From the NCBI GenBank assembly GCA_001548435.1, contig AP017308.1, forward strand, positions 1,063,030-1,127,029: a stretch of DNA of 64,000 bases, in the 5' to 3' direction. This document shows positions 1 through 64,000 of the stretch, piece by piece; the first letter of the stretch is position 1, and each line of letters opens with the position of its first letter. The position numbers were made by a program, and so were the translations under genes. The notes beneath the pieces were generated by a model. That model searched no databases, was not told where the DNA came from, and saw nothing but the letters and a program-made list of their open reading frames with translations. Source of the DNA: Leptolyngbya sp. NIES-3755. Lineage in GTDB: Bacteria; Cyanobacteriota; Cyanobacteriia; Leptolyngbyales; Leptolyngbyaceae.

Positions 1-40
1 AACCTCTAAACATTGGCTTTTTATAGTTCAACTTTCTAAG

Positions 41-79
41 ATGACAAATCGCCCTGTTGCTAAATTACAGTTTTGTCAT
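41..79. promoter_or_regulatory. Inverted repeat upstream of the two-component pair
   Basis: Perfect 8-nt arms ATGACAAA (41-48) and TTTGTCAT (72-79) with a 23-nt spacer lie about 60 bp before the response regulator start. It could be an operator for the regulator itself. Only the symmetry and position are seen; function is inferred. Confidence 0.3.
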
Positions 80-135
80 TTTTCGATCGAGAAACTGACT
101 CTAGAATGAAGAAGTCGAATCGGGCTGTTTGAGCC

Positions 136-813
136 GTGAATGTTCTCTTTGTCGAAGATGAAGTCAAAATCGCAAACTTTGTTCGAGCCGGATTGAAAGA
201 ACAAGGGTTTGTGGTGGATTATTGCGACAATGGGGACGACGGCTATTTTCAGGCGACTCATAATGACTATGATGTGATTGTGCTCGACATCATGGTTCCG
301 GGAAAAGATGGACTTGCAATTCTGAAGCATCTCCGCAAGTCTGGACATAATGTTCCGGTGATTCTGTTGACTGCACGAAATGAATTAGACGATCGACTAC
401 AAGGTTTGAATCTCGGTGCAGATGATTACATTGCGAAGCCGTTTTTTGTTGAGGAATTGGTAGCGCGAATTCATGCGGTGATTCGTCGGAGTGTGGGCGA
501 TCGACAAAATTTGCTCTCGGTTGGATCATTGAAGCTCGATCGCATTACTCGCCAAGTCACTTGCAATAATCATGCGATCGAACTGACCACTCGCGAGTTT
601 AACTTACTGGAATATCTGATGCGATCGCCCGGTCAAGTTTTTACTCGAACTCAAATACTAGAACACGTTTGGGGCTATGACTTTAATCCAAATACGAATG
701 TTGTCGATGTTTGTATTCAGCGAATTCGTAGAAAGATCGACCCATTAGACCAGACCGTTTGGATTGAGAGCATTCGAGGTGTGGGGTATCGATTCCGCAA
801 GCCAGAACTATGA
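136..813 (+). CDS. OmpR/PhoB-family response regulator
   Basis: A 225-residue DNA-binding response regulator. The receiver domain spans about residues 2-115, with the acidic pair near E7/D8, phosphoacceptor D51 (LDIMVP), switch T79 and K101 (AKPF). The C-terminal winged helix occupies about 125-222 and ends in the usual RIRRKID...GVGYRF signature. The start is GTG; no ATG fits better. Its stop overlaps the ATG of the downstream kinase by 4 nt (ATGA), so the two are co-translated and form a cognate pair. The closest cyanobacterial relatives are the RppA/NrsR and heavy-metal CusR types; the stimulus cannot be read from the sequence. Confidence 0.93.
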   Translation: MNVLFVEDEVKIANFVRAGLKEQGFVVDYCDNGDDGYFQATHNDYDVIVLDIMVPGKDGLAILKHLRKSGHNVPVILLTARNELDDRLQGLNLGADDYIAKPFFVEELVARIHAVIRRSVGDRQNLLSVGSLKLDRITRQVTCNNHAIELTTREFNLLEYLMRSPGQVFTRTQILEHVWGYDFNPNTNVVDVCIQRIRRKIDPLDQTVWIESIRGVGYRFRKPEL

Positions 814-2228
814 GATTGCGATCTTTTCGGCTCAGAATTGCATCCTTCTCTGCGGCACTTGCGGGCATCGCTCTGATGGGATTTGGAGCAATTTCTTGGG
901 TGCAGATTTACAATGCGAAGCTTAATCGATTAGATGCAGATTTGTTGAATCAATTGATGCGATCGAGCCGTTTACGCGATCGTGAGAATCGGTCACGATC
1001 TCCTAATTTTCCACCCGATGCGTTTGGGCGAAATACTTCGGCTGTTGTCTTAGTTCTAGATTCACAGAGCAATTTGCTTTATCAAAGCGATCCTTCCGAT
1101 TCTGAACTAAATCGAGTGTTGCGGCAGAGTGTTCAGTTTGCTCCTGCGCCATTAAAACGCGAACTATCACCCATTTCCTCTGATCGTCCGCCCCCACCTC
1201 GTCCACAGTTTCAAACGGAACAGGTCAATAGTGGTACATGGCGGATTGCAGCGGCAAATTTTCCAGATAATCGAGTTGCGATCGCAGTCAATTTACAAGC
1301 GATCGATCAAGAAATGGCTTCGATTCGCAATATCTTTCTCATTTCAATTCCAGGAATGTTGTTACTGGTTGCGGGTGGTGCGTGGATTGTTGCAGGTCGG
1401 GCATTGCAGCCAGTTCGACAGCTAACAGGTGCAATTCAGCGGGTGACTGTGACCGGACTCGATCAACGAATTCCAGTGGGTACGACTGATGTTGAGTTTG
1501 TACAACTGATTCAAGTGTTCAATCAGATGTTAGAGCGCTTAGAACGCAGTTTCACACAAGCTTCTCGATTTAGTGCAGATGCAGCTCATGAATTGAAAAC
1601 ACCATTAACGATTTTGCAAGGAGAATTAGAGCGATCGCTGCAACAAGTTGAACCAGGATCAGAAGTACAACAACGATTAAGCAGTTTGTTAGACGAAGTC
1701 CATCGACTCAGTAGCATTATGCGAAAGCTGTTGTTACTGTCACTTGCTGATGCTGGACAAATGAGCTTGTATCGGGTTGAGGTAGATGTTTCTAAGCTAT
1801 TGATTGAGATGTTAGAAGATATTGAACTGCTTGCACCGCATTTATCTGTAGAGGCTGATATTCGTAACAGTCTACGAGTTCAAGGCGATCGAGATTTGCT
1901 CTATCAAGTGCTACAGAATCTATTCAGCAATGCAATTAAATACAATCTCGCTGAGGGTTGGATCAAGATTGATGCTCGATCGATCAATTCAGCGGTTCAA
2001 GTGAGAATTGCGAATGCTTCTAAGGAAATTCCCGTTGAAGATCGCGATCGTATCTTCGATCGATTTCACCGAGGTGATCCGGCTCGAACTCGCAAAGTTG
2101 AAGGACTTGGATTAGGACTGAGTTTGGCACGTGAGATTGTTCGGGCACATCAAGGTGATCTGAAGCTAGAGGCAACTCGATCAGGAGAAACCGCGTTTAT
2201 TCTCACTTTGCCAACCGTAAAGTTCTAA
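810..2228 (+). CDS. Membrane sensor histidine kinase
   Basis: A 472-residue sensor kinase, partner of the regulator it overlaps by 4 nt. Residues about 10-32 and 175-197 are transmembrane helices bracketing a roughly 140-residue extracytoplasmic domain with a proline-rich stretch (near 125-132). A HAMP linker follows. The HisKA H-box AAHELKTPL carries phospho-acceptor H260. The ATPase has N-box NLFSNAIKYN, a DRIFDRFHRGD F-box region and G-box GLGLGLSLA, all intact. The architecture resembles CusS/RppB kinases for metal or redox stress. It ends with no gap before the convergent MCP gene and no visible terminator. Confidence 0.93.
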   Translation: MRLRSFRLRIASFSAALAGIALMGFGAISWVQIYNAKLNRLDADLLNQLMRSSRLRDRENRSRSPNFPPDAFGRNTSAVVLVLDSQSNLLYQSDPSDSELNRVLRQSVQFAPAPLKRELSPISSDRPPPPRPQFQTEQVNSGTWRIAAANFPDNRVAIAVNLQAIDQEMASIRNIFLISIPGMLLLVAGGAWIVAGRALQPVRQLTGAIQRVTVTGLDQRIPVGTTDVEFVQLIQVFNQMLERLERSFTQASRFSADAAHELKTPLTILQGELERSLQQVEPGSEVQQRLSSLLDEVHRLSSIMRKLLLLSLADAGQMSLYRVEVDVSKLLIEMLEDIELLAPHLSVEADIRNSLRVQGDRDLLYQVLQNLFSNAIKYNLAEGWIKIDARSINSAVQVRIANASKEIPVEDRDRIFDRFHRGDPARTRKVEGLGLGLSLAREIVRAHQGDLKLEATRSGETAFILTLPTVKF

Positions 2229-5096
2229 CTATTCTCGATCGCTCGCTTGTACCTTGAACATTCCAACCGAGGATTGAAGTTCATCTGCAACATCGACGGT
2301 TTGCCGCAACGCTTTCGACACTCGCACCGAGGAATCTGAAGTTAGCGTCGAAACCTGCGCCACTTCTTTGATCAATTCTGTGACGGATTGCGAAGTACTT
2401 GCCTGAGAAACCATTGCTTCAGAAATCGAATTCACTAAGCTATCCATTTGCTCAGAAACTTGAACGACATGAATCAGACTTTGTTTAGCATTTCGGGCGA
2501 GATGGGCACCTTCTACAACTTGTGTCGCTCCTCGGTTCATAGCTTCGACTACTTCGGTAATTTGTTGCTGCGTCGTTTCAATCAATGCTGCAATTTCACG
2601 AGTCGCAGTTGCCGATCGAGAAGCAAGTTCCCCAATCTCATTTGCGACAATTCCAAATCCACGACCCTGTTCCCCTGCACGAGTGGCTTCGATACTGGCA
2701 TTAATCGCCAATAAGTCAGTTTGAGTCGCTAAATCATTGATCAATGACACGACTCGACCGATTTGCTGAGAAGATTCGCCTAATTGTTTTACTTTGCGGG
2801 TGGCATCTTCCACAGTAGCTCTGAGACTATAGATGCTAGTCACCGTAGAATCCATAACGCTTTCACCAGATTTGGCAGCATTGGTGGCGTTTTGTGACAC
2901 GATCGCGGCTTGTTGAGCACGTTCAGCCACTACTTGCATAGATAACGTCATTTGCTCAACCGAATCTAAAGTACGAGTCGTTTCTTGTGCTTGTTGACGG
3001 GCTTGCTCTGCTAAATGATTGACCTCATCTTCGTTTTGACTGACGAGATGACTCACTTGAGTTGAAGTTTGTTTAACTTTGAGAACCAGATCCCGCAAGC
3101 TTTCAACGACAGCATTGAAGAAATCTGCGATCGTTCCGAGATCATCAGCGCTAACATTCGCTCGAACGGTTAAATCTCCAGCAGAAACATTCTGAATCTC
3201 ACCTAGAAGTTGAATGATTTGCTGTTGAATTGAGCTTTTCCGAATTTCAGCATTTTGCAGCGCAGTTTGCCGCTCTTGTAGTAAATTCGATTGATCCAAA
3301 GCATAGCCAATTTGGGCGACAAGCTGCGTGAAAAAGGTGATTTCGGAGGCTTGCCAATCCCGTTCTCGTTCACAACTTTGAGCGCAAACCAGTCCTACAA
3401 TTCGATCGTCTTGTTTCAGGGGGACAGCAATTTCAGCTTTGGTATTAAATGCCGTGAGTTGCTGTCGATAGCTCTCGTTCATTTCCTTGGTAGCATCTTT
3501 GATCACCCAAGCAGCTTGAGTGCTGTATTGCTCTAATCGATCGACTCCCAAAGGTGCTTTGATCGACTTCTGATGAACGCTGAAATTCTGATTCTCTAGC
3601 GATTCAGCAATCACTGTTCCATCGACTGTACCAGACGCGAATTGATACACCACAATTCGATCGAGCTTCAAAAAGTTCCGAGCTTCATCGATCGCAGTTT
3701 GCAAAATTTGAGTCGGATTGAGCGATCGCCGCATTCTGACGGTGATTTCGCTTAAAGCTCTGGCTTCTCGTATTTGTTGTTCTTGTCTTGTGACTTCATT
3801 TGCTAAAGAAACTTCGGAAGTATGGATACTATCTGCCATCTGATTGAATGCGATCGCGAGTTGTCCAACTTCATCTTTCGCAAAAACCTGAGCGCGAACG
3901 GTTCGATCTCCCTTGGCAAAAGCTTCCGTCGTTTGCTGCAATTCCTGAATGGGTTTAAGCACAATTCGACGAAAGATTGCAGTCCAAACAAGGATTGCCG
4001 CGATCGCGAGTGCAAAGACGATCGCTTCTTGTTGAAGACTGTTCCACAACAGTTGATTTAAGGACTGTTCTGGAGTTCCCCGCACGATTACCGCGCTTGC
4101 ATTCTCATCGATCACAGGAACAGATCCATCTGGGGTTTCAACAATGCGACTCGGAACTGCTTTAGCTGCAACCGTGTAGGTTTGTCCGTTGATATCAATG
4201 CGTTGAGTCACAGGTTCGCCTTTTGCCTCGATCGCAGATTTTAGAATGGCTGGATCAGACAATGCAATATCAATCTGAGACTGTCTGCTCGCATCTTGTT
4301 TGAGGGCTGTGGCTAAACCAAACTCATTGTTCTCGCGTCGAAAATACACGGCACTGTAACCACCATCAAAGGCATTGATCGTATTTTCAACGATCGGTAA
4401 TTTGCGATTTACGATATCTCCGAATACGAGAACACCGATAATTTCTGAATTTTCTCGATCGCGCACTGGAGTCACGACATAGCGAATCAGCGCGTCTTGT
4501 TTCGAGAATCCATCGGGTAAAGGCGGTGATTCTTTGCTGAGTTCATCCCAACTGACGACGCTGGTTGCTTTGACTTGTTGCCCGTCTTTAAGCACTTGTT
4601 GAATCAGAGGAACTAGACCTGAATTGGTGACCGTTTCTTTCGATCGTGGTTTGTTAGCATTTGCGACAATGCGTAGATCTTTGCCGATCAAGGTGGCATA
4701 TTCCATTCGTCGCGCTTTGACTTCGTTTTGCAGAATTTGTTGTAGCTGAGTTTGCAAATCGGGCGCGAGATTTTCGTTGCGCTGATGGTTTCGAGCAGCG
4801 GTGATCAGGGCTGGATTGTCGGATTGTCCGCGTGATCCGAAACCCATTTGATTGATTTTGATGTTGTAGTTGGTTTCGGTGACCGCGACTTCTGATTTGG
4901 CTTGCGACCGTAGCTGGGTGCGGAGACTGTTTGTGAGTACGATCGTAGAACCGATGCCGAGTCCGATGATTGGAATCAGTTCACAGACTAAGAGAGCGAC
5001 AAGCTGTTTTCGCCCGATCGATAAGTTGTGAAACCAATTTGTCAAGGTTGGAGTGCGGCGAGATTGTGCGATGGAAGCGGGTGGGGTGTCTAACAT
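2229..5096 (-). CDS. Methyl-accepting phototaxis/chemotaxis protein, GAF without bilin Cys
   Basis: A 955-residue transducer. TM1 is near residues 33-55 and TM2 near 350-370, bracketing a Cache-like sensor. A HAMP follows, then a GAF domain (about 455-620), a second HAMP-like segment and a C-terminal MCP signalling domain with the tip region [20 protein letters not shown]. The GAF aligns with cyanobacteriochrome GAFs, but the chromophore Cys-His is replaced by S542-Y543 (ESYRQQL), so covalent bilin binding is not expected. It is the last gene of the phototaxis operon, 200 bp after CheA, and resembles PixJ2/PilJ-type partners. Start ATG at 5096. Confidence 0.9.
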
Positions 5097-5296
5097 AGAA
5101 AAATGGCGCGGGGGAACAAATCACTCCTTGAACGGGTGCTCGATCGATGAATGAGTTGCGACTTCATTTTCGTCCACCAACGAAATCGGAACTCAGCAGA
5201 TCGAACAGACGTTCTTAGAGTTATTAAAAAGGATTTTGTCGCAATTCGAGTGTTTTCTTTGACAACTTTTCGGACGAAATTGCCAAACGAAGACCC

Positions 5297-8188
5297 TTAC
5301 GCTGGGACAGTCGATTGAACCATATTTTCCAAGGTTCGTAACAGAACTTGTTCGTTGTATGGTTTTGAGAAGTATGCCGATGCACCTAGACTCTCAGCAA
5401 GCTTCCGGTGTTTTTCGCCACTCCGAGAAGTCAGCATCATTACGGGAAGTTGTGAGAGTAGATTGTCCGATCGCAGTTTTGCTAAAAAGCCATATCCATC
5501 CAATCGCGGCATTTCAATGTCACAGATGACGGCTTGTACGGCTAAACCGGCTTCGAGTCGTTCGATCGCGTCCTGTCCGTCTTTGGCTTGCTCGACTCGA
5601 TAGCCCGATCGCTCTAGCGTTAATGCCAAGAACCGCCGGACATTGATCGAATCGTCTACGACTAAAACGGTTGGAGTTGAACTTCCGGGGAGTTCCGCAC
5701 GAGGCGTTGAACTGGCTTTGAGTTGATCGCGGAAGGCATTGTCGATCGCGGGTTGAGTGTCCGATCGCTCACAGCTTGTAATCCATCGGAGCAATTCTGT
5801 CACATTCACCAGCGGGACAACGCGACCATCACCGAGAATCGTTGCCCCACTAAATCCAGTCGGTAAGCCTAAGTTACCCTCTACTTTCCGAATCGTGGCT
5901 TCTTGCTCACCCCAACAGCGATCGATATGAACTCCAAACCATTGTGGGTCTTGATGAAGAATGATCACGCTCGGAGAAGCGATCGTCGGTGGCGTTTCAA
6001 AGCCATGTGGAATTCGCGGACAGTTGAACCGGAGCCATTTTTGCAGTCGAACCAGTTGCACCATTTGAGCTTGCCAGTTCAACACTTCACTACCGGGGGT
6101 TTGAATGACCTGAGCGGGTTGCAGTAAGAACAATTCAGAAACCACATCGGTCGGGAAGGCAAGTAACATTCCAGCACTCTCAACCAGCAGTACTTTAACC
6201 GTCGAAAGTGTGAATGGAACAGACAACGTGAACGTTGTGCCCACGCCAGCTTTGGTGTTCACACTAATTTCGCCTCTGATCTGTTTGAGATTGCTCCGAA
6301 CTACGTCCATCCCAACCCCACGACCGGATAAGGCTGTGACTTGACTACTCGTTGTAAATCCAGGTTCAAAAATGAGTGATAACAGTTCCTCATCACGAGC
6401 CGCATCGAGCAAGACTGGATCAAGTCCCATTTGTTCGGCTCGATCGCGAATTTTGTCGATCGGGATTCCTTCACCGTCATCTCGAACCGTAATCACAGTG
6501 CGATTTCCTTCGTTCGAGGCGCGAATTTCGATCACTCCTTCCGGGGATTTGCCACGAGTTTCCCGCACGTTGGGCGCTTCAATTCCATGATCAAACGCAT
6601 TTCGTAACAAGTGCATTAATGGATCGCTCAAAGTTTCGAGAATATTTCGATCGATCAAGGTTCCCGCGCCGCCCATATCAAATCGAACTTGCTTGCCATA
6701 CTGCAACGACCATTCCCGCAAAGCACGAGGAAAACGGTTCAAAATGTCCGAAATTGGGCGCATTCGCAACTGTGACAGACCACTTTGCATTTGTTTTGCG
6801 GTCTTGTTCAAGTTCCGAGCAGACTGATCCGTGTCATCTAAGCTCAGATCAATGTCTTCGGTGACTTCTTGAAGTTGTACGATCGTTTCCATCACCTGCT
6901 GAGAAAGCAAGTGCAAATCACCATATCGATCGAGTTCTAACGCATCAAAGCCCGCTCGACGGTTTGAGCTATCCGTGAGCGCCCGTTGTCCAACTAAAGT
7001 AACGCGATCGTATGCCATCCTTAACTTAGAGTTCACTTGATCAAGCGTTTGCACCCGTTCATGCAACGTTCTGGAGAGTGTTCTCAATCGCTTGAGGTAC
7101 AGATCCAAACCATTGCGATCGATCGTCAGTTCCCCAAACAAATCATTTAACTGATTCAACTGCCGCACAGGAACACGAACCGTTGCATCTTCATTTTCTG
7201 CAACTGGAGCCGCTTCAGGTTCCGCTTCAAGCACTTTAAAGTCAGTGACTTGAGGTTCAGAAGGAGCGGATCTCGCAGGAGCCGGAATCGGTTGAAAATC
7301 GGTATATCCTGCTTCATCAATACTATCGAGTGCTTCAGTAAACCAATCTCCCACACTCGGTTCGAGCACAGACGGGGTGTCGGTGAAATCGGATAGTTCC
7401 GGAATTGAGCCATCGATCGATACTGGAATCTGATTGTATTGACCCGCGATCGCAAACAGTTGAGCCGTTCGCCAAGACTTCAGCGCACTTTCAGCAAGCT
7501 GGATTGTTTCGACTTCTGAATTTTCAACCTGTTGCGAAACCGATTGACAAAGACGAATAAAGTTTGTCAATTGCAGCATTTCACCCAATCCGCCCAATTC
7601 CTGCGCCAGAATCGAAACTTCCTCACGCAGACAAGGCTGATCCGGTGTAGCTAAAACCGCTTCCAATCGCTGCAAACAGCCTTCCACTTCACTTTCAAAC
7701 AACAGCGGCACAATGTCCTGACCTTCTTCGGGAGACAGGACCGATGCTGCATTTTCTTCCTGAGGATCGCCCAATTCTGAGTGCAACGCATCGAACACCG
7801 GATAAGCTTCAACCGAGAGCCAATTTGCATCGACACAAGAAGCTTGATGACGGTGTAAAGATTCTCGATCGAACTCCACGACTTGCCGCAAACAGCCTAC
7901 CCCTGCCAACAGCAAATTCTCTAATCTAGGGGTGACCGTAATCGATTTATCAATCTTCAGCACTTTCCAGGAATCTTCCAGCCGATGGGCAAGCTCACTG
8001 AGAACCTGAAACCCCATCATGCCTGCACCCCCTTTGATCGAGTGCGCTGCTCGTAATGCCGCGTTTGCTTTGGAAGCATCGATCGGATGACTCGACACGC
8101 CCAAAATCGTGGCATCCAGCGTATCCAGATACTCTTGCGCCTCGTCGAGAAACTGACGGCGAATTTCAAGCTCTCTATCTTGCTTCAT
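5297..8188 (-). CDS. Hybrid CheA histidine kinase (PixL/PilL-like)
   Basis: A 963-residue CheA fused to a receiver. The N-terminal HPt domain carries H49 (AAHSIKGGAG). A variable linker to about residue 330 is followed by the dimerisation helix pair, the HATPase domain (LLRNAFDHGIE; GRGVGMDVV), a CheW-like coupling domain, and a C-terminal receiver (VLVVDDSINVRR; VICDIEMPRLDG). This layout is that of PixL and HmpE in cyanobacterial type IV pilus systems. It should autophosphorylate and pass phosphate to the CheY-type and PatA-like regulators upstream. The ATG lies 3 nt from the stop of the preceding MCP gene, so the two are translationally linked. Confidence 0.94.
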   Translation of the reverse strand: MKQDRELEIRRQFLDEAQEYLDTLDATILGVSSHPIDASKANAALRAAHSIKGGAGMMGFQVLSELAHRLEDSWKVLKIDKSITVTPRLENLLLAGVGCLRQVVEFDRESLHRHQASCVDANWLSVEAYPVFDALHSELGDPQEENAASVLSPEEGQDIVPLLFESEVEGCLQRLEAVLATPDQPCLREEVSILAQELGGLGEMLQLTNFIRLCQSVSQQVENSEVETIQLAESALKSWRTAQLFAIAGQYNQIPVSIDGSIPELSDFTDTPSVLEPSVGDWFTEALDSIDEAGYTDFQPIPAPARSAPSEPQVTDFKVLEAEPEAAPVAENEDATVRVPVRQLNQLNDLFGELTIDRNGLDLYLKRLRTLSRTLHERVQTLDQVNSKLRMAYDRVTLVGQRALTDSSNRRAGFDALELDRYGDLHLLSQQVMETIVQLQEVTEDIDLSLDDTDQSARNLNKTAKQMQSGLSQLRMRPISDILNRFPRALREWSLQYGKQVRFDMGGAGTLIDRNILETLSDPLMHLLRNAFDHGIEAPNVRETRGKSPEGVIEIRASNEGNRTVITVRDDGEGIPIDKIRDRAEQMGLDPVLLDAARDEELLSLIFEPGFTTSSQVTALSGRGVGMDVVRSNLKQIRGEISVNTKAGVGTTFTLSVPFTLSTVKVLLVESAGMLLAFPTDVVSELFLLQPAQVIQTPGSEVLNWQAQMVQLVRLQKWLRFNCPRIPHGFETPPTIASPSVIILHQDPQWFGVHIDRCWGEQEATIRKVEGNLGLPTGFSGATILGDGRVVPLVNVTELLRWITSCERSDTQPAIDNAFRDQLKASSTPRAELPGSSTPTVLVVDDSINVRRFLALTLERSGYRVEQAKDGQDAIERLEAGLAVQAVICDIEMPRLDGYGFLAKLRSDNLLSQLPVMMLTSRSGEKHRKLAESLGASAYFSKPYNEQVLLRTLENMVQSTVPA

Positions 8189-8191
8189 TGG

Positions 8192-10981
8192 TTAGCCCAC
8201 CTTAAACGCGCCCACTGATTCCTGTAGCTCTTGTGCCACATCCACGGTTTGTCGCAGCGATCGAGAAACATCAAGTGAAGCCGCAGAAGTTCGTCCCGCT
8301 GCTTCTACAATGTCCTGCATCAACTGTGTGACCGCATCCGAAGTTTGTACTTGAGTCACGGTTGCATCTGAAATCGATTGCACCAGATCATCAATGCGTC
8401 GGGAAACTAACAGAATTTGCTCTAAGCTCTGTTTCGCATTATCCACCAGTCGTGTTCCTTCTACGACCTGAGAGGTGCCTTGTTCCATCGCTTCGACCAC
8501 TTCTGAGGTTTCGCGCTGAATCGTCGCCACAATCTGTTCAATCTCACGCGTTGCGGCTGCCGATCGTGCTGCCAATTCCCCCACTTCTTCTGCGACGACC
8601 GCAAACCCTTGAGAGCCTTCATCCGCTCGCGCTGCTTCAATTCCAGCGTTAATCGCCAGTAAGTTCGTCTGCATCGCGATTTGATTGATCAGCGAAACCA
8701 CTTTAGAAATTTGCTGAGACGATTCACCTAAGCGTTTTACTTTCTTCGCCGTTTCGCCGATCGTATCCCTCAAGCCGAGAATGTTCTGTACGGTCAACTC
8801 CATCGCAATTCCGCCTGCTTCAGCGGTCGAAGAAGCTTCACGGGCAACATGGGCAGCTTGTTGGGCACTGTATGAAACGGTTTGAATCGATCGCACCATG
8901 TTCTGGACAGAGTTCAAGGTTCGAGTCGTTTCATCCGCTTGTTTGACGGCTTCTTCTGAAAGTTGGCGGATCGCTTGTTCATCCCCGTTCAGCGAACTGT
9001 TGACTTGAACCGCAGCAGATTTTACCTGAGTGACGATTTGACGAAGACTTTCTACGATCGAGTTAAAGAAATCTGCAACGGTTCCGATTTCTCCAGCGGT
9101 CACATCCGCACGAACCGTTAAATCGCCATCCACTGCACCTTCAACATCGCTCAACAGATCAATGAGTTGCATTTGCAATTCTTCTTTCTGTTGTTGCCGT
9201 TCTTCGGATAGTTGTTCTGCGGCTTTTCTCGCTTCCTCAGTTTGTTGAAGTAGCATGGCTTGGTCGAGTGCATATCCGATTTGAGCCGCTAACTGTCCGA
9301 AAAAGTCAATTTCCTCAGCTTTCCATTGACGTGGAGCAGAACATTGATGGGCACAGATTAACCCGATCAATTCTTTGTTCTGCAAAATCGGGGCCACAAC
9401 GTTCGCTTGAACTTCTAAACGTTCCAAAATCTCACAGTGGCAATGCGTTAGGCTAGTTTTCCGCAAGTCTTCCATCGACCAGACTCGACCATCGCGATAT
9501 CGATCGACTAAAGAGGCTTCCATCGGATCGTTAATGATCTTACCGAATGCCTTTGTCCAACCCGGAGCAACGGATTCTGTCGTAATCGTACCGCTTTGAT
9601 AGTCCGGTGCAAATCGATAGATGACGACGCGATCGACTTTCATAAAGTCACGAATCTCATCCACGCTTGCTGTGAAAATATCATCTGGAGACAGCGATCG
9701 ACGAATTTTCACCACAATTTGATTCAGCAATCGAGCGCGATCGGCACTTTCGGTTTGCTGACTAACAAACGTTTGTAACTGTCCCGCCATCAAATTGATA
9801 TTGCTTCCCAAAACGCCGATCTCATCTTCGCCCTGAACCGTCAAGCGGGTGTCTAACTTACCGTCTCCCAGTTCTTTCACCGCGCCCGTCGCTGCCAAAA
9901 TTGGACGAGTTGCACGATCGGCTAACCATTTCGCTAACAATCCCGTTAGAACAACCGCTGCTCCAGTTCCAAATAAGAAGGTCCAAAGTAACTGTCTTTG
10001 AGGCGCATACGCAACTTCAGTCGGCACAGAAAGCACCACATCCCAACCGAGATCAGGTAAGCGATCGCGCCCCGTCCACGGGACAAAACTGGTCAGCACT
10101 TCCTCAGTCTCGTTCCCAATTTTGGAATTAATCACGCGAGAATTCAGCGATCGACGAGACTGAATTTCCGAAAACTGCGAATAGACCGAAGTTGCAATCT
10201 GTCCGCTCTTCGCTTCTTGCGAGGACAGGAAGATCTGATTACTCGCATCTAAGATACTGAACTCTGCTCCCGCCCGATTGTAGTTCTGTAGTTCCGATGC
10301 CAAACTCCTAATCGGCATCACAGCACGAATAATTCCGGTGCGTCGATTGGTTCCGCTTTCTTGAACGGGAGCCGTGATGTAGACCATGTAAGCTCCGGTG
10401 TTATCAGCGCGAACCGGACGACTAATCAACACCCGATTCGACTGGACAGCAGCGCGGAAATAATCTTGATCCCCTTGTGATCCGATCGAACTGCGATCGT
10501 TTTGCAGCACCACATTGCCATTCAGGTCAAACAATGCAACGCCTTCATACACTCCGCTTGTCTCAATAAATCGTTCTAGCAGTGCTCGTTTCTCATCTTG
10601 CGAGACCGCATCTCGAACGGCTGGAACTGTTAATAATGGAAGATTCGAGAGTAACTGGACATCCGCCGTCCGCTCTGCCATAAAGCTCGTGACTCGTTGG
10701 CTCAGCGTACTTGCCAGCGTTTCTTCTGAGGCAATGATTTGTCCGGTAATCGATCGATTCGCAAACGTATAGGCGATCGTACCAATGGCGAGAACAGGCA
10801 GCGTTCCAATGGCGATCGCGAGAACCGTCGCTTTCGTTTTCAGGCTTAATCGCTTCAAAGCTGCGATCGAGGGAACCTGATTCAAGGACGGACGTTTCAC
10901 AGTCGTAGCTTTCGCGGGCACTTCGATCACAGCCGGTTCGACGGGTTGATCCCGCTGAGCTGTGTTTAGTTGATCAACCAT
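8192..10981 (-). CDS. PixJ-like MCP with a cyanobacteriochrome-type GAF domain
   Basis: A 929-residue transducer. TM1 is near residues 50-73, followed by a Cache-type extracytoplasmic domain, TM2 near 330-350, HAMP, GAF (about 425-590), a second HAMP-like segment, and the MCP signalling domain ([20 protein letters not shown]). The GAF holds the canonical cyanobacteriochrome attachment motif: C514-H515 in [19 protein letters not shown], aligning with the L-x-x-C-H-x-x-x-L-x-x-x-x-V-x-A-N pattern of PixJ. The second-Cys DxCF position reads DPME, so DXCF-type two-cysteine chemistry is absent. Likely a photoreceptor for phototaxis, working through the adjacent CheW and CheA. Confidence 0.92.
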
Positions 10982-11069
10982 AAGTCAAAGTTCTGATACG
11001 GGTAGGTAGGGTAGATGAGATGTAGGTGCATACGATCGCCTGATGAATAGAGAACACAGAGAGCAAACA

Positions 11070-11579
11070 CTAAGAATGCTGGAGGAGTGGCGCTTGTAAA
11101 ATCGCTTCACCATCCAGCATAAAGATCACGTCTTGAGCCTGTAAGATGCAGGCGCGGGAATAAGGAATCAATCCTTTGGTTACATGGCTCGGAACAGGTT
11201 GCAGCGTATCTGGGAGCGCCCAAGCAATGCCATCGACTCGTTTTACGGCTGCCGCAACTGCGATCGATCCCGTCCTCAAAATCACAATGTCATATTGCTG
11301 AGGACTGTAATCTAATCTGCCAACATCGAGCAGCATTGCTAGATCAATCACCCACAATACCTTACTTCGACGGTGCATCAATCCTAGAAGACCTGGCATC
11401 ATGTTCGGGATCGGAGTCAGGTAGCGCGGTTGCAGGACCATCACTTCCTGAACTTGTCGCATCGGTAAGCCGACTTGTGTGCCTTGTCCGACTTCAAATT
11501 TGAGATAGCTTTCTCCCAGATTTGGGGGAGCAATCTCGCCTCGTCGGGTCGTTGTCAGGGTCAAAACTGAGTTATCCAC
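11070..11579 (-). CDS. CheW-like coupling protein (PixI/PilI-like)
   Basis: A 169-residue single-domain CheW. The motifs LKFEVGQGTQVGLPMRQVQEV, NMMPGLLGLMHRRSKVLWVIDLAMLL and the later KGLIPY...VIFMLDGEAIL match the two-subdomain beta barrel of CheW/PilI. It bridges the transducers to the CheA kinase. It starts 3 nt after the stop of the CheY-like gene and lies 88 bp before the first MCP gene. ATG at 11579 is preceded by a GGAGG-like site inside the end of the upstream gene. Confidence 0.92.
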   Translation of the reverse strand: MDNSVLTLTTTRRGEIAPPNLGESYLKFEVGQGTQVGLPMRQVQEVMVLQPRYLTPIPNMMPGLLGLMHRRSKVLWVIDLAMLLDVGRLDYSPQQYDIVILRTGSIAVAAAVKRVDGIAWALPDTLQPVPSHVTKGLIPYSRACILQAQDVIFMLDGEAILQAPLLQHS

Positions 11580-11582
11580 GGG

Positions 11583-11969
11583 TTATCCTCCGACCGATCG
11601 CACAGCGCGAATTAATTGCTCTCGTGTGAACGGCTTCGTAATGTACACATCCGCACCCTGTCGCATTCCCCAGAGTCGATCGATTTCCTGTCCTTTCGAG
11701 GTACAGATAATAATCGGCACTTTGTGTGTTTCGGGGTTTTTCTTCAAACTCCGACACAGTTCAAATCCACTCATTCCCGGCATCACCACATCGGTAATGA
11801 TGACATCGGGCTTAATCTCGATCGCTTTCGTGATTGCGTCTTTGGCAGAAACAACACCAATCACACTGTAGCCACCTTCGCGTAGATAGTGGCTCAGTAG
11901 CTCCATTTCGGAGGGCGTATCTTCAACGACTAAAACCGTTCCCATTAAAGTTAGGCTCATAACATTCAC
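11583..11969 (-). CDS. CheY-like single-domain response regulator (PixH/PilH-like)
   Basis: A 128-residue stand-alone receiver. The acidic pocket is VVEDTPSEME, the phosphoacceptor lies in VIITDVVMPGMSG, the switch residue in IIICTSKG, and the lysine in YITKPF. There is no output domain. In Pix and Pil systems this class acts as a phosphate sink or a motor-directed regulator. It sits between the PatA-like regulator (22-nt gap) and CheW. The N-terminus could alternatively begin at Met4, but the annotated ATG is only three residues longer. Confidence 0.92.
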   Translation of the reverse strand: MNVMSLTLMGTVLVVEDTPSEMELLSHYLREGGYSVIGVVSAKDAITKAIEIKPDVIITDVVMPGMSGFELCRSLKKNPETHKVPIIICTSKGQEIDRLWGMRQGADVYITKPFTREQLIRAVRSVGG

Positions 11970-11991
11970 AGCAGGTAGAAAGGGGCATTGA

Positions 11992-13047
11992 TTAACTAAG
12001 GTATCGAAACACAGTTTTCACCAGTTCCGATTGGGTAAAGGGTTTGGTCAGATAGCCAGAGGCTCCGACAATTTTGGCTTTGGCTCGATCGATGAATCCG
12101 GTGTGTCCTGTCACCATAATGATCGGGGTTTGCTTAAAATTTGGATGCCGACGTAACAAAGAACAAAGTTCGTATCCATCTAAATTCGGCATTCCCACAT
12201 CGAGCAAAATCATGTCTGGCTTGCTCCGAACCACTTGCATCAAAGCTTTCACCGGATCGTTAATCATGATCACCGACACGCTAGAGTCATTCAAAAACGT
12301 GCTGATGGCTTGTAGAACTGTGGGACTGTCATCGATACACGCGATCGTATATTGTGCCTGAGCGGTCGGAGTCGCAACCGCAGGAGGAGCCGGAGTCGTT
12401 GGAATTGGAATTCTTGCCGTAGCGGGTTCTGTGGGTGGCGCAAAGCTTAGAGGTCTAGTTTGCGAAGCGGGAACGCTTGGAACTGGACTGGGTAAAGGAA
12501 GGGCTGCATCTGGGCTAGTGGCTTTTGGAACTGAAACTCTTCGCAGTTCTGTATGACACCGCTCTACGATCGGGCGTAAATCTAATTGACAAAGATCGGG
12601 ATAGTCTAAAAAGTTCGACTTCGCAATGATTTCGTAAATGCCTTCAGTGATAGTGAGAAAGGGTTTCAAAGCTTCGATCGCAATCAACTCAATTAGTTCC
12701 CGTGCGCTCGATAGTTCTAAAAATCTTTGATCTAGCAACCATTGAATGGCTTGGTAATCTGCGCTATTTGACGGATAGTGACCAGACACCGCTTCAAACT
12801 GCCGTAACTGCGATCGATCTAAAAGTCTGAGCGAAGGAACGCGATCGAGCATGTGATCCAGGACGCGATCGAGCCGATCAAACGGCTGTGCTGAATTGGT
12901 CGCAAAGGCGAGTTTGCCTTCATCCAAATACAGTAACCAAGAGGTCGTGCCGCTCATAATCTGTAGGCATCCATCGACGCGACGGCTGATTAATTGTGCC
13001 AACAACGGCATGGGTTGGAGGCGTTGAAACGGTCTGTGACTAACCAT
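11992..13047 (-). CDS. PatA-like response regulator (PixG/PilG-like)
   Basis: A 351-residue regulator, first gene of the phototaxis operon. The N-terminal PatA/DUF4388-type domain spans about residues 1-185, a Pro/Ala/Thr-rich linker about 185-232, and a C-terminal receiver follows (IACIDDSPTVLQAI; MILLDVGMPNLDG; GYLTKPF). PatA-type proteins open pix, hmp and tax loci and are proposed to act on the pilus extension machinery. The upstream 917-bp spacer probably contains the operon promoter. Confidence 0.92.
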   Translation of the reverse strand: MVSHRPFQRLQPMPLLAQLISRRVDGCLQIMSGTTSWLLYLDEGKLAFATNSAQPFDRLDRVLDHMLDRVPSLRLLDRSQLRQFEAVSGHYPSNSADYQAIQWLLDQRFLELSSARELIELIAIEALKPFLTITEGIYEIIAKSNFLDYPDLCQLDLRPIVERCHTELRRVSVPKATSPDAALPLPSPVPSVPASQTRPLSFAPPTEPATARIPIPTTPAPPAVATPTAQAQYTIACIDDSPTVLQAISTFLNDSSVSVIMINDPVKALMQVVRSKPDMILLDVGMPNLDGYELCSLLRRHPNFKQTPIIMVTGHTGFIDRAKAKIVGASGYLTKPFTQSELVKTVFRYLS

Positions 13048-13964
13048 AGCTAACCATAAACATTAGGCGAAGTTTTCGATCGATGATGTTCGCTTCTACA
13101 CAAATTGCAGGGGCATTTTTCATCGACAAAGTTTATCTGGTGATCGGCGGAAAAGCTGACGGCAATTCACTTATAGGAAGCCTATCAGCACAGAGAACGC
13201 TCGTGACATCTTAATAGAAACTTGATGAACATAGAGGAATTTCCTCATACTTTAGTTCCCCATTTCTAAATACAAAAATCCGAACCACCTAAACGATAGA
13301 TAGTTCGCTGACCCGATATTGATTTCCTAACACTTTGCTCAGCGAAAAACTGAGATTCACCTGATTTGATCTGGCGATTCTGTTTGCTCACTAAATTCGG
13401 AATTAACCTCCTGGCGAATGACGGGAAACAATTATAGATCCGGTTTTGGTCTAACTACGATCGAGAGGGCGATATTTCAGGGAACCAGAGTTAAAACCCT
13501 CAGTATTTCGGGTCATCTTTAGGTTACTGGTAACTTTACCAAATGATCAAGTAATATTTGTAGGTTTTTCGTACTGAGTGTAGTGGGATATACCAATTTT
13601 TTTATTTCAAATTCGTGCGATCGCGCCTAAAGTTCCCCACCTTTACTACCTTTTGAGCAGTTTTGCTAACTGATACGGGATCTTTACGTGTTTTGAACTG
13701 GTGAAACAGAATACAGCGATCGGTACGGTTGAAAGATAGAAACTAATCAATGAATAATTGCAATTTCAAAGAATCTTGTATCAAATTTTATATTCAATAA
13801 TACGCAGAGTCTTATTTGTATTAACTAATACTCAGTAATAATGATTCTTGTATCAGACTGCATAGAAACATTAACTATTACTGCGATTTAAACTGTGAGT
13901 TTAGCGATTCTGGTAGAAATTCACTATTCAAAACATTACGTTGTAAAAAAGAGGAGAATCGACC
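13048..13964. other. Long divergent intergenic region
   Basis: 917 bp without a convincing gene separate the phototaxis operon (minus) from psaK (plus). It is AT-rich and must contain both promoters. I see no tRNA, no long inverted repeat and no clear paired light-regulatory repeats. GAGGAG at 13951-13956 is the psaK ribosome site. Confidence 0.6.
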
Positions 13965-14225
13965 TTGTTAACTTCTACCCTGCTGGCAGTTGCGCCGAGA
14001 ACTTTAGAGTGGAGTCCCACCGTCGCAGCCGTGATGATCATTTGTAATGTATTGGCGATCGCGTTTGCGAAGTTCACGATCAAAAATCCGAGTGCGCCAC
14101 CTGCAATGCCATCCTCGAATCTGTTCGGTGGTTTTGGCTTGCCTGCGGTGATCGGAAGTACTTGCTTTGGTCACATTCTCGGTGCAGGTGTGATTCTGGG
14201 CTTGTCGAATATGGGCGTTCTCTAA
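13965..14225 (+). CDS. psaK: Photosystem I reaction centre subunit PsaK
   Basis: An 86-residue two-helix membrane subunit of photosystem I. The family hallmarks are present: WSPTVAAVMIICNVLAIAF (helix 1), the loop MPSSNLFGGFGLPAVIG, and C-terminal FGHILGAGVILGLSNMGVL (helix 2). Translation starts at TTG 13965, 8 nt after a strong GAGGAG ribosome-binding site, and no ATG is available before the conserved region. PsaK sits at the periphery of PsaA and is involved in state-transition and IsiA/phycobilisome interactions. It is monocistronic, with its own terminator downstream. Confidence 0.97.
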   Translation: MLTSTLLAVAPRTLEWSPTVAAVMIICNVLAIAFAKFTIKNPSAPPAMPSSNLFGGFGLPAVIGSTCFGHILGAGVILGLSNMGVL

Positions 14226-14264
14226 CGTCGTCTGTGTTTAATTGGTTTTTACTCAAAGATTGTG

Positions 14265-14293
14265 AGCCAGAGAAGTGATTCTTTGGCTTTTTT
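14265..14293 (+). terminator. Rho-independent terminator of psaK
   Basis: Arms AGCCAGAG (14265-14272) and CTTTGGCT (14281-14288) pair at 7 of 8 positions around an 8-nt loop and run into six T residues (14288-14293). It lies 40 nt past the psaK stop. Confidence 0.7.
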
Positions 14294-14359
14294 ATGGTGT
14301 TTGGGAGATGAGATCGCCAAAATAGATTTGCTTCTATTGTTGAATTTGGAGGCTTGTCA

Positions 14360-15571
14360 ATGAAAGTTCTCGTTCTTAATGCTGGTTCAAGCAGTCAAAA
14401 AAGCTGTCTCTATGATCTTGCTGAATCATTACCGATCGATCCTCCACATCCATTATGGGAAGCTCAGATCGATTGGACTGCTCAAACTGGTAAAGCCGTC
14501 CTGAAAATTAAAGCAAACGGAAAGAAAACTGAACAGACGATCGATTCAAGCGATCGAGCAACAGATACTCAACAAATGCTGAAAACAATATTAGAAGGTG
14601 AAACGAAAGTGATTCAGCAGAAGAGCGATATTGATATCGTTGGACATCGGATTGTTCACGGGGGACAACAGTACCGTCAAAGTGTTCGGATTGATCAATC
14701 CGTGAAAGAGACGATTCAAGATCTGGCTCGATTTGCACCGTTACACAATCCAGCGAACTTACAAGGCATTGAAGCGATCGAGCAAAGTTTAGGGGATGTT
14801 GCTCAAGTTGCAGTGTTCGATACTGCATTTCACTCAACGTTGTCTCCGGAAGCAAGTATCTATCCCATTCCTTATGAATGGTACGAGAAAGGAATTCAGC
14901 GATATGGCTTTCATGGAATCAGTCACCAATACTGTGCGAGTCGTGCGGCTCAATTGTTAGATCGAGATTTGACTGACCTAAAATTAGTCACTTGTCATTT
15001 AGGGAATGGTTGCTCGTTAGCTGCAATTTTGAAGGGTCAGAGCATTGATACAACGATGGGATTCACACCCCTTGAAGGCTTAATGATGGGGAGTCGATCG
15101 GGGTCAATTGATCCGGGTGTAGTCTTATATTTGATCAGAGAAGGTCATGATTCGATCGATGATCTTGAACAGCTATTAAACAAACAATCAGGCTTACTTG
15201 GAGTCTCCGGAGTTTCGAGCGATTTACGGCAAGTGATTCATGCCAATACAGAACAATCAAACCTGGCAATTGATACTTATATTCATCGACTTCGATCGCA
15301 GATTGGCGCAATGATCGCAAGCTTAGAGGGAATAGACGCGATCGTATTTACCGCTGGCGTGGGCGAAAATTCTGCAATGATACGATCGCGCACTTGCGAA
15401 GCCTTTCGCTGGTTGGGGATTGAAATAGACGAAACTAAGAATCAAGCTTCACCTGTTGATCAAGATATTGCAATGGCATCGTCGAAAGTTCGAGTATTGG
15501 TGATTCATACCGAGGAAGATTGGGCGATCGCACAAGACTGTTGGAAAATTGCTCGATCGAGCTTGTCTTGA
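14360..15571 (+). CDS. ackA: Acetate kinase
   Basis: A 403-residue acetate kinase, normal length, interconverting acetate + ATP and acetyl phosphate + ADP. Recognised by VLVLNAGSSSQK at the N-terminus, GHRIVHGG, VFDTAFH, RYGFHGISH, TCHLGNGCSLAAI and VFTAGVGEN. I prefer ATG at 14360 over an in-frame TTG at 14354: GGAGG (14348-14352) gives a 7-nt spacing to the ATG, and the conserved sequence starts there. The gene ends base-to-base against the convergent esterase gene, with no terminator between them. No phosphotransacetylase is in the window. Confidence 0.96.
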   Translation: MKVLVLNAGSSSQKSCLYDLAESLPIDPPHPLWEAQIDWTAQTGKAVLKIKANGKKTEQTIDSSDRATDTQQMLKTILEGETKVIQQKSDIDIVGHRIVHGGQQYRQSVRIDQSVKETIQDLARFAPLHNPANLQGIEAIEQSLGDVAQVAVFDTAFHSTLSPEASIYPIPYEWYEKGIQRYGFHGISHQYCASRAAQLLDRDLTDLKLVTCHLGNGCSLAAILKGQSIDTTMGFTPLEGLMMGSRSGSIDPGVVLYLIREGHDSIDDLEQLLNKQSGLLGVSGVSSDLRQVIHANTEQSNLAIDTYIHRLRSQIGAMIASLEGIDAIVFTAGVGENSAMIRSRTCEAFRWLGIEIDETKNQASPVDQDIAMASSKVRVLVIHTEEDWAIAQDCWKIARSSLS

Positions 15572-16425
15572 TCAATAGCACAATGTCTCTGCATGAAATC
15601 GAATATGGTCTTCGATAAATGATGCAATGAAGGAGTAACTATGATCGTAGCCTTCCTGAAATCTTAGGGTTAAAGGTTGTCCAACCGATTCACAGGCTTT
15701 CTGGAATACTTCAGGTAAAAGTTGATTGGATAAAAACTGATCGCTTGTTCCTTGATCAATGAGAATCGATCGAGGAAATTGACGATTCTGAACTAGCTCC
15801 GTTGCATCATACGATCGCCAAATCGATCGATCTTGTCCCAGATAGTTCGAGAACGCTTTTTCTCCCCAAGCACACTGCATCGGAGCACAAATTGGAGCAA
15901 ATGCAGATACGGATTGATATCGAACACTGCGTGAGGCGGAGCCACCGGGATTCTTCAAAGCACAAATCAATGCCCCATGTCCGCCCATTGAATGTCCAAA
16001 AATCCCTTGTCGATCGTTAATCGGAAAGTTTTCTGCAATCAAAGCAGGCAACTCATCCACAATATAGCTATACATTCGATAGTGTTTGCTCCAAGGATCT
16101 TGGGTTGCATCCACATAGAATCCTGCACCTGTTCCAAAGTCCCAAGCCTCGTTTTCACCTGGAATTCCAGTGTTTCTTGGACTGGTATCAGGAGCAACCA
16201 GAATCAATCCATGTTTTGCTGCGAACTGTTGTGCTCCAGCTTTCACCATGAAATTCTCTTCGGTGCAAGTTAGACCTGCGAGAAAATACAACACCGGAAC
16301 AGATCGATCGCTGGCTTGCGGCGGTAGATAAATTGAGAACTTCATCGGGGCGTTGCACGAGGTGGATAGATGGGAATAAACCTCGATCGAGCCTCCGAAA
16401 CATTTGGTTTTGCTGATTAATTCCA

Positions 16426-16426
<1 letters not shown>
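15572..16426 (-). CDS. S-formylglutathione hydrolase
   Basis: A 284-residue esterase-D family alpha/beta hydrolase that hydrolyses S-formylglutathione to formate and glutathione. It shows [26 protein letters not shown], the nucleophile elbow [10 protein letters not shown], the acid region [10 protein letters not shown] and the catalytic His in GYDHSYSF. Its ATG overlaps the stop of the class III alcohol dehydrogenase gene by 1 nt (TAATG), forming a two-gene formaldehyde detoxification operon. Confidence 0.95.
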
Positions 16427-17586
<1,160 letters not shown>

Positions 17587-17645
17587 TCAAAGACGCGATT
17601 AAAAAATTGACATAATAGAATCTGCCTTTACATGTGATCAATCTC

Positions 17646-18278
17646 ATGCAGACTAGCGATCGACCTCAAATTTCCCCGGTGTTTTCGGTGGCTCGAATTG
17701 CCTCTGTTTCCCGCAAAACAGGTGAAACGGATGTGCAAGTGACGGTGAATCTTGATGGAACTGGAAAATGCAACGCCAAGACCGGAATTCCATTTCTCGA
17801 TCACATGCTGCATCAGATTTCATCACATGGTTTGATTGATCTCGATGTGCAAGCCACGGGCGATTTAGAGATTGATGATCATCACACGAATGAAGATGTT
17901 GGGATTACGCTGGGAATGGCGATCCGGGAAGCATTAGGCGATCGTAAAGGGATTGTTCGTTTCGGTCACTTTGTCGCGCCGTTAGATGAAGCATTGATTC
18001 AAGTCGCACTTGATTTCTCTGGTCGTCCGCATCTCAGTTACGGCTTAGAGATTCCAACTCAACGTGTGGGAACCTATGATACGCAACTGGTTCGCGAATT
18101 CTTTGTGGCGATTATTAATCACGCTCAAATGACGCTGCACATTCGGCAGTTAGACGGAATCAACTCGCATCATATTATTGAAGCGACGTTTAAGGCATTT
18201 GCTCGATCGATGCGGATGGCAGTGGAAATCGATCCGCGTCGGGCACATGAAATTCCAAGCTCAAAGGGTGTGTTGTAA
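17646..18278 (+). CDS. hisB: Imidazoleglycerol-phosphate dehydratase
   Basis: A 210-residue monofunctional HisB for the sixth step of histidine synthesis. Metal-binding and active-site segments [36 protein letters not shown] and [14 protein letters not shown] are intact. I choose ATG 17646; an in-frame GTG at 17634 would add four residues. The stop is immediately followed by the ATG of a secreted protein gene, so the two are likely cotranscribed though unrelated in function. Confidence 0.97.
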
Positions 18279-18812
18279 ATGCGCGGTTGGCAAGTGGTGT
18301 TAGGATTGGCGATTTTGCTTGGATCGCCTGTGGTGCAATTAAACAGCGTTACGGCTCAAGAAAGTCTTTGGAAACGATTTACCTCGCAGCGGGGTCGATT
18401 CTCGATCGTCATGCCCGGAACTCCGAAAGAGCGCAAAGAGGGAAATTTAACGCTGTTTGAACTGCTTCGAGATGATGAACGAGTGCGATATTCGGTGAGC
18501 TATCTCGATCTGCCTGTCACTCCAGGAAACGATAAAAAGCTCCAGAATGAAGTCTTTGAAGGAGTTCGTAGAGGAGCCGCGAAAGATCAAGCTGAATTAA
18601 TTTCCTTTCGGACAATTCAACTGGGAAGCTTTCCAGGTCGAGAAATGAACTTTAAGTTGCCCGATGATATGGTGGCGCGATGGCGGGTTTATCTGGTGAA
18701 TCGACGGGCTTATTTTGTCAGTGTGACGACTACAAAAGACAATCAGGAGCGTGGACTCGCAACCAGCATCAATGTATTTCTCAGTTCGTTTCGCTTAGTT
18801 GGGAAGCCATAG
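18279..18812 (+). CDS. Hypothetical exported protein
   Basis: A 177-residue protein with a signal peptide: a hydrophobic core in VVLGLAILLGSPVVQL and a probable cleavage near VTAQE. The mature part begins with FTSQRGRFSIVMPGTP, a pattern common in small periplasmic or thylakoid-lumen cyanobacterial proteins with PsbP/Mog1-like folds, followed by alternating beta strands (VRYSVSYLDL, GREMNFKLPD, RAYFVSVTT). The ATG directly abuts the hisB stop. No specific function is recognisable. Confidence 0.8.
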   Translation: MRGWQVVLGLAILLGSPVVQLNSVTAQESLWKRFTSQRGRFSIVMPGTPKERKEGNLTLFELLRDDERVRYSVSYLDLPVTPGNDKKLQNEVFEGVRRGAAKDQAELISFRTIQLGSFPGREMNFKLPDDMVARWRVYLVNRRAYFVSVTTTKDNQERGLATSINVFLSSFRLVGKP

Positions 18813-19009
18813 CGCTTCATATCTCGCCACATTTCTTTACTGGACTCAATATTGTGAACAAAGTGATCGTGAAAAAATTTCTCGATCTAGAAACAATCTG
18901 AAGTCAACGGGATTTTCCTGCGAGTCAGCATACTATCTCTGCAAGATTCCATTCTAACAATGCAATCTAAGTTCGATGTTTGTCACACATTGCGTTTGCA
19001 GGAGATCTC

Positions 19010-20326
19010 ATGGACTCGATCGAATCCCCCAAGCCCGTTGTTTCGCCTGAACAGAACGGAAGTCTCCCCGCTGAAGCCTCGACCCCTGAACCCCAAGCGC
19101 CGAAAAAGCCCCCGATTCGGAAGTATGCCCTCTTGGGTGGACTTGGAGTCGTTGCGATCGCAGCAGGCATTTACGCCCATCAATGGCTTCAGTTCGCCGC
19201 CACGCACCAAGAAACAGATGATGCTTACGTCACAGCCGATGTTCATCCGATTACGGCTCGAATTGCTGGAACCGTTTCGGAAGTGATTGCTGAAGATAAT
19301 CAAACCGTGTCATCTGGAACCGTTTTAGTCAGACTTGATCCGCGTGATTATCAAGTGGCGCTCCAACAAGCTCAAGCGGCTCTCGAAGCAGCGAAACAGC
19401 AAGCAGCAGTGGCTCGATCGAATATCGGGGTGACTTCGACGAATGCTCAGGGGCAAACCACTCAGGCGCAAGGAAATATCGATGCGGCAGCGGCGGCGAT
19501 TTCGACGGCTCAGGGAGCGTTACTCGAAGCGCAAGCGGGAGTGCCAGCAGCAGAAGCACAATTGGCACAAGTCGAGGCGAATCTAGCAAAGGCGAAATTG
19601 GACTACGATCGCTATCTTGAACTTTCTAAAGATGGAGCCGTTCCAAAAGCGCAATTTGATTCAGCAAAAGCGACCTATGATGCTCAATTGGCACAAAAAC
19701 AAGCTGCGATCGAGCAGATCAAACAAGCCAAAGCACGAGTGGCTCAAGCTCAAGAAAACCTCAGTAATGCCCAAGCAAAATTGGCTTCAACAAAAGGAAG
19801 TTTGACCCAGGCAGACGCGACCACGAAACAGACGGAAGTGACGCGCAATCAATATAAAGCGGCGTTGGCTGCAATCAGTCAAGCTCAGGCACAAGTGAAT
19901 AATGCTCAACTGCAATTATCGTATGTCACGATTCCAGCCCCGATCGGCGGCGTGGTCGGTAACAAAACGGTGCAAATTGGGCAGCGAGTTCAACCTGGAC
20001 AAACTCTGATGTCAGTGGTGACACAGCGACCTTGGATCGTGGCGAACTTCAAAGAAACACAGTTAACAAAAATGCAGCCAGGTCAAGAAGTTGAGATCAA
20101 ATTAGACTCCGTGCCAAAGCGATCGTTTAAAGGCAGATTAGATAGTCTGTCGCCTGCCTCTGGCGCTAAATTTGCGCTTCTTCCTCCCGATAATGCGACC
20201 GGTAACTTTACCAAAATCGTGCAGCGGGTTCCGATCAAAATCACGTTTGAGTCAGATAGCATTCAAGGCTACGAATCTCGCATTACGCCTGGAATGTCAG
20301 CAGTTGTTACAGTCGTTACACCCTAG
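19010..20326 (+). CDS. HlyD/EmrA-family membrane fusion protein
   Basis: A 438-residue periplasmic adaptor. A cytoplasmic Pro-rich N-terminus (1-38) is followed by one membrane helix (about 42-62), the biotinyl-lipoyl half (ADVHPITARIAGTVSEV), a long Ala/Gln-rich coiled-coil hairpin (about 110-280), the second lipoyl half (PAPIGGVVGNKTVQIGQRV) and a beta-barrel domain. ATG 19010 is chosen for its GGAG site at 19001-19004; an upstream in-frame TTG would add ten residues. It is 9 nt from the MFS pump gene downstream, so the pair forms an EmrAB-like efflux system. Confidence 0.93.
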   Translation: MDSIESPKPVVSPEQNGSLPAEASTPEPQAPKKPPIRKYALLGGLGVVAIAAGIYAHQWLQFAATHQETDDAYVTADVHPITARIAGTVSEVIAEDNQTVSSGTVLVRLDPRDYQVALQQAQAALEAAKQQAAVARSNIGVTSTNAQGQTTQAQGNIDAAAAAISTAQGALLEAQAGVPAAEAQLAQVEANLAKAKLDYDRYLELSKDGAVPKAQFDSAKATYDAQLAQKQAAIEQIKQAKARVAQAQENLSNAQAKLASTKGSLTQADATTKQTEVTRNQYKAALAAISQAQAQVNNAQLQLSYVTIPAPIGGVVGNKTVQIGQRVQPGQTLMSVVTQRPWIVANFKETQLTKMQPGQEVEIKLDSVPKRSFKGRLDSLSPASGAKFALLPPDNATGNFTKIVQRVPIKITFESDSIQGYESRITPGMSAVVTVVTP

Positions 20327-20335
20327 GGGGCGAAC

Positions 20336-21907
20336 ATGACTACAGCAAGTCTCTCTGCCCGCTCTCCGAATTCGGTTTCGGTCAAAGATTGGATTGGGGT
20401 AATGTCTACGCTGCTCGGTGCGTTTATTGCAGTGTTAGATATTCAGATTACGAATGCTTCGCTGAATGATATTACAGGTGCACTCGGAGCCACACTCGAT
20501 GAGGGAGCTTGGATTTCAACCGGCTATCTAGTAGCGGAAATTGTGGTAATTCCGTTAACTGGATGGTTGTCTCAAGTATTCTCAGTTCGGAAATATTTAC
20601 TGGTTAATGCAGCGTTGTTCTTAGTATTCTCAATACTATGTGCATTTGCGACCAGTTTGCCGATGATGATTCTGTTTCGAGCAGGGCAAGGATTCACCGG
20701 AGGCGTATTGATCCCGATGGGATTTACTGTGATTCTGATGACGTTGCCTCCTGCGAAACAACCGATCGGGCTTGCATTATTCGGACTCACCGCCACGTTT
20801 GCACCTGCGATCGGTCCGACGGTCGGAGGGTGGCTGACCGATAACTACGGCTGGGAATACATCTTTTACTTGAATCTAATCCCTGGATTGCTCTTGATGG
20901 CTGGGGTTTGGTATGCCTTGCCTCAACGTCCCCTGCAACTGAATCTTTTGAAAAACGGAGACTGGTGGGGAATTATCACCATGGCGATCGGGCTTGCATC
21001 GCTCGAATTCTTTCTCGAAGAAGGCAACCGCAAAGACTGGTTTGGCTCAGAAGAAATTACCAGAGCCGCGATTGTCGCTGCGATCGTGCTTCCCATCTTT
21101 ATCACGATTCAATTCGTCCGCAGGCAACCGTTACTGAATCTACGTTTACTCGGTCGTCGCAACTTTCTAATTTCAATCATTACGACCACTGGACTCGGTT
21201 TAGGTCTGTATGGTTCAACGTTCATTTTGCCGTTGTACCTGACCCAAATTCAGGGCTACAACGCGATGCGAATCGGTGAAACAATTATGTGGGCGGGTGT
21301 CCCGCAGTTATTCATCACGCCCTTTGTCCCGAAATTAATGCAGCGATTTGATTTACGAATTCTAGTTGCGATCGGCTTCACATTATTCGGAATCAGTTGC
21401 TTCATGAACTCCACCATGACGCACGACACCGGACTAGAGCAATTGATCCCCGCTCAGATCATTCGTGCATTCGGACAACCGCTGGTGATGACTCCGCTCT
21501 CCAGTTTTGCCACCGCAGGCATCGAACCGAAACAAATTGGTTCTGCCTCTGCGATTTACAACATGGCTCGGAACTTAGGCGGATCAATGGGAATTGCAGC
21601 CTTAGCGACGATTCAATCGATGCGGGAGAAATTCCACTCAAATCGATTGGTTGATCTAATTTCAATGTCAAATCCAATTACCCGCGATCGCATTGATCAA
21701 CTGACTCAGATGTTTCTTCAGCACACGAGCGATCCAGTGATGGCGCAAAATCAAGCGATCGCACTGCTCGATCGAACGGTTCGCCGCGAAGCCACGATCA
21801 TGTCATTCAATGATTGCTTCTTTTTCATGGGCTGCGCTTTGTTCTTCAGCGCGTTTCTGGTGATGTTCTTTAAGAAGATCAAGCCCGTAGCGGGTGGCGG
21901 ACATTAA
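20336..21907 (+). CDS. EmrB/QacA-family (DHA2) MFS drug efflux transporter
   Basis: A 523-residue, 14-helix proton-driven exporter. It has the DHA2 signatures LDIQITNASLNDI in helix 1, WISTGYLVAEIVVIPLTGWLSQVFSVRK around the helix 2-3 loop, and motif C-like GLTATFAPAIGPTVGGWLTD in helix 5. A GGGGCGAAC leader precedes ATG 20336, 9 nt behind the adaptor gene. The last four bases overlap the convergent zinc-ribbon gene. Substrate not inferable. Confidence 0.94.
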   Translation: MTTASLSARSPNSVSVKDWIGVMSTLLGAFIAVLDIQITNASLNDITGALGATLDEGAWISTGYLVAEIVVIPLTGWLSQVFSVRKYLLVNAALFLVFSILCAFATSLPMMILFRAGQGFTGGVLIPMGFTVILMTLPPAKQPIGLALFGLTATFAPAIGPTVGGWLTDNYGWEYIFYLNLIPGLLLMAGVWYALPQRPLQLNLLKNGDWWGIITMAIGLASLEFFLEEGNRKDWFGSEEITRAAIVAAIVLPIFITIQFVRRQPLLNLRLLGRRNFLISIITTTGLGLGLYGSTFILPLYLTQIQGYNAMRIGETIMWAGVPQLFITPFVPKLMQRFDLRILVAIGFTLFGISCFMNSTMTHDTGLEQLIPAQIIRAFGQPLVMTPLSSFATAGIEPKQIGSASAIYNMARNLGGSMGIAALATIQSMREKFHSNRLVDLISMSNPITRDRIDQLTQMFLQHTSDPVMAQNQAIALLDRTVRREATIMSFNDCFFFMGCALFFSAFLVMFFKKIKPVAGGGH

Positions 21908-22110
21908 TCAGGCATTGGATCGTTCAGGCTAAAAATACGATCGCATTCTGGACAATCATGAAACGAAGGCGGTCGATCGAGGGGTGGAACCTGATAGCCA
22001 CAGGTTGGACAGACTTTCGTGAAGCGGGGCAAAGTCGGTCTAGAACTAAACAGCACAACGATCTGAGTGGCGAACCCTAACGCAAGAAGAACTAGAGCGA
22101 TCGTGGTCAT
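21904..22110 (-). CDS. Small membrane-anchored zinc-ribbon protein
   Basis: A 68-residue protein with one N-terminal transmembrane helix (about 3-22) and a C-terminal zinc ribbon made by CPTCGY and CPECDR, separated by about 17 residues. Conserved-looking and independently transcribed, but no function is assignable. It overlaps the end of the efflux transporter gene by 4 nt on the other strand. Confidence 0.7.
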   Translation of the reverse strand: MTTIALVLLALGFATQIVVLFSSRPTLPRFTKVCPTCGYQVPPLDRPPSFHDCPECDRIFSLNDPMPD

Positions 22111-22182
22111 CGGTCATACTTGAACGCGACACGATCATTAAACTGCAATTCGGTTTGATGCGCTCAAGATCAACATGAAAAA

Positions 22183-22219
22183 TTAAGAACGTAGAGACAC
22201 GATCGATTCGCATCTCTAC
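22183..22219 (-). terminator. Hairpin downstream of petL
   Basis: GTAGAGA (22191-22197) pairs with TCTCTAC (22213-22219) around a loop containing CGATCG. On the minus strand the stem is followed by an AATTTTT tract, so it may terminate petL. Hairpins of this GTAGAGA...TCTCTAC type also occur as dispersed repeats in cyanobacterial genomes. Confidence 0.5.
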
Positions 22220-22228
22220 AATCAAGCG

Positions 22229-22324
22229 TTAGATCAGTTTGATGGCGCGGAACGTAAAGAACAAGGCATACGCAAGCGCGATCACACCACCGACGATTAA
22301 GAAATAAGCTACAACTGCGGACAT
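22229..22324 (-). CDS. petL: Cytochrome b6f complex subunit PetL
   Basis: A 31-residue single-helix protein: start MSAVVAYFLIVGG, end FTFRAIKLI. The length, the N-terminal AVVAY, the central hydrophobic helix and the basic tail ending in IKLI match cyanobacterial PetL, a peripheral helix that stabilises the b6f dimer. ATG 22324 is preceded on the minus strand by an AGGAGACAG-like ribosome site. It stands alone between a zinc-ribbon gene and aroB. Confidence 0.85.
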   Translation of the reverse strand: MSAVVAYFLIVGGVIALAYALFFTFRAIKLI

Positions 22325-22416
22325 AAATTCTGTCTCCTAACTTCCTAACAAAACTATACAGAAAAATGGAGGTCGGTTGATAAGATCAACTTCTACGCCG
22401 TTTTTGAGACCGATTC

Positions 22417-23505
22417 ATGCCGTCTGTTATTCCTGTTGCACTGCCGCAAAATTCGTATGAGATTGTGATTTCGTCGATCGCGGAAATTGGCGATCGAATG
22501 CAGGCACTACCCAAATTGGGCAAAAAAGCTCTTGTCGTCTCTAATCCCGCGATTTTTAAGCACTACGGACAGACGATAATCGATTCTCTAACGCAAGCTG
22601 GATTTACCGTAAGTTCGTGTATTCTGCCTGCGGGCGAACGATATAAAACGCCTGCGACCTTGCAGAAAATCTATGATGCAGCTTTGGAAAATCGGTTAGA
22701 ACGATCGTCGGTCATGGTCGCTCTGGGCGGCGGCGTGATCGGGGATATGACTGGATTTGCAGCGGCAACTTGGCTCAGAGGAATTTCTGTGGTTCAAATT
22801 CCAACGACGTTACTTTCGATGGTGGATGCTGCGATCGGTGGAAAAACTGGAGTCAATCATCCGAATGGGAAGAATCTGATTGGTGCATTTCATCAGCCGC
22901 GATTGGTTTTGATCGATCCGCAAGTTCTGAAAACGCTGCCTTCAAGGGAATTTCGAGCCGCGATCGCAGAAGTGATTAAGTACGGAATTATCTGGGATGC
23001 GGAACTGTTTGAAACGCTCGAACAAGCCAAACGACTCGATCAAATTCGCTTAGTCGGCGATGAATTGGTGAATGAAATGTTAGTGCGATCGGCACAAGCG
23101 AAAGCCCATGTCGTGAGTAAAGATGAGAAAGAATCAGGCTTACGAGAAATTCTCAACTATGGACATACGATCGGGCATGCGATCGAGAGTTTGACGAATT
23201 ATCGAGTCGTGAATCACGGAGAAGGAGTCGCGATCGGAATGATGGCAGCCGGATTGATTGCTGTAGAGATGGGACTGTGGGATCAAGGAGAATGCGATCG
23301 ACAAAAAGCATTGATCGAAAAAGCAGGCTTACCGACTCAGATTCCGACTGAATGCGATCGCGCTCAAATTCTTCCAGCCTTACAAGCAGATAAAAAAGTC
23401 AAAGATGGAAAAGTTCGATTCGTTCTTCCACGTCAGATTGGAACGGTGATTGTAACCGACCAAGTTGAGCCAGCCATTATCCAAACGGTACTAGCACAAA
23501 TGTAG
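22417..23505 (+). CDS. aroB: 3-dehydroquinate synthase
   Basis: A 362-residue AroB, normal length, converting DAHP to 3-dehydroquinate in the shikimate pathway. NAD-binding region [21 protein letters not shown], substrate segment [22 protein letters not shown], and metal ligands in [19 protein letters not shown] and [10 protein letters not shown] are all intact. ATG 22417 is the only plausible start. No neighbouring aromatic-pathway gene, as is usual in cyanobacteria. Confidence 0.97.
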
Positions 23506-23647
23506 TGTTTTAGAGATTAATCAAGACCGTTAAGAAGTCGTTATAAACTTCATGGAAAATATCATTAAATTCCTCCTACAGTCGGTAGGTAAATCAGGGA
23601 GAAGGGTTTAGAATTCAAGGAATAATGCTACTCCCCAAATTACTCTA

Positions 23648-24184
23648 GTGTCAGTTACACGGTTCCTCCGCAAAAATGGCTTGATGCGTCGTCAATCTTT
23701 TCTTGCCGTCATGGTCTTCCCTGACGAAGCCTCTGTGTTTCAAGCTTATCGTCTGCTCCATTACCACGGCATTTCTCCCGAACATCTCGCGATCGTCGGG
23801 ACAGGATACAGTCACCCTGAAAGTGTCGGTCTGATGAAACCGATGCAGCTTGCTGTCCGAAAAGCTCGATTCCTCTGTCTCACGCTCGGATCATTAGGCG
23901 CGATCGCAGGTGTGATTCTGCTGATTACAGGTCATCTCGGTTGGCTGACGCTTGAAGAACTCCGAAATCCGCTACTCATTCCCGCTTTATCGATTATGGG
24001 CGGCTTTCTGGGAGCGGTACTCGGTGCGTTATTTGGCTTATTTGGGGAAGGAACGACTGCCAGCATTTATCGGCATCATCTCGATCGCGGTCAGTATCTC
24101 TTAATGATCGAAGGATCAGAACGGCTCGTGCGCTGGGGACAAGAAATTTTGAGCCATTATTCAACTTCGAGCAGTTTGTATTGA
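23648..24184 (+). CDS. Conserved hypothetical membrane protein
   Basis: A 178-residue protein. Residues about 18-55 form a small alpha/beta module (AVMVFPDEASVFQAYRLLHYHGISPEHLAIVG), and two membrane helices follow near 83-103 and 116-140 with Gly-rich faces. The end (about 150-178) repeats an alpha/beta pattern. The layout resembles general-stress proteins in which a short ferredoxin-like domain is followed by a Gly-zipper membrane hairpin. Start GTG 23648 is uncertain; ATG 23684 is possible. The stop overlaps the ribD ATG by 1 nt (TGATG), implying cotranslation. Confidence 0.75.
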   Translation: MSVTRFLRKNGLMRRQSFLAVMVFPDEASVFQAYRLLHYHGISPEHLAIVGTGYSHPESVGLMKPMQLAVRKARFLCLTLGSLGAIAGVILLITGHLGWLTLEELRNPLLIPALSIMGGFLGAVLGALFGLFGEGTTASIYRHHLDRGQYLLMIEGSERLVRWGQEILSHYSTSSSLY

Positions 24185-25275
24185 TGACGACTGAGTTCGA
24201 TCGAGCAATGATGCAGCGCTGTTTAGAGTTGGCGAGATCCGCGATCGGGCGGACGGCTCCAAATCCAATGGTCGGCTCTGTAATCGTGTCAGACGGTGAC
24301 ATTATCGGAGAAGGATTTCATCCAAAAGCGGGGGAACCTCATGCGGAAGTGTTTGCGCTGAGACAGGCGGGAGCGAGATCACAGGGTGCAACTCTGTACG
24401 TCAATCTAGAGCCATGCAATCATTACGGTCGAACGCCCCCTTGCTCGAAAGCGATCGTGGAAGCTGGATTAAGCCGCGTTGTGGTGGGAATGGTTGACCC
24501 AAATCCAAAAGTTGCGGGAGGCGGAATTAAAACTCTCAGAAATGCGGGAATTGAAGTCACCGTTGGCATTGAAGAAGCAGATTGCCAACTTTTGAATGAA
24601 GCCTTTGTGCATCGAATTGTTCATCGTCGCCCGTTTGGAATTCTCAAATATGCGATGACGATCGATGGCAAAATCGCGACCACGATTGGACATAGTAGCT
24701 GGATTACCGGAGAAACGTCTCGACATCAAGTGCATCAACTCAGAACGGCGTGTGATGCGATCGTCATTGGTGGCAATACGGTTCGACAAGATAATCCGCA
24801 TTTGACGACACACGGACTTTCCGAGCATCAACCACTGCGAGTGATTATGAGTCGATCGCTGGAGTTGCCCTTGAGTGCAAATCTTTGGAATACCGAGACC
24901 GCTCCGACGATCGTATTCACTGGCACGAATTCAGATGAAACAGTGCAAAATCATCTCACTCAGCAAGGCGTGGAAGTGGTGACTTTAGAAGCGTTAACGC
25001 CTGCCAGAGTCATGTCAGTTTTGTACGATCGTGGATTAAATACGGTGCTGTGGGAGTGTGGCGGAACATTGGCAGCCCAAGCGATCTCAGATGATTGTAT
25101 TCAAAAAGTTTGGGCGTTTGTGGCTCCGAAGATTATTGGCGGGATTTCGGCTCCAACCCCGATCGGGGATTTGGGATTCGAGAAAATGACAGATGCGATC
25201 GGGTTAACGCGAGTGACTTGGAAAGCGATCGACTCGGATTTATTAATCGAAGGTTACTTAGACCGGAACCGCTAA
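24184..25275 (+). CDS. ribD: Bifunctional riboflavin biosynthesis protein RibD
   Basis: A 363-residue two-domain enzyme. The N-terminal deaminase (about 1-145) has zinc ligands in PHAEVFAL and EPCNHYGRTPPCSK, and the typical NPMVG near the start. The C-terminal reductase (about 148-363) starts with RPFGILKYAMTIDGKIAT and contains the GGNTVRQDNPHLT and ECGGTLAAQ nucleotide-binding segments. ATG 24184 overlaps the preceding stop by 1 nt. Its end overlaps the convergent small gene by 18 nt. Confidence 0.97.
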   Translation: MTTEFDRAMMQRCLELARSAIGRTAPNPMVGSVIVSDGDIIGEGFHPKAGEPHAEVFALRQAGARSQGATLYVNLEPCNHYGRTPPCSKAIVEAGLSRVVVGMVDPNPKVAGGGIKTLRNAGIEVTVGIEEADCQLLNEAFVHRIVHRRPFGILKYAMTIDGKIATTIGHSSWITGETSRHQVHQLRTACDAIVIGGNTVRQDNPHLTTHGLSEHQPLRVIMSRSLELPLSANLWNTETAPTIVFTGTNSDETVQNHLTQQGVEVVTLEALTPARVMSVLYDRGLNTVLWECGGTLAAQAISDDCIQKVWAFVAPKIIGGISAPTPIGDLGFEKMTDAIGLTRVTWKAIDSDLLIEGYLDRNR

Positions 25276-25488
25276 GCGATCGGATGCCAAATCACGAATC
25301 AGCGCTAGTCTGGAATAGAGATAATTCGAGAGTTGTGTTGTTTCTTCAGAATTCAGGGGCGGGTAAGTTTGAAACTGTCCGAGAACCGCCTGAACGAGGT
25401 GAGCATCATCGAGATTGAGTAAGTAGGTCGCTTGGGTCGATTCCACGACTGCCCAAACTTGACGAAGAAGACTTGGATTCATAAACAT
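25258..25488 (-). CDS. Small conserved hypothetical protein
   Basis: A 76-residue, mainly helical, soluble protein (LLRQVWAVVESTQATYLLNLDDAHLVQAVLGQF, then a PPLNSEETTQLSNYLYSRLALIRDLA helix). The pattern suits a small cyanobacterial family of unknown function. It is convergent with ribD and overlaps its last 18 bases. ATG 25488 or 25482 could start it. Confidence 0.65.
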   Translation of the reverse strand: MFMNPSLLRQVWAVVESTQATYLLNLDDAHLVQAVLGQFQTYPPLNSEETTQLSNYLYSRLALIRDLASDRLAVPV

Positions 25489-25626
25489 AAACTGGTGAGT
25501 TAGGTTCTTTCACCATACTGAATTTGACCTGATTTGGACTTCTACCTTACATCCCGAAACAACTGTTATTAAAAGATCATTAAGGAATTATCCTCATTCA
25601 TCTCTTTATTTAGAACTAAGTCTCCT

Positions 25627-26304
25627 ATGGCACAGCCGTTTATCTTCAACCCGACCCCTCCCGAAGACGCGATTTCGCTTCAGCAAGAATTACGCAAGCT
25701 CGTGATTCAATCGGATGAGTTTGGCACAGTGCGGACGGTTGCGGGTGTCGATGTGGGATTTGAAGATGACGATCGAATCGCTTGTGCTGCGATCGCAGTT
25801 CTCCGATTTCCAGATCTGACCCTTCAAGAATCGGTGATTGTTCGTCGTCCAACCACATTTCCCTATATTCCAGGCTTACTTGGATTTCGAGAAGTGCCGA
25901 TCGTAATGGAAGCGCTTGCAACCTTAAAAATGCAACCAGACTTACTCATTTGTGATGGCAATGGATATATCCATCCTCGTCGCTGTGGGTTTGCTTGTCA
26001 TCTTGGAGTGGTTAGCGGTTTACCTGCGATCGGAGTGGCGAAAACGCCGTATTTGGGAACTCATGCACCTGTGGGAATCGATCGAGGAGCCTGGGAACCG
26101 ATTCACGATGCGGGCGAGATTATTGGCGCAGCGGTTCGGACTCAGGCAAATGTTAAACCTGTGTACGTCTCGATCGGGCATCGGATTGGTTTGAACAGTG
26201 CGATCGACCTTGTGCTGCACTGTTCACCGAAGTACCGTCTGCCCGAAACCACTCGTCAAGCCGATCAACTTTCTAAAGGAAATATACAACCTATTAGACT
26301 ATGA
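25627..26304 (+). CDS. nfi: Endonuclease V
   Basis: A 225-residue endonuclease V, which cuts one nucleotide 3' of deoxyinosine or inosine. Active-site carboxylates lie in AGVDVGFEDD, the Y wedge region in PTTFPYIPGLLGFREVP, and the metal-binding Asp and His in LICDGNGYIHPRRCGFACHLGV; the Lys is in GVAKTPYLG. Normal family length. It converges with the RNA-repair operon (43-bp gap); whether it acts on RNA is not shown by the sequence. Confidence 0.95.
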   Translation: MAQPFIFNPTPPEDAISLQQELRKLVIQSDEFGTVRTVAGVDVGFEDDDRIACAAIAVLRFPDLTLQESVIVRRPTTFPYIPGLLGFREVPIVMEALATLKMQPDLLICDGNGYIHPRRCGFACHLGVVSGLPAIGVAKTPYLGTHAPVGIDRGAWEPIHDAGEIIGAAVRTQANVKPVYVSIGHRIGLNSAIDLVLHCSPKYRLPETTRQADQLSKGNIQPIRL

Positions 26305-26347
26305 GTCTGAACAGCTTTACTAATTACCTGCGGTGATGGAAACGCTA

Positions 26348-27472
26348 CTATCCGATCTCTAAGAGCGTAACTTGGTGAGCTTCGACAAGCGTTGGAACTT
26401 CCAAGCGATCGAATAATTGATCGATGACAACCTCTGGCACTGGTTCTAAGCGTTGAGCATTTTGCTGAAGTATCGTTTCCCAAGGTGCTTCAAGATAAAC
26501 AATCCGAGTTCGGGCACGATACGAAGTAAACAAATCAATCAACCCAGAACGCAACTGCTGAGAAATGTTCGTTGCATTCCAGATAAAGGAGTTTTGTGCC
26601 CTCAATTTCTCTTTTGCTGCTTGTCTCGCGGCTTGAATGACGACGCTCTGCTCTCCTTCAGGAGAAACATTTAGTTCCTCTCTTAGTCGATCGAGCGAAA
26701 TCACTTCATAGTCTTTTGCATGATCAGCAATCCAATGATCTTTTCCAACTCCTGGTAATCCCGACATTAGAATTACTTCGCAACAAGTATCATCAAATGC
26801 GGCATAGTTCGGATCACGGTCTTCTCTGCGGAAATACAAGAATCGACTGTGATCAGAAGCAAACGATCGAGGAAATTGCCAGCAGTCATTTTCTTGGCAG
26901 AACTCCCGAAAGAATGCGATCGTATCAAACAATCGATTCTGATCCGCACAAATTCGCCCCCGCACGTCTGCCTCTGCCATCAATGCTAACCAATCACATC
27001 GGCTGATATAACTAGCAGCAATGACCGCCTGTTGTGGGTTCGGTTTATCCCAAAACCATAACGGTAAACTACCAAGTTGTACGATCGATACGATCGCTTC
27101 TCGAATGGCAAAGGGAGCTTCGAGATCTCGCAAAATCCGCCGAGCAAGTTTCATCCCTTGTCGCACATGACCTTTACTGGTCAATTGACCGTCGATAATT
27201 TGTGTTGCCTGCGGTTTTGCCACATCATGTAACAATGCTGCTGCAAATAAAATCGATTGTTCAACGCGAGGAAGTTGCTGCCAGGCAGAAAGGGAAATCA
27301 AAGCCTCACACACGAGTTTTGTATGAGTTAGAACATCTCCTTCTGCATGATAGAGCGGGTTTTGATCGCAATTCGCCAGCGATCGTAGCCAATCAAATCG
27401 ATCGAGTAAAGTCGCCCAATCGATCGATTGATTCACTTCTGGACAGCCTGGGAAAATCCAATTTGTGTTCAT
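26348..27472 (-). CDS. HD-domain phosphohydrolase fused to a P-loop polynucleotide-kinase-like domain
   Basis: A 374-residue two-domain protein, last gene of the putative RNA-repair operon. The N-terminal HD domain (about 25-200) has H in LYHAEGDVLTH, the HD pair in ALLHDVAKP, and Asp in SRCDWLALMAEAD. The C-terminal kinase (about 233-374) has Walker A GLPGVGKD near residue 240, a NATNISQQLR segment and LEAPWETILQQN, as in T4 Pnk-like AAA_33 kinases. A role removing a 2',3'-cyclic or 3'-phosphate and phosphorylating the 5'-OH is inferred from domain type and neighbours. Its ATG overlaps the RNA ligase stop by 4 nt. Confidence 0.88.
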   Translation of the reverse strand: MNTNWIFPGCPEVNQSIDWATLLDRFDWLRSLANCDQNPLYHAEGDVLTHTKLVCEALISLSAWQQLPRVEQSILFAAALLHDVAKPQATQIIDGQLTSKGHVRQGMKLARRILRDLEAPFAIREAIVSIVQLGSLPLWFWDKPNPQQAVIAASYISRCDWLALMAEADVRGRICADQNRLFDTIAFFREFCQENDCWQFPRSFASDHSRFLYFRREDRDPNYAAFDDTCCEVILMSGLPGVGKDHWIADHAKDYEVISLDRLREELNVSPEGEQSVVIQAARQAAKEKLRAQNSFIWNATNISQQLRSGLIDLFTSYRARTRIVYLEAPWETILQQNAQRLEPVPEVVIDQLFDRLEVPTLVEAHQVTLLEIG

Positions 27473-28257
27473 ATTGCAAACAGATCAACATCTGCCCGTA
27501 ATTGATTCGGAACAATCGGACGACTGAGCCAATGGCTTTCCGATTGCAAAATAGTAGTGAGAAAGTCTGCCCGCACATACTTATATCGCTCGATCGTCCA
27601 GTCTGCCGATTCAACTTTAATGTACAAGCCTTCCATCAATGCACTCTGATTCGTTTGCTGAAGGGTGAGATCCACGGATAGTCCTTGTTCCTCACAGACT
27701 TGTTGTAAGCGATCGAGATGTCCGGATCGAATAAAGTGCGATTGTTCAAGTAATCCGACAAGTTGTTTATACGATCGTAGTTCTCCCGCAAACAAAATCG
27801 GCACAGAAACCAGCGGCAATCCTGCTAACAAGTGTTGGCGTTGAACGGTACTAAGGAACTGTTCCTGAGCTAAATCAAGGACATCATACTCTAGGAAATA
27901 ATGAGGCAAAGCATCGTAAAAAACCGTATGTTTTGCATACATCCATTCACCATAGAGAATATATCGATCGCTCAATACATTCCAAAACGCATCAGCATGA
28001 ACGGCAGCCCATTGTTTGAATAAGTTGAAATGCCGTTCTCGTGCGCCTCCGGTCAAGAAATGCCCCCGACTTTGTAAGCGCAATTGTCCATCTGCGGTGA
28101 AACTAATCGCAGCATTCGCGCCATCGACTTTCTCTTCGACAACAACAAAGCGATTCGCAATCTGTGTAAACGGAATACTCGCTAAATCTTCGTCTCCCGG
28201 TTGCACTCTCGAACCTTGAATGTGCAGCGTTCGGAGATATTTGTAGATCGACTTCAT
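27469..28257 (-). CDS. RNA ligase (Rnl2/DRAM-type nucleotidyltransferase family)
   Basis: A 262-residue ATP-dependent RNA ligase. Motif I is EEKVDGAN with predicted AMP-accepting K43; motif III/IIIa lies in YILYGEWMYAKHTVFY and HYFLEYDVLD; motif IV is MEGLYIKVE; motif V is RYKYVRAD. All five are present, so it should be active. ATG 28257 has a GGGAGAG ribosome site; an in-frame TTG nine codons upstream is less likely. A 151-bp gap with an 8-nt inverted repeat separates it from the RlaP gene before it, so it may have a second promoter. It overlaps the HD/kinase gene by 4 nt. Confidence 0.9.
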   Translation of the reverse strand: MKSIYKYLRTLHIQGSRVQPGDEDLASIPFTQIANRFVVVEEKVDGANAAISFTADGQLRLQSRGHFLTGGARERHFNLFKQWAAVHADAFWNVLSDRYILYGEWMYAKHTVFYDALPHYFLEYDVLDLAQEQFLSTVQRQHLLAGLPLVSVPILFAGELRSYKQLVGLLEQSHFIRSGHLDRLQQVCEEQGLSVDLTLQQTNQSALMEGLYIKVESADWTIERYKYVRADFLTTILQSESHWLSRPIVPNQLRADVDLFAI

Positions 28258-28289
28258 GGCAACTCTCCCAATTCTCAATAGCAATTCGT

Positions 28290-28314
28290 GATATCAAACC
28301 TCTTGCTTGATATC
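28290..28314. promoter_or_regulatory. Inverted repeat upstream of the RNA ligase gene
   Basis: Perfect arms GATATCAA (28290-28297) and TTGATATC (28307-28314) with a 9-nt loop lie 33 nt before the ligase ATG. It may be an operator or an RNA hairpin in the operon. A second perfect palindrome, GATGTA-A-TACATC, lies at 28373-28385. Confidence 0.4.
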
Positions 28315-28408
28315 GGTTCAATTAGAACTGAGGGAAAGTGAATGAGAAGGCGACCTCCAAGGTTTAAGTATTGATGTAATACATCGTACTACAGTTATCA
28401 GTTGAGCG

Positions 28409-29161
28409 TCAAGCTGGATGATTTAATCTCAGACGAATTAGAAGATTATGCAAGGCTGCGTGAGCCGTTGGATCTTCTTGCAAATGGCTTTGTTGACTTG
28501 CGGTTTCAAGTGCAATTACTAATCGCTGATATTCTCGCTGATGAAACTCAATATCTGCATCAGATAAAACGCTCTTCTCTGCACCCTTCAACTTTCGATC
28601 GACCAATTCCGGTAAGTATGGCAACTGAAATTTCTCGTTCAATTTCACCAGGTTCGCTTCGACTTCTCCAGTTTGCATCAAGTGAATTCCAGTCAACAGC
28701 ACCCGGTACACATACAATAACGGTTTCACTCTCGGATGTTCTTCTTTCGCAAACAATCGCCATTGAGTTTGAGCAAATCCTAGATAATGATGACTGTGAT
28801 AGCGCGTGATACAACCTTGTGCGATCGCTTTCAATTCCTCATGTTCGGGTGTAGTCTGAACAATCAATGGCGAATACAATTGCTCTAAAACATAGCCATT
28901 CCGCTTCAGTAACAATCCAAAGAACTTTTTCACATCATGTGTGACTAGATCAAGCTCAATGTTCAACTCAAGGGTTGATTGCTCGATCGTTTCTTGTCCT
29001 GTTTTGAGTCCGACAACTTCTGTCAGCGGCAGAATGTGAACGCCGCGCAAATCATAGTCCGAATCTGGAGAAGGAAAGCCGTAAAGATGTGCACCGCTGA
29101 TGGTTGCAAACAAGAGCGGGTAAGGTTGCTGAGTAGCGATGTTTGCTAGTAAGGTCAACAT
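28409..29161 (-). CDS. RlaP-type RNA-repair nucleotidyltransferase (copy 1)
   Basis: A 250-residue protein of the RlaP family (RNA-ligase-associated predicted nucleotidyltransferase, PF10127). The catalytic core is SGAHLYGFPSPDSDYDLRG: the Asp-x-Asp pair is intact but the usual Gly-Ser reads Gly-Ala. Later features are NGYVLEQLYSPL and the all-helical C-terminal half with PLLYVYRVLLTGIHLMQTG. The ATG overlaps the Thg1-like stop by 7 nt. Template-independent nucleotide addition to RNA 3' ends is the predicted activity, by analogy with the polymerase-beta superfamily. Confidence 0.87.
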   Translation of the reverse strand: MLTLLANIATQQPYPLLFATISGAHLYGFPSPDSDYDLRGVHILPLTEVVGLKTGQETIEQSTLELNIELDLVTHDVKKFFGLLLKRNGYVLEQLYSPLIVQTTPEHEELKAIAQGCITRYHSHHYLGFAQTQWRLFAKEEHPRVKPLLYVYRVLLTGIHLMQTGEVEANLVKLNEKFQLPYLPELVDRKLKGAEKSVLSDADIEFHQREYQRLVIALETASQQSHLQEDPTAHAALHNLLIRLRLNHPA

Positions 29162-29901
29162 AAAAATTGCTTCATCCAGTCTCGATATTCTTCTTTCATC
29201 GGCAGGTCTTCGTCGATTTTGATGCGGCGACGAGTTGCAGTCACAGTTTGAGCGTTGATCGGGTTATAGCCAACTTTCTCATAACTTTCCCAATACAATC
29301 CTGTGCCGCGTCTCTGCCAAGCAGGTAGGTCGTTAAAGTTAATTCCATGTTGAAAAAGCAGTTCGTTTTTGAATGCGATCGATTGTTTTTCTAACTCGCG
29401 AGTGGCTTGTCGGGCTGTTTGACCTGATTTGCGTAATGTCCAATAGCACCAACCGTTTAAGGCACAACGAGTCGCATCCGCTTGCCGCCAGCTAAAGTAA
29501 TCTAGCACTTGAGCAGGACTAACCCCCAGCCAAACCCGACTATCAAAGGTCGCAATTTCGCCAACCGCAAGCGTAAAAGTCGAACTGGCAATACTCGCAG
29601 AAGTAGAAATAATTTTTTCCAAACTACGATCGAAGAAATCCCACTCCGGACGAAACAGAATCGAGATCTCATCGCTCTCTGTGTAGGCATAGATTCCACC
29701 CAGTTGATCTAGCAATGCCTGTGTTGTTTGCACCATAAGATTGTGAAATTGCAGGTCAAAAGGCTTTTCAAATCTCGATTCTGTAAATCCAGAAAATCCC
29801 CGACCATCAATTCGGATCACAGTCCATGCTCCAGGTAAGAGTCGTAGATTGTGGAAATATTCTAGCGATCGCATTCGCTTTTCAAAGCTGTCGTTGTCCA
29901 T
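29155..29901 (-). CDS. Thg1-like 3'-5' polymerase (tRNA-His guanylyltransferase family)
   Basis: A 248-residue Thg1-like protein. Metal-binding carboxylates D32 (VIRIDGRGFSGFT) and D77/E78 (YTESDEISILF) correspond to D29, D76 and E77 of human Thg1. Further landmarks are FDSRVW and a Thg1-family FSWRQADATRCALNGWCYW (the HINNLYN-equivalent region). Bacterial Thg1-like proteins add nucleotides 5'-ward to 5'-truncated tRNAs. The N-terminus MDNDSFEKRM fits the family, although its ATG lies 40 nt inside the preceding kinase gene. Confidence 0.93.
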   Translation of the reverse strand: MDNDSFEKRMRSLEYFHNLRLLPGAWTVIRIDGRGFSGFTESRFEKPFDLQFHNLMVQTTQALLDQLGGIYAYTESDEISILFRPEWDFFDRSLEKIISTSASIASSTFTLAVGEIATFDSRVWLGVSPAQVLDYFSWRQADATRCALNGWCYWTLRKSGQTARQATRELEKQSIAFKNELLFQHGINFNDLPAWQRRGTGLYWESYEKVGYNPINAQTVTATRRRIKIDEDLPMKEEYRDWMKQFLC

Positions 29902-30344
29902 TGTGTGATTCTAAATTCGTTGGCATCCGTAATTTGAACGTGGAAAAGTTGATCAAACCCTTCAGAATAAGAAGGACGAACTAACTTTTTAACTGTCGCA
30001 AAAATCCCAACATCAGGAACTCTGGCTTTCCCGGTTCTGTGCTGATTCCGTTCTAGAGAGTTCCTAACGTTCGACTCGAAATAGTAACCGATGATCTCGA
30101 CTCCGTAAGCTTGCCCAAGTTGAATCAAAGACGCTCGATCGCTCAATGTTGGGTTGGTATTATCAACGACAATAGATTGTCCTGCTTGTAAGGCAGTCTC
30201 GATCAATTGAGCTTGACGACGATCGCGGTTTTTTCCTTTTCGCATCAGGTCTTTACTAATATGCTGATGCGTTGCAGCAAAGTAACGACGAAAAAAGGTC
30301 GTTTTCCCTGATGCTTGTAACCCAATCAAAATGACAAGTTGCAT
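29862..30344 (-). CDS. P-loop polynucleotide-kinase-like ATPase
   Basis: A 160-residue AAA_33/zeta-toxin-like kinase. Walker A GLQASGKTTF is at residues 8-17, the HISKDLMRKGKNRDRRQ segment holds the substrate-side Asp/Arg residues, VVDNTNPTLSDRASLIQLG follows, and a lid region carries ERNQHRTGKARVPDVGI. This is the layout of Pnkp/T4 Pnk 5'-OH kinases, which phosphorylate cleaved RNA before ligation. I use ATG 30344, 1 nt after the RlaP-2 stop; an in-frame TTG ten codons upstream would overlap that gene. Confidence 0.88.
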   Translation of the reverse strand: MQLVILIGLQASGKTTFFRRYFAATHQHISKDLMRKGKNRDRRQAQLIETALQAGQSIVVDNTNPTLSDRASLIQLGQAYGVEIIGYYFESNVRNSLERNQHRTGKARVPDVGIFATVKKLVRPSYSEGFDQLFHVQITDANEFRITQWTTTALKSECDR

Positions 30345-30345
30345 T

Positions 30346-31062
30346 TTATTTAACCTGATCGCGTCGTGCCTCAATCAAAAAAGCATTGGCTTTCTCATAG
30401 TCTGGGCGCTCTGGTAGCTGAGTCGTTGAAAAAGCTCGATCGAACTGTTCATGTAAGCTCAATCGCCACGTATTCACTTCTTCCCAATCGAGTTGCTGAT
30501 ATTTGATAGCAAGAAGTCGATCGCGATATTGCTCAATCCGAACAGGAACAAATCCCTCTTGCAAAATCGTGATACCTGATAACAACAATCGAATCAAGTG
30601 CATCGCATGTTTCCAGCGAATGTCACCCTGATTCCGCAGGTCTTGTTCCATCTTCTTAAACTGAGAGAGAACATAGCTGTTATAGGTTTGATAAACCAAT
30701 TTTGACAGAAAGATCTCGCGGATTTCGAGCAAAGATTCTGCAATGTGCGATCGCAGTTCAATCATCGGCGAGTAAAGACATTCCAATACATTTGGATTCG
30801 CCTTCAGTGCCAGAATCAGAAACTTCTGAAGTTCCCAATAGCACTCTTGTTCAGCCTTGTGTTCCAACTGTTCAGGAATGCCATAAAGCGACCAATGCAA
30901 TTCAGCAGGTGGAAGATAAATTCCCCGTCGATCGATGTCTGACTGTTCATCATCTAAGCCATAAGCTCTAGATCCCACCACACTGTTTCTCACTTCAATA
31001 CGGCTAACGACCTGAGTTCCCACAGGCAAAATGAGATTAAGCGTCGAAAGGGAATCCAACAT
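30346..31062 (-). CDS. RlaP-type RNA-repair nucleotidyltransferase (copy 2)
   Basis: A 238-residue RlaP-family protein, first gene of the operon. The nucleotidyltransferase motif VVGSRAYGLDDEQSDIDRRG has both the Gly-Ser and the Asp-x-Asp. NVLECLYSPMI and the helical HAMHLIRLLLSGITILQEG correspond to segments of copy 1, with which overall identity is low, so the two paralogues probably have different substrates. Start ATG 31062 (GTG 31071 also possible); neither has a good ribosome site, so a leaderless transcript from the TATACT repeats just upstream is possible. Confidence 0.88.
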   Translation of the reverse strand: MLDSLSTLNLILPVGTQVVSRIEVRNSVVGSRAYGLDDEQSDIDRRGIYLPPAELHWSLYGIPEQLEHKAEQECYWELQKFLILALKANPNVLECLYSPMIELRSHIAESLLEIREIFLSKLVYQTYNSYVLSQFKKMEQDLRNQGDIRWKHAMHLIRLLLSGITILQEGFVPVRIEQYRDRLLAIKYQQLDWEEVNTWRLSLHEQFDRAFSTTQLPERPDYEKANAFLIEARRDQVK

Positions 31063-31072
31063 AGCAGTCACT

Positions 31073-31090
31073 TGTAGTATATGTAGTATA
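31073..31090 (-). promoter_or_regulatory. Tandem 9-mer and probable promoter of the RNA-repair operon
   Basis: TGTAGTATA occurs twice in tandem (31073-31081, 31082-31090). On the minus strand each unit reads TATACTACA, giving two -10-like TATACT boxes immediately before the first gene of the operon. A related TACTACAG sequence lies at 28387-28394. Promoter and/or operator role is inferred. Confidence 0.4.
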
Positions 31091-31151
31091 ACCTCTTTCT
31101 GAACGAATGCAAATAGGGAATATAATTCAAGAAAGTTTACTGTATTCGTTC

Positions 31152-32219
31152 ATGAGTCGATTCTCACTGCTTTCTCTTCGTTCTGCGTTGGGTCTTTATG
31201 GCTTGATTGCGATCGTCGGATTCAATTCACCAACCTTCGCTGAATCCTCACAGCTAGAGCGCTCAAAACCTACTCAACAAGAAGTCGATACAATCTCACC
31301 CGCTGCTGTGTGCTGGAGATTGTCCTACACGTTGAATAGTGTGAGGCATCAGAGTCAACTCAATCTCAATCGCGATCGCGGAACACTTGCAACCACGCTC
31401 ACTCCCTCAAATGGACGACCTGACATCAGACGACAAACCATTAGAACCAGTGATGTCGATACCGATGGCTGGATTCGACGACAACTCTTTTTCTGGCTGA
31501 ATCGCCTGCAACAACGACAAGCAACCGAACAGGAACTTGAACAACTAAAGCAGCAAATCGATCGCGGAAATTTGACCGGAACATCATTAGAAACAGCAAA
31601 GCAACTTCAACGATCGCTTCAAGCACTGCTCGCAAGTTCCGATCCGCAAACGGCTGTCTTGTCTCAGATGAAAACAGAAGCCGTACAGCGATTTAAGCAG
31701 AGCCAGCAACAAATTGAAACTCAGGCAAAGCAGGCAGAACAAACTCTTGAACGAGAAATTGAGCAACAACAACAACAAATCCTGAACGCACTGCGAGATC
31801 CAAAACAGCGAAAACTATTAGACGACCAGCTTCGACAAATTGATGCTGCGATTCGATCGGGGCAGTTGCGCGGAGAACAGTTGCAACAGGCACAACAAGC
31901 ACAGCGAGAGCTACAACAGATTCGTAACAATCCAAATCGCATTCGCGAACGCGCACAGGAATTTCGAGCACAGCAGCTAGAGAGCATTCGTAGCAGTCGG
32001 CAAAGCGCATTAGAACAAGCACAAGGCGAATTGAGCAAGCAAATGCTAATGATCGAAAACGGTGACAATGTTTTAGTTGTCGTGACCGATAGTACTCCAT
32101 CAAGTAATCCGGTTCAGCCGCAAGCATTCTCTTTACAGATTCGGAACAATCAATACGTCGCGCAAACTTGCAATGCAAAAGGGGAATGTGCACCGATCGC
32201 AGTTACGCCTTGCTCTTGA
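31152..32219 (+). CDS. Exported glutamine-rich coiled-coil protein
   Basis: A 355-residue protein of unknown function, divergent from the RNA-repair operon. The signal peptide is hydrophobic over LGLYGLIAIVGF with probable cleavage after TFA. The middle (about 115-300) is a long Gln/Glu/Arg-rich coiled coil; the last 60 residues look globular, with a Cys pair (TCNAKGEC). I use ATG 31152 because the signal peptide then begins properly; an in-frame ATG at 31107 would add 15 residues. Codon use matches the neighbours. Confidence 0.75.
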   Translation: MSRFSLLSLRSALGLYGLIAIVGFNSPTFAESSQLERSKPTQQEVDTISPAAVCWRLSYTLNSVRHQSQLNLNRDRGTLATTLTPSNGRPDIRRQTIRTSDVDTDGWIRRQLFFWLNRLQQRQATEQELEQLKQQIDRGNLTGTSLETAKQLQRSLQALLASSDPQTAVLSQMKTEAVQRFKQSQQQIETQAKQAEQTLEREIEQQQQQILNALRDPKQRKLLDDQLRQIDAAIRSGQLRGEQLQQAQQAQRELQQIRNNPNRIRERAQEFRAQQLESIRSSRQSALEQAQGELSKQMLMIENGDNVLVVVTDSTPSSNPVQPQAFSLQIRNNQYVAQTCNAKGECAPIAVTPCS

Positions 32220-32243
32220 ATGCGATCGCAAAGAACTCAGCTT

Positions 32244-33335
32244 CTATTTTGCAGCGAGTGGACCCACCCGATCGAATGGATAAAATCGCTGCGTTGCTTT
32301 GCCAATGATATTTTCGCGTGGAACAAAGCCCCAATAATGGCTGTCGTAGCTGTTATTTCGGTTATCTCCTAGTACAAAGTAAGCATTTGGCGGAACCACC
32401 TGCGGTCCCCATTCATAATCAGCCGCATTTTCTTTGCCAATGTACGGTTCTCGCAACGGCTGATCGTTGATGTAGACTAGCCCGCCTTTCACTTGCACTC
32501 GATCGCCAGGAAGTCCAATAATTCGTTTGATAAACGCATCGTTAAAATTCTGCTTTTTCAATGCTTCTGTGGGCGAAAAGACAACAATATCTCCACGTTT
32601 CGGAGACTCGAAGCGATAGGTAAGCTTATCAATAATTAAACGATCGCTGATTTGCAGCGTCGGCAACATCGAACCTGCGGGAATATAACGCGCTTCTGCA
32701 ACAAACTGCCGAATCACGATCGCTAAAATGGTACTCAGCACGATCGAAATTCCAACAAATGCTGCAATAAATAACGCCAAAGCTTGACTAGATCGTTCCC
32801 GCCGCATTGGGGTTGCCGTATAAACGTGGTAGAACACTACGATCGCTAAGACAAACTGTAAGAGATTAGCAAGCACCTGGATCAGAACATTTTGTGACCC
32901 TCCAAAGCCAACCAGAATCAGAAAGACGACAAAAAACGCGATCGCGCTTAGCCATTTTTGCAGATAAGCATGACCTAATCCAGGAATAAAAACGGATAGA
33001 AACACTGCTAGCCAAGGATCTTTACTCTGCTTTCGGGTGGTTTCAAACTCCTGAGAGTTCATTCTTGCAGCAGTCCGATGAGCATCAAACAAATTCCAAA
33101 TCGGCAGAACCAAAAGCGCGATCGTCAAAAGTGAGATGCCCAGTAAGAACCCCCCGTTCAGAATCAGCCAACCTCCAGTTCCAACCAGGATGAAGTAGCT
33201 CAGCAAAATTAGCCATCCTTTGATCGACTGACCTGCATAAATTTGTCCGATTCCTGGCAGAATTCGGGAAAGATTCACCGCCAGCCACGGCTCTTTATTG
33301 CCTGCGTAAGTTGAACGTTCTTCGGTTGGAGCCAT
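32244..33335 (-). CDS. lepB: Signal peptidase I with a duplicated N-terminal membrane module
   Basis: A 363-residue type I signal peptidase. Catalytic S222 is in IPAGSMLPTL and general-base K270 in FIKRIIGLPGD; box E GDNRNNSYDSHYWG is intact. Bacterial enzymes of this class usually have one or two N-terminal helices; here about 205 residues precede the catalytic domain, with two repeated units (LAVNLSRILPGIGQIYAG and LAVFLSVFIPGLGHAYLQ), each starting several membrane helices. ATG 33335 is followed directly by this repeat unit. It lies in the plasma or thylakoid membrane. Confidence 0.93.
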   Translation of the reverse strand: MAPTEERSTYAGNKEPWLAVNLSRILPGIGQIYAGQSIKGWLILLSYFILVGTGGWLILNGGFLLGISLLTIALLVLPIWNLFDAHRTAARMNSQEFETTRKQSKDPWLAVFLSVFIPGLGHAYLQKWLSAIAFFVVFLILVGFGGSQNVLIQVLANLLQFVLAIVVFYHVYTATPMRRERSSQALALFIAAFVGISIVLSTILAIVIRQFVAEARYIPAGSMLPTLQISDRLIIDKLTYRFESPKRGDIVVFSPTEALKKQNFNDAFIKRIIGLPGDRVQVKGGLVYINDQPLREPYIGKENAADYEWGPQVVPPNAYFVLGDNRNNSYDSHYWGFVPRENIIGKATQRFYPFDRVGPLAAK

Positions 33336-33452
33336 CGTCTTACACCCGTCTTAATGTCGGTTAATTTTACCTTTTCTCCAACGAATTTGCTGACAATTGT
33401 TACGATCGATGAGGTGCAATGCGTCGAAGCGTTCAGTCCGTCAAGCTTAGAG

Positions 33453-34811
33453 CTAGGAACAATGAAGCATTTGCCGAAAGTATTGCTGGTATAACTGACA
33501 ACTGACGATCGCTGCATTGCCCGATTGATGAATCAAGCCCATGCTGGTCAATTTGTGAGCGAGAATTGATTCCGTGTGAATCGGCTCAGTTGCATTCAAA
33601 AGTTTCTCGAAGGCATGAGCGAGGGCAGGCTGTTGCTGGAGTGTGACCCAGTGACGTTGTAAATGATGCTGATAGATGCCTGTTGAAGTTGGAGCGATTT
33701 CGAGTAATCGATCGAGGGTGAATTCGCCTCGGCTGAGATAGTAAAGTGCAAGATGGATCAGAGCAGGATGTCCGCCGACTAAGTTGATCAATTGATGGGC
33801 GGCGTTATTGTCCCAGTCAAGATGATAGCGCTGTGCGAGTTGTTGAACTTGCTCTAGGTTGAAGCAGGTTAGCTGAGCCGCAAGCCCAACATTGAAGGGG
33901 GACTGATTCAATTGAAGCGGCACGTATACCTCGGTTGAATGAGCCATGATCAGACGGAAATTTTGCCAGATGGGGAGCCGTTTGGCTTCTTCGTACCAGG
34001 AACGCAACAGAGGCAAAACATCTTGGGCAACGAGGGGATGCTCGAAAATCTGATTGACTTCATCTAACGCGAGAACAAGCGGTGCATTCAGTTGGGCTAG
34101 TAGATAGTTACGAAAGTAAAGGGTGCAGCTTACTTTGCTGCCAATGTCATCATCCCAGTACTCATCAAGTCTAGGTTCGAGTTGTAATTGATGAGACACA
34201 CTGATACAGAGCCAGCGTAAAAAACGATTTAAATCATCACAGATCGCTCGATCGATTTGTTCCAAGCTGAGATAAACAGTGCAATATCCAGCTTGATCAA
34301 TCTGATGTAACACTTGCAATAATAGCGAAGTTTTTCCCATTTCTTTGGGAGCTTTCACGCGCACTAATGCACCTGGTTTTTGGAGTTCTTCAAAGACTTG
34401 GGTTTCGATCGGCGGTCGGGCAATGTAAAACGGAGAATGAACGGCGATCGGACCACTGGGAAAGCAGGGTAACGTCTCGTCTGTTTTCGCGATCGTCGTC
34501 TTTTCTAAGGTTGTTTCCGGTATAGACTGAGCGACAAACGATTCTAGAATGATGCGACAGTTTTTCTTTGTGAGACGTTGACCTGCGATTTGCGAAAGTC
34601 GATGAAGCAATTCTGGTGCAACGACGTTTGTTAAATATCCAGGACTGTAGCCAATCTCATCGGCAATCTGGTGATAGGTTTGGAACTGCCAAATTCCCTG
34701 AAGAAGCAGTGTTTCTGTAGAATTTAATGGACGGTTGTTACGAGAAATGAGTTCGCGGTTCAGAGTTTCAAAAAGATTATTCTGCTTCATAAAGAACCGT
34801 TCCTGTTCCAT
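33453..34811 (-). CDS. AAA-like ATPase with N-terminal vWA-MoxR-associated-type helical domain
   Basis: A 452-residue STAND-like ATPase. The N-terminus (about 10-95) is a helix-turn-helix-like domain (ILLLQGIWQF-type pattern, TYHQIADEIGYSPGYLTNVV) seen in cyanobacterial AAA-like proteins. The AAA_35 domain follows, with Walker A VKAPKEMGKTSLLL (about 170) and Walker B LVLALDEVNQIF (about 262). The C-terminal helical part (NLVGGHPALIHLALYYLS) is the family sensor region. It has no fused effector, unlike the divergent AAA-CHASE2 gene next door. Divergent promoters share the 185-bp gap. Confidence 0.85.
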   Translation of the reverse strand: MEQERFFMKQNNLFETLNRELISRNNRPLNSTETLLLQGIWQFQTYHQIADEIGYSPGYLTNVVAPELLHRLSQIAGQRLTKKNCRIILESFVAQSIPETTLEKTTIAKTDETLPCFPSGPIAVHSPFYIARPPIETQVFEELQKPGALVRVKAPKEMGKTSLLLQVLHQIDQAGYCTVYLSLEQIDRAICDDLNRFLRWLCISVSHQLQLEPRLDEYWDDDIGSKVSCTLYFRNYLLAQLNAPLVLALDEVNQIFEHPLVAQDVLPLLRSWYEEAKRLPIWQNFRLIMAHSTEVYVPLQLNQSPFNVGLAAQLTCFNLEQVQQLAQRYHLDWDNNAAHQLINLVGGHPALIHLALYYLSRGEFTLDRLLEIAPTSTGIYQHHLQRHWVTLQQQPALAHAFEKLLNATEPIHTESILAHKLTSMGLIHQSGNAAIVSCQLYQQYFRQMLHCS

Positions 34812-34908
34812 AAATCAATGTGTCAGTCTTAAACCAGCGATGATCACAACTTATCACGCCCGAACTCCGCAATTCTGTCACAGTGAAAAGCAAGGTATGA
34901 GTTTTTTC

Positions 34909-34937
34909 ATGAGATATTTTATGAGATTTGTAGATTT
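34909..34937 (+). promoter_or_regulatory. Shared 29-nt upstream element, copy 1
   Basis: Two ATGAG units 12 nt apart (34909 and 34921), then GTAGATTT in place of ATGGATTT. It lies 60 nt before the AAA-CHASE2 start. It is the most diverged of six copies in the window, all with the same spacing. Confidence 0.6.
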
Positions 34938-34996
34938 AACCATTATTAAACATCAGTTATTGATTTGAAAACAGGCTTAAAGGCGCAAGGAAAGAG

Positions 34997-37675
34997 ATGG
35001 ATAAAATCAACCATTACCAAGTCGGCGGCAGTCTGCGCTGGAATGATCCAAACTATGTCAGGCGACAAGCAGATATCGACCTCTATCGTGCCTTAAGTAT
35101 GGGTGAGTTTTGTTACCTGTTTAATGCGCGACAAATGGGTAAATCTAGCTTGATGGTACGGGCTTTTCATCAACTTCAGGAGAATGGAATTGCCTGTGCT
35201 GCGATCGACCTTTCACGCATTGGCAGTACGACGGTCACTCTGGAGCAGTGGTATAAGGGATTCGCCGTTGAGCTTTGGCAAGCGTTTGATTTAGTTCAGA
35301 CCATTAATCTAAAGCGTTGGTGGCAGGAGCGGCAAGATCTTTCCCCGGTGCAGCGATTAGCACAATGGATTGAAACTGTATTGCTCGTTGAAGTTAAGTG
35401 TGCGGAGCGATCGCATCCGAATATAGTGATCTTTGTTGATGAAGTCGATAGTGTTTGTAGTTTAGAATTTCCGGTGCAGGACTTTTTCACCCTGATTCGG
35501 GCTTGCTATAACCGTCGTAGTCTTCAACCAGAGTATCAACGACTCACGTTTGCTTTTTTAGGTGTGGCAAGACCTTCAGATTTGATGATCGATCAATCGC
35601 GAACGCCGTTTAATATTGGTCAAGCGATCGGGATCGAGGGTTTTCAATTATCCGAAGCTCAATCCTTAGCGCAAGGTTTAGTGGGTGCAGTGAATGATCC
35701 CCAACTCGCTCTTCAAGAAATTCTCAATTGGACAGGTGGGCAGCCGTTTCTAACACAGAAATTATGTCGATTAGTGGTAGAACGCTCAGATTCAGAAGTG
35801 GACGATCGCAAACGGGTCGCTGAAATTGTGCAGCAGGAGATTCTTCAATCTTGGGAATTTCAGGATGAGCCAGAACATTTAAGAACCATTCGCGATCGCG
35901 TTTTAAGCAATCCGGATCGATCGCTCAAGCGGCTCGGACTCTATCAGCAAGTCTTAGATTCAGCCGTTCTTGCTGATGGGAGTGACGAACAAATGGAGCT
36001 TCTGTTATCTGGGCTAGTTGCAAATCATCAAGGGCAACTCGTTGTCAAAAATCCGATCTATCGAGCTATTTTTAATTCAGAGTGGCTTCATCAACAATTC
36101 GCTTATCTTCGCCCGTATGCTCGGCTTTGTGCTGAGTGGATTGCCAGTGGAAAACAGGATCGTTCTTGCCTACTCCGCGGTCAACCTTTGCAAGATGCGC
36201 TGATTTGGGCATTAGGAAAAAGTCTTACCGATCAGGACTATCAGTATTTAGGTGCCAGTCAAGAGCTTGCTAAACAGGAGGCGCAACTCGCATTAGAAGC
36301 CGTTGAACAGGCAAATCAACTGTTAGCAGAAGCAAGACAGAAAGCAAATCAGGAAGTTCCGAAGCAGCGAATTCACGCCCGTTGGATTCCGAAAGTTGCG
36401 ATCGGGATGACTGTACCCGTTCTATTGCTCCGAGTCTTGGGACTGCTACAAGGCTGGGAGTTAAGTCTATTCGATCAATTTCTACGCTGGCGACCTCTAG
36501 AATCGCGAGATGAGAGAATTACCGTGGTTACGATCGAGGAATCAGATCTACAGCAATTTGGCTATCCGATTCCCGATCGCGTTTTAGCTCAAGCGATCAA
36601 TCGCATCAAAGTCCAACAACCACGAGCGATCGGATTAGATAACTATCGAGATTTGCCTGTAGAGCCAGGACATCAAGCATTAGTACAAGTCTTTCAATCC
36701 ACACCGAATCTATTTGGAATCGAGAAGATTGTCGGAAGTCCAGTTGCAGCCCCCCGCGTTCTACATCAATCACAGCAAGTTGGTTTTTCCGATCAAGTTG
36801 AGGACAGTGATGGAACCGTGCGTCGCGCTCTATTGTCGATTTATTCAAACAATACTGTTCAGTACAGTTTAGCGACCCGACTCGCTCTGCATTATCTATC
36901 TATTGAGAAAATCGCACCGGAGTCTTTAGAAGGACAGCGTTTACGATTAGGTAAAGCAACCTTCGATCGATTAGAGCGCAATGATGGCGGATACGTGGGT
37001 GCAGAAACTGGAGGATATCAAATTCTTTTGAACTATCGCGGAACTCAAGAAAACTTTGCCACATTCTCTTTGCAACAAGTTCTCAAGGAGCAAGTGCCGT
37101 CAGAGAGTCTTCGCGATCGCATTGTTCTAATCGGAACGACCGCAGAAAGTGTCAAAGACGTGTTTCAAACGCCTTACAGCGATCGCTGGTTTGGTGCATC
37201 TCAACCGATGCCAGGCGTTTTTCTACATGCCAACATTGCCAGTCAACTCTTGAGCGCTGCTTTAGATGGACGACCTCTGATTCGTCCTAGGTCTAAACTT
37301 CTAGAAAGCTTGTGGATTCTACTCTGGGCAGGAATTGGAGCATTAATCAGTTGGCAGTTTAAATCTCCAACTCGTCTGATTGTGGTTGTAATCCTCGTTA
37401 GTGGTGGACTGGTAGGAGGATGTTATGGAGCGCTTTTGTGGGGAGAGTGGCTCCCTGTTGCACCCGCACTACTCGGATGTTGGGGAAGCGCGATCGCACT
37501 CTGGCTAGTCACAAACAAACAACTCGATCGCCTAAGATTTCAACATACTCTAAGGTTACTGTTGCAAGCCCGACAAGACTATCCAACGGCTGGACGAATT
37601 GCGATCGAGTATCTAAAGCAATCGGAAACGAAGGAACATCAAACCGCGATCGAGCAACAGTTAAATCAAAGATGA
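34997..37675 (+). CDS. AAA-like ATPase fused to a CHASE2 sensor domain
   Basis: An 892-residue membrane protein. The N-terminal AAA_35 ATPase (about 1-370) has Walker A NARQMGKSSLM (about 43) and Walker B IVIFVDEVDSV. After a coiled segment and a membrane helix (about 468-486), the CHASE2 domain (about 490-755: LFDQFLRWRPLESRDERITV, VLIGTTAESVKDVFQTPYSD) should face outside, and three C-terminal helices close it (about 768-845). ATG 34997 has an AGGAAAGAG site. CHASE2-AAA, DUF928, CHAT and secretion-exoprotein genes recur together in filamentous cyanobacteria. Its last bases overlap element copy 2. Confidence 0.9.
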   Translation: MDKINHYQVGGSLRWNDPNYVRRQADIDLYRALSMGEFCYLFNARQMGKSSLMVRAFHQLQENGIACAAIDLSRIGSTTVTLEQWYKGFAVELWQAFDLVQTINLKRWWQERQDLSPVQRLAQWIETVLLVEVKCAERSHPNIVIFVDEVDSVCSLEFPVQDFFTLIRACYNRRSLQPEYQRLTFAFLGVARPSDLMIDQSRTPFNIGQAIGIEGFQLSEAQSLAQGLVGAVNDPQLALQEILNWTGGQPFLTQKLCRLVVERSDSEVDDRKRVAEIVQQEILQSWEFQDEPEHLRTIRDRVLSNPDRSLKRLGLYQQVLDSAVLADGSDEQMELLLSGLVANHQGQLVVKNPIYRAIFNSEWLHQQFAYLRPYARLCAEWIASGKQDRSCLLRGQPLQDALIWALGKSLTDQDYQYLGASQELAKQEAQLALEAVEQANQLLAEARQKANQEVPKQRIHARWIPKVAIGMTVPVLLLRVLGLLQGWELSLFDQFLRWRPLESRDERITVVTIEESDLQQFGYPIPDRVLAQAINRIKVQQPRAIGLDNYRDLPVEPGHQALVQVFQSTPNLFGIEKIVGSPVAAPRVLHQSQQVGFSDQVEDSDGTVRRALLSIYSNNTVQYSLATRLALHYLSIEKIAPESLEGQRLRLGKATFDRLERNDGGYVGAETGGYQILLNYRGTQENFATFSLQQVLKEQVPSESLRDRIVLIGTTAESVKDVFQTPYSDRWFGASQPMPGVFLHANIASQLLSAALDGRPLIRPRSKLLESLWILLWAGIGALISWQFKSPTRLIVVVILVSGGLVGGCYGALLWGEWLPVAPALLGCWGSAIALWLVTNKQLDRLRFQHTLRLLLQARQDYPTAGRIAIEYLKQSETKEHQTAIEQQLNQR

Positions 37676-37700
37676 GGTTTTGCATGACATTTATGGATTT
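37672..37700 (+). promoter_or_regulatory. Shared 29-nt upstream element, copy 2
   Basis: ATGAGGTTTTGC, ATGACATTT, ATGGATTT with the fixed 12-nt spacing (ATG at 37672 and 37684). It overlaps the stop codon of the AAA-CHASE2 gene and lies 90 nt before DUF928. The following 25 nt resemble those after copy 4. Confidence 0.6.
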
Positions 37701-37789
37701 TACTTCTGCTAATTCGTCTCTAAAATTGTTGACATATCAATCCTACGCAAGGCTTCCAAACTAAAGGATTCGTAAAAGGAGATCTGGAA

Positions 37790-38533
37790 ATGGGTTTACA
37801 AGCAGTATCATCGTTCTTAGCGATCGCGTTTCTCCTATCAGGACTTGAACCTGGATTGGCGCAATCGATCACTCAGCAAATCGCTCAATCACCTAATCCA
37901 GTGATTCTGTTTACTCCACCGCCTCAGGATGGCACACCCAGTACAACAAGAGGAGCAGGCTCACGGGACAATCAGCAATGTTCACAAGATAGTTCTGCTA
38001 CAACTCAAGCTACCGGAAAACCCTCACTCACGGCTCTTGTTCCCAGCGATCGCTCTGGTTTAACTTGGTCAGCCCGTCCTACATTCTGGGTATATGTGCC
38101 GCAAACCTCTGCTCGACAAATCGTTCTCAGCATCAAACAAGGCAATCAGTTTCATTCTCAACGCTTTGTTCCGATTACTGGAACTTCTGGAATTCTTGGA
38201 ATTCAAACGGCTGAAGATTCGCCTCCTCTAGAAGTTGACAAAGACTATCAATGGGCGATCGTGCTCGTCTGCGGCGATCGACCTAGCCCTAATGATCCGG
38301 TTGTGTCCGCTCTGGTGCGTCGAAAGCAACCCACAACAAATCTAAATTCTCAAACTGCACTACAGCAAGCAACAACCTATAGTAAACAAGGCATTTGGTA
38401 CGATGCGATAACGGTGCTTGCAGAAGCAAAACGATCGCAGCCGAATGACTCAGCGTTGAATCAAACTTGGACGAATTTTCTGATGCAGCCGACCGTAGGA
38501 CTTAATGCGATCGCAACAGAACCTCTGCGCTAG
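37790..38533 (+). CDS. DUF928 family exported protein
   Basis: A 247-residue protein with a signal peptide (FLAIAFLLSGLEPGLAQ). The mature part carries the DUF928 pattern: LTALVPSDRSGLTWSARPTFWVYVP, a beta-sandwich region, PLEVDKDYQWAIVLVCG, and RRKQP before a helical tail (about 183-247). DUF928 proteins are found beside CHASE2, CHAT and two-partner-secretion genes and are thought to act in the periplasm. GGAGATCTGG precedes ATG 37790. A relic of a secreted exoprotein gene lies directly downstream. Confidence 0.88.
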   Translation: MGLQAVSSFLAIAFLLSGLEPGLAQSITQQIAQSPNPVILFTPPPQDGTPSTTRGAGSRDNQQCSQDSSATTQATGKPSLTALVPSDRSGLTWSARPTFWVYVPQTSARQIVLSIKQGNQFHSQRFVPITGTSGILGIQTAEDSPPLEVDKDYQWAIVLVCGDRPSPNDPVVSALVRRKQPTTNLNSQTALQQATTYSKQGIWYDAITVLAEAKRSQPNDSALNQTWTNFLMQPTVGLNAIATEPLR

Positions 38534-38551
38534 GTTGAAAGTCGAGGGTTG

Positions 38552-38594
38552 TGGCGCGATCGTCCAACCACACTCGATCGCTCATCAGCGGTTA
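38552..38594 (-). pseudogene. Relic of a two-partner-secretion exoprotein 3' end
   Basis: About 36 of 43 bases match the segment of both exoprotein genes (for instance 46838-46880) that encodes LMSDRVWLDDRSS. Nothing else of such a gene is left here. It shows that a third copy once lay next to DUF928, on the minus strand. Confidence 0.5.
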
Positions 38595-38659
38595 GCATGG
38601 GTCTTCCTGAGACAAGTGAATATATGGCACAATTGCACTAACTTTCCTCGATTTATACC

Positions 38660-39646
38660 GTGTCTACTTCTCGTTCAGATCAAGATTCTCCCTGGAAACA
38701 GATTCTGCGTCAGTACTTTCGAGAAGCCATTGAGTTCTTCTTCCCAACCACTGCTGCTCTAATTGATTGGCAGAAACCGCCAGAATTTCTCGATAAAGAG
38801 TACCAACAAATTGCTCCCGATGCAGAAGTCGGTAAACGCTATGCGGATCAACTCGTCAAAGTCTGGCAGAAACGCGGCGATGAACTTTGGCTATTGCTGC
38901 ACACCGAAATTCAAGCCAAGCCAGAAGCCAGTTTTACAGAGCGAATGTTCATTTACAACTTGCGAATCTTTGATTATTTTCATCATCCTGCTATTAGTTT
39001 GGCAATTCTCTGTGATGGTAGAGCCAAGTGGCGACCGAAGGTATACGAGTTCAGCTATCCGGATACGCACCTGCGCTTTGAGTTTGGCGTGGTGAAACTA
39101 TTAGATTACCAAACCCGATGGACAGAACTGGAAACCAGCCGCAATCCGTTTGCGATCGTCGTAATGGCACATTTGAAAGCACAGGAGACAAAGCGCAATG
39201 CTAGCGATCGCAAGACCGTCAAACTTAGTTTGATTCGGCGGTTGTACGAATCGGGGTACAGTCGTTCCGAGGTGGTGAACCTGTTTCGGTTTATCGATTG
39301 GGTTATGATCTTACCGGAGGGATTGAAGCAAACGTTTTGGGCAGAGTTAAAAGTTTACGAGGAGGAAAGACGGATGCCGTACATTACCAGCGTGGAAGAG
39401 ATTGGGTTTGCCCGTGGGTTAGAGACGGGAAGACAGCAGGCAGAGCAGCAGGCAGAGCAGCGGCAGCGATCGCTAATCCTACGACAGTTGAATCGACGGG
39501 TCGGTGAGGTGCCAGAGACCGTGCGACAGCGAGTGGAACAGTTGACGATCGATCAGTTAGAAGCCTTGGGAGAAGCACTGCTAGACTTTGCACAGTTGGC
39601 AGATTTGCAGGCATGGCTGGAAGCAGTGGAGCTAGGACAAGAATGA
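38660..39646 (+). CDS. Rpn-family PD-(D/E)XK nuclease/transposase-like protein with DUF4351 tail
   Basis: A 328-residue protein of the Rpn/YhgA-like recombination-promoting nuclease superfamily. The nuclease core carries LWLLLHTEIQAKPEASFTERMFIYNLRIFDY; the DUF4351 domain at the C-terminus (LILRQLNRRVGEVP...IDQLEALGEALLDF) follows a Gln/Glu-rich linker (RQQAEQQAEQRQ). Such genes are abundant in cyanobacteria, often multi-copy. Start GTG 38660, which fits the conserved N-terminus. Not linked functionally to its neighbours as far as seen. Confidence 0.88.
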   Translation: MSTSRSDQDSPWKQILRQYFREAIEFFFPTTAALIDWQKPPEFLDKEYQQIAPDAEVGKRYADQLVKVWQKRGDELWLLLHTEIQAKPEASFTERMFIYNLRIFDYFHHPAISLAILCDGRAKWRPKVYEFSYPDTHLRFEFGVVKLLDYQTRWTELETSRNPFAIVVMAHLKAQETKRNASDRKTVKLSLIRRLYESGYSRSEVVNLFRFIDWVMILPEGLKQTFWAELKVYEEERRMPYITSVEEIGFARGLETGRQQAEQQAEQRQRSLILRQLNRRVGEVPETVRQRVEQLTIDQLEALGEALLDFAQLADLQAWLEAVELGQE

Positions 39647-39949
39647 GTCAGGATTGAGCGTCTTTTACTGGCACGATCGGAGAAATTCAGCGACTAGCAC
39701 TAACATCCAAGCTTGAGTATTTCACACCCAGTCTCGCTTTTTGCTAAACCACAGTGCATCCTCAATGATGTGCTGCGATCTTTAACCTATCTATGTGATT
39801 TAACCAGATCCCACCGAAATTGGCAACACGAGTAGCAGTACTGCGATCGAACATGAGATTTTGTATGAGGTTTATGGATTTCAAATCAAGTTCAAACGAG
39901 TCACGATAGGAAGCAACCCCAACTATGCAAGCGAGTGAACGAATGCTCT
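39647..39949. other. Intergenic region with shared regulatory blocks
   Basis: About 300 bp before the hybrid kinase. It contains a 28-nt repeat (39656-39683), also found at 51863-51890; the GCAACAC block near 39817-39834; and element copy 3. No gene seen. Confidence 0.55.
39853..39881 (+). promoter_or_regulatory. Shared 29-nt upstream element, copy 3
   Basis: ATGAGATTTTGT, ATGAGGTTT, ATGGATTT with ATG at 39853 and 39865. It lies 68 nt before the hybrid-kinase ATG. The upstream ATTGGCAACACGAGTA block (39819-39834) matches blocks before copies 4 and 5. Confidence 0.65.
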
Positions 39950-42424
39950 ATGTTCAGAAAACTCAGACTTGGAACACAATTTACCTTACTGCTGACCCTG
40001 ATTTTTTTAGGTGGAATCATTCTGAGTGGCATTACTTTATCGGGAGCAATGCAGCACAAAGCTGAGGATGAGATTCTCACGAAAGCTGAAATTCTGACTG
40101 AGACCATGAATGCAGTCAGAACTTATACCAGTGATAACATTGCTCCTCTGTTGCAAGAAGAACTAGAAACGTCACCCAAATTCATTAGTGAGACGGTTCC
40201 CGCTTACTCAGCCCTCAAGGTGTTTGAAAATTTTCGCGATCAGCCTCAACACCAAAATTATATCTATCGAGAGGCAACTCTCAATCCGACGAATCCTAGA
40301 GATCAAGCGGATGAATTTGAAACGAATCTCGTACAGCAATTTCGCCAACAGCCGGATCTCAAACAGTTATCTGGCTATCGTAATCTGAATGGTATCAATC
40401 TGTTCTTTACAGCCCGCCCCCTAGCGGTGACGAAAGCCAGTTGTTTGCAGTGCCATAGTACTCCTGATGTTGCTCCCAAGAGTCAGCTTGCGAGTTTTGG
40501 GTCTGAAGGGGGCTTTGGATGGCAGTTGAATGAGATCGTGGCGGCTCAAACGATTTATGTTCCCTCCGATCAAGTTTTTCAACAGGGAAAACAGTACTTA
40601 GCTTTGACGATGGGCATTTTTGTCACAATTTTTGCCGCAGTCGTGCTATTGATTAATAGGCTATTGAAACGCAGAGTGATTCATCCGCTCAAACAATTAA
40701 CCGCGATCGCTCATAGCATCAAAACGGGCACGATGACCACTGAGCAAGTCGGTGCATTTCATTCCCCTGCTGTGGCGCGAATTGCCAAACGAGCAGACGA
40801 ACCGGGACAACTTGCACGAGCATTTCAACACATGGCGCGGGAAGTCGCAGTGCGTGAACAGAATCTAAGTCAGGCAGTTGGACAACGGACAGCACAACTC
40901 GCTCAAAGTATGAAGACGGCTCAACAGGCGAAAATTCAAGCTGAAGAAGCGAATGCAACGAAGAGTCAGTTTCTAGCAAACATGAGCCACGAATTACGCA
41001 CTCCACTGAATGCAATCATTGGCTACAGCGAGATTTTAGTGGAAGAGATGACCGACCTAAGAGTGCCGAGCTTGATTCCAGATATTCAGAAGATTCATAG
41101 TGCTGGAAAACATCTTTTGGGGCTGATCAACAATATTCTGGACTTGTCGAAAGTTGAAGCAGGCAAAATTGAACTCTATTTGGAAACTTTTGCGATCGCG
41201 CCCTTGATTCAAGAAGTGACAGATACCATTCGCCCGCTACTAACAAAAAATAACAATACGCTGGTCGTGAACTGTCCTGACGACATTGGCTCGATGAAAG
41301 CAGACATCACTAAACTACGTCAGAGCTTGTTCAATCTCCTTAGCAACGCCAGCAAATTTACAGAAAATGGTACTGTGACATTGACTGTAGCACGAGAAGC
41401 AGACTGGATTACCTTTGCAATTCGTGATACGGGCATTGGGATCACTCCACAGCAGCAGGCGAACCTATTTCAGGCATTTACTCAAGCTGATGTGTCTACA
41501 ACACGCAAGTATGGCGGAACAGGACTGGGATTAGTGATCACTCAGCAATTCTGCAAAATTATGGGTGGGGAGATTCATGTCGAGAGCGAAGCAGGTAGAG
41601 GCACAACCTTTACGATTCGATTGCCAGAACAAGTTCAATCCCTTCACCCTGAGCCGCAGCATCAAACCATCGATCGAACAGGCTCGACCAATGGTACTAT
41701 CTTAGTAATTGATGACGATCCGACTGTTCATGACCTGATGCGGCGATTTCTCAGTCGAGAAGGATATCATGTCATTTCAGGATTGAGCGGACAAGAAGGA
41801 CTGCAACTTGCTAGAGAACAGTCTCCTAATGCGATTTTGCTCGATGTTAGAATGCCGCATGTGAACGGTTGGGAAGTCTTGAGTGAGCTAAAATCTGACT
41901 CCGAACTCGCGAAAATTCCGGTGATCATGGTGACGATCGAGGATGATCAAGCGTTAGGCTTTGCATTAGGAGCGGTTGACTATCTTTTGAAACCTGTTGA
42001 CTACGATCGCTTATTAGCGCTGTTGCAACCGTATTGTACTTCGCCGCTTACATCTGTGATGGTGGTAGAAGATAACGCTGAAAATCGAGAAATGATCACC
42101 CGGCAATTGATCAAAGCAGGGTGGCATGTTTTGGAAGCAGAGAATGGGCGAAAAGCGATCGAGCTTTTACAAAATCAGCAACCCGCAGTGATTTTACTCG
42201 ATTTGATGATGCCAGAAATGGATGGATTTGAGTTTATTCGGGAACTGCGTCAACATCCAGAATGGCGATCGCTTCCGGTCATCGTCCTGACTGCGAAAGA
42301 TTTAACGATCGATGAACGACAATGGCTCGATCGACAAACTCAGCGCATTTGGCAGAAGGGGACAAGCTACCGTCAAACTTTGCTCGATGAGATTCGCAGT
42401 GTGATCACCGAACCGCACGAATAG
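39950..42424 (+). CDS. Hybrid histidine kinase with Tll0287-like haem-motif sensor and two receivers
   Basis: An 824-residue kinase. TM1 is near residues 10-35, followed by a DUF3365/Tll0287-like sensor with a c-type haem motif C165-x-x-C168-H169 ([10 protein letters not shown]), TM2 near 220-245 and HAMP. HisKA has H347 ([19 protein letters not shown]) and an intact HATPase domain (N-box [20 protein letters not shown]). Two receivers follow ([13 protein letters not shown] and [13 protein letters not shown]). A haem-linked redox or gas signal is inferred. ATG 39950 is chosen; GTG 39935 would add five residues. Two further signalling genes follow at 24- and 61-bp gaps, probably one operon. Confidence 0.93.
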
Positions 42425-42448
42425 AACTATTAAAGAGATGTTCCTCCC

Positions 42449-44116
42449 ATGTCACAGAACACTTCAGTGCAGCAGTCATTACTGATCTATCTCCGCCACG
42501 AACTTTGTACTCCGATTACTGGCATGATCGGCTACAGCGAACTCTTATTAGAAGCCTTGCAATCCCAATCAGATTCAAGTCTATTCGCCGATGTGCAAAA
42601 GATTTACGCTTGTAGTCAGCAGCTTTTGAAATTGGTCAACCTCATTCTAGATCCAGTGCAACTAGAAAGGAGCCGAATCGAGAGAAATCTGAGCAGCTTT
42701 AGTACGACACTGCGAATCGAACTGTTAACACCCTTAAGCGCAATCATAGGCTATTGTGAAATGCTGCTAGAAGAAGCGCCTGCCGAATTGATCCCAGATT
42801 TAGACAGTCTCAACGCTTCATCTCACCAAATGCTGAGCTTAATCAACGATATTATTCACTTCGCACAACAACAACTACAAACTGCAAAAAATCAAGGACA
42901 TCGCACCCCTCAACTGTCCGAGAATTTCACGACAAGTTCCGTAGTTCAGAGTGCGACAACAACCCTTGAGTCTCTAAGTCAAAGATCTTCTGAAAAACAA
43001 CTTCAGAGCGGCATGATTCTAGTCGTCGATGACAATCCAACCCATTGCAATTTGCTATCTCGACAGCTAAAACGACAAGGATATGCAGTCACGACCGCCA
43101 CGAATGCTAAACAGGCTCTACGTCTACTCGAAGCGATTCCCCACGATCTAATTTTGCTAGATGTGGTTATGCCTGGAATCAGTGGTATCGAATTGCTTCA
43201 GCAACTTAAACAGCATCACTGCTTTCAGTCCATTCCAGTGATGATGCTCTCTGCTCTAGATGAGATAGAAGGGGCTATCAAATGTATTGAACTGGGAGCA
43301 GAAGACTATGTGCAAAAGCCATTTGATCCGAGCTTACTGAGAGCAAAAATTGAAACTTGTTTGAAGAAGCGATCGAGAAACCAGAAGAGTTCCCACTCTG
43401 TGGAACGCCACTCCCCAGGATCAGCGATCGAGACAAGAACTCGCGATCCCGATCTGCTCCATCCGAATCGGTTGAGCCAACTTGCCCTAGCAGCCAACCC
43501 TCCCGAAAAACCTCCGTCTGTCAGTCCTGATGCTGCTTTAGCGCGGTTACTCAAAGGCAATCAGCGATTTGTAAATGGACTGTGCCAGAACTTACAGCAA
43601 TCTCGATGCTTGCACCGCGCTTCGCGTTCTCGGCTCCAAGAAACCGCAATTGCTCAATATCCATTTGCCGCAATCCTGGGCTGTGCAGATTCTAGAGTGC
43701 CAGCCGAAATCGTTTTTGACCAAGGTGTAGGGGATTTATTCGTGATTCGAGTCGCGGGAAATGTTGCCAGCCAAACCGCGATCGGGAGTTTGGAATTTGC
43801 CGCATCAGTCCTCGGAACACCGCTGATTGTGGTAGTTGGACATAGTGGTTGTGGGGCAGTCGCGGCAGCCGTCAAAGGAGAACCCCTGCCCGGTCGCATT
43901 GGCAGTTTTGTTGAAGACATTAAACCTGTTATTGCTCATGTGAAACATAAAACGGGTGACTTAAAAGAAAATACAGTGATCGCAAATATTCAGTATCAGG
44001 TACAGAAATTGACGGGAAGTTCAACGATTTTGGCGGACTTGATCGCGGCAGGCAAGCTCAAAATTGTTGGGGGTCAGTATGATCTGCGGACTGGAAAATT
44101 CTCGATCGTGATTTAA
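42449..44116 (+). CDS. HisKA-HisKA-receiver-beta-carbonic anhydrase fusion
   Basis: A 555-residue fusion. Two HisKA-like helical hairpins come first: LRHELCTPITGMIGYSELL keeps the His, LRIELLTPLSAIIGYCEML has Ile there. No HATPase domain follows. The receiver (about 190-310) has acidic VVDDNP, D238 (LILLDVVMPGISG) and the VQKPF lysine. After a Ser/Arg-rich linker comes a full beta-carbonic anhydrase (about 360-555) with zinc ligands C412-x-D414-S-R416 and H465-x-x-C468 (GHSGCGAV). One uninterrupted frame. A phospho-controlled CO2/bicarbonate enzyme or sensor is inferred. Second in the hybrid-kinase operon. Confidence 0.93.
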   Translation: MSQNTSVQQSLLIYLRHELCTPITGMIGYSELLLEALQSQSDSSLFADVQKIYACSQQLLKLVNLILDPVQLERSRIERNLSSFSTTLRIELLTPLSAIIGYCEMLLEEAPAELIPDLDSLNASSHQMLSLINDIIHFAQQQLQTAKNQGHRTPQLSENFTTSSVVQSATTTLESLSQRSSEKQLQSGMILVVDDNPTHCNLLSRQLKRQGYAVTTATNAKQALRLLEAIPHDLILLDVVMPGISGIELLQQLKQHHCFQSIPVMMLSALDEIEGAIKCIELGAEDYVQKPFDPSLLRAKIETCLKKRSRNQKSSHSVERHSPGSAIETRTRDPDLLHPNRLSQLALAANPPEKPPSVSPDAALARLLKGNQRFVNGLCQNLQQSRCLHRASRSRLQETAIAQYPFAAILGCADSRVPAEIVFDQGVGDLFVIRVAGNVASQTAIGSLEFAASVLGTPLIVVVGHSGCGAVAAAVKGEPLPGRIGSFVEDIKPVIAHVKHKTGDLKENTVIANIQYQVQKLTGSSTILADLIAAGKLKIVGGQYDLRTGKFSIVI

Positions 44117-44177
44117 CAAGCGTGAGCACTATCCCGCAATTCATTCACAGTTAGAAGCCCCACTGTAGGAGTCAATC

Positions 44178-45974
44178 ATGGCTAGAATTCTTTTAGTTGA
44201 AGATAACGATATCAATCGAGAGATGCTGTCCCGCCGACTAGAACGGAAAGGATATGAAGTCATTGTTGCCATCAACGGCGCAGAAGGGGTCGCCAAAACT
44301 CAAATAGAGCAACCTGACTTAGTGTTAATGGATTTGCATCTTCCTGTTTTAAATGGGTGGGAAGCAACTCGACAGATTAGAGCGAATCCCGAAACGCAAC
44401 ACATCTCGATCGTGGCTCTAACCGCAGATGCAAACGCGGGTGAATCCGAAAAAGCGCTTGCAGCAGGGTGTGATGACTATGAAACGAAACCAGTCGATTT
44501 CACTCGATTGTTAAATAAAATCGCCAAACTTCTAGTGCCTCCAGCAGTGTCAAGCATCGTATTATCCTCTGAGATGCCAGATTCGCCCGCAGATCGATCG
44601 CTTCAGCGACTTCTACGATCGCGTTTACGTCATCAACTAGATGTACCGATTCACAACATCATCGGTTACAGCAATCTACTGTTGGATGCGCTGAGTGATG
44701 ATCAGAACTCGACTCTATGCAGTGATATTCAGAAAATTCAGACCAGTGCTCTACAATTGCTGAAATTGGTGCAGGCGATTCTCAATCCAGTGCTAGTCGA
44801 TATTCAACAGCAAGATTTTGCAATCAATCTCTTTGCTTCTGTTCTTCGTCGGGAACTCCTGACACCGCTGAGTACGATTATTGGCTACTGTGAACTGTTG
44901 TTTGAAGAAGCTTCTCCTGATTTGGTGCCAGATTTAGAACAAATCTATAGCTCGGCTCAGAATTTACTCAGCATGGTGAACAGTTTAGACAGTCTGATCA
45001 CACAGCCTCTTCAAGCTGACGATCGAGAAGATACGGATTTAGAACGCTCGATCGCGATTCGTCAATCTATTATTCCGGAGGATCACCGCATTCTCGTTGT
45101 AGACAGTCATGAATCTAGCAGTGCATTGTTGTCTCGGCAGCTAGAGCGAAAAGGATACCAGATTGCGATCGCAAATACTCCTGATCAAGTTCTGCAAACC
45201 CTAGCAGCAATTTCTTGCCACTTAATTTTGATAGATGTAGAAGATTTACAACTGTTAAAGCAGATCAGATCTCATGAGGAATGGCAACATATCCCAGTTC
45301 TCCTAATTGCAGTACCCGATGAACTAGAGACTGTTGTTCAGGGAATTGCGATCGGAGCCACAGATTTCATCTCTAAACCCCTACAGCCCGTGATTCTCTA
45401 CTCTAAAATTGCGACTCATTTAGAACATGAGCAGTTGCGCCAACAGGTAGAAACATTACAACTTGAGTTAGAGCAAATCAAGCGAGGGCAACAAGCCGCA
45501 GAGATGGTTCAAACACAGTATTTTCAGCAATTACAGTCTTTAGAGGAATTCCCGTCGCTAGAAACCTCTCCCCTCAAAGTCCTATTAGTCGAAGACAATG
45601 AATTGAACAGTGATATGCTCTCTCGTCGGTTGCAGCGTTATGGCTATGAAGTCGTGATCGCCAATGACGGTGCAGAGGGAGTCTCGAAAGCGATATCAGA
45701 ACAGCCTCATCTCATTCTGATGGACATTAGTTTGCCGATTATGGATGGTTGGGAAGCAACCCAAAAACTAAAAGCCTATCCTGAAACTTGCCGCATTCCC
45801 GTGATCGCGCTAACGGCTCATGCAATGACGGGCGATCGAGAAAAAGCACTAGCAGCCGGATGCAATGACTACGACACCAAACCGATCGAGTTACCTCGCC
45901 TGCTCAGCAAGATTGAAGCCTGCTTGAAACGCTCCACTACGAACTCACGACAGACTGGCTCTCAATTCTCGTAA
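44178..45974 (+). CDS. Multi-receiver protein with two HisKA-like modules
   Basis: A 598-residue protein. Order: receiver 1 (ILLVEDNDINREML, LVLMDLHLPVLNG), two HisKA-like hairpins (LRHQLDVPIHNIIGYSNLL, then LRRELLTPLSTIIGYCELL with Arg for His), a degenerate receiver (ILVVDSHESS, LILIDVEDL), a coiled coil, and receiver 3 (VLLVEDNELNSDML, LILMDISLPIMDG). No ATPase domain. The HisKA pair mirrors that of the carbonic-anhydrase fusion before it, suggesting hetero-dimerisation or a duplication. TAGGAG precedes ATG 44178. It is the last gene of the operon and overlaps the convergent Uma2 gene by 30 nt. Confidence 0.9.
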   Translation: MARILLVEDNDINREMLSRRLERKGYEVIVAINGAEGVAKTQIEQPDLVLMDLHLPVLNGWEATRQIRANPETQHISIVALTADANAGESEKALAAGCDDYETKPVDFTRLLNKIAKLLVPPAVSSIVLSSEMPDSPADRSLQRLLRSRLRHQLDVPIHNIIGYSNLLLDALSDDQNSTLCSDIQKIQTSALQLLKLVQAILNPVLVDIQQQDFAINLFASVLRRELLTPLSTIIGYCELLFEEASPDLVPDLEQIYSSAQNLLSMVNSLDSLITQPLQADDREDTDLERSIAIRQSIIPEDHRILVVDSHESSSALLSRQLERKGYQIAIANTPDQVLQTLAAISCHLILIDVEDLQLLKQIRSHEEWQHIPVLLIAVPDELETVVQGIAIGATDFISKPLQPVILYSKIATHLEHEQLRQQVETLQLELEQIKRGQQAAEMVQTQYFQQLQSLEEFPSLETSPLKVLLVEDNELNSDMLSRRLQRYGYEVVIANDGAEGVSKAISEQPHLILMDISLPIMDGWEATQKLKAYPETCRIPVIALTAHAMTGDREKALAAGCNDYDTKPIELPRLLSKIEACLKRSTTNSRQTGSQFS

Positions 45975-46574
45975 AGCTACTCCCGTCCCGCGTTCTGCTG
46001 CGGTTTGGAGACAACGATCGACGATCGCTTTAATATTCACATCAGGAAAAAACTGGCTCGTGTCTTGTAGGGTATATTCGCCATTTTCAAGCCAATGGAT
46101 CAGAAACCGATTCTTCTTAAACAGCCACACCTCTGGCACTTGGTAAGGCAGATAGTCAGAGGCAGCGGTATAAGTCGTGACATCAATTTCGATGACTAGA
46201 TCGGGTGGTGGATTGTTTTGCCAGTCGATGCGGTCTTTGCCCACGGCTGACTGCCAATTGTCGATGTAGAAGCAATAATCTGGCTCAATCCCTCCTTCTT
46301 CAGGCACATCCATTGTGATCGGCGTGAAAGCTTCGTAGTTGCGATCCTGGCTATCCAGTAGGGCTTTTACGACATCAGCCAGAATGTTAGCCTCCCGTCC
46401 ATGTTGGAGCAGTGGACTCATTAGTAAGATTTCTCCGTTACGGTACTTAATTCGAGGAATCGAGCCATCTCCTCGACTGTCTCTGAGGGCACAGTAGTCT
46501 TGCCAAGAACCAGGCATCCGCACAACAGTCCCCGGTGGAAGCTGAATCTTGTCTCGTGAAATGACTGCATACAT
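45945..46574 (-). CDS. Uma2 family (DUF820) PD-(D/E)XK nuclease-like protein
   Basis: A 209-residue Uma2-family protein. The core MPGSWQDYCALRD, IPRIKYRNGEILLMSP, GIEPDYCFYI and PPPDLVIEIDVTT carries the acidic positions of the restriction-endonuclease-like fold; the usual lysine-bearing strand is not clear after the last of these. Uma2 genes are extremely numerous in cyanobacteria and of unknown role. Its end overlaps the multi-receiver gene by 30 nt. Confidence 0.88.
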   Translation of the reverse strand: MYAVISRDKIQLPPGTVVRMPGSWQDYCALRDSRGDGSIPRIKYRNGEILLMSPLLQHGREANILADVVKALLDSQDRNYEAFTPITMDVPEEGGIEPDYCFYIDNWQSAVGKDRIDWQNNPPPDLVIEIDVTTYTAASDYLPYQVPEVWLFKKNRFLIHWLENGEYTLQDTSQFFPDVNIKAIVDRCLQTAAERGTGVALRELRASLS

Positions 46575-46657
46575 TTTGAGTCCCCCTCTTGCACACGAAG
46601 TACTCTCGCTCTTGCATTGTACAACTCACCTTTGAGGGGTCAAGCTCGGATTTCAAT

Positions 46658-49450
46658 CTAGCGATCGTGGAACTGATTTCCTATGAGCAAGGCGCAGAGA
46701 ACGGATTGAGTAGGCTGTGTGATGGCGCTTGGACGGGTTGCAACTAGCGTCACGGTTCCATTACGATCGCGTACCCAGCCTTGCGCTTCTACGATTTCTG
46801 TGGAGGCTTGAGCAGGGAGTGTTGAGGTTTGGGCGGAGGAGCGATCGTCGAGCCAAACTCGATCGCTCATCAACGGTTGTCTCGGATCTTCGGGCAATCC
46901 ACCTCGCCCGGTGATCGCGAACGAATTGCCTTCATCGGCGGGACAGGTGGAGGCAATCAACCCACTCGTGTCTTGCAAATCCGTGGGTAACTGCACCAGT
47001 CCTTGTGCTGGGTCAACATCGGGCGTATTCAGGGTAATCGTGCCACTGACACCAAATTGAGAACTCGCGGTAATATCACTAAATGGGGTTTCTTGGAGGC
47101 GAGGCTCAATCCCGAAGAGTCCTTGGGTGGTGATGCGAACATTGCCCCCACGACCGGAAAAGGCATTGGCTGTAATGTTACTATCTTCTTGAGGGACAGC
47201 GACAATGAGCTTGCTATCGATCGTGATATTGCCACCATTCCCGCCTGCTTGAGCGGTACCTGCTGTAGAGGAAATACTGCTACCGTCACGCAGTACGAGC
47301 AAATTCGCATTTTGCAGAGTAATATCTCCGCCTCGACCCGATGCTGTCTCAGCAGTAAATTTTGCCCCCTGTCGCAAAAACACAGATTGAGTCTGCACCC
47401 TAATATTGCCAGCCACCCCCTGTCCAGAGTTATTTGAGGCTAACTGAGCCTGGTCGCGCAGTGAGAGCGTGTCTGCTACGATGTCGATATCACCACCATT
47501 ACCAGTTCCACTCCTTCCTACGCTGCTCTCAATCGCGCTGAAAAGTCCGTTACCATCAAACCCAGCGAAGGAGAGAGTGTCAGCAACTCTCACACTCACG
47601 TCTCCTGCATTTCCTTGTCCAGAGGAGGCGGTAACGATATACGCACCGTCATTCAATGCGATGGAACGAGCTGAGATCGTAATATTACCTCCATTACCTT
47701 TTGCCCTTGAGTCTGCATTACTCCCAATACCACTCGCGTCTCCTTCAGCCGAAATTCCGTTAATAGAGAGATTACCGTTGGTTCTTATAGTTGTATTACC
47801 AGCATTTCCCTCTCCTGAAGTGCTGTTATTGAAGAAAGCGCCATCAATCAAACTGATAGAACCTGCGCTAATTGTAATATTACCTCCATTACCAATTGCC
47901 CCTTGACTTACAAGACTTTGAATATTACTGCCGAGTCGATTCAAATTATTAAATCCAGACAAAGAGAGACTATCCTTGACTTCGAGAGTGATATTGCCCG
48001 CATTACCATTTCCAAAAGTAGTGGTTACTAGTCCTGCACCATCATTAAAAGCAATAGAGTTAGCTGCAATCGTGATGTTACCACCATTGCCTCTTGCCCG
48101 TCGTAATACTTGGCTTCCTATGCCACTGACAAATCCATTAAATCCTCTTCCAGAAAAGGAAAGTGTACCACTAACCGATAGTCGCACATTTCCTGCATTC
48201 CCTGTTCCGTAGATGAATGTACCCATTTGCGCTCCATCATCGAATGTAATAGAGCGGGCTGACACGATCACATCTCCAGTATTACCGACTCCCTCTGGCC
48301 AGATCAGATTCCCAATAAACGTATAGCCATCGTTCCCCCCAAATCCAGCCAGAGAAAGCGTATCAGCAATCTCTAATCTCGTGTCTCCTGTATTCCCCTG
48401 ACCGTAAGTATAGCTGCCTAATTGAGCACCATCATCCAGTTCAGCAGAGCGAGCGACAATCCTGATACCACCTGCATTTCCGACACCTCCAGGCTCTACC
48501 AGGTTAAATACATTACTTCCTTCCGCAATTCTGACAGTTTCCGCAGCATTGAATGTAACCTCTCCTGCTTGAGCAACCGCAGAACTTGAAGTATCAGCAA
48601 TTCCTGCGGTGAGATCGCTGCTGCCTAAAATGTTAATATTTCGGGCGTTAATCGCAATATTGCCGCCTCCGCTTGCGGTCACATCAATCAGCGCCGAATC
48701 CACGATCGACACATCCGCCCTCGCCACCCCATCCGGCACATTCACCCGAAACTCCTGCCCCTGCTGCGTCAGCCCCACCTCACCCGCTGCTGCCACCCCG
48801 ACCAATTCCACCCGTCCCCCCGGTGCGAGTAACTGCCCGCCCTCGATCGAAACATTCCCACCGACTAGAGCTAGGGTTTGCCCGTTCAGAACTTGTAGAA
48901 TTGCACCTTGCGATCGCACTTCCCCCGCACGATTCCCATATTGCAACCCAATTGGCGTACTAATGGTGAGTAAGGGCGGCGCTTGTGGAGTGCTGGCACT
49001 GTAAGCAAATCCATCGTTGAAGATTACGCGATCGCTACTACTGGCAAAAAACGACCCACGAATATCTAATCTTGCATTCGTACCAAACAAAATCCCATTC
49101 GGATTGAGCAAGAACAAACTCGCACTGCCATTCACACCCAACGTGCCCAGAATATTCGAGGGCGTTGTTCCGGTGACTCGCGTAAAGATATTTCCAACTC
49201 CAGTCGGATTCCCAAAGTAGACGCGCCCACTGTCCCCCACATTGAAGTCGCGGAAGCTATGAAACAATGATGAACCTCGTTGCGCTCCTCCGCTAATCAC
49301 ATCAGCGGGTAAGGCGTTTATCGTTCCAGGAGTAACGATCGATGATTCTGATCCCAAGCTACTATCGGGAACGAGTTGAGCGATGGCAGGTGAAGCTATC
49401 AAAAGTCCACTGATTCCGAGACACCAAGCCATTAGGTTCTGCTGCATCAT
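46658..49450 (-). CDS. Two-partner-secretion exoprotein (filamentous haemagglutinin N-terminal type), copy 1
   Basis: A 930-residue secreted beta-helix protein. Signal peptide MAWCLGISGLLIASPAIA, then the TPS secretion domain (about 30-260) with its hallmark FLLNPNGILFG and GSLFHSFRDFNVGDSGRVYF. The rest is Gly/Asn-rich beta-helix repeats (GNAGN-type, about 28-40 residues per unit), ending in a conserved domain with Cys-containing IASTCPADEG. It should be exported through a TpsB/ShlB outer-membrane pore; none is in the window. The first 255 and last 200 residues closely match the gene at 51908-54505. Confidence 0.92.
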   Translation of the reverse strand: MMQQNLMAWCLGISGLLIASPAIAQLVPDSSLGSESSIVTPGTINALPADVISGGAQRGSSLFHSFRDFNVGDSGRVYFGNPTGVGNIFTRVTGTTPSNILGTLGVNGSASLFLLNPNGILFGTNARLDIRGSFFASSSDRVIFNDGFAYSASTPQAPPLLTISTPIGLQYGNRAGEVRSQGAILQVLNGQTLALVGGNVSIEGGQLLAPGGRVELVGVAAAGEVGLTQQGQEFRVNVPDGVARADVSIVDSALIDVTASGGGNIAINARNINILGSSDLTAGIADTSSSAVAQAGEVTFNAAETVRIAEGSNVFNLVEPGGVGNAGGIRIVARSAELDDGAQLGSYTYGQGNTGDTRLEIADTLSLAGFGGNDGYTFIGNLIWPEGVGNTGDVIVSARSITFDDGAQMGTFIYGTGNAGNVRLSVSGTLSFSGRGFNGFVSGIGSQVLRRARGNGGNITIAANSIAFNDGAGLVTTTFGNGNAGNITLEVKDSLSLSGFNNLNRLGSNIQSLVSQGAIGNGGNITISAGSISLIDGAFFNNSTSGEGNAGNTTIRTNGNLSINGISAEGDASGIGSNADSRAKGNGGNITISARSIALNDGAYIVTASSGQGNAGDVSVRVADTLSFAGFDGNGLFSAIESSVGRSGTGNGGDIDIVADTLSLRDQAQLASNNSGQGVAGNIRVQTQSVFLRQGAKFTAETASGRGGDITLQNANLLVLRDGSSISSTAGTAQAGGNGGNITIDSKLIVAVPQEDSNITANAFSGRGGNVRITTQGLFGIEPRLQETPFSDITASSQFGVSGTITLNTPDVDPAQGLVQLPTDLQDTSGLIASTCPADEGNSFAITGRGGLPEDPRQPLMSDRVWLDDRSSAQTSTLPAQASTEIVEAQGWVRDRNGTVTLVATRPSAITQPTQSVLCALLIGNQFHDR

Positions 49451-49564
49451 GACGCATTTCTCAGTGGTATATCAACGGAAGTGAATCTTTACCATTGGCT
49501 TTGGAAACCAAGCTGCACTGGACTTTCTCAGATTCTACTTTGGTCATTCAATCAGATTCGATCG

Positions 49565-49582
49565 GGATTAGCAACACGGGTG
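49565..49582. promoter_or_regulatory. GCAACAC upstream block at exoprotein copy 1
   Basis: GGATTAGCAACACGGGTG, 115 nt before the copy-1 exoprotein start, matches blocks at 39817, 50982 and 54619. Unlike those, it is not followed by the 29-nt element; the downstream part appears lost. Homology to the copy-2 upstream region extends over the preceding 110 nt. Confidence 0.45.
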
Positions 49583-49641
49583 TTTTTTGCAACATACAAA
49601 ACCCTTTGTAATCAATCAAGCTGCAAAACGAATCCGTCCAA

Positions 49642-50598
49642 TCAAACGAGTGCTTCAGTCTTCACAGCTAAGAGAGAAACTGCCTCTTTTGCCAGCATTA
49701 AGTGGGCGCTCGTCGTGGGATGAACGCCATCCCAGAAAAAGAACTGCTCTGTATACCCTCGAAGGCTTGATAACACCGTCATTTCTGCATCAGTCACATT
49801 GGTAAACCCACACTTCTGAGGGTCAGCCAGCACTCGCTTGAACATCGCATCGACATCAAACAGCATCAGATTCACATCACCGCTAACAGATTGCGCTAAG
49901 GCTTGAAGTGCGGTTGTAAGTAAGGCATTATGGGCATCAGCCAAAGCATTCAGGGCATTCGCAATGCTCCTAAACCGACTTGAGTTTGGCAATTTTCCTA
50001 AGCTGGGTAAGTTCGCAATCATCAGATTTTTGACCCCGGCATTGATCAAAGCCTTTGCTGCCTGCATCAAATTCTCGATCGGTGCCGTTGGATTCGTGTC
50101 CTGTCCACTCAAGTAATCATTTGCACCCGCCCAGATCACATAGAGTGCGCGGGGATCAGCTTGTGTCCCTTCAAGCGAACTGATAAAGCTCTCAATTTGC
50201 TGTTGCAATCCTGGAAGCGGATTTGTGGGTATCCCCGGAAAAGTGTTTGTGCTTCCCGTTGTTGCACCTGCGATCGCATAGGTCGTATGAGCGCAACTAG
50301 ACAGTTTAAGAAAGCGAGTGAGATAATCCACCCAAACCGGACCATTGCTAAAACATCCTGGAAAATAAGGAGGCGTAGCGGGAATTCCTTGCCCGAAAGC
50401 TTGTTTCGTTAGCTTAAAAGTGTTTCCCATATCTGAAAGACTATCCCCAAAAACAAAAAGCTGAGTGAACTGGCGATAGTCTCCATATCGTTCGGCAGGC
50501 TTCAGATAATCTAGGAAGGCATCAATTTCAGTATCTTGAGAAGACGGCTCGACTGTTAAACCCCGATAAGCAGCAATCACCTGCAAACTATTAATCAC
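49642..50598 (-). CDS. SGNH/GDSL-family esterase or lipase
   Basis: A 318-residue hydrolase. Block I LFVFGDSLSDMGNTF carries nucleophile S53, block III VIWAGANDYL the Asn, and block V FFWDGVHPTTSAHLML the Asp and His. This is the layout of phospholipase/thermolabile-haemolysin-like GDSL enzymes. No signal peptide is evident, and about 45 residues precede block I. Its promoter region (50599-51158) contains two repeated blocks. It sits between the two exoprotein genes. Confidence 0.9.
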   Translation of the reverse strand: MINSLQVIAAYRGLTVEPSSQDTEIDAFLDYLKPAERYGDYRQFTQLFVFGDSLSDMGNTFKLTKQAFGQGIPATPPYFPGCFSNGPVWVDYLTRFLKLSSCAHTTYAIAGATTGSTNTFPGIPTNPLPGLQQQIESFISSLEGTQADPRALYVIWAGANDYLSGQDTNPTAPIENLMQAAKALINAGVKNLMIANLPSLGKLPNSSRFRSIANALNALADAHNALLTTALQALAQSVSGDVNLMLFDVDAMFKRVLADPQKCGFTNVTDAEMTVLSSLRGYTEQFFFWDGVHPTTSAHLMLAKEAVSLLAVKTEALV

Positions 50599-50751
50599 GT
50601 TGCTCTCCTGTTTAGTATTAACAATGGGAAGATCTAGACTGTTTGCCTTTCTCCAACTAGGCTGGAAATTGCAGAATAGCTAGACATCTGCGTTGTTTAG
50701 CTTGCTCTCGTCAAAATCTTCGATAAAGTTCAACGCAGTGCGGAACTGTTC

Positions 50752-50841
50752 TGATCCTAGAAATTGACCTGAAAAGAATCATCTGAAGATCGTCTTGACC
50801 CACACTAAACGAAATAGAACAAATCTTGTTAACTTTCGTCT
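50752..50841. repeat. 90-nt intergenic repeat, copy A
   Basis: About 74 percent identical, gap-free, to 62418-62507. Core identical stretches are ATCGTCTTGACC and GTTAACTTTCGTCT. Both copies lie in divergent spacers, in the same orientation. Confidence 0.65.
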
Positions 50842-51011
50842 CTGAGAAAAGAAGTTTGAACACTATCCGAATAGGGTCACTCGCCCCAAGCCCAGCTTCC
50901 AAAACCCAATCCTAGTGCATCCTCATCTGCGCTAATTGTGAACTTCATGCTCTATTTGTGGTGGTTCAAGCAGATTCGATCGCAATTAGCAACACGGATA
51001 ACTTTTACAAC

Positions 51012-51040
51012 ATGAGAATTGATATGAGATTTATGGATTT
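51012..51040 (+). promoter_or_regulatory. Shared 29-nt upstream element, copy 4
   Basis: ATGAGAATTGAT, ATGAGATTT, ATGGATTT with ATG at 51012 and 51024. It lies 119 nt before the SLH-domain gene, and the CAATTAGCAACACGGATA block lies at 50982-50999 just upstream. Confidence 0.65.
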
Positions 51041-51158
51041 GAGAATCATCAATTCGCTTCTAGGATTGTTGGTATAAATCGAACAACAACCTTCATCAAC
51101 TCATACCATTTGAGTTGTTTGAGACACAGGAAACTCAATCCGATTAAGGAGAAGAAAC

Positions 51159-51380
51159 ATGACCAATATTACCTCCGTTAGCCAACTAACAGATGTCAAA
51201 CCTACCGACTGCTACTTCAAGGATTTGCAATCTCTAATTGAAAGATATGGTCTCAGTGTGGGCTATCCAGACGGAACATTTAGAGCGAATGAACCTCTGT
51301 CGAGAGCCGAAGCTGTTTCGCTTCTGAATCAAGCCTTAGATCGAGTCCTAGAATTGATCGCAGCTTCAGAGGCAGCATAG
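51159..51380 (+). CDS. Single SLH-domain protein
   Basis: A 73-residue protein that is essentially one S-layer homology domain: DVKPTDCYFKDLQSLIERY, then the signature GYPDGTFRANEPLSRAEAVSLLNQAL. Normal SLH proteins carry one to three such domains fused to a larger part and a signal peptide; this one has neither. AAGGAGAAGAAAC precedes ATG 51159. It could be a free-standing regulator or adaptor, or a remnant of a larger gene; the intact ribosome site and shared element 4 favour expression. Confidence 0.85.
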   Translation: MTNITSVSQLTDVKPTDCYFKDLQSLIERYGLSVGYPDGTFRANEPLSRAEAVSLLNQALDRVLELIAASEAA

Positions 51381-51639
51381 CCTGACAGATATCACGACCT
51401 TTTGCAGTCTCCCAACTCGTTACTAGACCACTGGCTCCTAGGGCAGCACTCACTGTTCCTAGGCAGCTTTCCCCGATCGTTGTTTCAATTCCAGCAAGGT
51501 TGACTCAGCCACCTTTGTATTACCCCAAGGTAGAACAATCTGTCAAGGCAAAGGGTATGAAGGGTTTGTTCTCTCTAGGTAGTCATCCTTGATCAACATT
51601 TGTCAAAGATACTTACTCAGAAATGCGAGGAAATAACTT

Positions 51640-51819
51640 ATGTTTTGGAACAATTCTTCTCAACCATCCCCTCAAGCCTACCAAGCAGGGTATCAAGATG
51701 GATACTGTGGCAAACGATCGCGCCGAGAGAAATTCCCAGGGCAGGAAGAAGAATATTCTAAAGGACACCGTAAAGGTTGGTCTGAAGGATATCAAGGACA
51801 GTACAGAACAACAAATTAG
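51640..51819 (+). CDS. Small Tyr/Gly-repeat protein, ribosome-modulation-factor-like pattern
   Basis: A 59-residue protein. GAGGA (51627-51631) gives an 8-nt spacing to ATG 51640. Residues 14-24 read YQAGYQDGYCG and 39-53 read YSKGHRKGWSEGYQG, separated by a basic stretch (KRSRREKFPG). The spacing of A-Y-x-x-G-x-x-x-G, a central Pro and a late G-W-x-x-G resembles ribosome modulation factor and related small GxxxG proteins, but this is a visual match only. It lies between the SLH gene and the second exoprotein gene. Confidence 0.6.
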   Translation: MFWNNSSQPSPQAYQAGYQDGYCGKRSRREKFPGQEEEYSKGHRKGWSEGYQGQYRTTN

Positions 51820-51862
51820 CTGGTTCCTGGGGTGGCACTCATTGTTAGGCAGCTTCTTGATC

Positions 51863-51890
51863 GAGCGTCTTTTACTAGCACGATCGAAGA
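51863..51890. repeat. 28-nt repeat, second copy
   Basis: GAGCGTCTTTTACT followed by an AGCACGATCG-type half; 26 of 28 bases match 39656-39683. Both copies lie just downstream of a gene. No function is apparent. Confidence 0.5.
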
Positions 51891-51907
51891 GTGTTGAGAC
51901 GATCGCT

Positions 51908-54505
51908 TTATTTCGATTGCACTGCACAGAAAGGAGAGTAAATCGCTTGTGTCATGCGACTGGGATGAGTCGCAACCAGACGAATGCTGCCATCTGGATG
52001 TTTGATCCAGCCTTGTGCTTCTACGATTGTGGGTGTGGATTGAGGGGTGGGAATTGAGGTTTGGGCGGAGGAGCGATCGTCGAGCCAGACTCGATCGCTC
52101 ATTAACGGTTGTCTCGGATCTTCGGGTAATCCACCCCGTCCCGTAATCGCGAACGAATCACCCTCATCGGCTGGACAAGTCGAGGCAATCAATCCACTCG
52201 TGTCTTGCAGCTCAGTCGGCAACTGCACGATGCCGCGACTCGGATCAACATCCGGCGTATTCAGCACGATCGTGCCACTGATGCCAAACTGAGAACTCGC
52301 AGTAATGCTACTCAATCCGGTCGTGGTGCTAGTCCGGGGTTGAATGCCGAAGAGTCCTTCGGTGGTGATGCGAATGTTGCCCCCGCGACCAGAAAAGGCA
52401 TTCGCTGAAATATTACTATTTTCTTGAGGCACAGCGACAATAAAGTTGCCATTCAATGTGATGTTGCCGCCATCGCCGCCTGCTTGTGCCGTTCCAGCGG
52501 TTGTGGAGATGAAGCTACCGCGCCGCAACAGCAGCAGAACGGGCACTTGCAGGGTGATGTTGCCGCCTTGCCCCGATGCCGTTTGTGCCTGAATCGAACC
52601 CCCGTTGTCGAGACGAAGTTGCCGAACTGCCCCCTCTAAGTTGCCGGCTACCCCCTGACCTTGAGAAGAGGCGGATAATTGCGCTCCATTCGTGATTGAA
52701 AATCGTCCGGTGCTAATTGCGATCGTTCCTCCCTGACCGATCGCTCCAACATCGACTGAACTAAAAGCACCGCTGGGAGATTTATTGCTGCCCACCCCAT
52801 CAAAGGACACGGCATCGATCGCGGTAATCGTGACATCTCCGGCATTCCCTTGTCCAACCGCGCTAGCGCCTACTTGCGCCCCGTTCGTGAGAGAGAGCGT
52901 ACCGGTCGTGATGCTGACCGTACCTCCCTGCCCGATGCCTTCAGATTCCACCGTACTAAAAGCACCGCTGCTAAATCCATTGCTGCCTACGCCATCAGAA
53001 GACACAGCATCACTCGCGGTAATCGTAATATTTCCAGCATTCCCTTGTCCAAATGTAGCAGCAACCACTTGCGCCCCGTTCGTGAGAGAAAGCGTCCCTG
53101 TGTTGATGCTGACGGTGCCACCCTGCCCGATGCCTCCAGGTCCCACTGCACTAAACGCGTTGCTGCTACCCCCATTGCTGCCCACCCCATCGAAGGACAC
53201 GGCATCGATCGCGGTAATCGTGACATTTCCGGCATTCCCTTGTCCAAATGTGGCAGCAACCAGGACCCCGCCGTTCGTGAGAGAGAGCGTACCGGTCGTG
53301 ATGCTAACCGTGCCTCCCTGACCGATGCCTCCAGATTCCACCGTGCTAAAAACACCGCTGCTAAATCCATCGCTGCTCACCCCATCGAAAGACACGGCAT
53401 CGATCGCGGTAATCGTGACGTTTCCGGCATTCCCTTGTCCAAATGTGCTAGCACCCACTACTGCCCCGTTGGTGAGAGAGAGCGTACCCGTGATGATGTT
53501 GATATTTCCAGCATTGCCTGTGCTACCTTCTGTAACATCATTCGTGATCAGCATTTCGTCGAGATTAACGGCTTCTGTAGCGTTGATGTCAATGTCTCCA
53601 GCTTGAGCCTCTACAGTTCCTAACCCTGCTGCGATGCCTGCTCGTATCCGTGTTCCGGCTCCAGTACTCGTGAAGTTGCGAGCGATAATCCCAATGCTGC
53701 CACCGTCGCCAGAACGAACATTGACGATCGCATCATTCCCGATCGCTATCTCTGCTCTTGCCACCCCATCTGGCACATTTACCCGAAGTTCCTGCCCCTG
53801 CTGTGTCAGCCCTACCTCACCCGATGCTGCCACCCCGACCAATTCCACCCGCCCCCCAGGGGCTAACAACTCTCCACCCTCAAGATTGACAGTGCCGCCG
53901 ACTAGGGCTAAGGTTTGCCCATTCGGAACTTGTAGAATGGCTCCTTGCGATCGAATCGCTCCTGGATTATTTCCATACTGCAACCCAATGGGTGTGCTAA
54001 TCGTGAGTAAGGGTGGAGCTTGTGGAGTACTGGCACTGAAAGCAAATCCATCGTTGAAGACGACGCGATCGCCACTACTGGCAAAAAACGACCCACGAAT
54101 ATCAAGCTGAGCATTCGTGCCAAACAAAATCCCATTCGGATTGAGCAAGAACAAACTCGCACTGCCATTCACACCCAACGTTCCCAAAATATTCGAGGGC
54201 GTTGTACCGGTGACTCGCGTAAAGATATTTCCAACTCCAGTCGGATTCCCAAAGTAGACGCGCCCACTGTCCCCCACATTGAAGTCCCGGAAACTATGAA
54301 ATAGAAGCGATCCTCGTTGTGCTCCTCCGCCAATCACATCAGCGGGCAGGGCATTGACTGTTCCAGGAGTGACGATCGATGATTCTGCTCCCAAGCTGCG
54401 ATCGGGGACGAGTTGAGCAGTAGCTTCGCTTCCCAAAAGGTTCGCAGGTGAAGCCATCGACAGTCCACTAATTCCAAGACACCAAGCTAGTAACTGCCGC
54501 ATCAT
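51908..54505 (-). CDS. Two-partner-secretion exoprotein, copy 2, with 65-residue tandem repeats
   Basis: An 865-residue paralogue of the copy-1 exoprotein: signal peptide, TPS domain with FLLNPNGILFG, and nearly the same C-terminal domain (LMSDRVWLDDRSSAQTS). The middle differs: four tandem 65-residue units, each with VSFDGVGSNG, GIGQGGTVSI and LSLTNGA, form a regular beta helix. No transporter partner is nearby. It diverges from the IS-broken hydrolase gene, and their shared upstream region carries the regulatory blocks. Confidence 0.92.
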   Translation of the reverse strand: MMRQLLAWCLGISGLSMASPANLLGSEATAQLVPDRSLGAESSIVTPGTVNALPADVIGGGAQRGSLLFHSFRDFNVGDSGRVYFGNPTGVGNIFTRVTGTTPSNILGTLGVNGSASLFLLNPNGILFGTNAQLDIRGSFFASSGDRVVFNDGFAFSASTPQAPPLLTISTPIGLQYGNNPGAIRSQGAILQVPNGQTLALVGGTVNLEGGELLAPGGRVELVGVAASGEVGLTQQGQELRVNVPDGVARAEIAIGNDAIVNVRSGDGGSIGIIARNFTSTGAGTRIRAGIAAGLGTVEAQAGDIDINATEAVNLDEMLITNDVTEGSTGNAGNINIITGTLSLTNGAVVGASTFGQGNAGNVTITAIDAVSFDGVSSDGFSSGVFSTVESGGIGQGGTVSITTGTLSLTNGGVLVAATFGQGNAGNVTITAIDAVSFDGVGSNGGSSNAFSAVGPGGIGQGGTVSINTGTLSLTNGAQVVAATFGQGNAGNITITASDAVSSDGVGSNGFSSGAFSTVESEGIGQGGTVSITTGTLSLTNGAQVGASAVGQGNAGDVTITAIDAVSFDGVGSNKSPSGAFSSVDVGAIGQGGTIAISTGRFSITNGAQLSASSQGQGVAGNLEGAVRQLRLDNGGSIQAQTASGQGGNITLQVPVLLLLRRGSFISTTAGTAQAGGDGGNITLNGNFIVAVPQENSNISANAFSGRGGNIRITTEGLFGIQPRTSTTTGLSSITASSQFGISGTIVLNTPDVDPSRGIVQLPTELQDTSGLIASTCPADEGDSFAITGRGGLPEDPRQPLMSDRVWLDDRSSAQTSIPTPQSTPTIVEAQGWIKHPDGSIRLVATHPSRMTQAIYSPFCAVQSK
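52616..53395 (-). repeat. Four tandem 195-bp coding repeats in exoprotein copy 2
   Basis: The same codons for VSFDG or VSSDG recur at 53381, 53186, 52991 and 52796, exactly 195 bp apart, each within a 65-codon unit. The fourth unit (52616-52810) is the most diverged in its second half. High nucleotide identity suggests recent amplification or gene conversion. Confidence 0.85.
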
Positions 54506-54618
54506 GACATATTCCTCAATGGTGTATCAACAGAAGCGAATCCTTACCATTAGTCTTGGGAACTAATCTACATTAGACTTTCTCGGACTCTACTTTGGTC
54601 ATTCAAGCAGATTCGACC

Positions 54619-54703
54619 AGGATTAGCAACACAAGTACTTTTGGCAACATCGGTCACATTTTTTACGAGTCAATATGAGATTTTGTATGAGATTTATGGA
54701 TTT
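54619..54703 (+). promoter_or_regulatory. GCAACAC block and shared 29-nt element, copy 5
   Basis: GGATTAGCAACACAAGTA is at 54619-54636. The 29-nt element (54675-54703) reads ATGAGATTTTGT, ATGAGATTT, ATGGATTT, the consensus form. It ends 47 nt before the hydrolase ATG and also faces the divergent exoprotein gene. Confidence 0.65.
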
Positions 54704-55537
54704 CAAAATCTTGAGGAAAACGCCAAGATGATCAGCAAGCAAATGCAAGAATGAAACTATCTATGTTCAACACTCAACCTATAACTGATATTAGCTTACA
54801 GGAAAGTAGAGCATTGTGCTTCGAGAATGTCCAAAGACAACCGTTGATTGATGACATTACGACTCAGGCGAAATTATTTGGTGGTCGTGGCTCTTGCTCC
54901 AGTTACCTTAAAGATTGCTCCTCCAAGTTCTTTAGCCCAGAACCTATCTACAAAAAGACAACCCAATTTACAACCACGATCGCGGCTGATGGCGATCTTG
55001 CTGATATCTACTATCCGGTTGTCCCTCGTTCATCTCAGACAGAATTCCCGATCGCGCTACTGTTACAAGGCGCACTGGTGGATAAAGCAGATTACTCAAA
55101 GTTTGCTTCGGAAGTTGCAAGCTATGGCTTTGTCGTCGTCGTACCCAATAACGAAAGAACAATCACGCTTCCAAATGGGCAGGCACTTACAGGACTACTC
55201 GCTGAACAGCAGCAGATCAATGATGTTCTAGCGCAGATGCGTTCGGAGGATACAAATTCTCGCTCTCCGATCGCTAAAATTGTAGATACCGAACGATTAG
55301 GATTGTTGGGACACTCTTTTGGCGGTGCGGTTGGTTTGGGTGCTAGTCAAGAAGAGGTTTGTCTCCTTGGCATTTGTTCTGGTAATTACACGAAACCACC
55401 GGAACTGATGGCAGGTATTTTCTACGGAGCCAGCTTCCGAGATCAAGTGACGAATGCTTTTCCACCTGTGAACAATCAAGGGGTTGCACTTGGCTTAATT
55501 TTGGGCGATCGCGATGGAGTGGTTCAACCTGGCTCTA

Positions 55538-56384
55538 GAGGGTGTTATGCACTTTTGTTAAACTGGAGGCATGAGTAGAAAGCCTTATCCCACAGATGTC
55601 AGCGACGAAGAATGGGTATTTGTCGCACCATACTTAACATTGATGAGCGAAGATGCACCGCAGCGCGAACACAGTCTGAGAGAAGTGTTTAACGGTTTAC
55701 GATACGTGGCGAGAAGCGGAGGAGCGTGGCGACTAATGCCGCATGACTTGCCGCCGTGGGCAGCGGTGTACCAACAAACGCAGCGGTGGATGAAAGCAGG
55801 GGTGTTTGAAACGATGGTACATGACCTGCGCGAATTGTTACGGCTTCTGTCTGGACGCAACGAGCAACCGAGTGCCGTGATTCTAGATAGTCGCACCTTA
55901 CAGTCTACGCTTGAGAGCGGACATCGAGCAGGGTACGACGGCGGGAAACGCAAGAAAGGCAGCAAAGTCCATATTGCGGTGGACACATTAGGGCAACTGT
56001 TAGCGTTGCACGTCACGCCTGCGAACGAGCAAGACCGTCACCAAGTCCAAGTTCTGGTTGAGCAAGTGCAACAAGTCACCGGAGACAACATAGAAGTGGC
56101 GTTTGTTGATCAAGCTTATACCGGAGAACCAGCGGCACAAGCGGCAGAACAGCAAGGAGTTCGATTGGAAGTCGTGAAACTGCCGGAAGCCAAGAAGGGC
56201 TTCGTGCTGCTTCCTCGTCGGTGGGTGGTCGAGCGTAGTTTTGGCTGGATGTCCCGGTTTCGGCGGTTAGTGCGAGATTATGAGCGTCTAGCTGAAACTT
56301 TAGCAGGGTTTCACCTGGTCGCGTTTGCGATGTTGATGGTCAAACAGTTTGTTGAACTTCGCTTTCAAAGTTCATAACACCCTC
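55538..56384 (+). mobile_element. IS5-family (IS427-type) insertion sequence
   Basis: An 847-bp element bounded by inverted repeats GAGGGTGTTATG...CATAACACCCTC and flanked by a TA target duplication (55536-55537 and 56385-56386). The outer ends match over 12 nt, and similarity continues inward (ACTTT). It carries a single transposase gene reading in the same direction as the broken hydrolase. A complete, probably active copy. Confidence 0.92.
55571..56377 (+). CDS. IS5-family DDE transposase
   Basis: A 268-residue transposase. The N-terminal helical part (YPTDVSDEEWVFVAPYL, ..NGLRYVARSGGAWRLMPHDLPPW) is IS5/IS427-typical. The catalytic triad is D in VILDSRTLQS, D in VAFVDQAYTG, and E in the ERSFGWMSRFRRLVRDYE motif. 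One uninterrupted frame, unlike IS427 elements that need a frameshift. ATG 55571 starts 34 nt inside the left end of the IS. Confidence 0.95.
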   Translation: MSRKPYPTDVSDEEWVFVAPYLTLMSEDAPQREHSLREVFNGLRYVARSGGAWRLMPHDLPPWAAVYQQTQRWMKAGVFETMVHDLRELLRLLSGRNEQPSAVILDSRTLQSTLESGHRAGYDGGKRKKGSKVHIAVDTLGQLLALHVTPANEQDRHQVQVLVEQVQQVTGDNIEVAFVDQAYTGEPAAQAAEQQGVRLEVVKLPEAKKGFVLLPRRWVVERSFGWMSRFRRLVRDYERLAETLAGFHLVAFAMLMVKQFVELRFQSS

Positions 56385-56731
56385 TAGCGAAAACACTTAC
56401 AATCAAATTCTCAATCCGCCTAAAGCGCTGATTACGATTGCAGGCGCAAATCACTATGGCATTACCAACGAAGATAATTTAGTCCGCGAACCGAATCGAC
56501 CGACTTTAGATCAAGACACTGCGATCGATACGATCGCCCGTTGGAGTGCCTTATTTTTGCAAGCACATTTACAAGATAACAAAGGTGCTTTTAACTATAT
56601 CTACAATACCGGTGATGCACTTGCTCCAAACGTTAGTGTAACGAGTGAACCCAAGGGGGTTTGGCATGAAAATTCTTATGATTACGCTCGCTGTTACAAT
56701 GCAAATTGAATCGCGCTAGAGGAAAACTTCA

Positions 56732-57118
56732 ATGTCACCTGAGTTAATTCAAAAACTGGTTACGTCGTACTTTTCTAGTCTTCAAACGATGGACATCGCA
56801 GCGTGGACAGAGAACTTTACGGAAGATGCGATCCTCTATGATCCAGTGGGCAATCCACCGAATAAAGCACGTGAAAATGCTAAAGCTTTCTTTGGACTGC
56901 TTTCAATGGCATTTGAGAAGCTAGAACTCTCTCAAGACCATATCTTCATTGCAGGGAATGGAGCAGCAGTGAAATGGACGATGCGAGCATCAGGTAAGAG
57001 CGGGAAACAGGGAACGGCTGAAGGAATCAGTGTGTTTGAAATGCACGAATCTGAAAAGATCCAGCAAGTTTCTTCCTACTGGGATGATGCGGCACTGATG
57101 GCTCAAATTCGGAGCTAG
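56732..57118 (+). CDS. NTF2/SnoaL-like protein
   Basis: A 128-residue NTF2-fold protein of the SnoaL/ketosteroid-isomerase superfamily. The landmarks are YFSSLQTMDIAAWTENFTEDAILYDPVG (helix then first strand), DHIFIAGNGAAVKWTMRASGKSG and ISVFEMHESEKIQQVSSYWDDAALM. GAGGAAAACTTC precedes ATG 56732. It starts 22 nt after the end of the broken hydrolase gene, so before the IS insertion the two were likely cotranscribed. The ligand is unknown. Confidence 0.88.
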   Translation: MSPELIQKLVTSYFSSLQTMDIAAWTENFTEDAILYDPVGNPPNKARENAKAFFGLLSMAFEKLELSQDHIFIAGNGAAVKWTMRASGKSGKQGTAEGISVFEMHESEKIQQVSSYWDDAALMAQIRS

Positions 57119-57150
57119 AGAGCGATCGATATCAGCTTTCTATAGTTGAT

Positions 57151-59532
57151 CTACTGCCAATTGCCGATCAATACAAACGGTGCCCAGTAGAAAGGTTGTT
57201 GATAGTCGGGTGATCGCAATAATTTCAATTGTGCGCGTCTCAGTGCCTCAGCTAAAGTCGTTCCGGGCTGACGCAGTTCCTCATACAGTTGGCTCATGAG
57301 AATCGATGTAGAGTTATCTTGAACAGACCAAAGCGTTGCGATCGTACTTCTTGCACCAGAGCGAACTGCTACTCCTGCGATTCCCAAAGCGGCTCGTTTA
57401 TCGCCTGCCGCAGTTTGACAGGCACTTAAAATTAAGAGTTCAATGGGCTTGCGATCGCGGCGATTGCGACCTTCTAACAGTTGGTCAAACTCTTTTACAT
57501 TGATGCGCCCGTCCCAAGTTAACAAGAAGGTATTTTCTGCTTCAGAGGAGAACTGACCATGTGTGGCAAGATGGACGATCGGAAAGGGAACTGTTTCGAC
57601 TTTGCCTTCAAATTGAGTGCGGGTAAAAGCTTGGTTCAGTAAAACATTGGTTGGAACTAAGGCTGAAATTTGCTCGACTTCTCTCACGACACCCGGCAAA
57701 GGTGAAAATCCTTGACGGGCTTCGGAGACTCCGCCTGCTAGAGTTTGCAACTGATCTGAAGGCACTCTGGCGGTTAGTGTACTCCGTTGCCAGCGGGGAG
57801 GTAAAAGCTGCAAGCCAGGAGATAGAGCGATGCTGTATTGTTCAATTAGGTATTGTTGACCATCATGTAAAGCTGCGATCGGAATTCCTCGCAGAACACC
57901 ATCTAGAACAAATACGAGAGTTTTGACCTGACTTTGAGCGAGATCTTTTGCAATGGGACGAATGAGAAAATCGTAGAGTTGCTGGTTTGCGCGGAGCGGA
58001 TTTGAGGTCGCAACGAATGGGTTGAGAGTGGCGAAGAGATCATCGAACGCTTTCTCGATCGTTGCAGGATCGGATGGAATTGAGGGAGTGTAATCGCGAA
58101 TTGGCTGACCCGGTAACGATAGAATCACGGCTAAGCGATCGGGCAAAAGAATCGAGTAAACAACAGCGGCATTGCGATCGACTTGATCGATTTGCTGCGG
58201 TCTTACATCTAAACAGGCTTCTCGGAAGAAATTGTTGAGTTCTGCGAGTTGAAGTGCTTCGATCACTTCTCTGGCTCGTTGTAGCGTCGGTTGGCTCGGA
58301 TTGTCTTGCAATAGTAATTGGACTAACTGGCGGTAAATCGGCTCGACTTGTTCTCGAAAGGAAAACTGAACTTCAGGGTTCATTGCAATCAGATCGCTCC
58401 GGAGGATTGAGAGCGTATCGACCGCTTGATTGTAAGCCGCGATCGCATCCGGTATCTGTCCTTGCTGCTTGAGAACTCGCCCTAACTGCCATTGCCAAGA
58501 AACTGCAATATCGTTTGCCTGAATCGTTTGAGCAATTTTTAGTGCCGCTTCGGTGACTTTGCGGGAATCTGACCATTGTTGCCGTGTTTCATAGAGATGC
58601 CCTAATTGTCCTAATGCGTAGGCTTCTGCTCTCGGATCTTGGAGTTCTCGTGCTTGTTGAGTCGCAGTCGCGAGAATTTGTGCGATCGCTCTTTGATCCT
58701 GATTTTTCAATTTCGTTAAGCTTTCTGCTAAGTTGACTTGAGCGTAGATTGATGCGCGACTCAACGGTAGAGTTCTGAGCAGCGATCGAACTTCTGCAAT
58801 TAGAGGTGCTTGATCGAGCGTTGGATTCGTTTCGGCTAAAAGGCTCAACTGATTTAGCTTGGCTTGCGATCGCGTTAAATTATCTGGAGCTAGAGTAGCA
58901 GCTTGTTGATAGAAAGAGAGCGCTTCATTCGTTTTCCCGCTCTCTTTTTTCTCGCGTTCCCTAAGTGCCCTAGTCACATTGCCTAATGCTAGTAATGTAT
59001 AACTCTGACCTGAATTTAAACGCTGAGAAAGAGTCAAACTAGACTGCAAAGTAGCTTGAGAGTCTTTCAGATCGCCCACTCGAAACTGTGTGATTCCTAA
59101 ACTTCTCAGTCCATCAGCTTTCAAAGCAGAGTTAGGCAAGCTTTGTAATCGAGCATTGATTTGTTCTAAATTCACTCTAGCCCGTCGATACTGTCCAAGA
59201 GCTTGAAGAGCTTGCACCTGGTTGAGTTGGCTGCCAAGTATTCCCCGTTCATCTGATGCTGCTTTGTATGCTGCTTCGGCTTGTTTCCAGGTTTCGAGTG
59301 CTGCTTCTACTTGTCCTGCTGCAAGTTGATTTGCACCTTGGGTATTCAGAGCTTGGGCGCGAATTAGATCCGGTGAAGCGTTCTCGCTCTTTGAAGCTTG
59401 AGCAATCATAGAAGGAGTCGCCACAGTTTGAGCAACTCCTGGAACAAAAGTGCTCCAAGCGACGATACAAAAGAATTGCAGCATGGCGAGAATTGCGAGA
59501 TACCAAATTCTCGATCGCTTTCGTTGACCCAC
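57151..59532 (-). CDS. TPR-CHAT protein (caspase-like)
   Basis: A 793-residue exported or membrane-anchored protein. A signal anchor is near residues 9-35. TPR-like helical repeats follow to about 440, and the C-terminal CHAT domain (about 500-793) carries catalytic H658 (VHLATHGQFS) and C705 (LILSACQTAAGD), both intact. GTG start 59532 is supported by AGGAGG six bases before it. CHAT proteins are caspase-related proteases; in cyanobacteria they cluster with DUF928, CHASE2 and two-partner-secretion genes. It diverges from the NarL regulator over 311 bp. Confidence 0.92.
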   Translation of the reverse strand: MGQRKRSRIWYLAILAMLQFFCIVAWSTFVPGVAQTVATPSMIAQASKSENASPDLIRAQALNTQGANQLAAGQVEAALETWKQAEAAYKAASDERGILGSQLNQVQALQALGQYRRARVNLEQINARLQSLPNSALKADGLRSLGITQFRVGDLKDSQATLQSSLTLSQRLNSGQSYTLLALGNVTRALREREKKESGKTNEALSFYQQAATLAPDNLTRSQAKLNQLSLLAETNPTLDQAPLIAEVRSLLRTLPLSRASIYAQVNLAESLTKLKNQDQRAIAQILATATQQARELQDPRAEAYALGQLGHLYETRQQWSDSRKVTEAALKIAQTIQANDIAVSWQWQLGRVLKQQGQIPDAIAAYNQAVDTLSILRSDLIAMNPEVQFSFREQVEPIYRQLVQLLLQDNPSQPTLQRAREVIEALQLAELNNFFREACLDVRPQQIDQVDRNAAVVYSILLPDRLAVILSLPGQPIRDYTPSIPSDPATIEKAFDDLFATLNPFVATSNPLRANQQLYDFLIRPIAKDLAQSQVKTLVFVLDGVLRGIPIAALHDGQQYLIEQYSIALSPGLQLLPPRWQRSTLTARVPSDQLQTLAGGVSEARQGFSPLPGVVREVEQISALVPTNVLLNQAFTRTQFEGKVETVPFPIVHLATHGQFSSEAENTFLLTWDGRINVKEFDQLLEGRNRRDRKPIELLILSACQTAAGDKRAALGIAGVAVRSGARSTIATLWSVQDNSTSILMSQLYEELRQPGTTLAEALRRAQLKLLRSPDYQQPFYWAPFVLIGNWQ

Positions 59533-59843
59533 CGCGCACCTCCTGTATAACTGCTAGACTTCAGCGATCGATACATCAGCACAACATCGTTCTTTTCATT
59601 CAATCAGGAATTGCTTGTTTTTTCAACGCGGGTTCTAAAAATCACAATAAGCCAATTTCAGCAATGATCTTGCATGGAAAGAATTTCATTTTTTAACATC
59701 AGTGTTTAGTGCTGCAAATGATACAGACGAGATTTTTGCCATGAGAAACTTATGAGGTTTTAGATGAGATTTATGGATTTGAGAAACCACATCGATCGCT
59801 CAAGATGAAGAAGTGACAGAAATGCTCTTTTCAAGTGAATGCC
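59533..59843. other. Intergenic region of CHAT and NarL-regulator genes
   Basis: 311 bp with element copy 6 (59752-59780) and the CHAT ribosome site at the left edge. No small gene or RNA is evident. Confidence 0.5.
59752..59780 (+). promoter_or_regulatory. Shared 29-nt upstream element, copy 6
   Basis: ATGAGGTTTTAG, ATGAGATTT, ATGGATTT with ATG at 59752 and 59764. The TAG in the first unit means an uninterrupted reading frame is not needed for conservation, which favours a DNA site over a peptide. It lies 63 nt before the regulator start. Confidence 0.65.
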
Positions 59844-60509
59844 ATGATGACTTCAGAACTGCCGCCGACAACCCAAATCAAAGGTTCGACGATTCGAGTT
59901 CTATTGATTGATCCGCAAAGCCTCATGCGTAACGGATTGAAGGCAATGTTAGAGATGGAATCTGACTTCCAAATTGTTGGCAGTGTCGCAGATGCAGAAA
60001 GCGCGATCGTACAACTCCAAGTTTTACAGCCTGATGTTGTGTTAATCGATAGTTTAGATGGTTGGAATGCAATTCGTTCGATTCTAAATCAGTTGCCATC
60101 GGCTAAAGTTCTCGCCCTGACTAACTATGAGCAAGACTTAGATGTTCTCCAAGCGATCCAAGCGGGTGCAAAAGGATATCTACTAAAGAACATGCCGATT
60201 TCGGAACTTGTAAAGGCAATTCGGCTGATTCACCGTGGCTATAGTCAAATGGCTCCAGGGTTGATGGAAAAGCTGCTGATCAATATCCCAACTCCTGTGC
60301 GCCAACCAGAAATAGAGGAAGTGATCCTAACTCCTAGAGAACGAGGTATCTTGCGTTTGATTGGTCAGGGCTGGACGAACCGCGAAATTGCGTCTGAGCT
60401 ACATCTTGCAGAAGGTACAGTCAAAACTTATGTCACTCGATTGTTAGGTCGTCTGTCGCTTCGGAATCGATCGCAGCTTGCTATCTACGCGAACACAATC
60501 AATCTGTGA
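59844..60509 (+). CDS. NarL/FixJ-family response regulator
   Basis: A 221-residue regulator. Receiver: VLLIDPQSLMRNGL, phosphoacceptor in VVLIDSLDGW, switch LALTNYE, and YLLKNMP lysine. The LuxR-type helix-turn-helix (about 155-215) has LTPRERGILRLIGQGWTNREIA and EGTVKTYVTRLLGRL. ATG 59844 is used; GTG 59835 would add three residues. It has no adjacent kinase, carries element 6 in its promoter, and is the only stand-alone DNA-binding regulator in the accessory region, so it is a candidate to bind that element. Confidence 0.92.
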   Translation: MMTSELPPTTQIKGSTIRVLLIDPQSLMRNGLKAMLEMESDFQIVGSVADAESAIVQLQVLQPDVVLIDSLDGWNAIRSILNQLPSAKVLALTNYEQDLDVLQAIQAGAKGYLLKNMPISELVKAIRLIHRGYSQMAPGLMEKLLINIPTPVRQPEIEEVILTPRERGILRLIGQGWTNREIASELHLAEGTVKTYVTRLLGRLSLRNRSQLAIYANTINL

Positions 60510-60511
60510 TA

Positions 60512-61987
60512 TCAGCGCCCCTCCGTTCTGTAGAATGTCACGTGAAACAGCTTATCTTGAGGCACATTGCGATTAACCAGATCAGATAAGCTGTTTGTGG
60601 TTTGCAGAATCTCCCATCCTAATGGAGAAAATGTCTCCGGATTAAAGATCCTTGAAGCCAACAATGGATTCGTTAATGCTTGAGAAAAAGCATCAATCCC
60701 CACTAATCGACCCACCAACGGAGCGAGAGCAGAATTTTCTCGCACATCTTCGGCAGATAGTCCAACATAAAATTCGATATTCTCCACATGACCGTAGACC
60801 TGTTTTAGTTCTTGCTGAACTTCCTCATCCTCTGTAATCTGAGCAAAATCCGTGACTCGCGGAAACTTGCACATCTCACGATAATCGTTGTAGCTAGCAA
60901 CCTGAGCCTGCCGCCCGAACTCGATCGTTGCTAATTCAACCGGAACGAGAAAATCAGGAGTATTATGCAATCCGATTCGCGCCGCAGGTTGAGTACAGGT
61001 TTCTTCAAACAGTGATCCCAATCCTTTGTTGATTAATAAATCATTGTTCCATAGTGTGTCAGTTACGGGCATGGATTTATTGTCATACACTAACTGCTCA
61101 GGAAGCGCACTATGCCAGCGATACACCAGCGTGAATTCGATCGACATCCAGTTCTGCCGATACCAACGTTCATTCGTAAACGCTGCGGGATCAACAATGA
61201 ATTTGAAGTGATAGGGCGTTAAGTGATTGACATACTCCTCGATCACGAGCTTCAAAAAGATTCCAACCACAATATTTCTAGCGGTTTGAAACAGACGTTC
61301 ATCATCCCAGGTTGGATACGCTTGCGCGAGTAAATCACAGAGTCGATTATGCTCTCGCAGACAAAGCACATTCATCATCACATAGCCAATTTGCACATTC
61401 GCTCGCTCTACACCCATGGCAAACAGCTTTGCCTTTTGCGCTGGAGAACTGTTTTGTTCTTGAGGAACAGGAGTGTATAGTTCTGCGAATTCTGGTTTTG
61501 CAATGCCTCGTTCTGGATCTGCATAGTAGAACTCTGGGTACTCTTCCCCATTGAGGATCTGACTTTTGAGCTTACCGCCTTGATGCGATCGCAATAATTC
61601 TGTAGATTTCCGATTCAACCCATACACCGGAGATAAATCAATTTGATGGTTAGAAGTGTTCTTCATCCGATTGTTAGCAACACTTCGTAAAAAACCATCA
61701 GTAAACCATTGAACAAAGTAAGGAAATAGCAGCGTGGATTTGTTTGAGTATTTGGTTTCGCCCTTTTTCTTGAACAAAAAACCCAGTTCTTGAAGCGGGG
61801 GCAAATTCTGATTGAATTCGGGATTCGCAGGTAAATGTCGCCCTGTATAAGTCCGATCGGTTAAAGAGTCCCAAGAGGTATAGGGAGCCATTAAGCTGAA
61901 GGGATGGGGACGAGTTGGTGCATCATAAATTGCATTGTTTGTAATAAATTTATTGATGCGGCGCTTTAGAAAGTCGTTGCTTTGCAC
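60512..61987 (-). CDS. Cyclooxygenase-like animal-type haem peroxidase, apparent 5' frameshift
   Basis: A 491-residue open frame of the animal haem peroxidase superfamily, closest by eye to prostaglandin synthase. VYRWHSALPE matches the catalytic-Tyr/proximal-His YHWHP segment, NDYREMCKF the COX FNEYRKRF region, and GIDAFSQALTN the Ser530 area. The distal helix reads FVQWFTDGF where peroxidases have Gln-x-x-x-His: the His is Asp. The only in-frame start is GTG 61987. Coding similarity appears to continue upstream to ATG 62070, but with one base missing (see findings). So the natural protein is probably about 519 residues. Confidence 0.85.
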   Translation of the reverse strand: MQSNDFLKRRINKFITNNAIYDAPTRPHPFSLMAPYTSWDSLTDRTYTGRHLPANPEFNQNLPPLQELGFLFKKKGETKYSNKSTLLFPYFVQWFTDGFLRSVANNRMKNTSNHQIDLSPVYGLNRKSTELLRSHQGGKLKSQILNGEEYPEFYYADPERGIAKPEFAELYTPVPQEQNSSPAQKAKLFAMGVERANVQIGYVMMNVLCLREHNRLCDLLAQAYPTWDDERLFQTARNIVVGIFLKLVIEEYVNHLTPYHFKFIVDPAAFTNERWYRQNWMSIEFTLVYRWHSALPEQLVYDNKSMPVTDTLWNNDLLINKGLGSLFEETCTQPAARIGLHNTPDFLVPVELATIEFGRQAQVASYNDYREMCKFPRVTDFAQITEDEEVQQELKQVYGHVENIEFYVGLSAEDVRENSALAPLVGRLVGIDAFSQALTNPLLASRIFNPETFSPLGWEILQTTNSLSDLVNRNVPQDKLFHVTFYRTEGR

Positions 61988-62762
61988 AAGGTTCCACAGC
62001 CCTTCAAAGTGAGTAAGTGCATAGCTTTTAGTTGATTGCGGAATCCATCTCTGGATGCGTCTCTTGCCATAAAAACCTCATAAAATTTGATAGTTTGGAC
62101 AGGTTAGTGAGATCGCGGTATCATCAACTCATCATCGAACCATTTGCCAAGTTGTATTGCGAAGAGCGAGTTGCTTGATTCGCTCCAACAGTTATTGTTA
62201 AGCTCCATAATTGAGTGCTTACACGCCCAATTCGAGATTAAATTTCAGAAAGCTTGCTAGTACTTAATTGGTATTATCAACCCGCCAAGCTCAATATTTT
62301 GAGGGCTTCATAGTTTGTAATGAACCTAGAATACAAGCTCCGGAGGCAACCCCGAAGTCAGCCCAAATTCTTTAAATCGATCATCCCGATTTCCTTCGAG
62401 ATTAGTGATGGTTGCTCCTATCCTAAAGATTGAACTGAGGAGAGTCATCTGAAAATCGTCTTGACCTCAGTTAAACAAACTAAAGTAGATTCTGTTAACT
62501 TTCGTCTTATTGAAACGCGATCGTCACAGGACACATCTCAAAAGACTTAAGTAATCATGCTCAGTGAATCAACGAATGTTAACTAGATTGTCTCTACTTC
62601 GTTGAGTAAAGGTCGAGACGTTCTTCAGATGTATCGCCTGAGCTAAATCTCTACGATAAAGCTAGTTAAGTCTGATTGTTTCGATATACAGCAGGAGATT
62701 CACAGGCTTAGACAACCTGTACTCAGTAACCAGGATGCTAACATATTGCTCAGAATTCTCTG
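61988..62762. other. Intergenic region with peroxidase 5' end and 90-nt repeat
   Basis: 775 bp. Positions 61988-62070 appear to be the frameshifted first codons of the peroxidase, with a GAGG site at 62076-62079. The 90-nt repeat copy B lies at 62418-62507. The rest shows no gene; short frames (for instance 37 codons from 62323) have no support. Confidence 0.55.
62418..62507. repeat. 90-nt intergenic repeat, copy B
   Basis: Gap-free match to 50752-50841 with about 67 of 90 identical bases. It is 411 nt upstream of the peroxidase and 256 nt upstream of the COQ4-motif gene. Confidence 0.65.
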
Positions 62763-63308
62763 ATGAATACTCCCTTAAATTTGACCGCTCAATTCAAACC
62801 CTTACCAGACGATCATATTGCTCCAGATTTCTATATTGACCCAAATTCTTGTAGCTTGCATGATGCTGTACAACAATTCGCGATCGATCGTCCAGAAGAT
62901 GAACCTTGGATTGTCTGGCTCTTTGAAGATGTGAATAGCCTGATCGCGTTACCTGGCAAAATTAGTCTTTATGGTCATGATAGTCTTCACGCCATTCTCA
63001 ACTGCGGACATGCTCCCGCAGATGAAGCCTTTGTCGGTGGTTTCACAATGGGCAACACAACTCAAGCTAATGGAATACATCAATTCCTGTACAAACTGGT
63101 TTCCTCACAGCTATATCCCAAAAAGTACCGTCTCCCTTGGAAAGTCTCCCACTACTTTGATGCAGGCTTCAGCTACGGGCGCTCACTTCCCTTAAGAAAT
63201 TTGCATCAGACAGATTTCAGCACCTATCAACATTACACCATTACACAGGTCAGGCAGCAGCTTGGCATTACACCCATCTCTTTGCCCTATGAATCGACAA
63301 ATTTCTAA
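62763..63308 (+). CDS. COQ4-motif protein
   Basis: A 181-residue soluble protein. Its centre carries HDSLH followed after exactly 11 residues by Glu (HDSLHAI...ADEAFVGGF), the HDxxH-x11-E metal-ligand motif of COQ4, a ubiquinone-biosynthesis scaffold and decarboxylase. Next comes FLYKLVSSQLYPKKY, as in the C-terminal helices of that family. Cyanobacteria make plastoquinone, not ubiquinone, so the substrate would be different. Start ATG 62763. Its last 20 bases overlap the purine-permease gene, so the two are probably cotranslated. Confidence 0.72.
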   Translation: MNTPLNLTAQFKPLPDDHIAPDFYIDPNSCSLHDAVQQFAIDRPEDEPWIVWLFEDVNSLIALPGKISLYGHDSLHAILNCGHAPADEAFVGGFTMGNTTQANGIHQFLYKLVSSQLYPKKYRLPWKVSHYFDAGFSYGRSLPLRNLHQTDFSTYQHYTITQVRQQLGITPISLPYESTNF

Positions 63309-64000
63309 ATTTCCATTTTGGTCGGATCGCATCAGTCAGTTCTTCCAGTTTGAACAATTAGGCACGAACTATCGCACCGAATTACTCGCTGGTTTTACTA
63401 TCTTTATGACTACGGCTCCAATTCTCGTCGTGAATGCTCATATCTTAGGAAATGCGATCTTTCTACAGCAGAGCGGTGATTTGTTTGCTCAGATTTTAGT
63501 TGCGATCGCGCTTTGTGCTGCGGTGTCAAGCTTCCTGATTGGACTGCTCACGAACTACCCGTTTGTCTTAGGAGCCGGGACGGGAATTACTGCGCTGTTT
63601 ACTTTCTCGATCGTGCTCGGTATGGGAATGAATTGGCGTTTAGCACTTACCGCTGTTCTAGTTGAAGGAATTCTCTTTACGGCTCTGTCTGTGAGTCCAC
63701 TGCGTCGTCAACTGGATAATGCGATTCCTAATTCGCTCAAACAAGCCATGGTGATTGGCTTAGGTTTGTTCCTTTCGTATATTGCGCTGTCAGGAAAAGT
63801 CACCTCTTCTCAAGTAGGTGCAGGCATCATTGTCTCAAATGCGGCGACACTGACCAGTCTAGGAACACTAAAACAACCGGCGACACTCATTGGCGTTTTT
63901 GGGATTCTATTAACAACATTGCTGATGGTACGATCGGTCAAAGGCGCATTCCTGTTCGTGATTTTCGGTACGGCTGCGATCGGTTGGTTAACTGGAGTCG
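63289..64000 (+). CDS. NCS2/AzgA-type purine permease (partial, runs off the window)
   Basis: The first 237 residues of a membrane permease; no stop before the window end. FEQLGTNYRTELLAGFTIFMTTAPILVVNAHIL is the AzgA/PbuG opening, with helix 1 and the conserved VNAHIL. Then come GLLTNYPFVLGAGTGITALFTFSIVLGMG (the conserved PxxxxxGxGxxAxFxxxVV-like segment), PNSLKQAMVIGLGLFLSYIAL and further helices. Probable guanine/hypoxanthine/adenine uptake. ATG 63289 overlaps the upstream gene by 20 nt. Confidence 0.85.
   Translation, partial: MNRQISKFPFWSDRISQFFQFEQLGTNYRTELLAGFTIFMTTAPILVVNAHILGNAIFLQQSGDLFAQILVAIALCAAVSSFLIGLLTNYPFVLGAGTGITALFTFSIVLGMGMNWRLALTAVLVEGILFTALSVSPLRRQLDNAIPNSLKQAMVIGLGLFLSYIALSGKVTSSQVGAGIIVSNAATLTSLGTLKQPATLIGVFGILLTTLLMVRSVKGAFLFVIFGTAAIGWLTGV

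What the first reader, a model, noticed from the sequence alone, without database searches (positions are those of the whole stretch)
42449..44116. Fusion of HisKA-like modules and a receiver to a beta-carbonic anhydrase
Seen: one 555-codon frame with two HisKA-like hairpins, a complete receiver (D238) and a complete beta-carbonic anhydrase with all zinc ligands (C412, D414, R416, H465, C468). The ATPase domain is absent and one HisKA His is replaced. It sits directly behind a haem-motif hybrid kinase that could phosphorylate the receiver. Inference: phosphorylation may control CO2/bicarbonate conversion, or the enzyme may sense inorganic carbon and feed back to the kinase. I know of no described signalling protein of this kind.
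Basis: partly seen in the sequence, partly recalled or inferred. Interest (0 to 1): 0.87.

Follow-up and report, generated by a model that had tools for sequence, protein, structure and literature searches.

The report
Phosphorelay protein carrying a carbonic anhydrase
A cyanobacterium has joined a normally exported CO2/bicarbonate enzyme to an internal bacterial signalling protein, apparently in place of that protein's usual output, which suggests that a membrane haem sensor can control carbonic anhydrase directly.

Summary
Window 42449-44116 encodes 555 aa: two HisKA hairpins, an intact receiver and a beta-carbonic anhydrase (CA) with its catalytic residues; no ATPase domain. It is no assembly artefact: Leptolyngbya sp. 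Prado105 has the same gene and neighbours at 80% identity, under purifying selection. A third genome, G076, holds a descendant with the signalling part deleted in frame. Relatives show the origin. Nine related proteins from eight genomes carry a ParA-type ATPase in the CA's place; an S. meliloti relative carries a cyclase, beside a Tll0287 haem protein and hybrid kinase. The CA belongs with Tat-exported CAs: a twin-arginine motif is in 8 of 8 nearest relatives and 0 of 3 fusion-lineage proteins. So an exported enzyme seems to have been moved into an exchangeable cytosolic output slot. The tandem HisKA keeps one histidine of two in 16 of 16 relatives of this type. Best reading: a haem-sensor phosphorelay controls cytosolic CA. 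Control, direction and activity are untested. No description was found in the open-licence library.

The parts
39935..42424 (+). Gene 1: membrane hybrid histidine kinase, Tll0287-like haem sensor - HAMP - HisKA - HATPase_c - REC - REC (829 aa); Tll0287 domain 40052-40564 with CLQCH
   Evidence: 87% aa identity and dN/dS 0.09 to Prado105
42449..44116 (+). Gene 2: the fusion protein, HisKA-HisKA-REC-linker-beta-carbonic anhydrase (555 aa)
42449..42673 (+). First HisKA hairpin, phospho-acceptor-type His17 at 42497-42499
42692..42874 (+). Second HisKA hairpin, His replaced by Ile90 (42716-42718)
43016..43354 (+). Receiver domain, phospho-acceptor D238 at 43160-43162
43355..43498 (+). Receiver-CA linker, poorly conserved (dN/dS 0.39 for residues 306-350); residues 321-352 under pLDDT 50
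43499..44110 (+). Beta-carbonic anhydrase, aligned with the part of the Tat-CAs that follows their signal peptide; C412 43682-43684, H465 43841-43843, C468 43850-43852
44178..45974 (+). Gene 3: REC-HisKA-HisKA-REC-REC (598 aa), third gene of the cassette

Best explanation
The protein is an effector of a haem-sensing phosphorelay whose output has been changed to a carbonic anhydrase. Gene 1, a membrane hybrid kinase with an extracytoplasmic c-haem (Tll0287/sCache_heme) domain, autophosphorylates and passes the phosphate through its own receivers. The tandem HisKA of gene 2 folds as a single-chain four-helix bundle with one usable histidine (His17) and serves as the phosphotransfer step (HPt-like) that feeds D238 of the adjoining receiver. 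The receiver state then changes the assembly or activity of the fused beta-CA, so that a cytosolic CA is switched by the haem sensor. The CA part came from a Tat-exported CA gene, lost its signal peptide and took the slot that holds a ParA-type ATPase in related cassettes. SHOWN (sequence): architecture, shared cassette, different outputs in one slot, absence of the export motif, purifying selection, one-His pattern. INFERRED: phosphate route, CA activity, gating and its direction, cytosolic location (from lack of a signal), direction of the slot exchange, ligand of the haem.
For: Full-length counterpart at 80% in Prado105 with all three genes (gene 3 cut by the contig end). Own vs Prado105 dN/dS 0.15 overall, 0.07-0.11 in HisKA/REC, 0.15 in CA. 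Module followed by a ParA tail in 9 of 9 proteins scanned, from 8 genomes. S. meliloti pSymB: Tll0287 protein, hybrid kinase, receiver and a relative of residues 4-308 (33%) ending in a cyclase, in a row (only its second HisKA stretch reaches Pfam's list). One-His pattern and D238 in 16 of 16 proteins of this type. N-terminus predicted as four helices, 3-36, 44-66, 74-109, 112-149, with a fifth 158-185 of low confidence. CA core matches 2a5v: Z 22.2, rmsd 3.0, 187 residues. Fusion CAs form one clade, 100/100, inside a clade (100/99) whose other 8 rows have the Tat motif. One signalling-type Tll0287 domain (P. azotoformans) binds c-haem and NO but no stable O2 (PMC12889525, preprint, passages).
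Against: No activity or phosphotransfer data. Linker 321-352 and stretch 372-401 are below pLDDT 50 and overall pTM is 0.42, so no receiver-CA contact is supported. G076 keeps the CA without the signalling part and has no Tll0287 match, so the CA can be retained without this control. CA dN/dS (0.15) is looser than between Tat-CAs of the genus (0.04-0.07). The residue before zinc ligand C468 is Arg in 7 and Lys in 1 of the 8 nearest Tat-CAs but Gly or Asp in the fusion lineage, so activity may differ. Full fusion seen in only 2 of 410 cyanobacterial genomes. The best fold matches of the N-terminus are general helical bundles, many of them designed.
Confidence: 0.5

Rival explanations
1. The CA is constitutively active in the cytosol; the HisKA-HisKA-REC part only places it, for example at the membrane kinase or in an oligomer, and phosphorylation does not change activity.
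For: Long low-confidence linker; G076 retains the CA with the module deleted in frame; only 8 columns invariant in the 8 near Tat-CAs are changed in all three fusion-lineage CAs, none a zinc or dyad residue.
Against: REC phosphorylation residues and His17 are kept, and these domains are constrained; ectopic CA makes cyanobacteria need high CO2 (Price and Badger 1989, not seen, as cited in PMC8438413 and PMC11360081, passages), which argues for control.
Confidence: 0.26
2. The CA domain is a sensor of CO2 or bicarbonate that modulates phosphate flow through His17/D238, feeding back to the kinase.
For: The protein sits among further receivers in genes 1 and 3.
Against: The same slot holds ParA or cyclase outputs elsewhere; no sensing use of a CA domain turned up in the listings.
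Confidence: 0.1
3. A recent near-neutral fusion: the CA is a passenger on the way to loss, or the signalling part is.
For: Rare; looser CA constraint than in Tat-CAs; a 7-residue insertion unique to this genome at about 385-391; signalling part lost in G076.
Against: Open frame, catalytic residues, and dN/dS of 0.07-0.39 per domain at dS 0.6-1.7; no other CA of the parental clade was listed for any of the three fusion-lineage genomes.
Confidence: 0.1

Closest known systems
Response regulators with enzymatic outputs (e.g. REC-cyclase; PleD-type REC-GGDEF)
   Same: Intact receiver in front of an enzyme; an S. meliloti cyclase protein matches residues 4-308 at 33%
   Different: Output is a metabolic zinc enzyme, not a second-messenger enzyme; no described REC-CA found in the listings
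HisKA-HisKA-REC-ParA protein of the same cyanobacterial cassette
   Same: About residues 1-347 at 54-68% identity, same neighbours where the locus is long enough
   Different: ParA/MinD-type ATPase in place of the CA
Exported Tat-type beta-CA of cyanobacteria (EcaB-like; orthology not tested)
   Same: CA domain 71-75% identical in the genus and G029; one clade
   Different: No signal motif, fused to signalling domains
SulP-CA fusion (L053, Crenotrichaceae)
   Same: Beta-CA as C-terminal domain of a larger protein
   Different: Partner is a transporter, not a receiver
CsoSCA, alpha-carboxysome CA activated by RuBP (PMC11086599, abstract and outline)
   Same: A cyanobacterial CA under activity control
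   Different: Metabolite allostery, not phosphorylation

Membership tests
Beta-carbonic anhydrase (Pro_CA, PF00484) | Pfam match over cut-off | tested here: met
   133.2 bits against 25.7
Beta-carbonic anhydrase (Pro_CA, PF00484) | Zinc ligands Cys-His-Cys and Asp/Arg dyad (recalled as defining) | tested here: met
   C412, H465, C468, D414, R416
Beta-carbonic anhydrase (Pro_CA, PF00484) | Fold | tested here: met
   2a5v Z 22.2, 1ym3 Z 21.6 on the predicted model
Beta-carbonic anhydrase (Pro_CA, PF00484) | CO2 hydration activity | not testable with these tools
   -
Response regulator | Complete receiver with acidic pair, Asp, Ser/Thr and Lys | tested here: met
   Response_reg 190-302; D238, S268, K290 and the acidic pair found
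Response regulator | Phosphorylation changes the output | not testable with these tools
   -
Histidine kinase | HATPase_c domain | tested here: not met
   No HATPase_c in the protein
HPt-like phosphotransfer protein | Single-chain four-helix bundle with one phosphorylatable His | tested here: inconclusive
   Four helices predicted and one His kept, but fold matches are general bundles
Exported EcaB-like beta-CA | Tat signal peptide | tested here: not met
   Motif in 35 of 37 non-fusion cyanobacterial CA frames, 0 of 3 of the fusion lineage (a text pattern)
Tll0287/sCache_heme sensor kinase (gene 1) | PF11845 with CXXCH, followed by HAMP | tested here: met
   1.9e-41, residues 40-210; CLQCH; HAMP weak, 23.6 bits against 25.0; TM helices not predicted by a program

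The most novel reading that the evidence does not exclude
An extracytoplasmic c-haem (possibly NO or redox) sensor switches a cytosolic carbonic anhydrase by phosphorelay, letting the cell open or close a deliberate leak in its bicarbonate pool; the first two-component-gated carbonic anhydrase, made by moving an exported enzyme into an exchangeable phosphorelay output slot.
Probability: 0.25. Interest if true: 0.88.

Novelty: new variant of a known kind. Interest (0 to 1): 0.66.

Why it matters
Cyanobacteria are thought to keep carbonic anhydrase out of the cytosol because it collapses the bicarbonate pool (passages). A CA without its export signal and behind a receiver would be a natural test of whether cytosolic CA can be tolerated or used when gated, and would link two-component signalling directly to inorganic carbon chemistry. 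It also points to a phosphorelay input unit whose enzyme output differs between lineages (ParA, cyclase, CA), with a likely single-chain, one-histidine phosphotransfer bundle.

Tried and rejected
Artefact of assembly: rejected, the fusion is in Prado105 with the same neighbours. Read-through or frameshift: rejected, single open frame with no stop inside. Insertion in place of deletion for G076: rejected, its first codons and some bases before them match the start of the fusion by eye (the aligner itself did not align that start), not a Tat-CA start. SulP permease beside some cassettes as a bicarbonate transporter: not claimed; the one scanned is Sulfate_transp-STAS-cNMP and its relation to BicA was not tested. 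NO as signal: not claimed; PMC12889525 tested Pseudomonas proteins.

Led nowhere: other phyla could not be searched with the genome search; plasmid tblastn at E 1e-20 gave 0 of 611 matching records covering 80% of the query. The pattern scan of genome contigs gave 27 loci, of which only Prado105 covers both parts, but it needs exact peptides. The Pro_CA survey of 388 genomes lists only its best rows, none in a frame over 421 aa; the class search scored only 3 candidates a genome, so rarer layouts may be missed. Fold search of the N-terminus: no Foldseek match with E <= 0.001, and no kinase dimerisation bundle among the 50 rows shown by either program, which excludes nothing. A paper search for NO with carbonic anhydrase, inorganic carbon, histidine kinase and cyanobacteria found none. 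The dN/dS values are Nei-Gojobori pair estimates; some dS are saturated. The tree has long branches, and own with Prado105 apart from G076 has 98/73.

Full report
WHAT IS THERE. The frame at 42449-44116 (+) encodes 555 residues. Pfam finds HisKA in two stretches, Response_reg at 190-302 and Pro_CA at 408-550, and no HATPase_c. The gene starts 24 bp after a hybrid kinase with a Tll0287-like haem domain (CLQCH), HAMP, HisKA, HATPase_c and two receivers, and ends 61 bp before a REC-HisKA-HisKA-REC-REC gene. A consensus scan shows no + strand terminator-like site in either gap (weak evidence).

IT IS REAL. Of 42 genomes of the order, own included, one other has a full-length match (1-554, 80%): G022. 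Its contig carries gene 1, the fusion (544 aa) and the start of gene 3. Between the two, dN/dS is 0.15 for the whole protein, 0.08 and 0.07 in the HisKA hairpins, 0.11 in the receiver, 0.39 in the receiver-CA linker and 0.15 in the CA, with dS 0.87 overall. Two diverged lineages have therefore kept every domain.

DISTRIBUTION. Searches of the order (42), the class (388, a sample) and the families of G076 (19), G188 (29), G227 (36) and G332 (63) overlap and cover handles G000-G409, 410 genomes. The full fusion was seen in 2 of 410; lists are cut at their best rows, where a fusion would stand. A third genome, G076, of another family, has a 264-residue relative (300 from an upstream TTG), 81% identical over 305-554. 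By eye its first codons and some bases before them match the start of the fusion, and then it jumps in frame to the receiver-CA linker: the signalling part was deleted. G076 has no Tll0287 match; neither do three of the eight genus members searched with it. Its CA is as close in silent sites to ours (dS 0.52) as Prado105's is (0.61), although it belongs to another family; I infer horizontal transfer.

WHERE THE SIGNALLING PART COMES FROM. About residues 1-347 match proteins in frames of 700-872 aa at 54-68% in eight other genomes. All nine of these proteins were scanned: HisKA-HisKA-REC followed by a ParA/MinD-type ATPase, with one more receiver in front in G221. A further group of five (G233, G274, G323, G332, G337), of which one was scanned, is longer and has PAS and further REC domains instead. 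Where the locus is long enough the neighbours are the same: a Tll0287 hybrid kinase before (PF11845 found at the cassette in G017, both G018 copies and G022; by eye elsewhere) and a REC-HisKA-HisKA-REC gene after. In four cassettes (one G018 copy, G188, G227, G221) a protein of about 740 aa lies between genes 2 and 3; the one scanned is a SulP-STAS-cNMP permease. On Sinorhizobium meliloti pSymB a Tll0287 protein, a hybrid kinase and a receiver precede a protein that matches residues 4-308 at 33% and ends in a class III cyclase; Pfam lists only its second HisKA stretch. The input unit thus carries different outputs, and I infer that it is older than the CA fusion.

WHERE THE CA COMES FROM. The CA domain is 71-75% identical to stand-alone CAs of five genus members and G029. 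A tree of 52 CA domains (one of the 53 collected frames, the SulP fusion L053, was left out) puts own, Prado105 and G076 in one clade (100/100), beside the genus' stand-alone CAs (87/82) within a 100/99 clade. A twin-arginine pattern lies in the first 45 residues of 35 of 37 non-fusion cyanobacterial frames, 8 of 8 of the nearest relatives, 0 of 12 Acinetobacter frames and 0 of 3 fusion-lineage proteins (a text pattern, not a trained predictor; start codons are mechanical). The fusion aligns with the Tat-CAs from just after their presumed signal peptide onward. The parental clade is present in 5 of the 6 other genus members held, and no such second gene was listed for the three fusion-lineage genomes (G022 is 93% complete). 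Of 11 Tat-CA neighbourhoods viewed, three of the more distant ones have SbtA beside the CA, one has rbcL about 1 kb upstream and one a REC-cyclase. EcaB of Synechocystis has a twin-arginine motif and is mostly at thylakoids (PMC11360081, PMC10096703, passages); I did not test orthology.

HOW IT PROBABLY WORKS. In 16 of 16 proteins of this type (11 of gene-2 form, 5 of the longer group) the first H-box keeps His and the second has Ile, Met, Val, Leu or Trp; the receiver Asp is kept in 16 of 16 and the Lys in 15 of 16. In the S. meliloti cyclase the pattern is reversed (Gln, then His). Among the ten further rows of that call, S. meliloti included, five gene-3-type proteins have neither His, L098 has both, and L069 gene 3, L106, L088 and S. 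meliloti have one. The N-terminus alone is predicted with four helices in the HisKA region; 72 of 186 residues reach pLDDT 90 and 40 lie under 50, from an alignment of three sequences. I read it as a kinase-type dimer bundle made in one chain, with one histidine, acting as the phosphotransfer step between the kinase's receivers and D238. Fold searches neither confirm nor exclude this. The receiver and much of the CA core are predicted well, the linkers and domain arrangement are not. One signalling-type Tll0287 domain was shown to bind c-haem and NO (PMC12889525, preprint, passages); the ligand here is unknown. Ectopic CA makes cyanobacteria need high CO2 (Price and Badger 1989, not seen; cited in PMC8438413 and PMC11360081). 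That makes control attractive, but G076 shows that the CA can survive without it, and the residue before C468 differs from the Tat-CAs (Gly or Asp for Arg/Lys), so activity itself needs a test.

NOVELTY. Searches of the paper library for receiver or response regulator with carbonic anhydrase showed no such protein in their listings (one paper checked by passages); SulP with CA was searched too (listing). The library lacks most subscription papers. I call it a new variant of a known kind: a response regulator with an enzyme output, where the enzyme is new for that place and appears to have been moved there from an exported gene.

Noticed in passing
G000:C1:2252289-2252870 (L004 1486-2262, -): A Tat-motif CA paralogue of the own genome has lost zinc ligands (CSADSR, and GSDREP in place of GHxxCGA); a possible pseudo-enzyme.
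   Followed up: partly
L118 403-2289 (G000:C1 about 3.0 Mb): The own genome holds another Tll0287-HAMP protein directly followed by a stand-alone ParA-type ATPase, 53% identical to the ParA tail of the related cassettes; in Prado105 both hits lie side by side too.
   Followed up: partly
L076 3012-7168 (G029): A stand-alone Tat-CA of the parental clade lies behind a CHASE4 histidine kinase and a REC-class III cyclase.
   Followed up: partly
L097 204-4458 (G340): A CA without Tat motif lies 15 bp after an MscS-cNMP channel and a dCache-HAMP-cyclase, another CA beside cyclic-nucleotide signalling.
   Followed up: partly
L067 7518-9734; L089 3357-5591; L090 5966-8191; L091 7356-9605: A SulP-STAS-cNMP permease (one of four scanned, the rest by eye) sits inside the cassette between genes 2 and 3 in four genomes.
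   Followed up: partly
window about 43601-43621: Seven codons (about residues 385-391) near the start of the CA domain are found in this genome but not in Prado105, G076 or the aligned Tat-CAs.
   Followed up: partly
L069 11618-14671; L070 1558-4557; L068 3016-5985; L090 8-3643: A large conserved protein (MCGNFGFLG motif, amidotransferase-like by eye) follows the cassette in several genomes but not in this window; the copy scanned (L067 14588-18313) matched no Pfam family at 0.001.
   Followed up: partly
G404:C40:6251-6838: A 39% identical CA lies in a 754-aa frame; perhaps another SulP-CA fusion, not examined.
   Followed up: no
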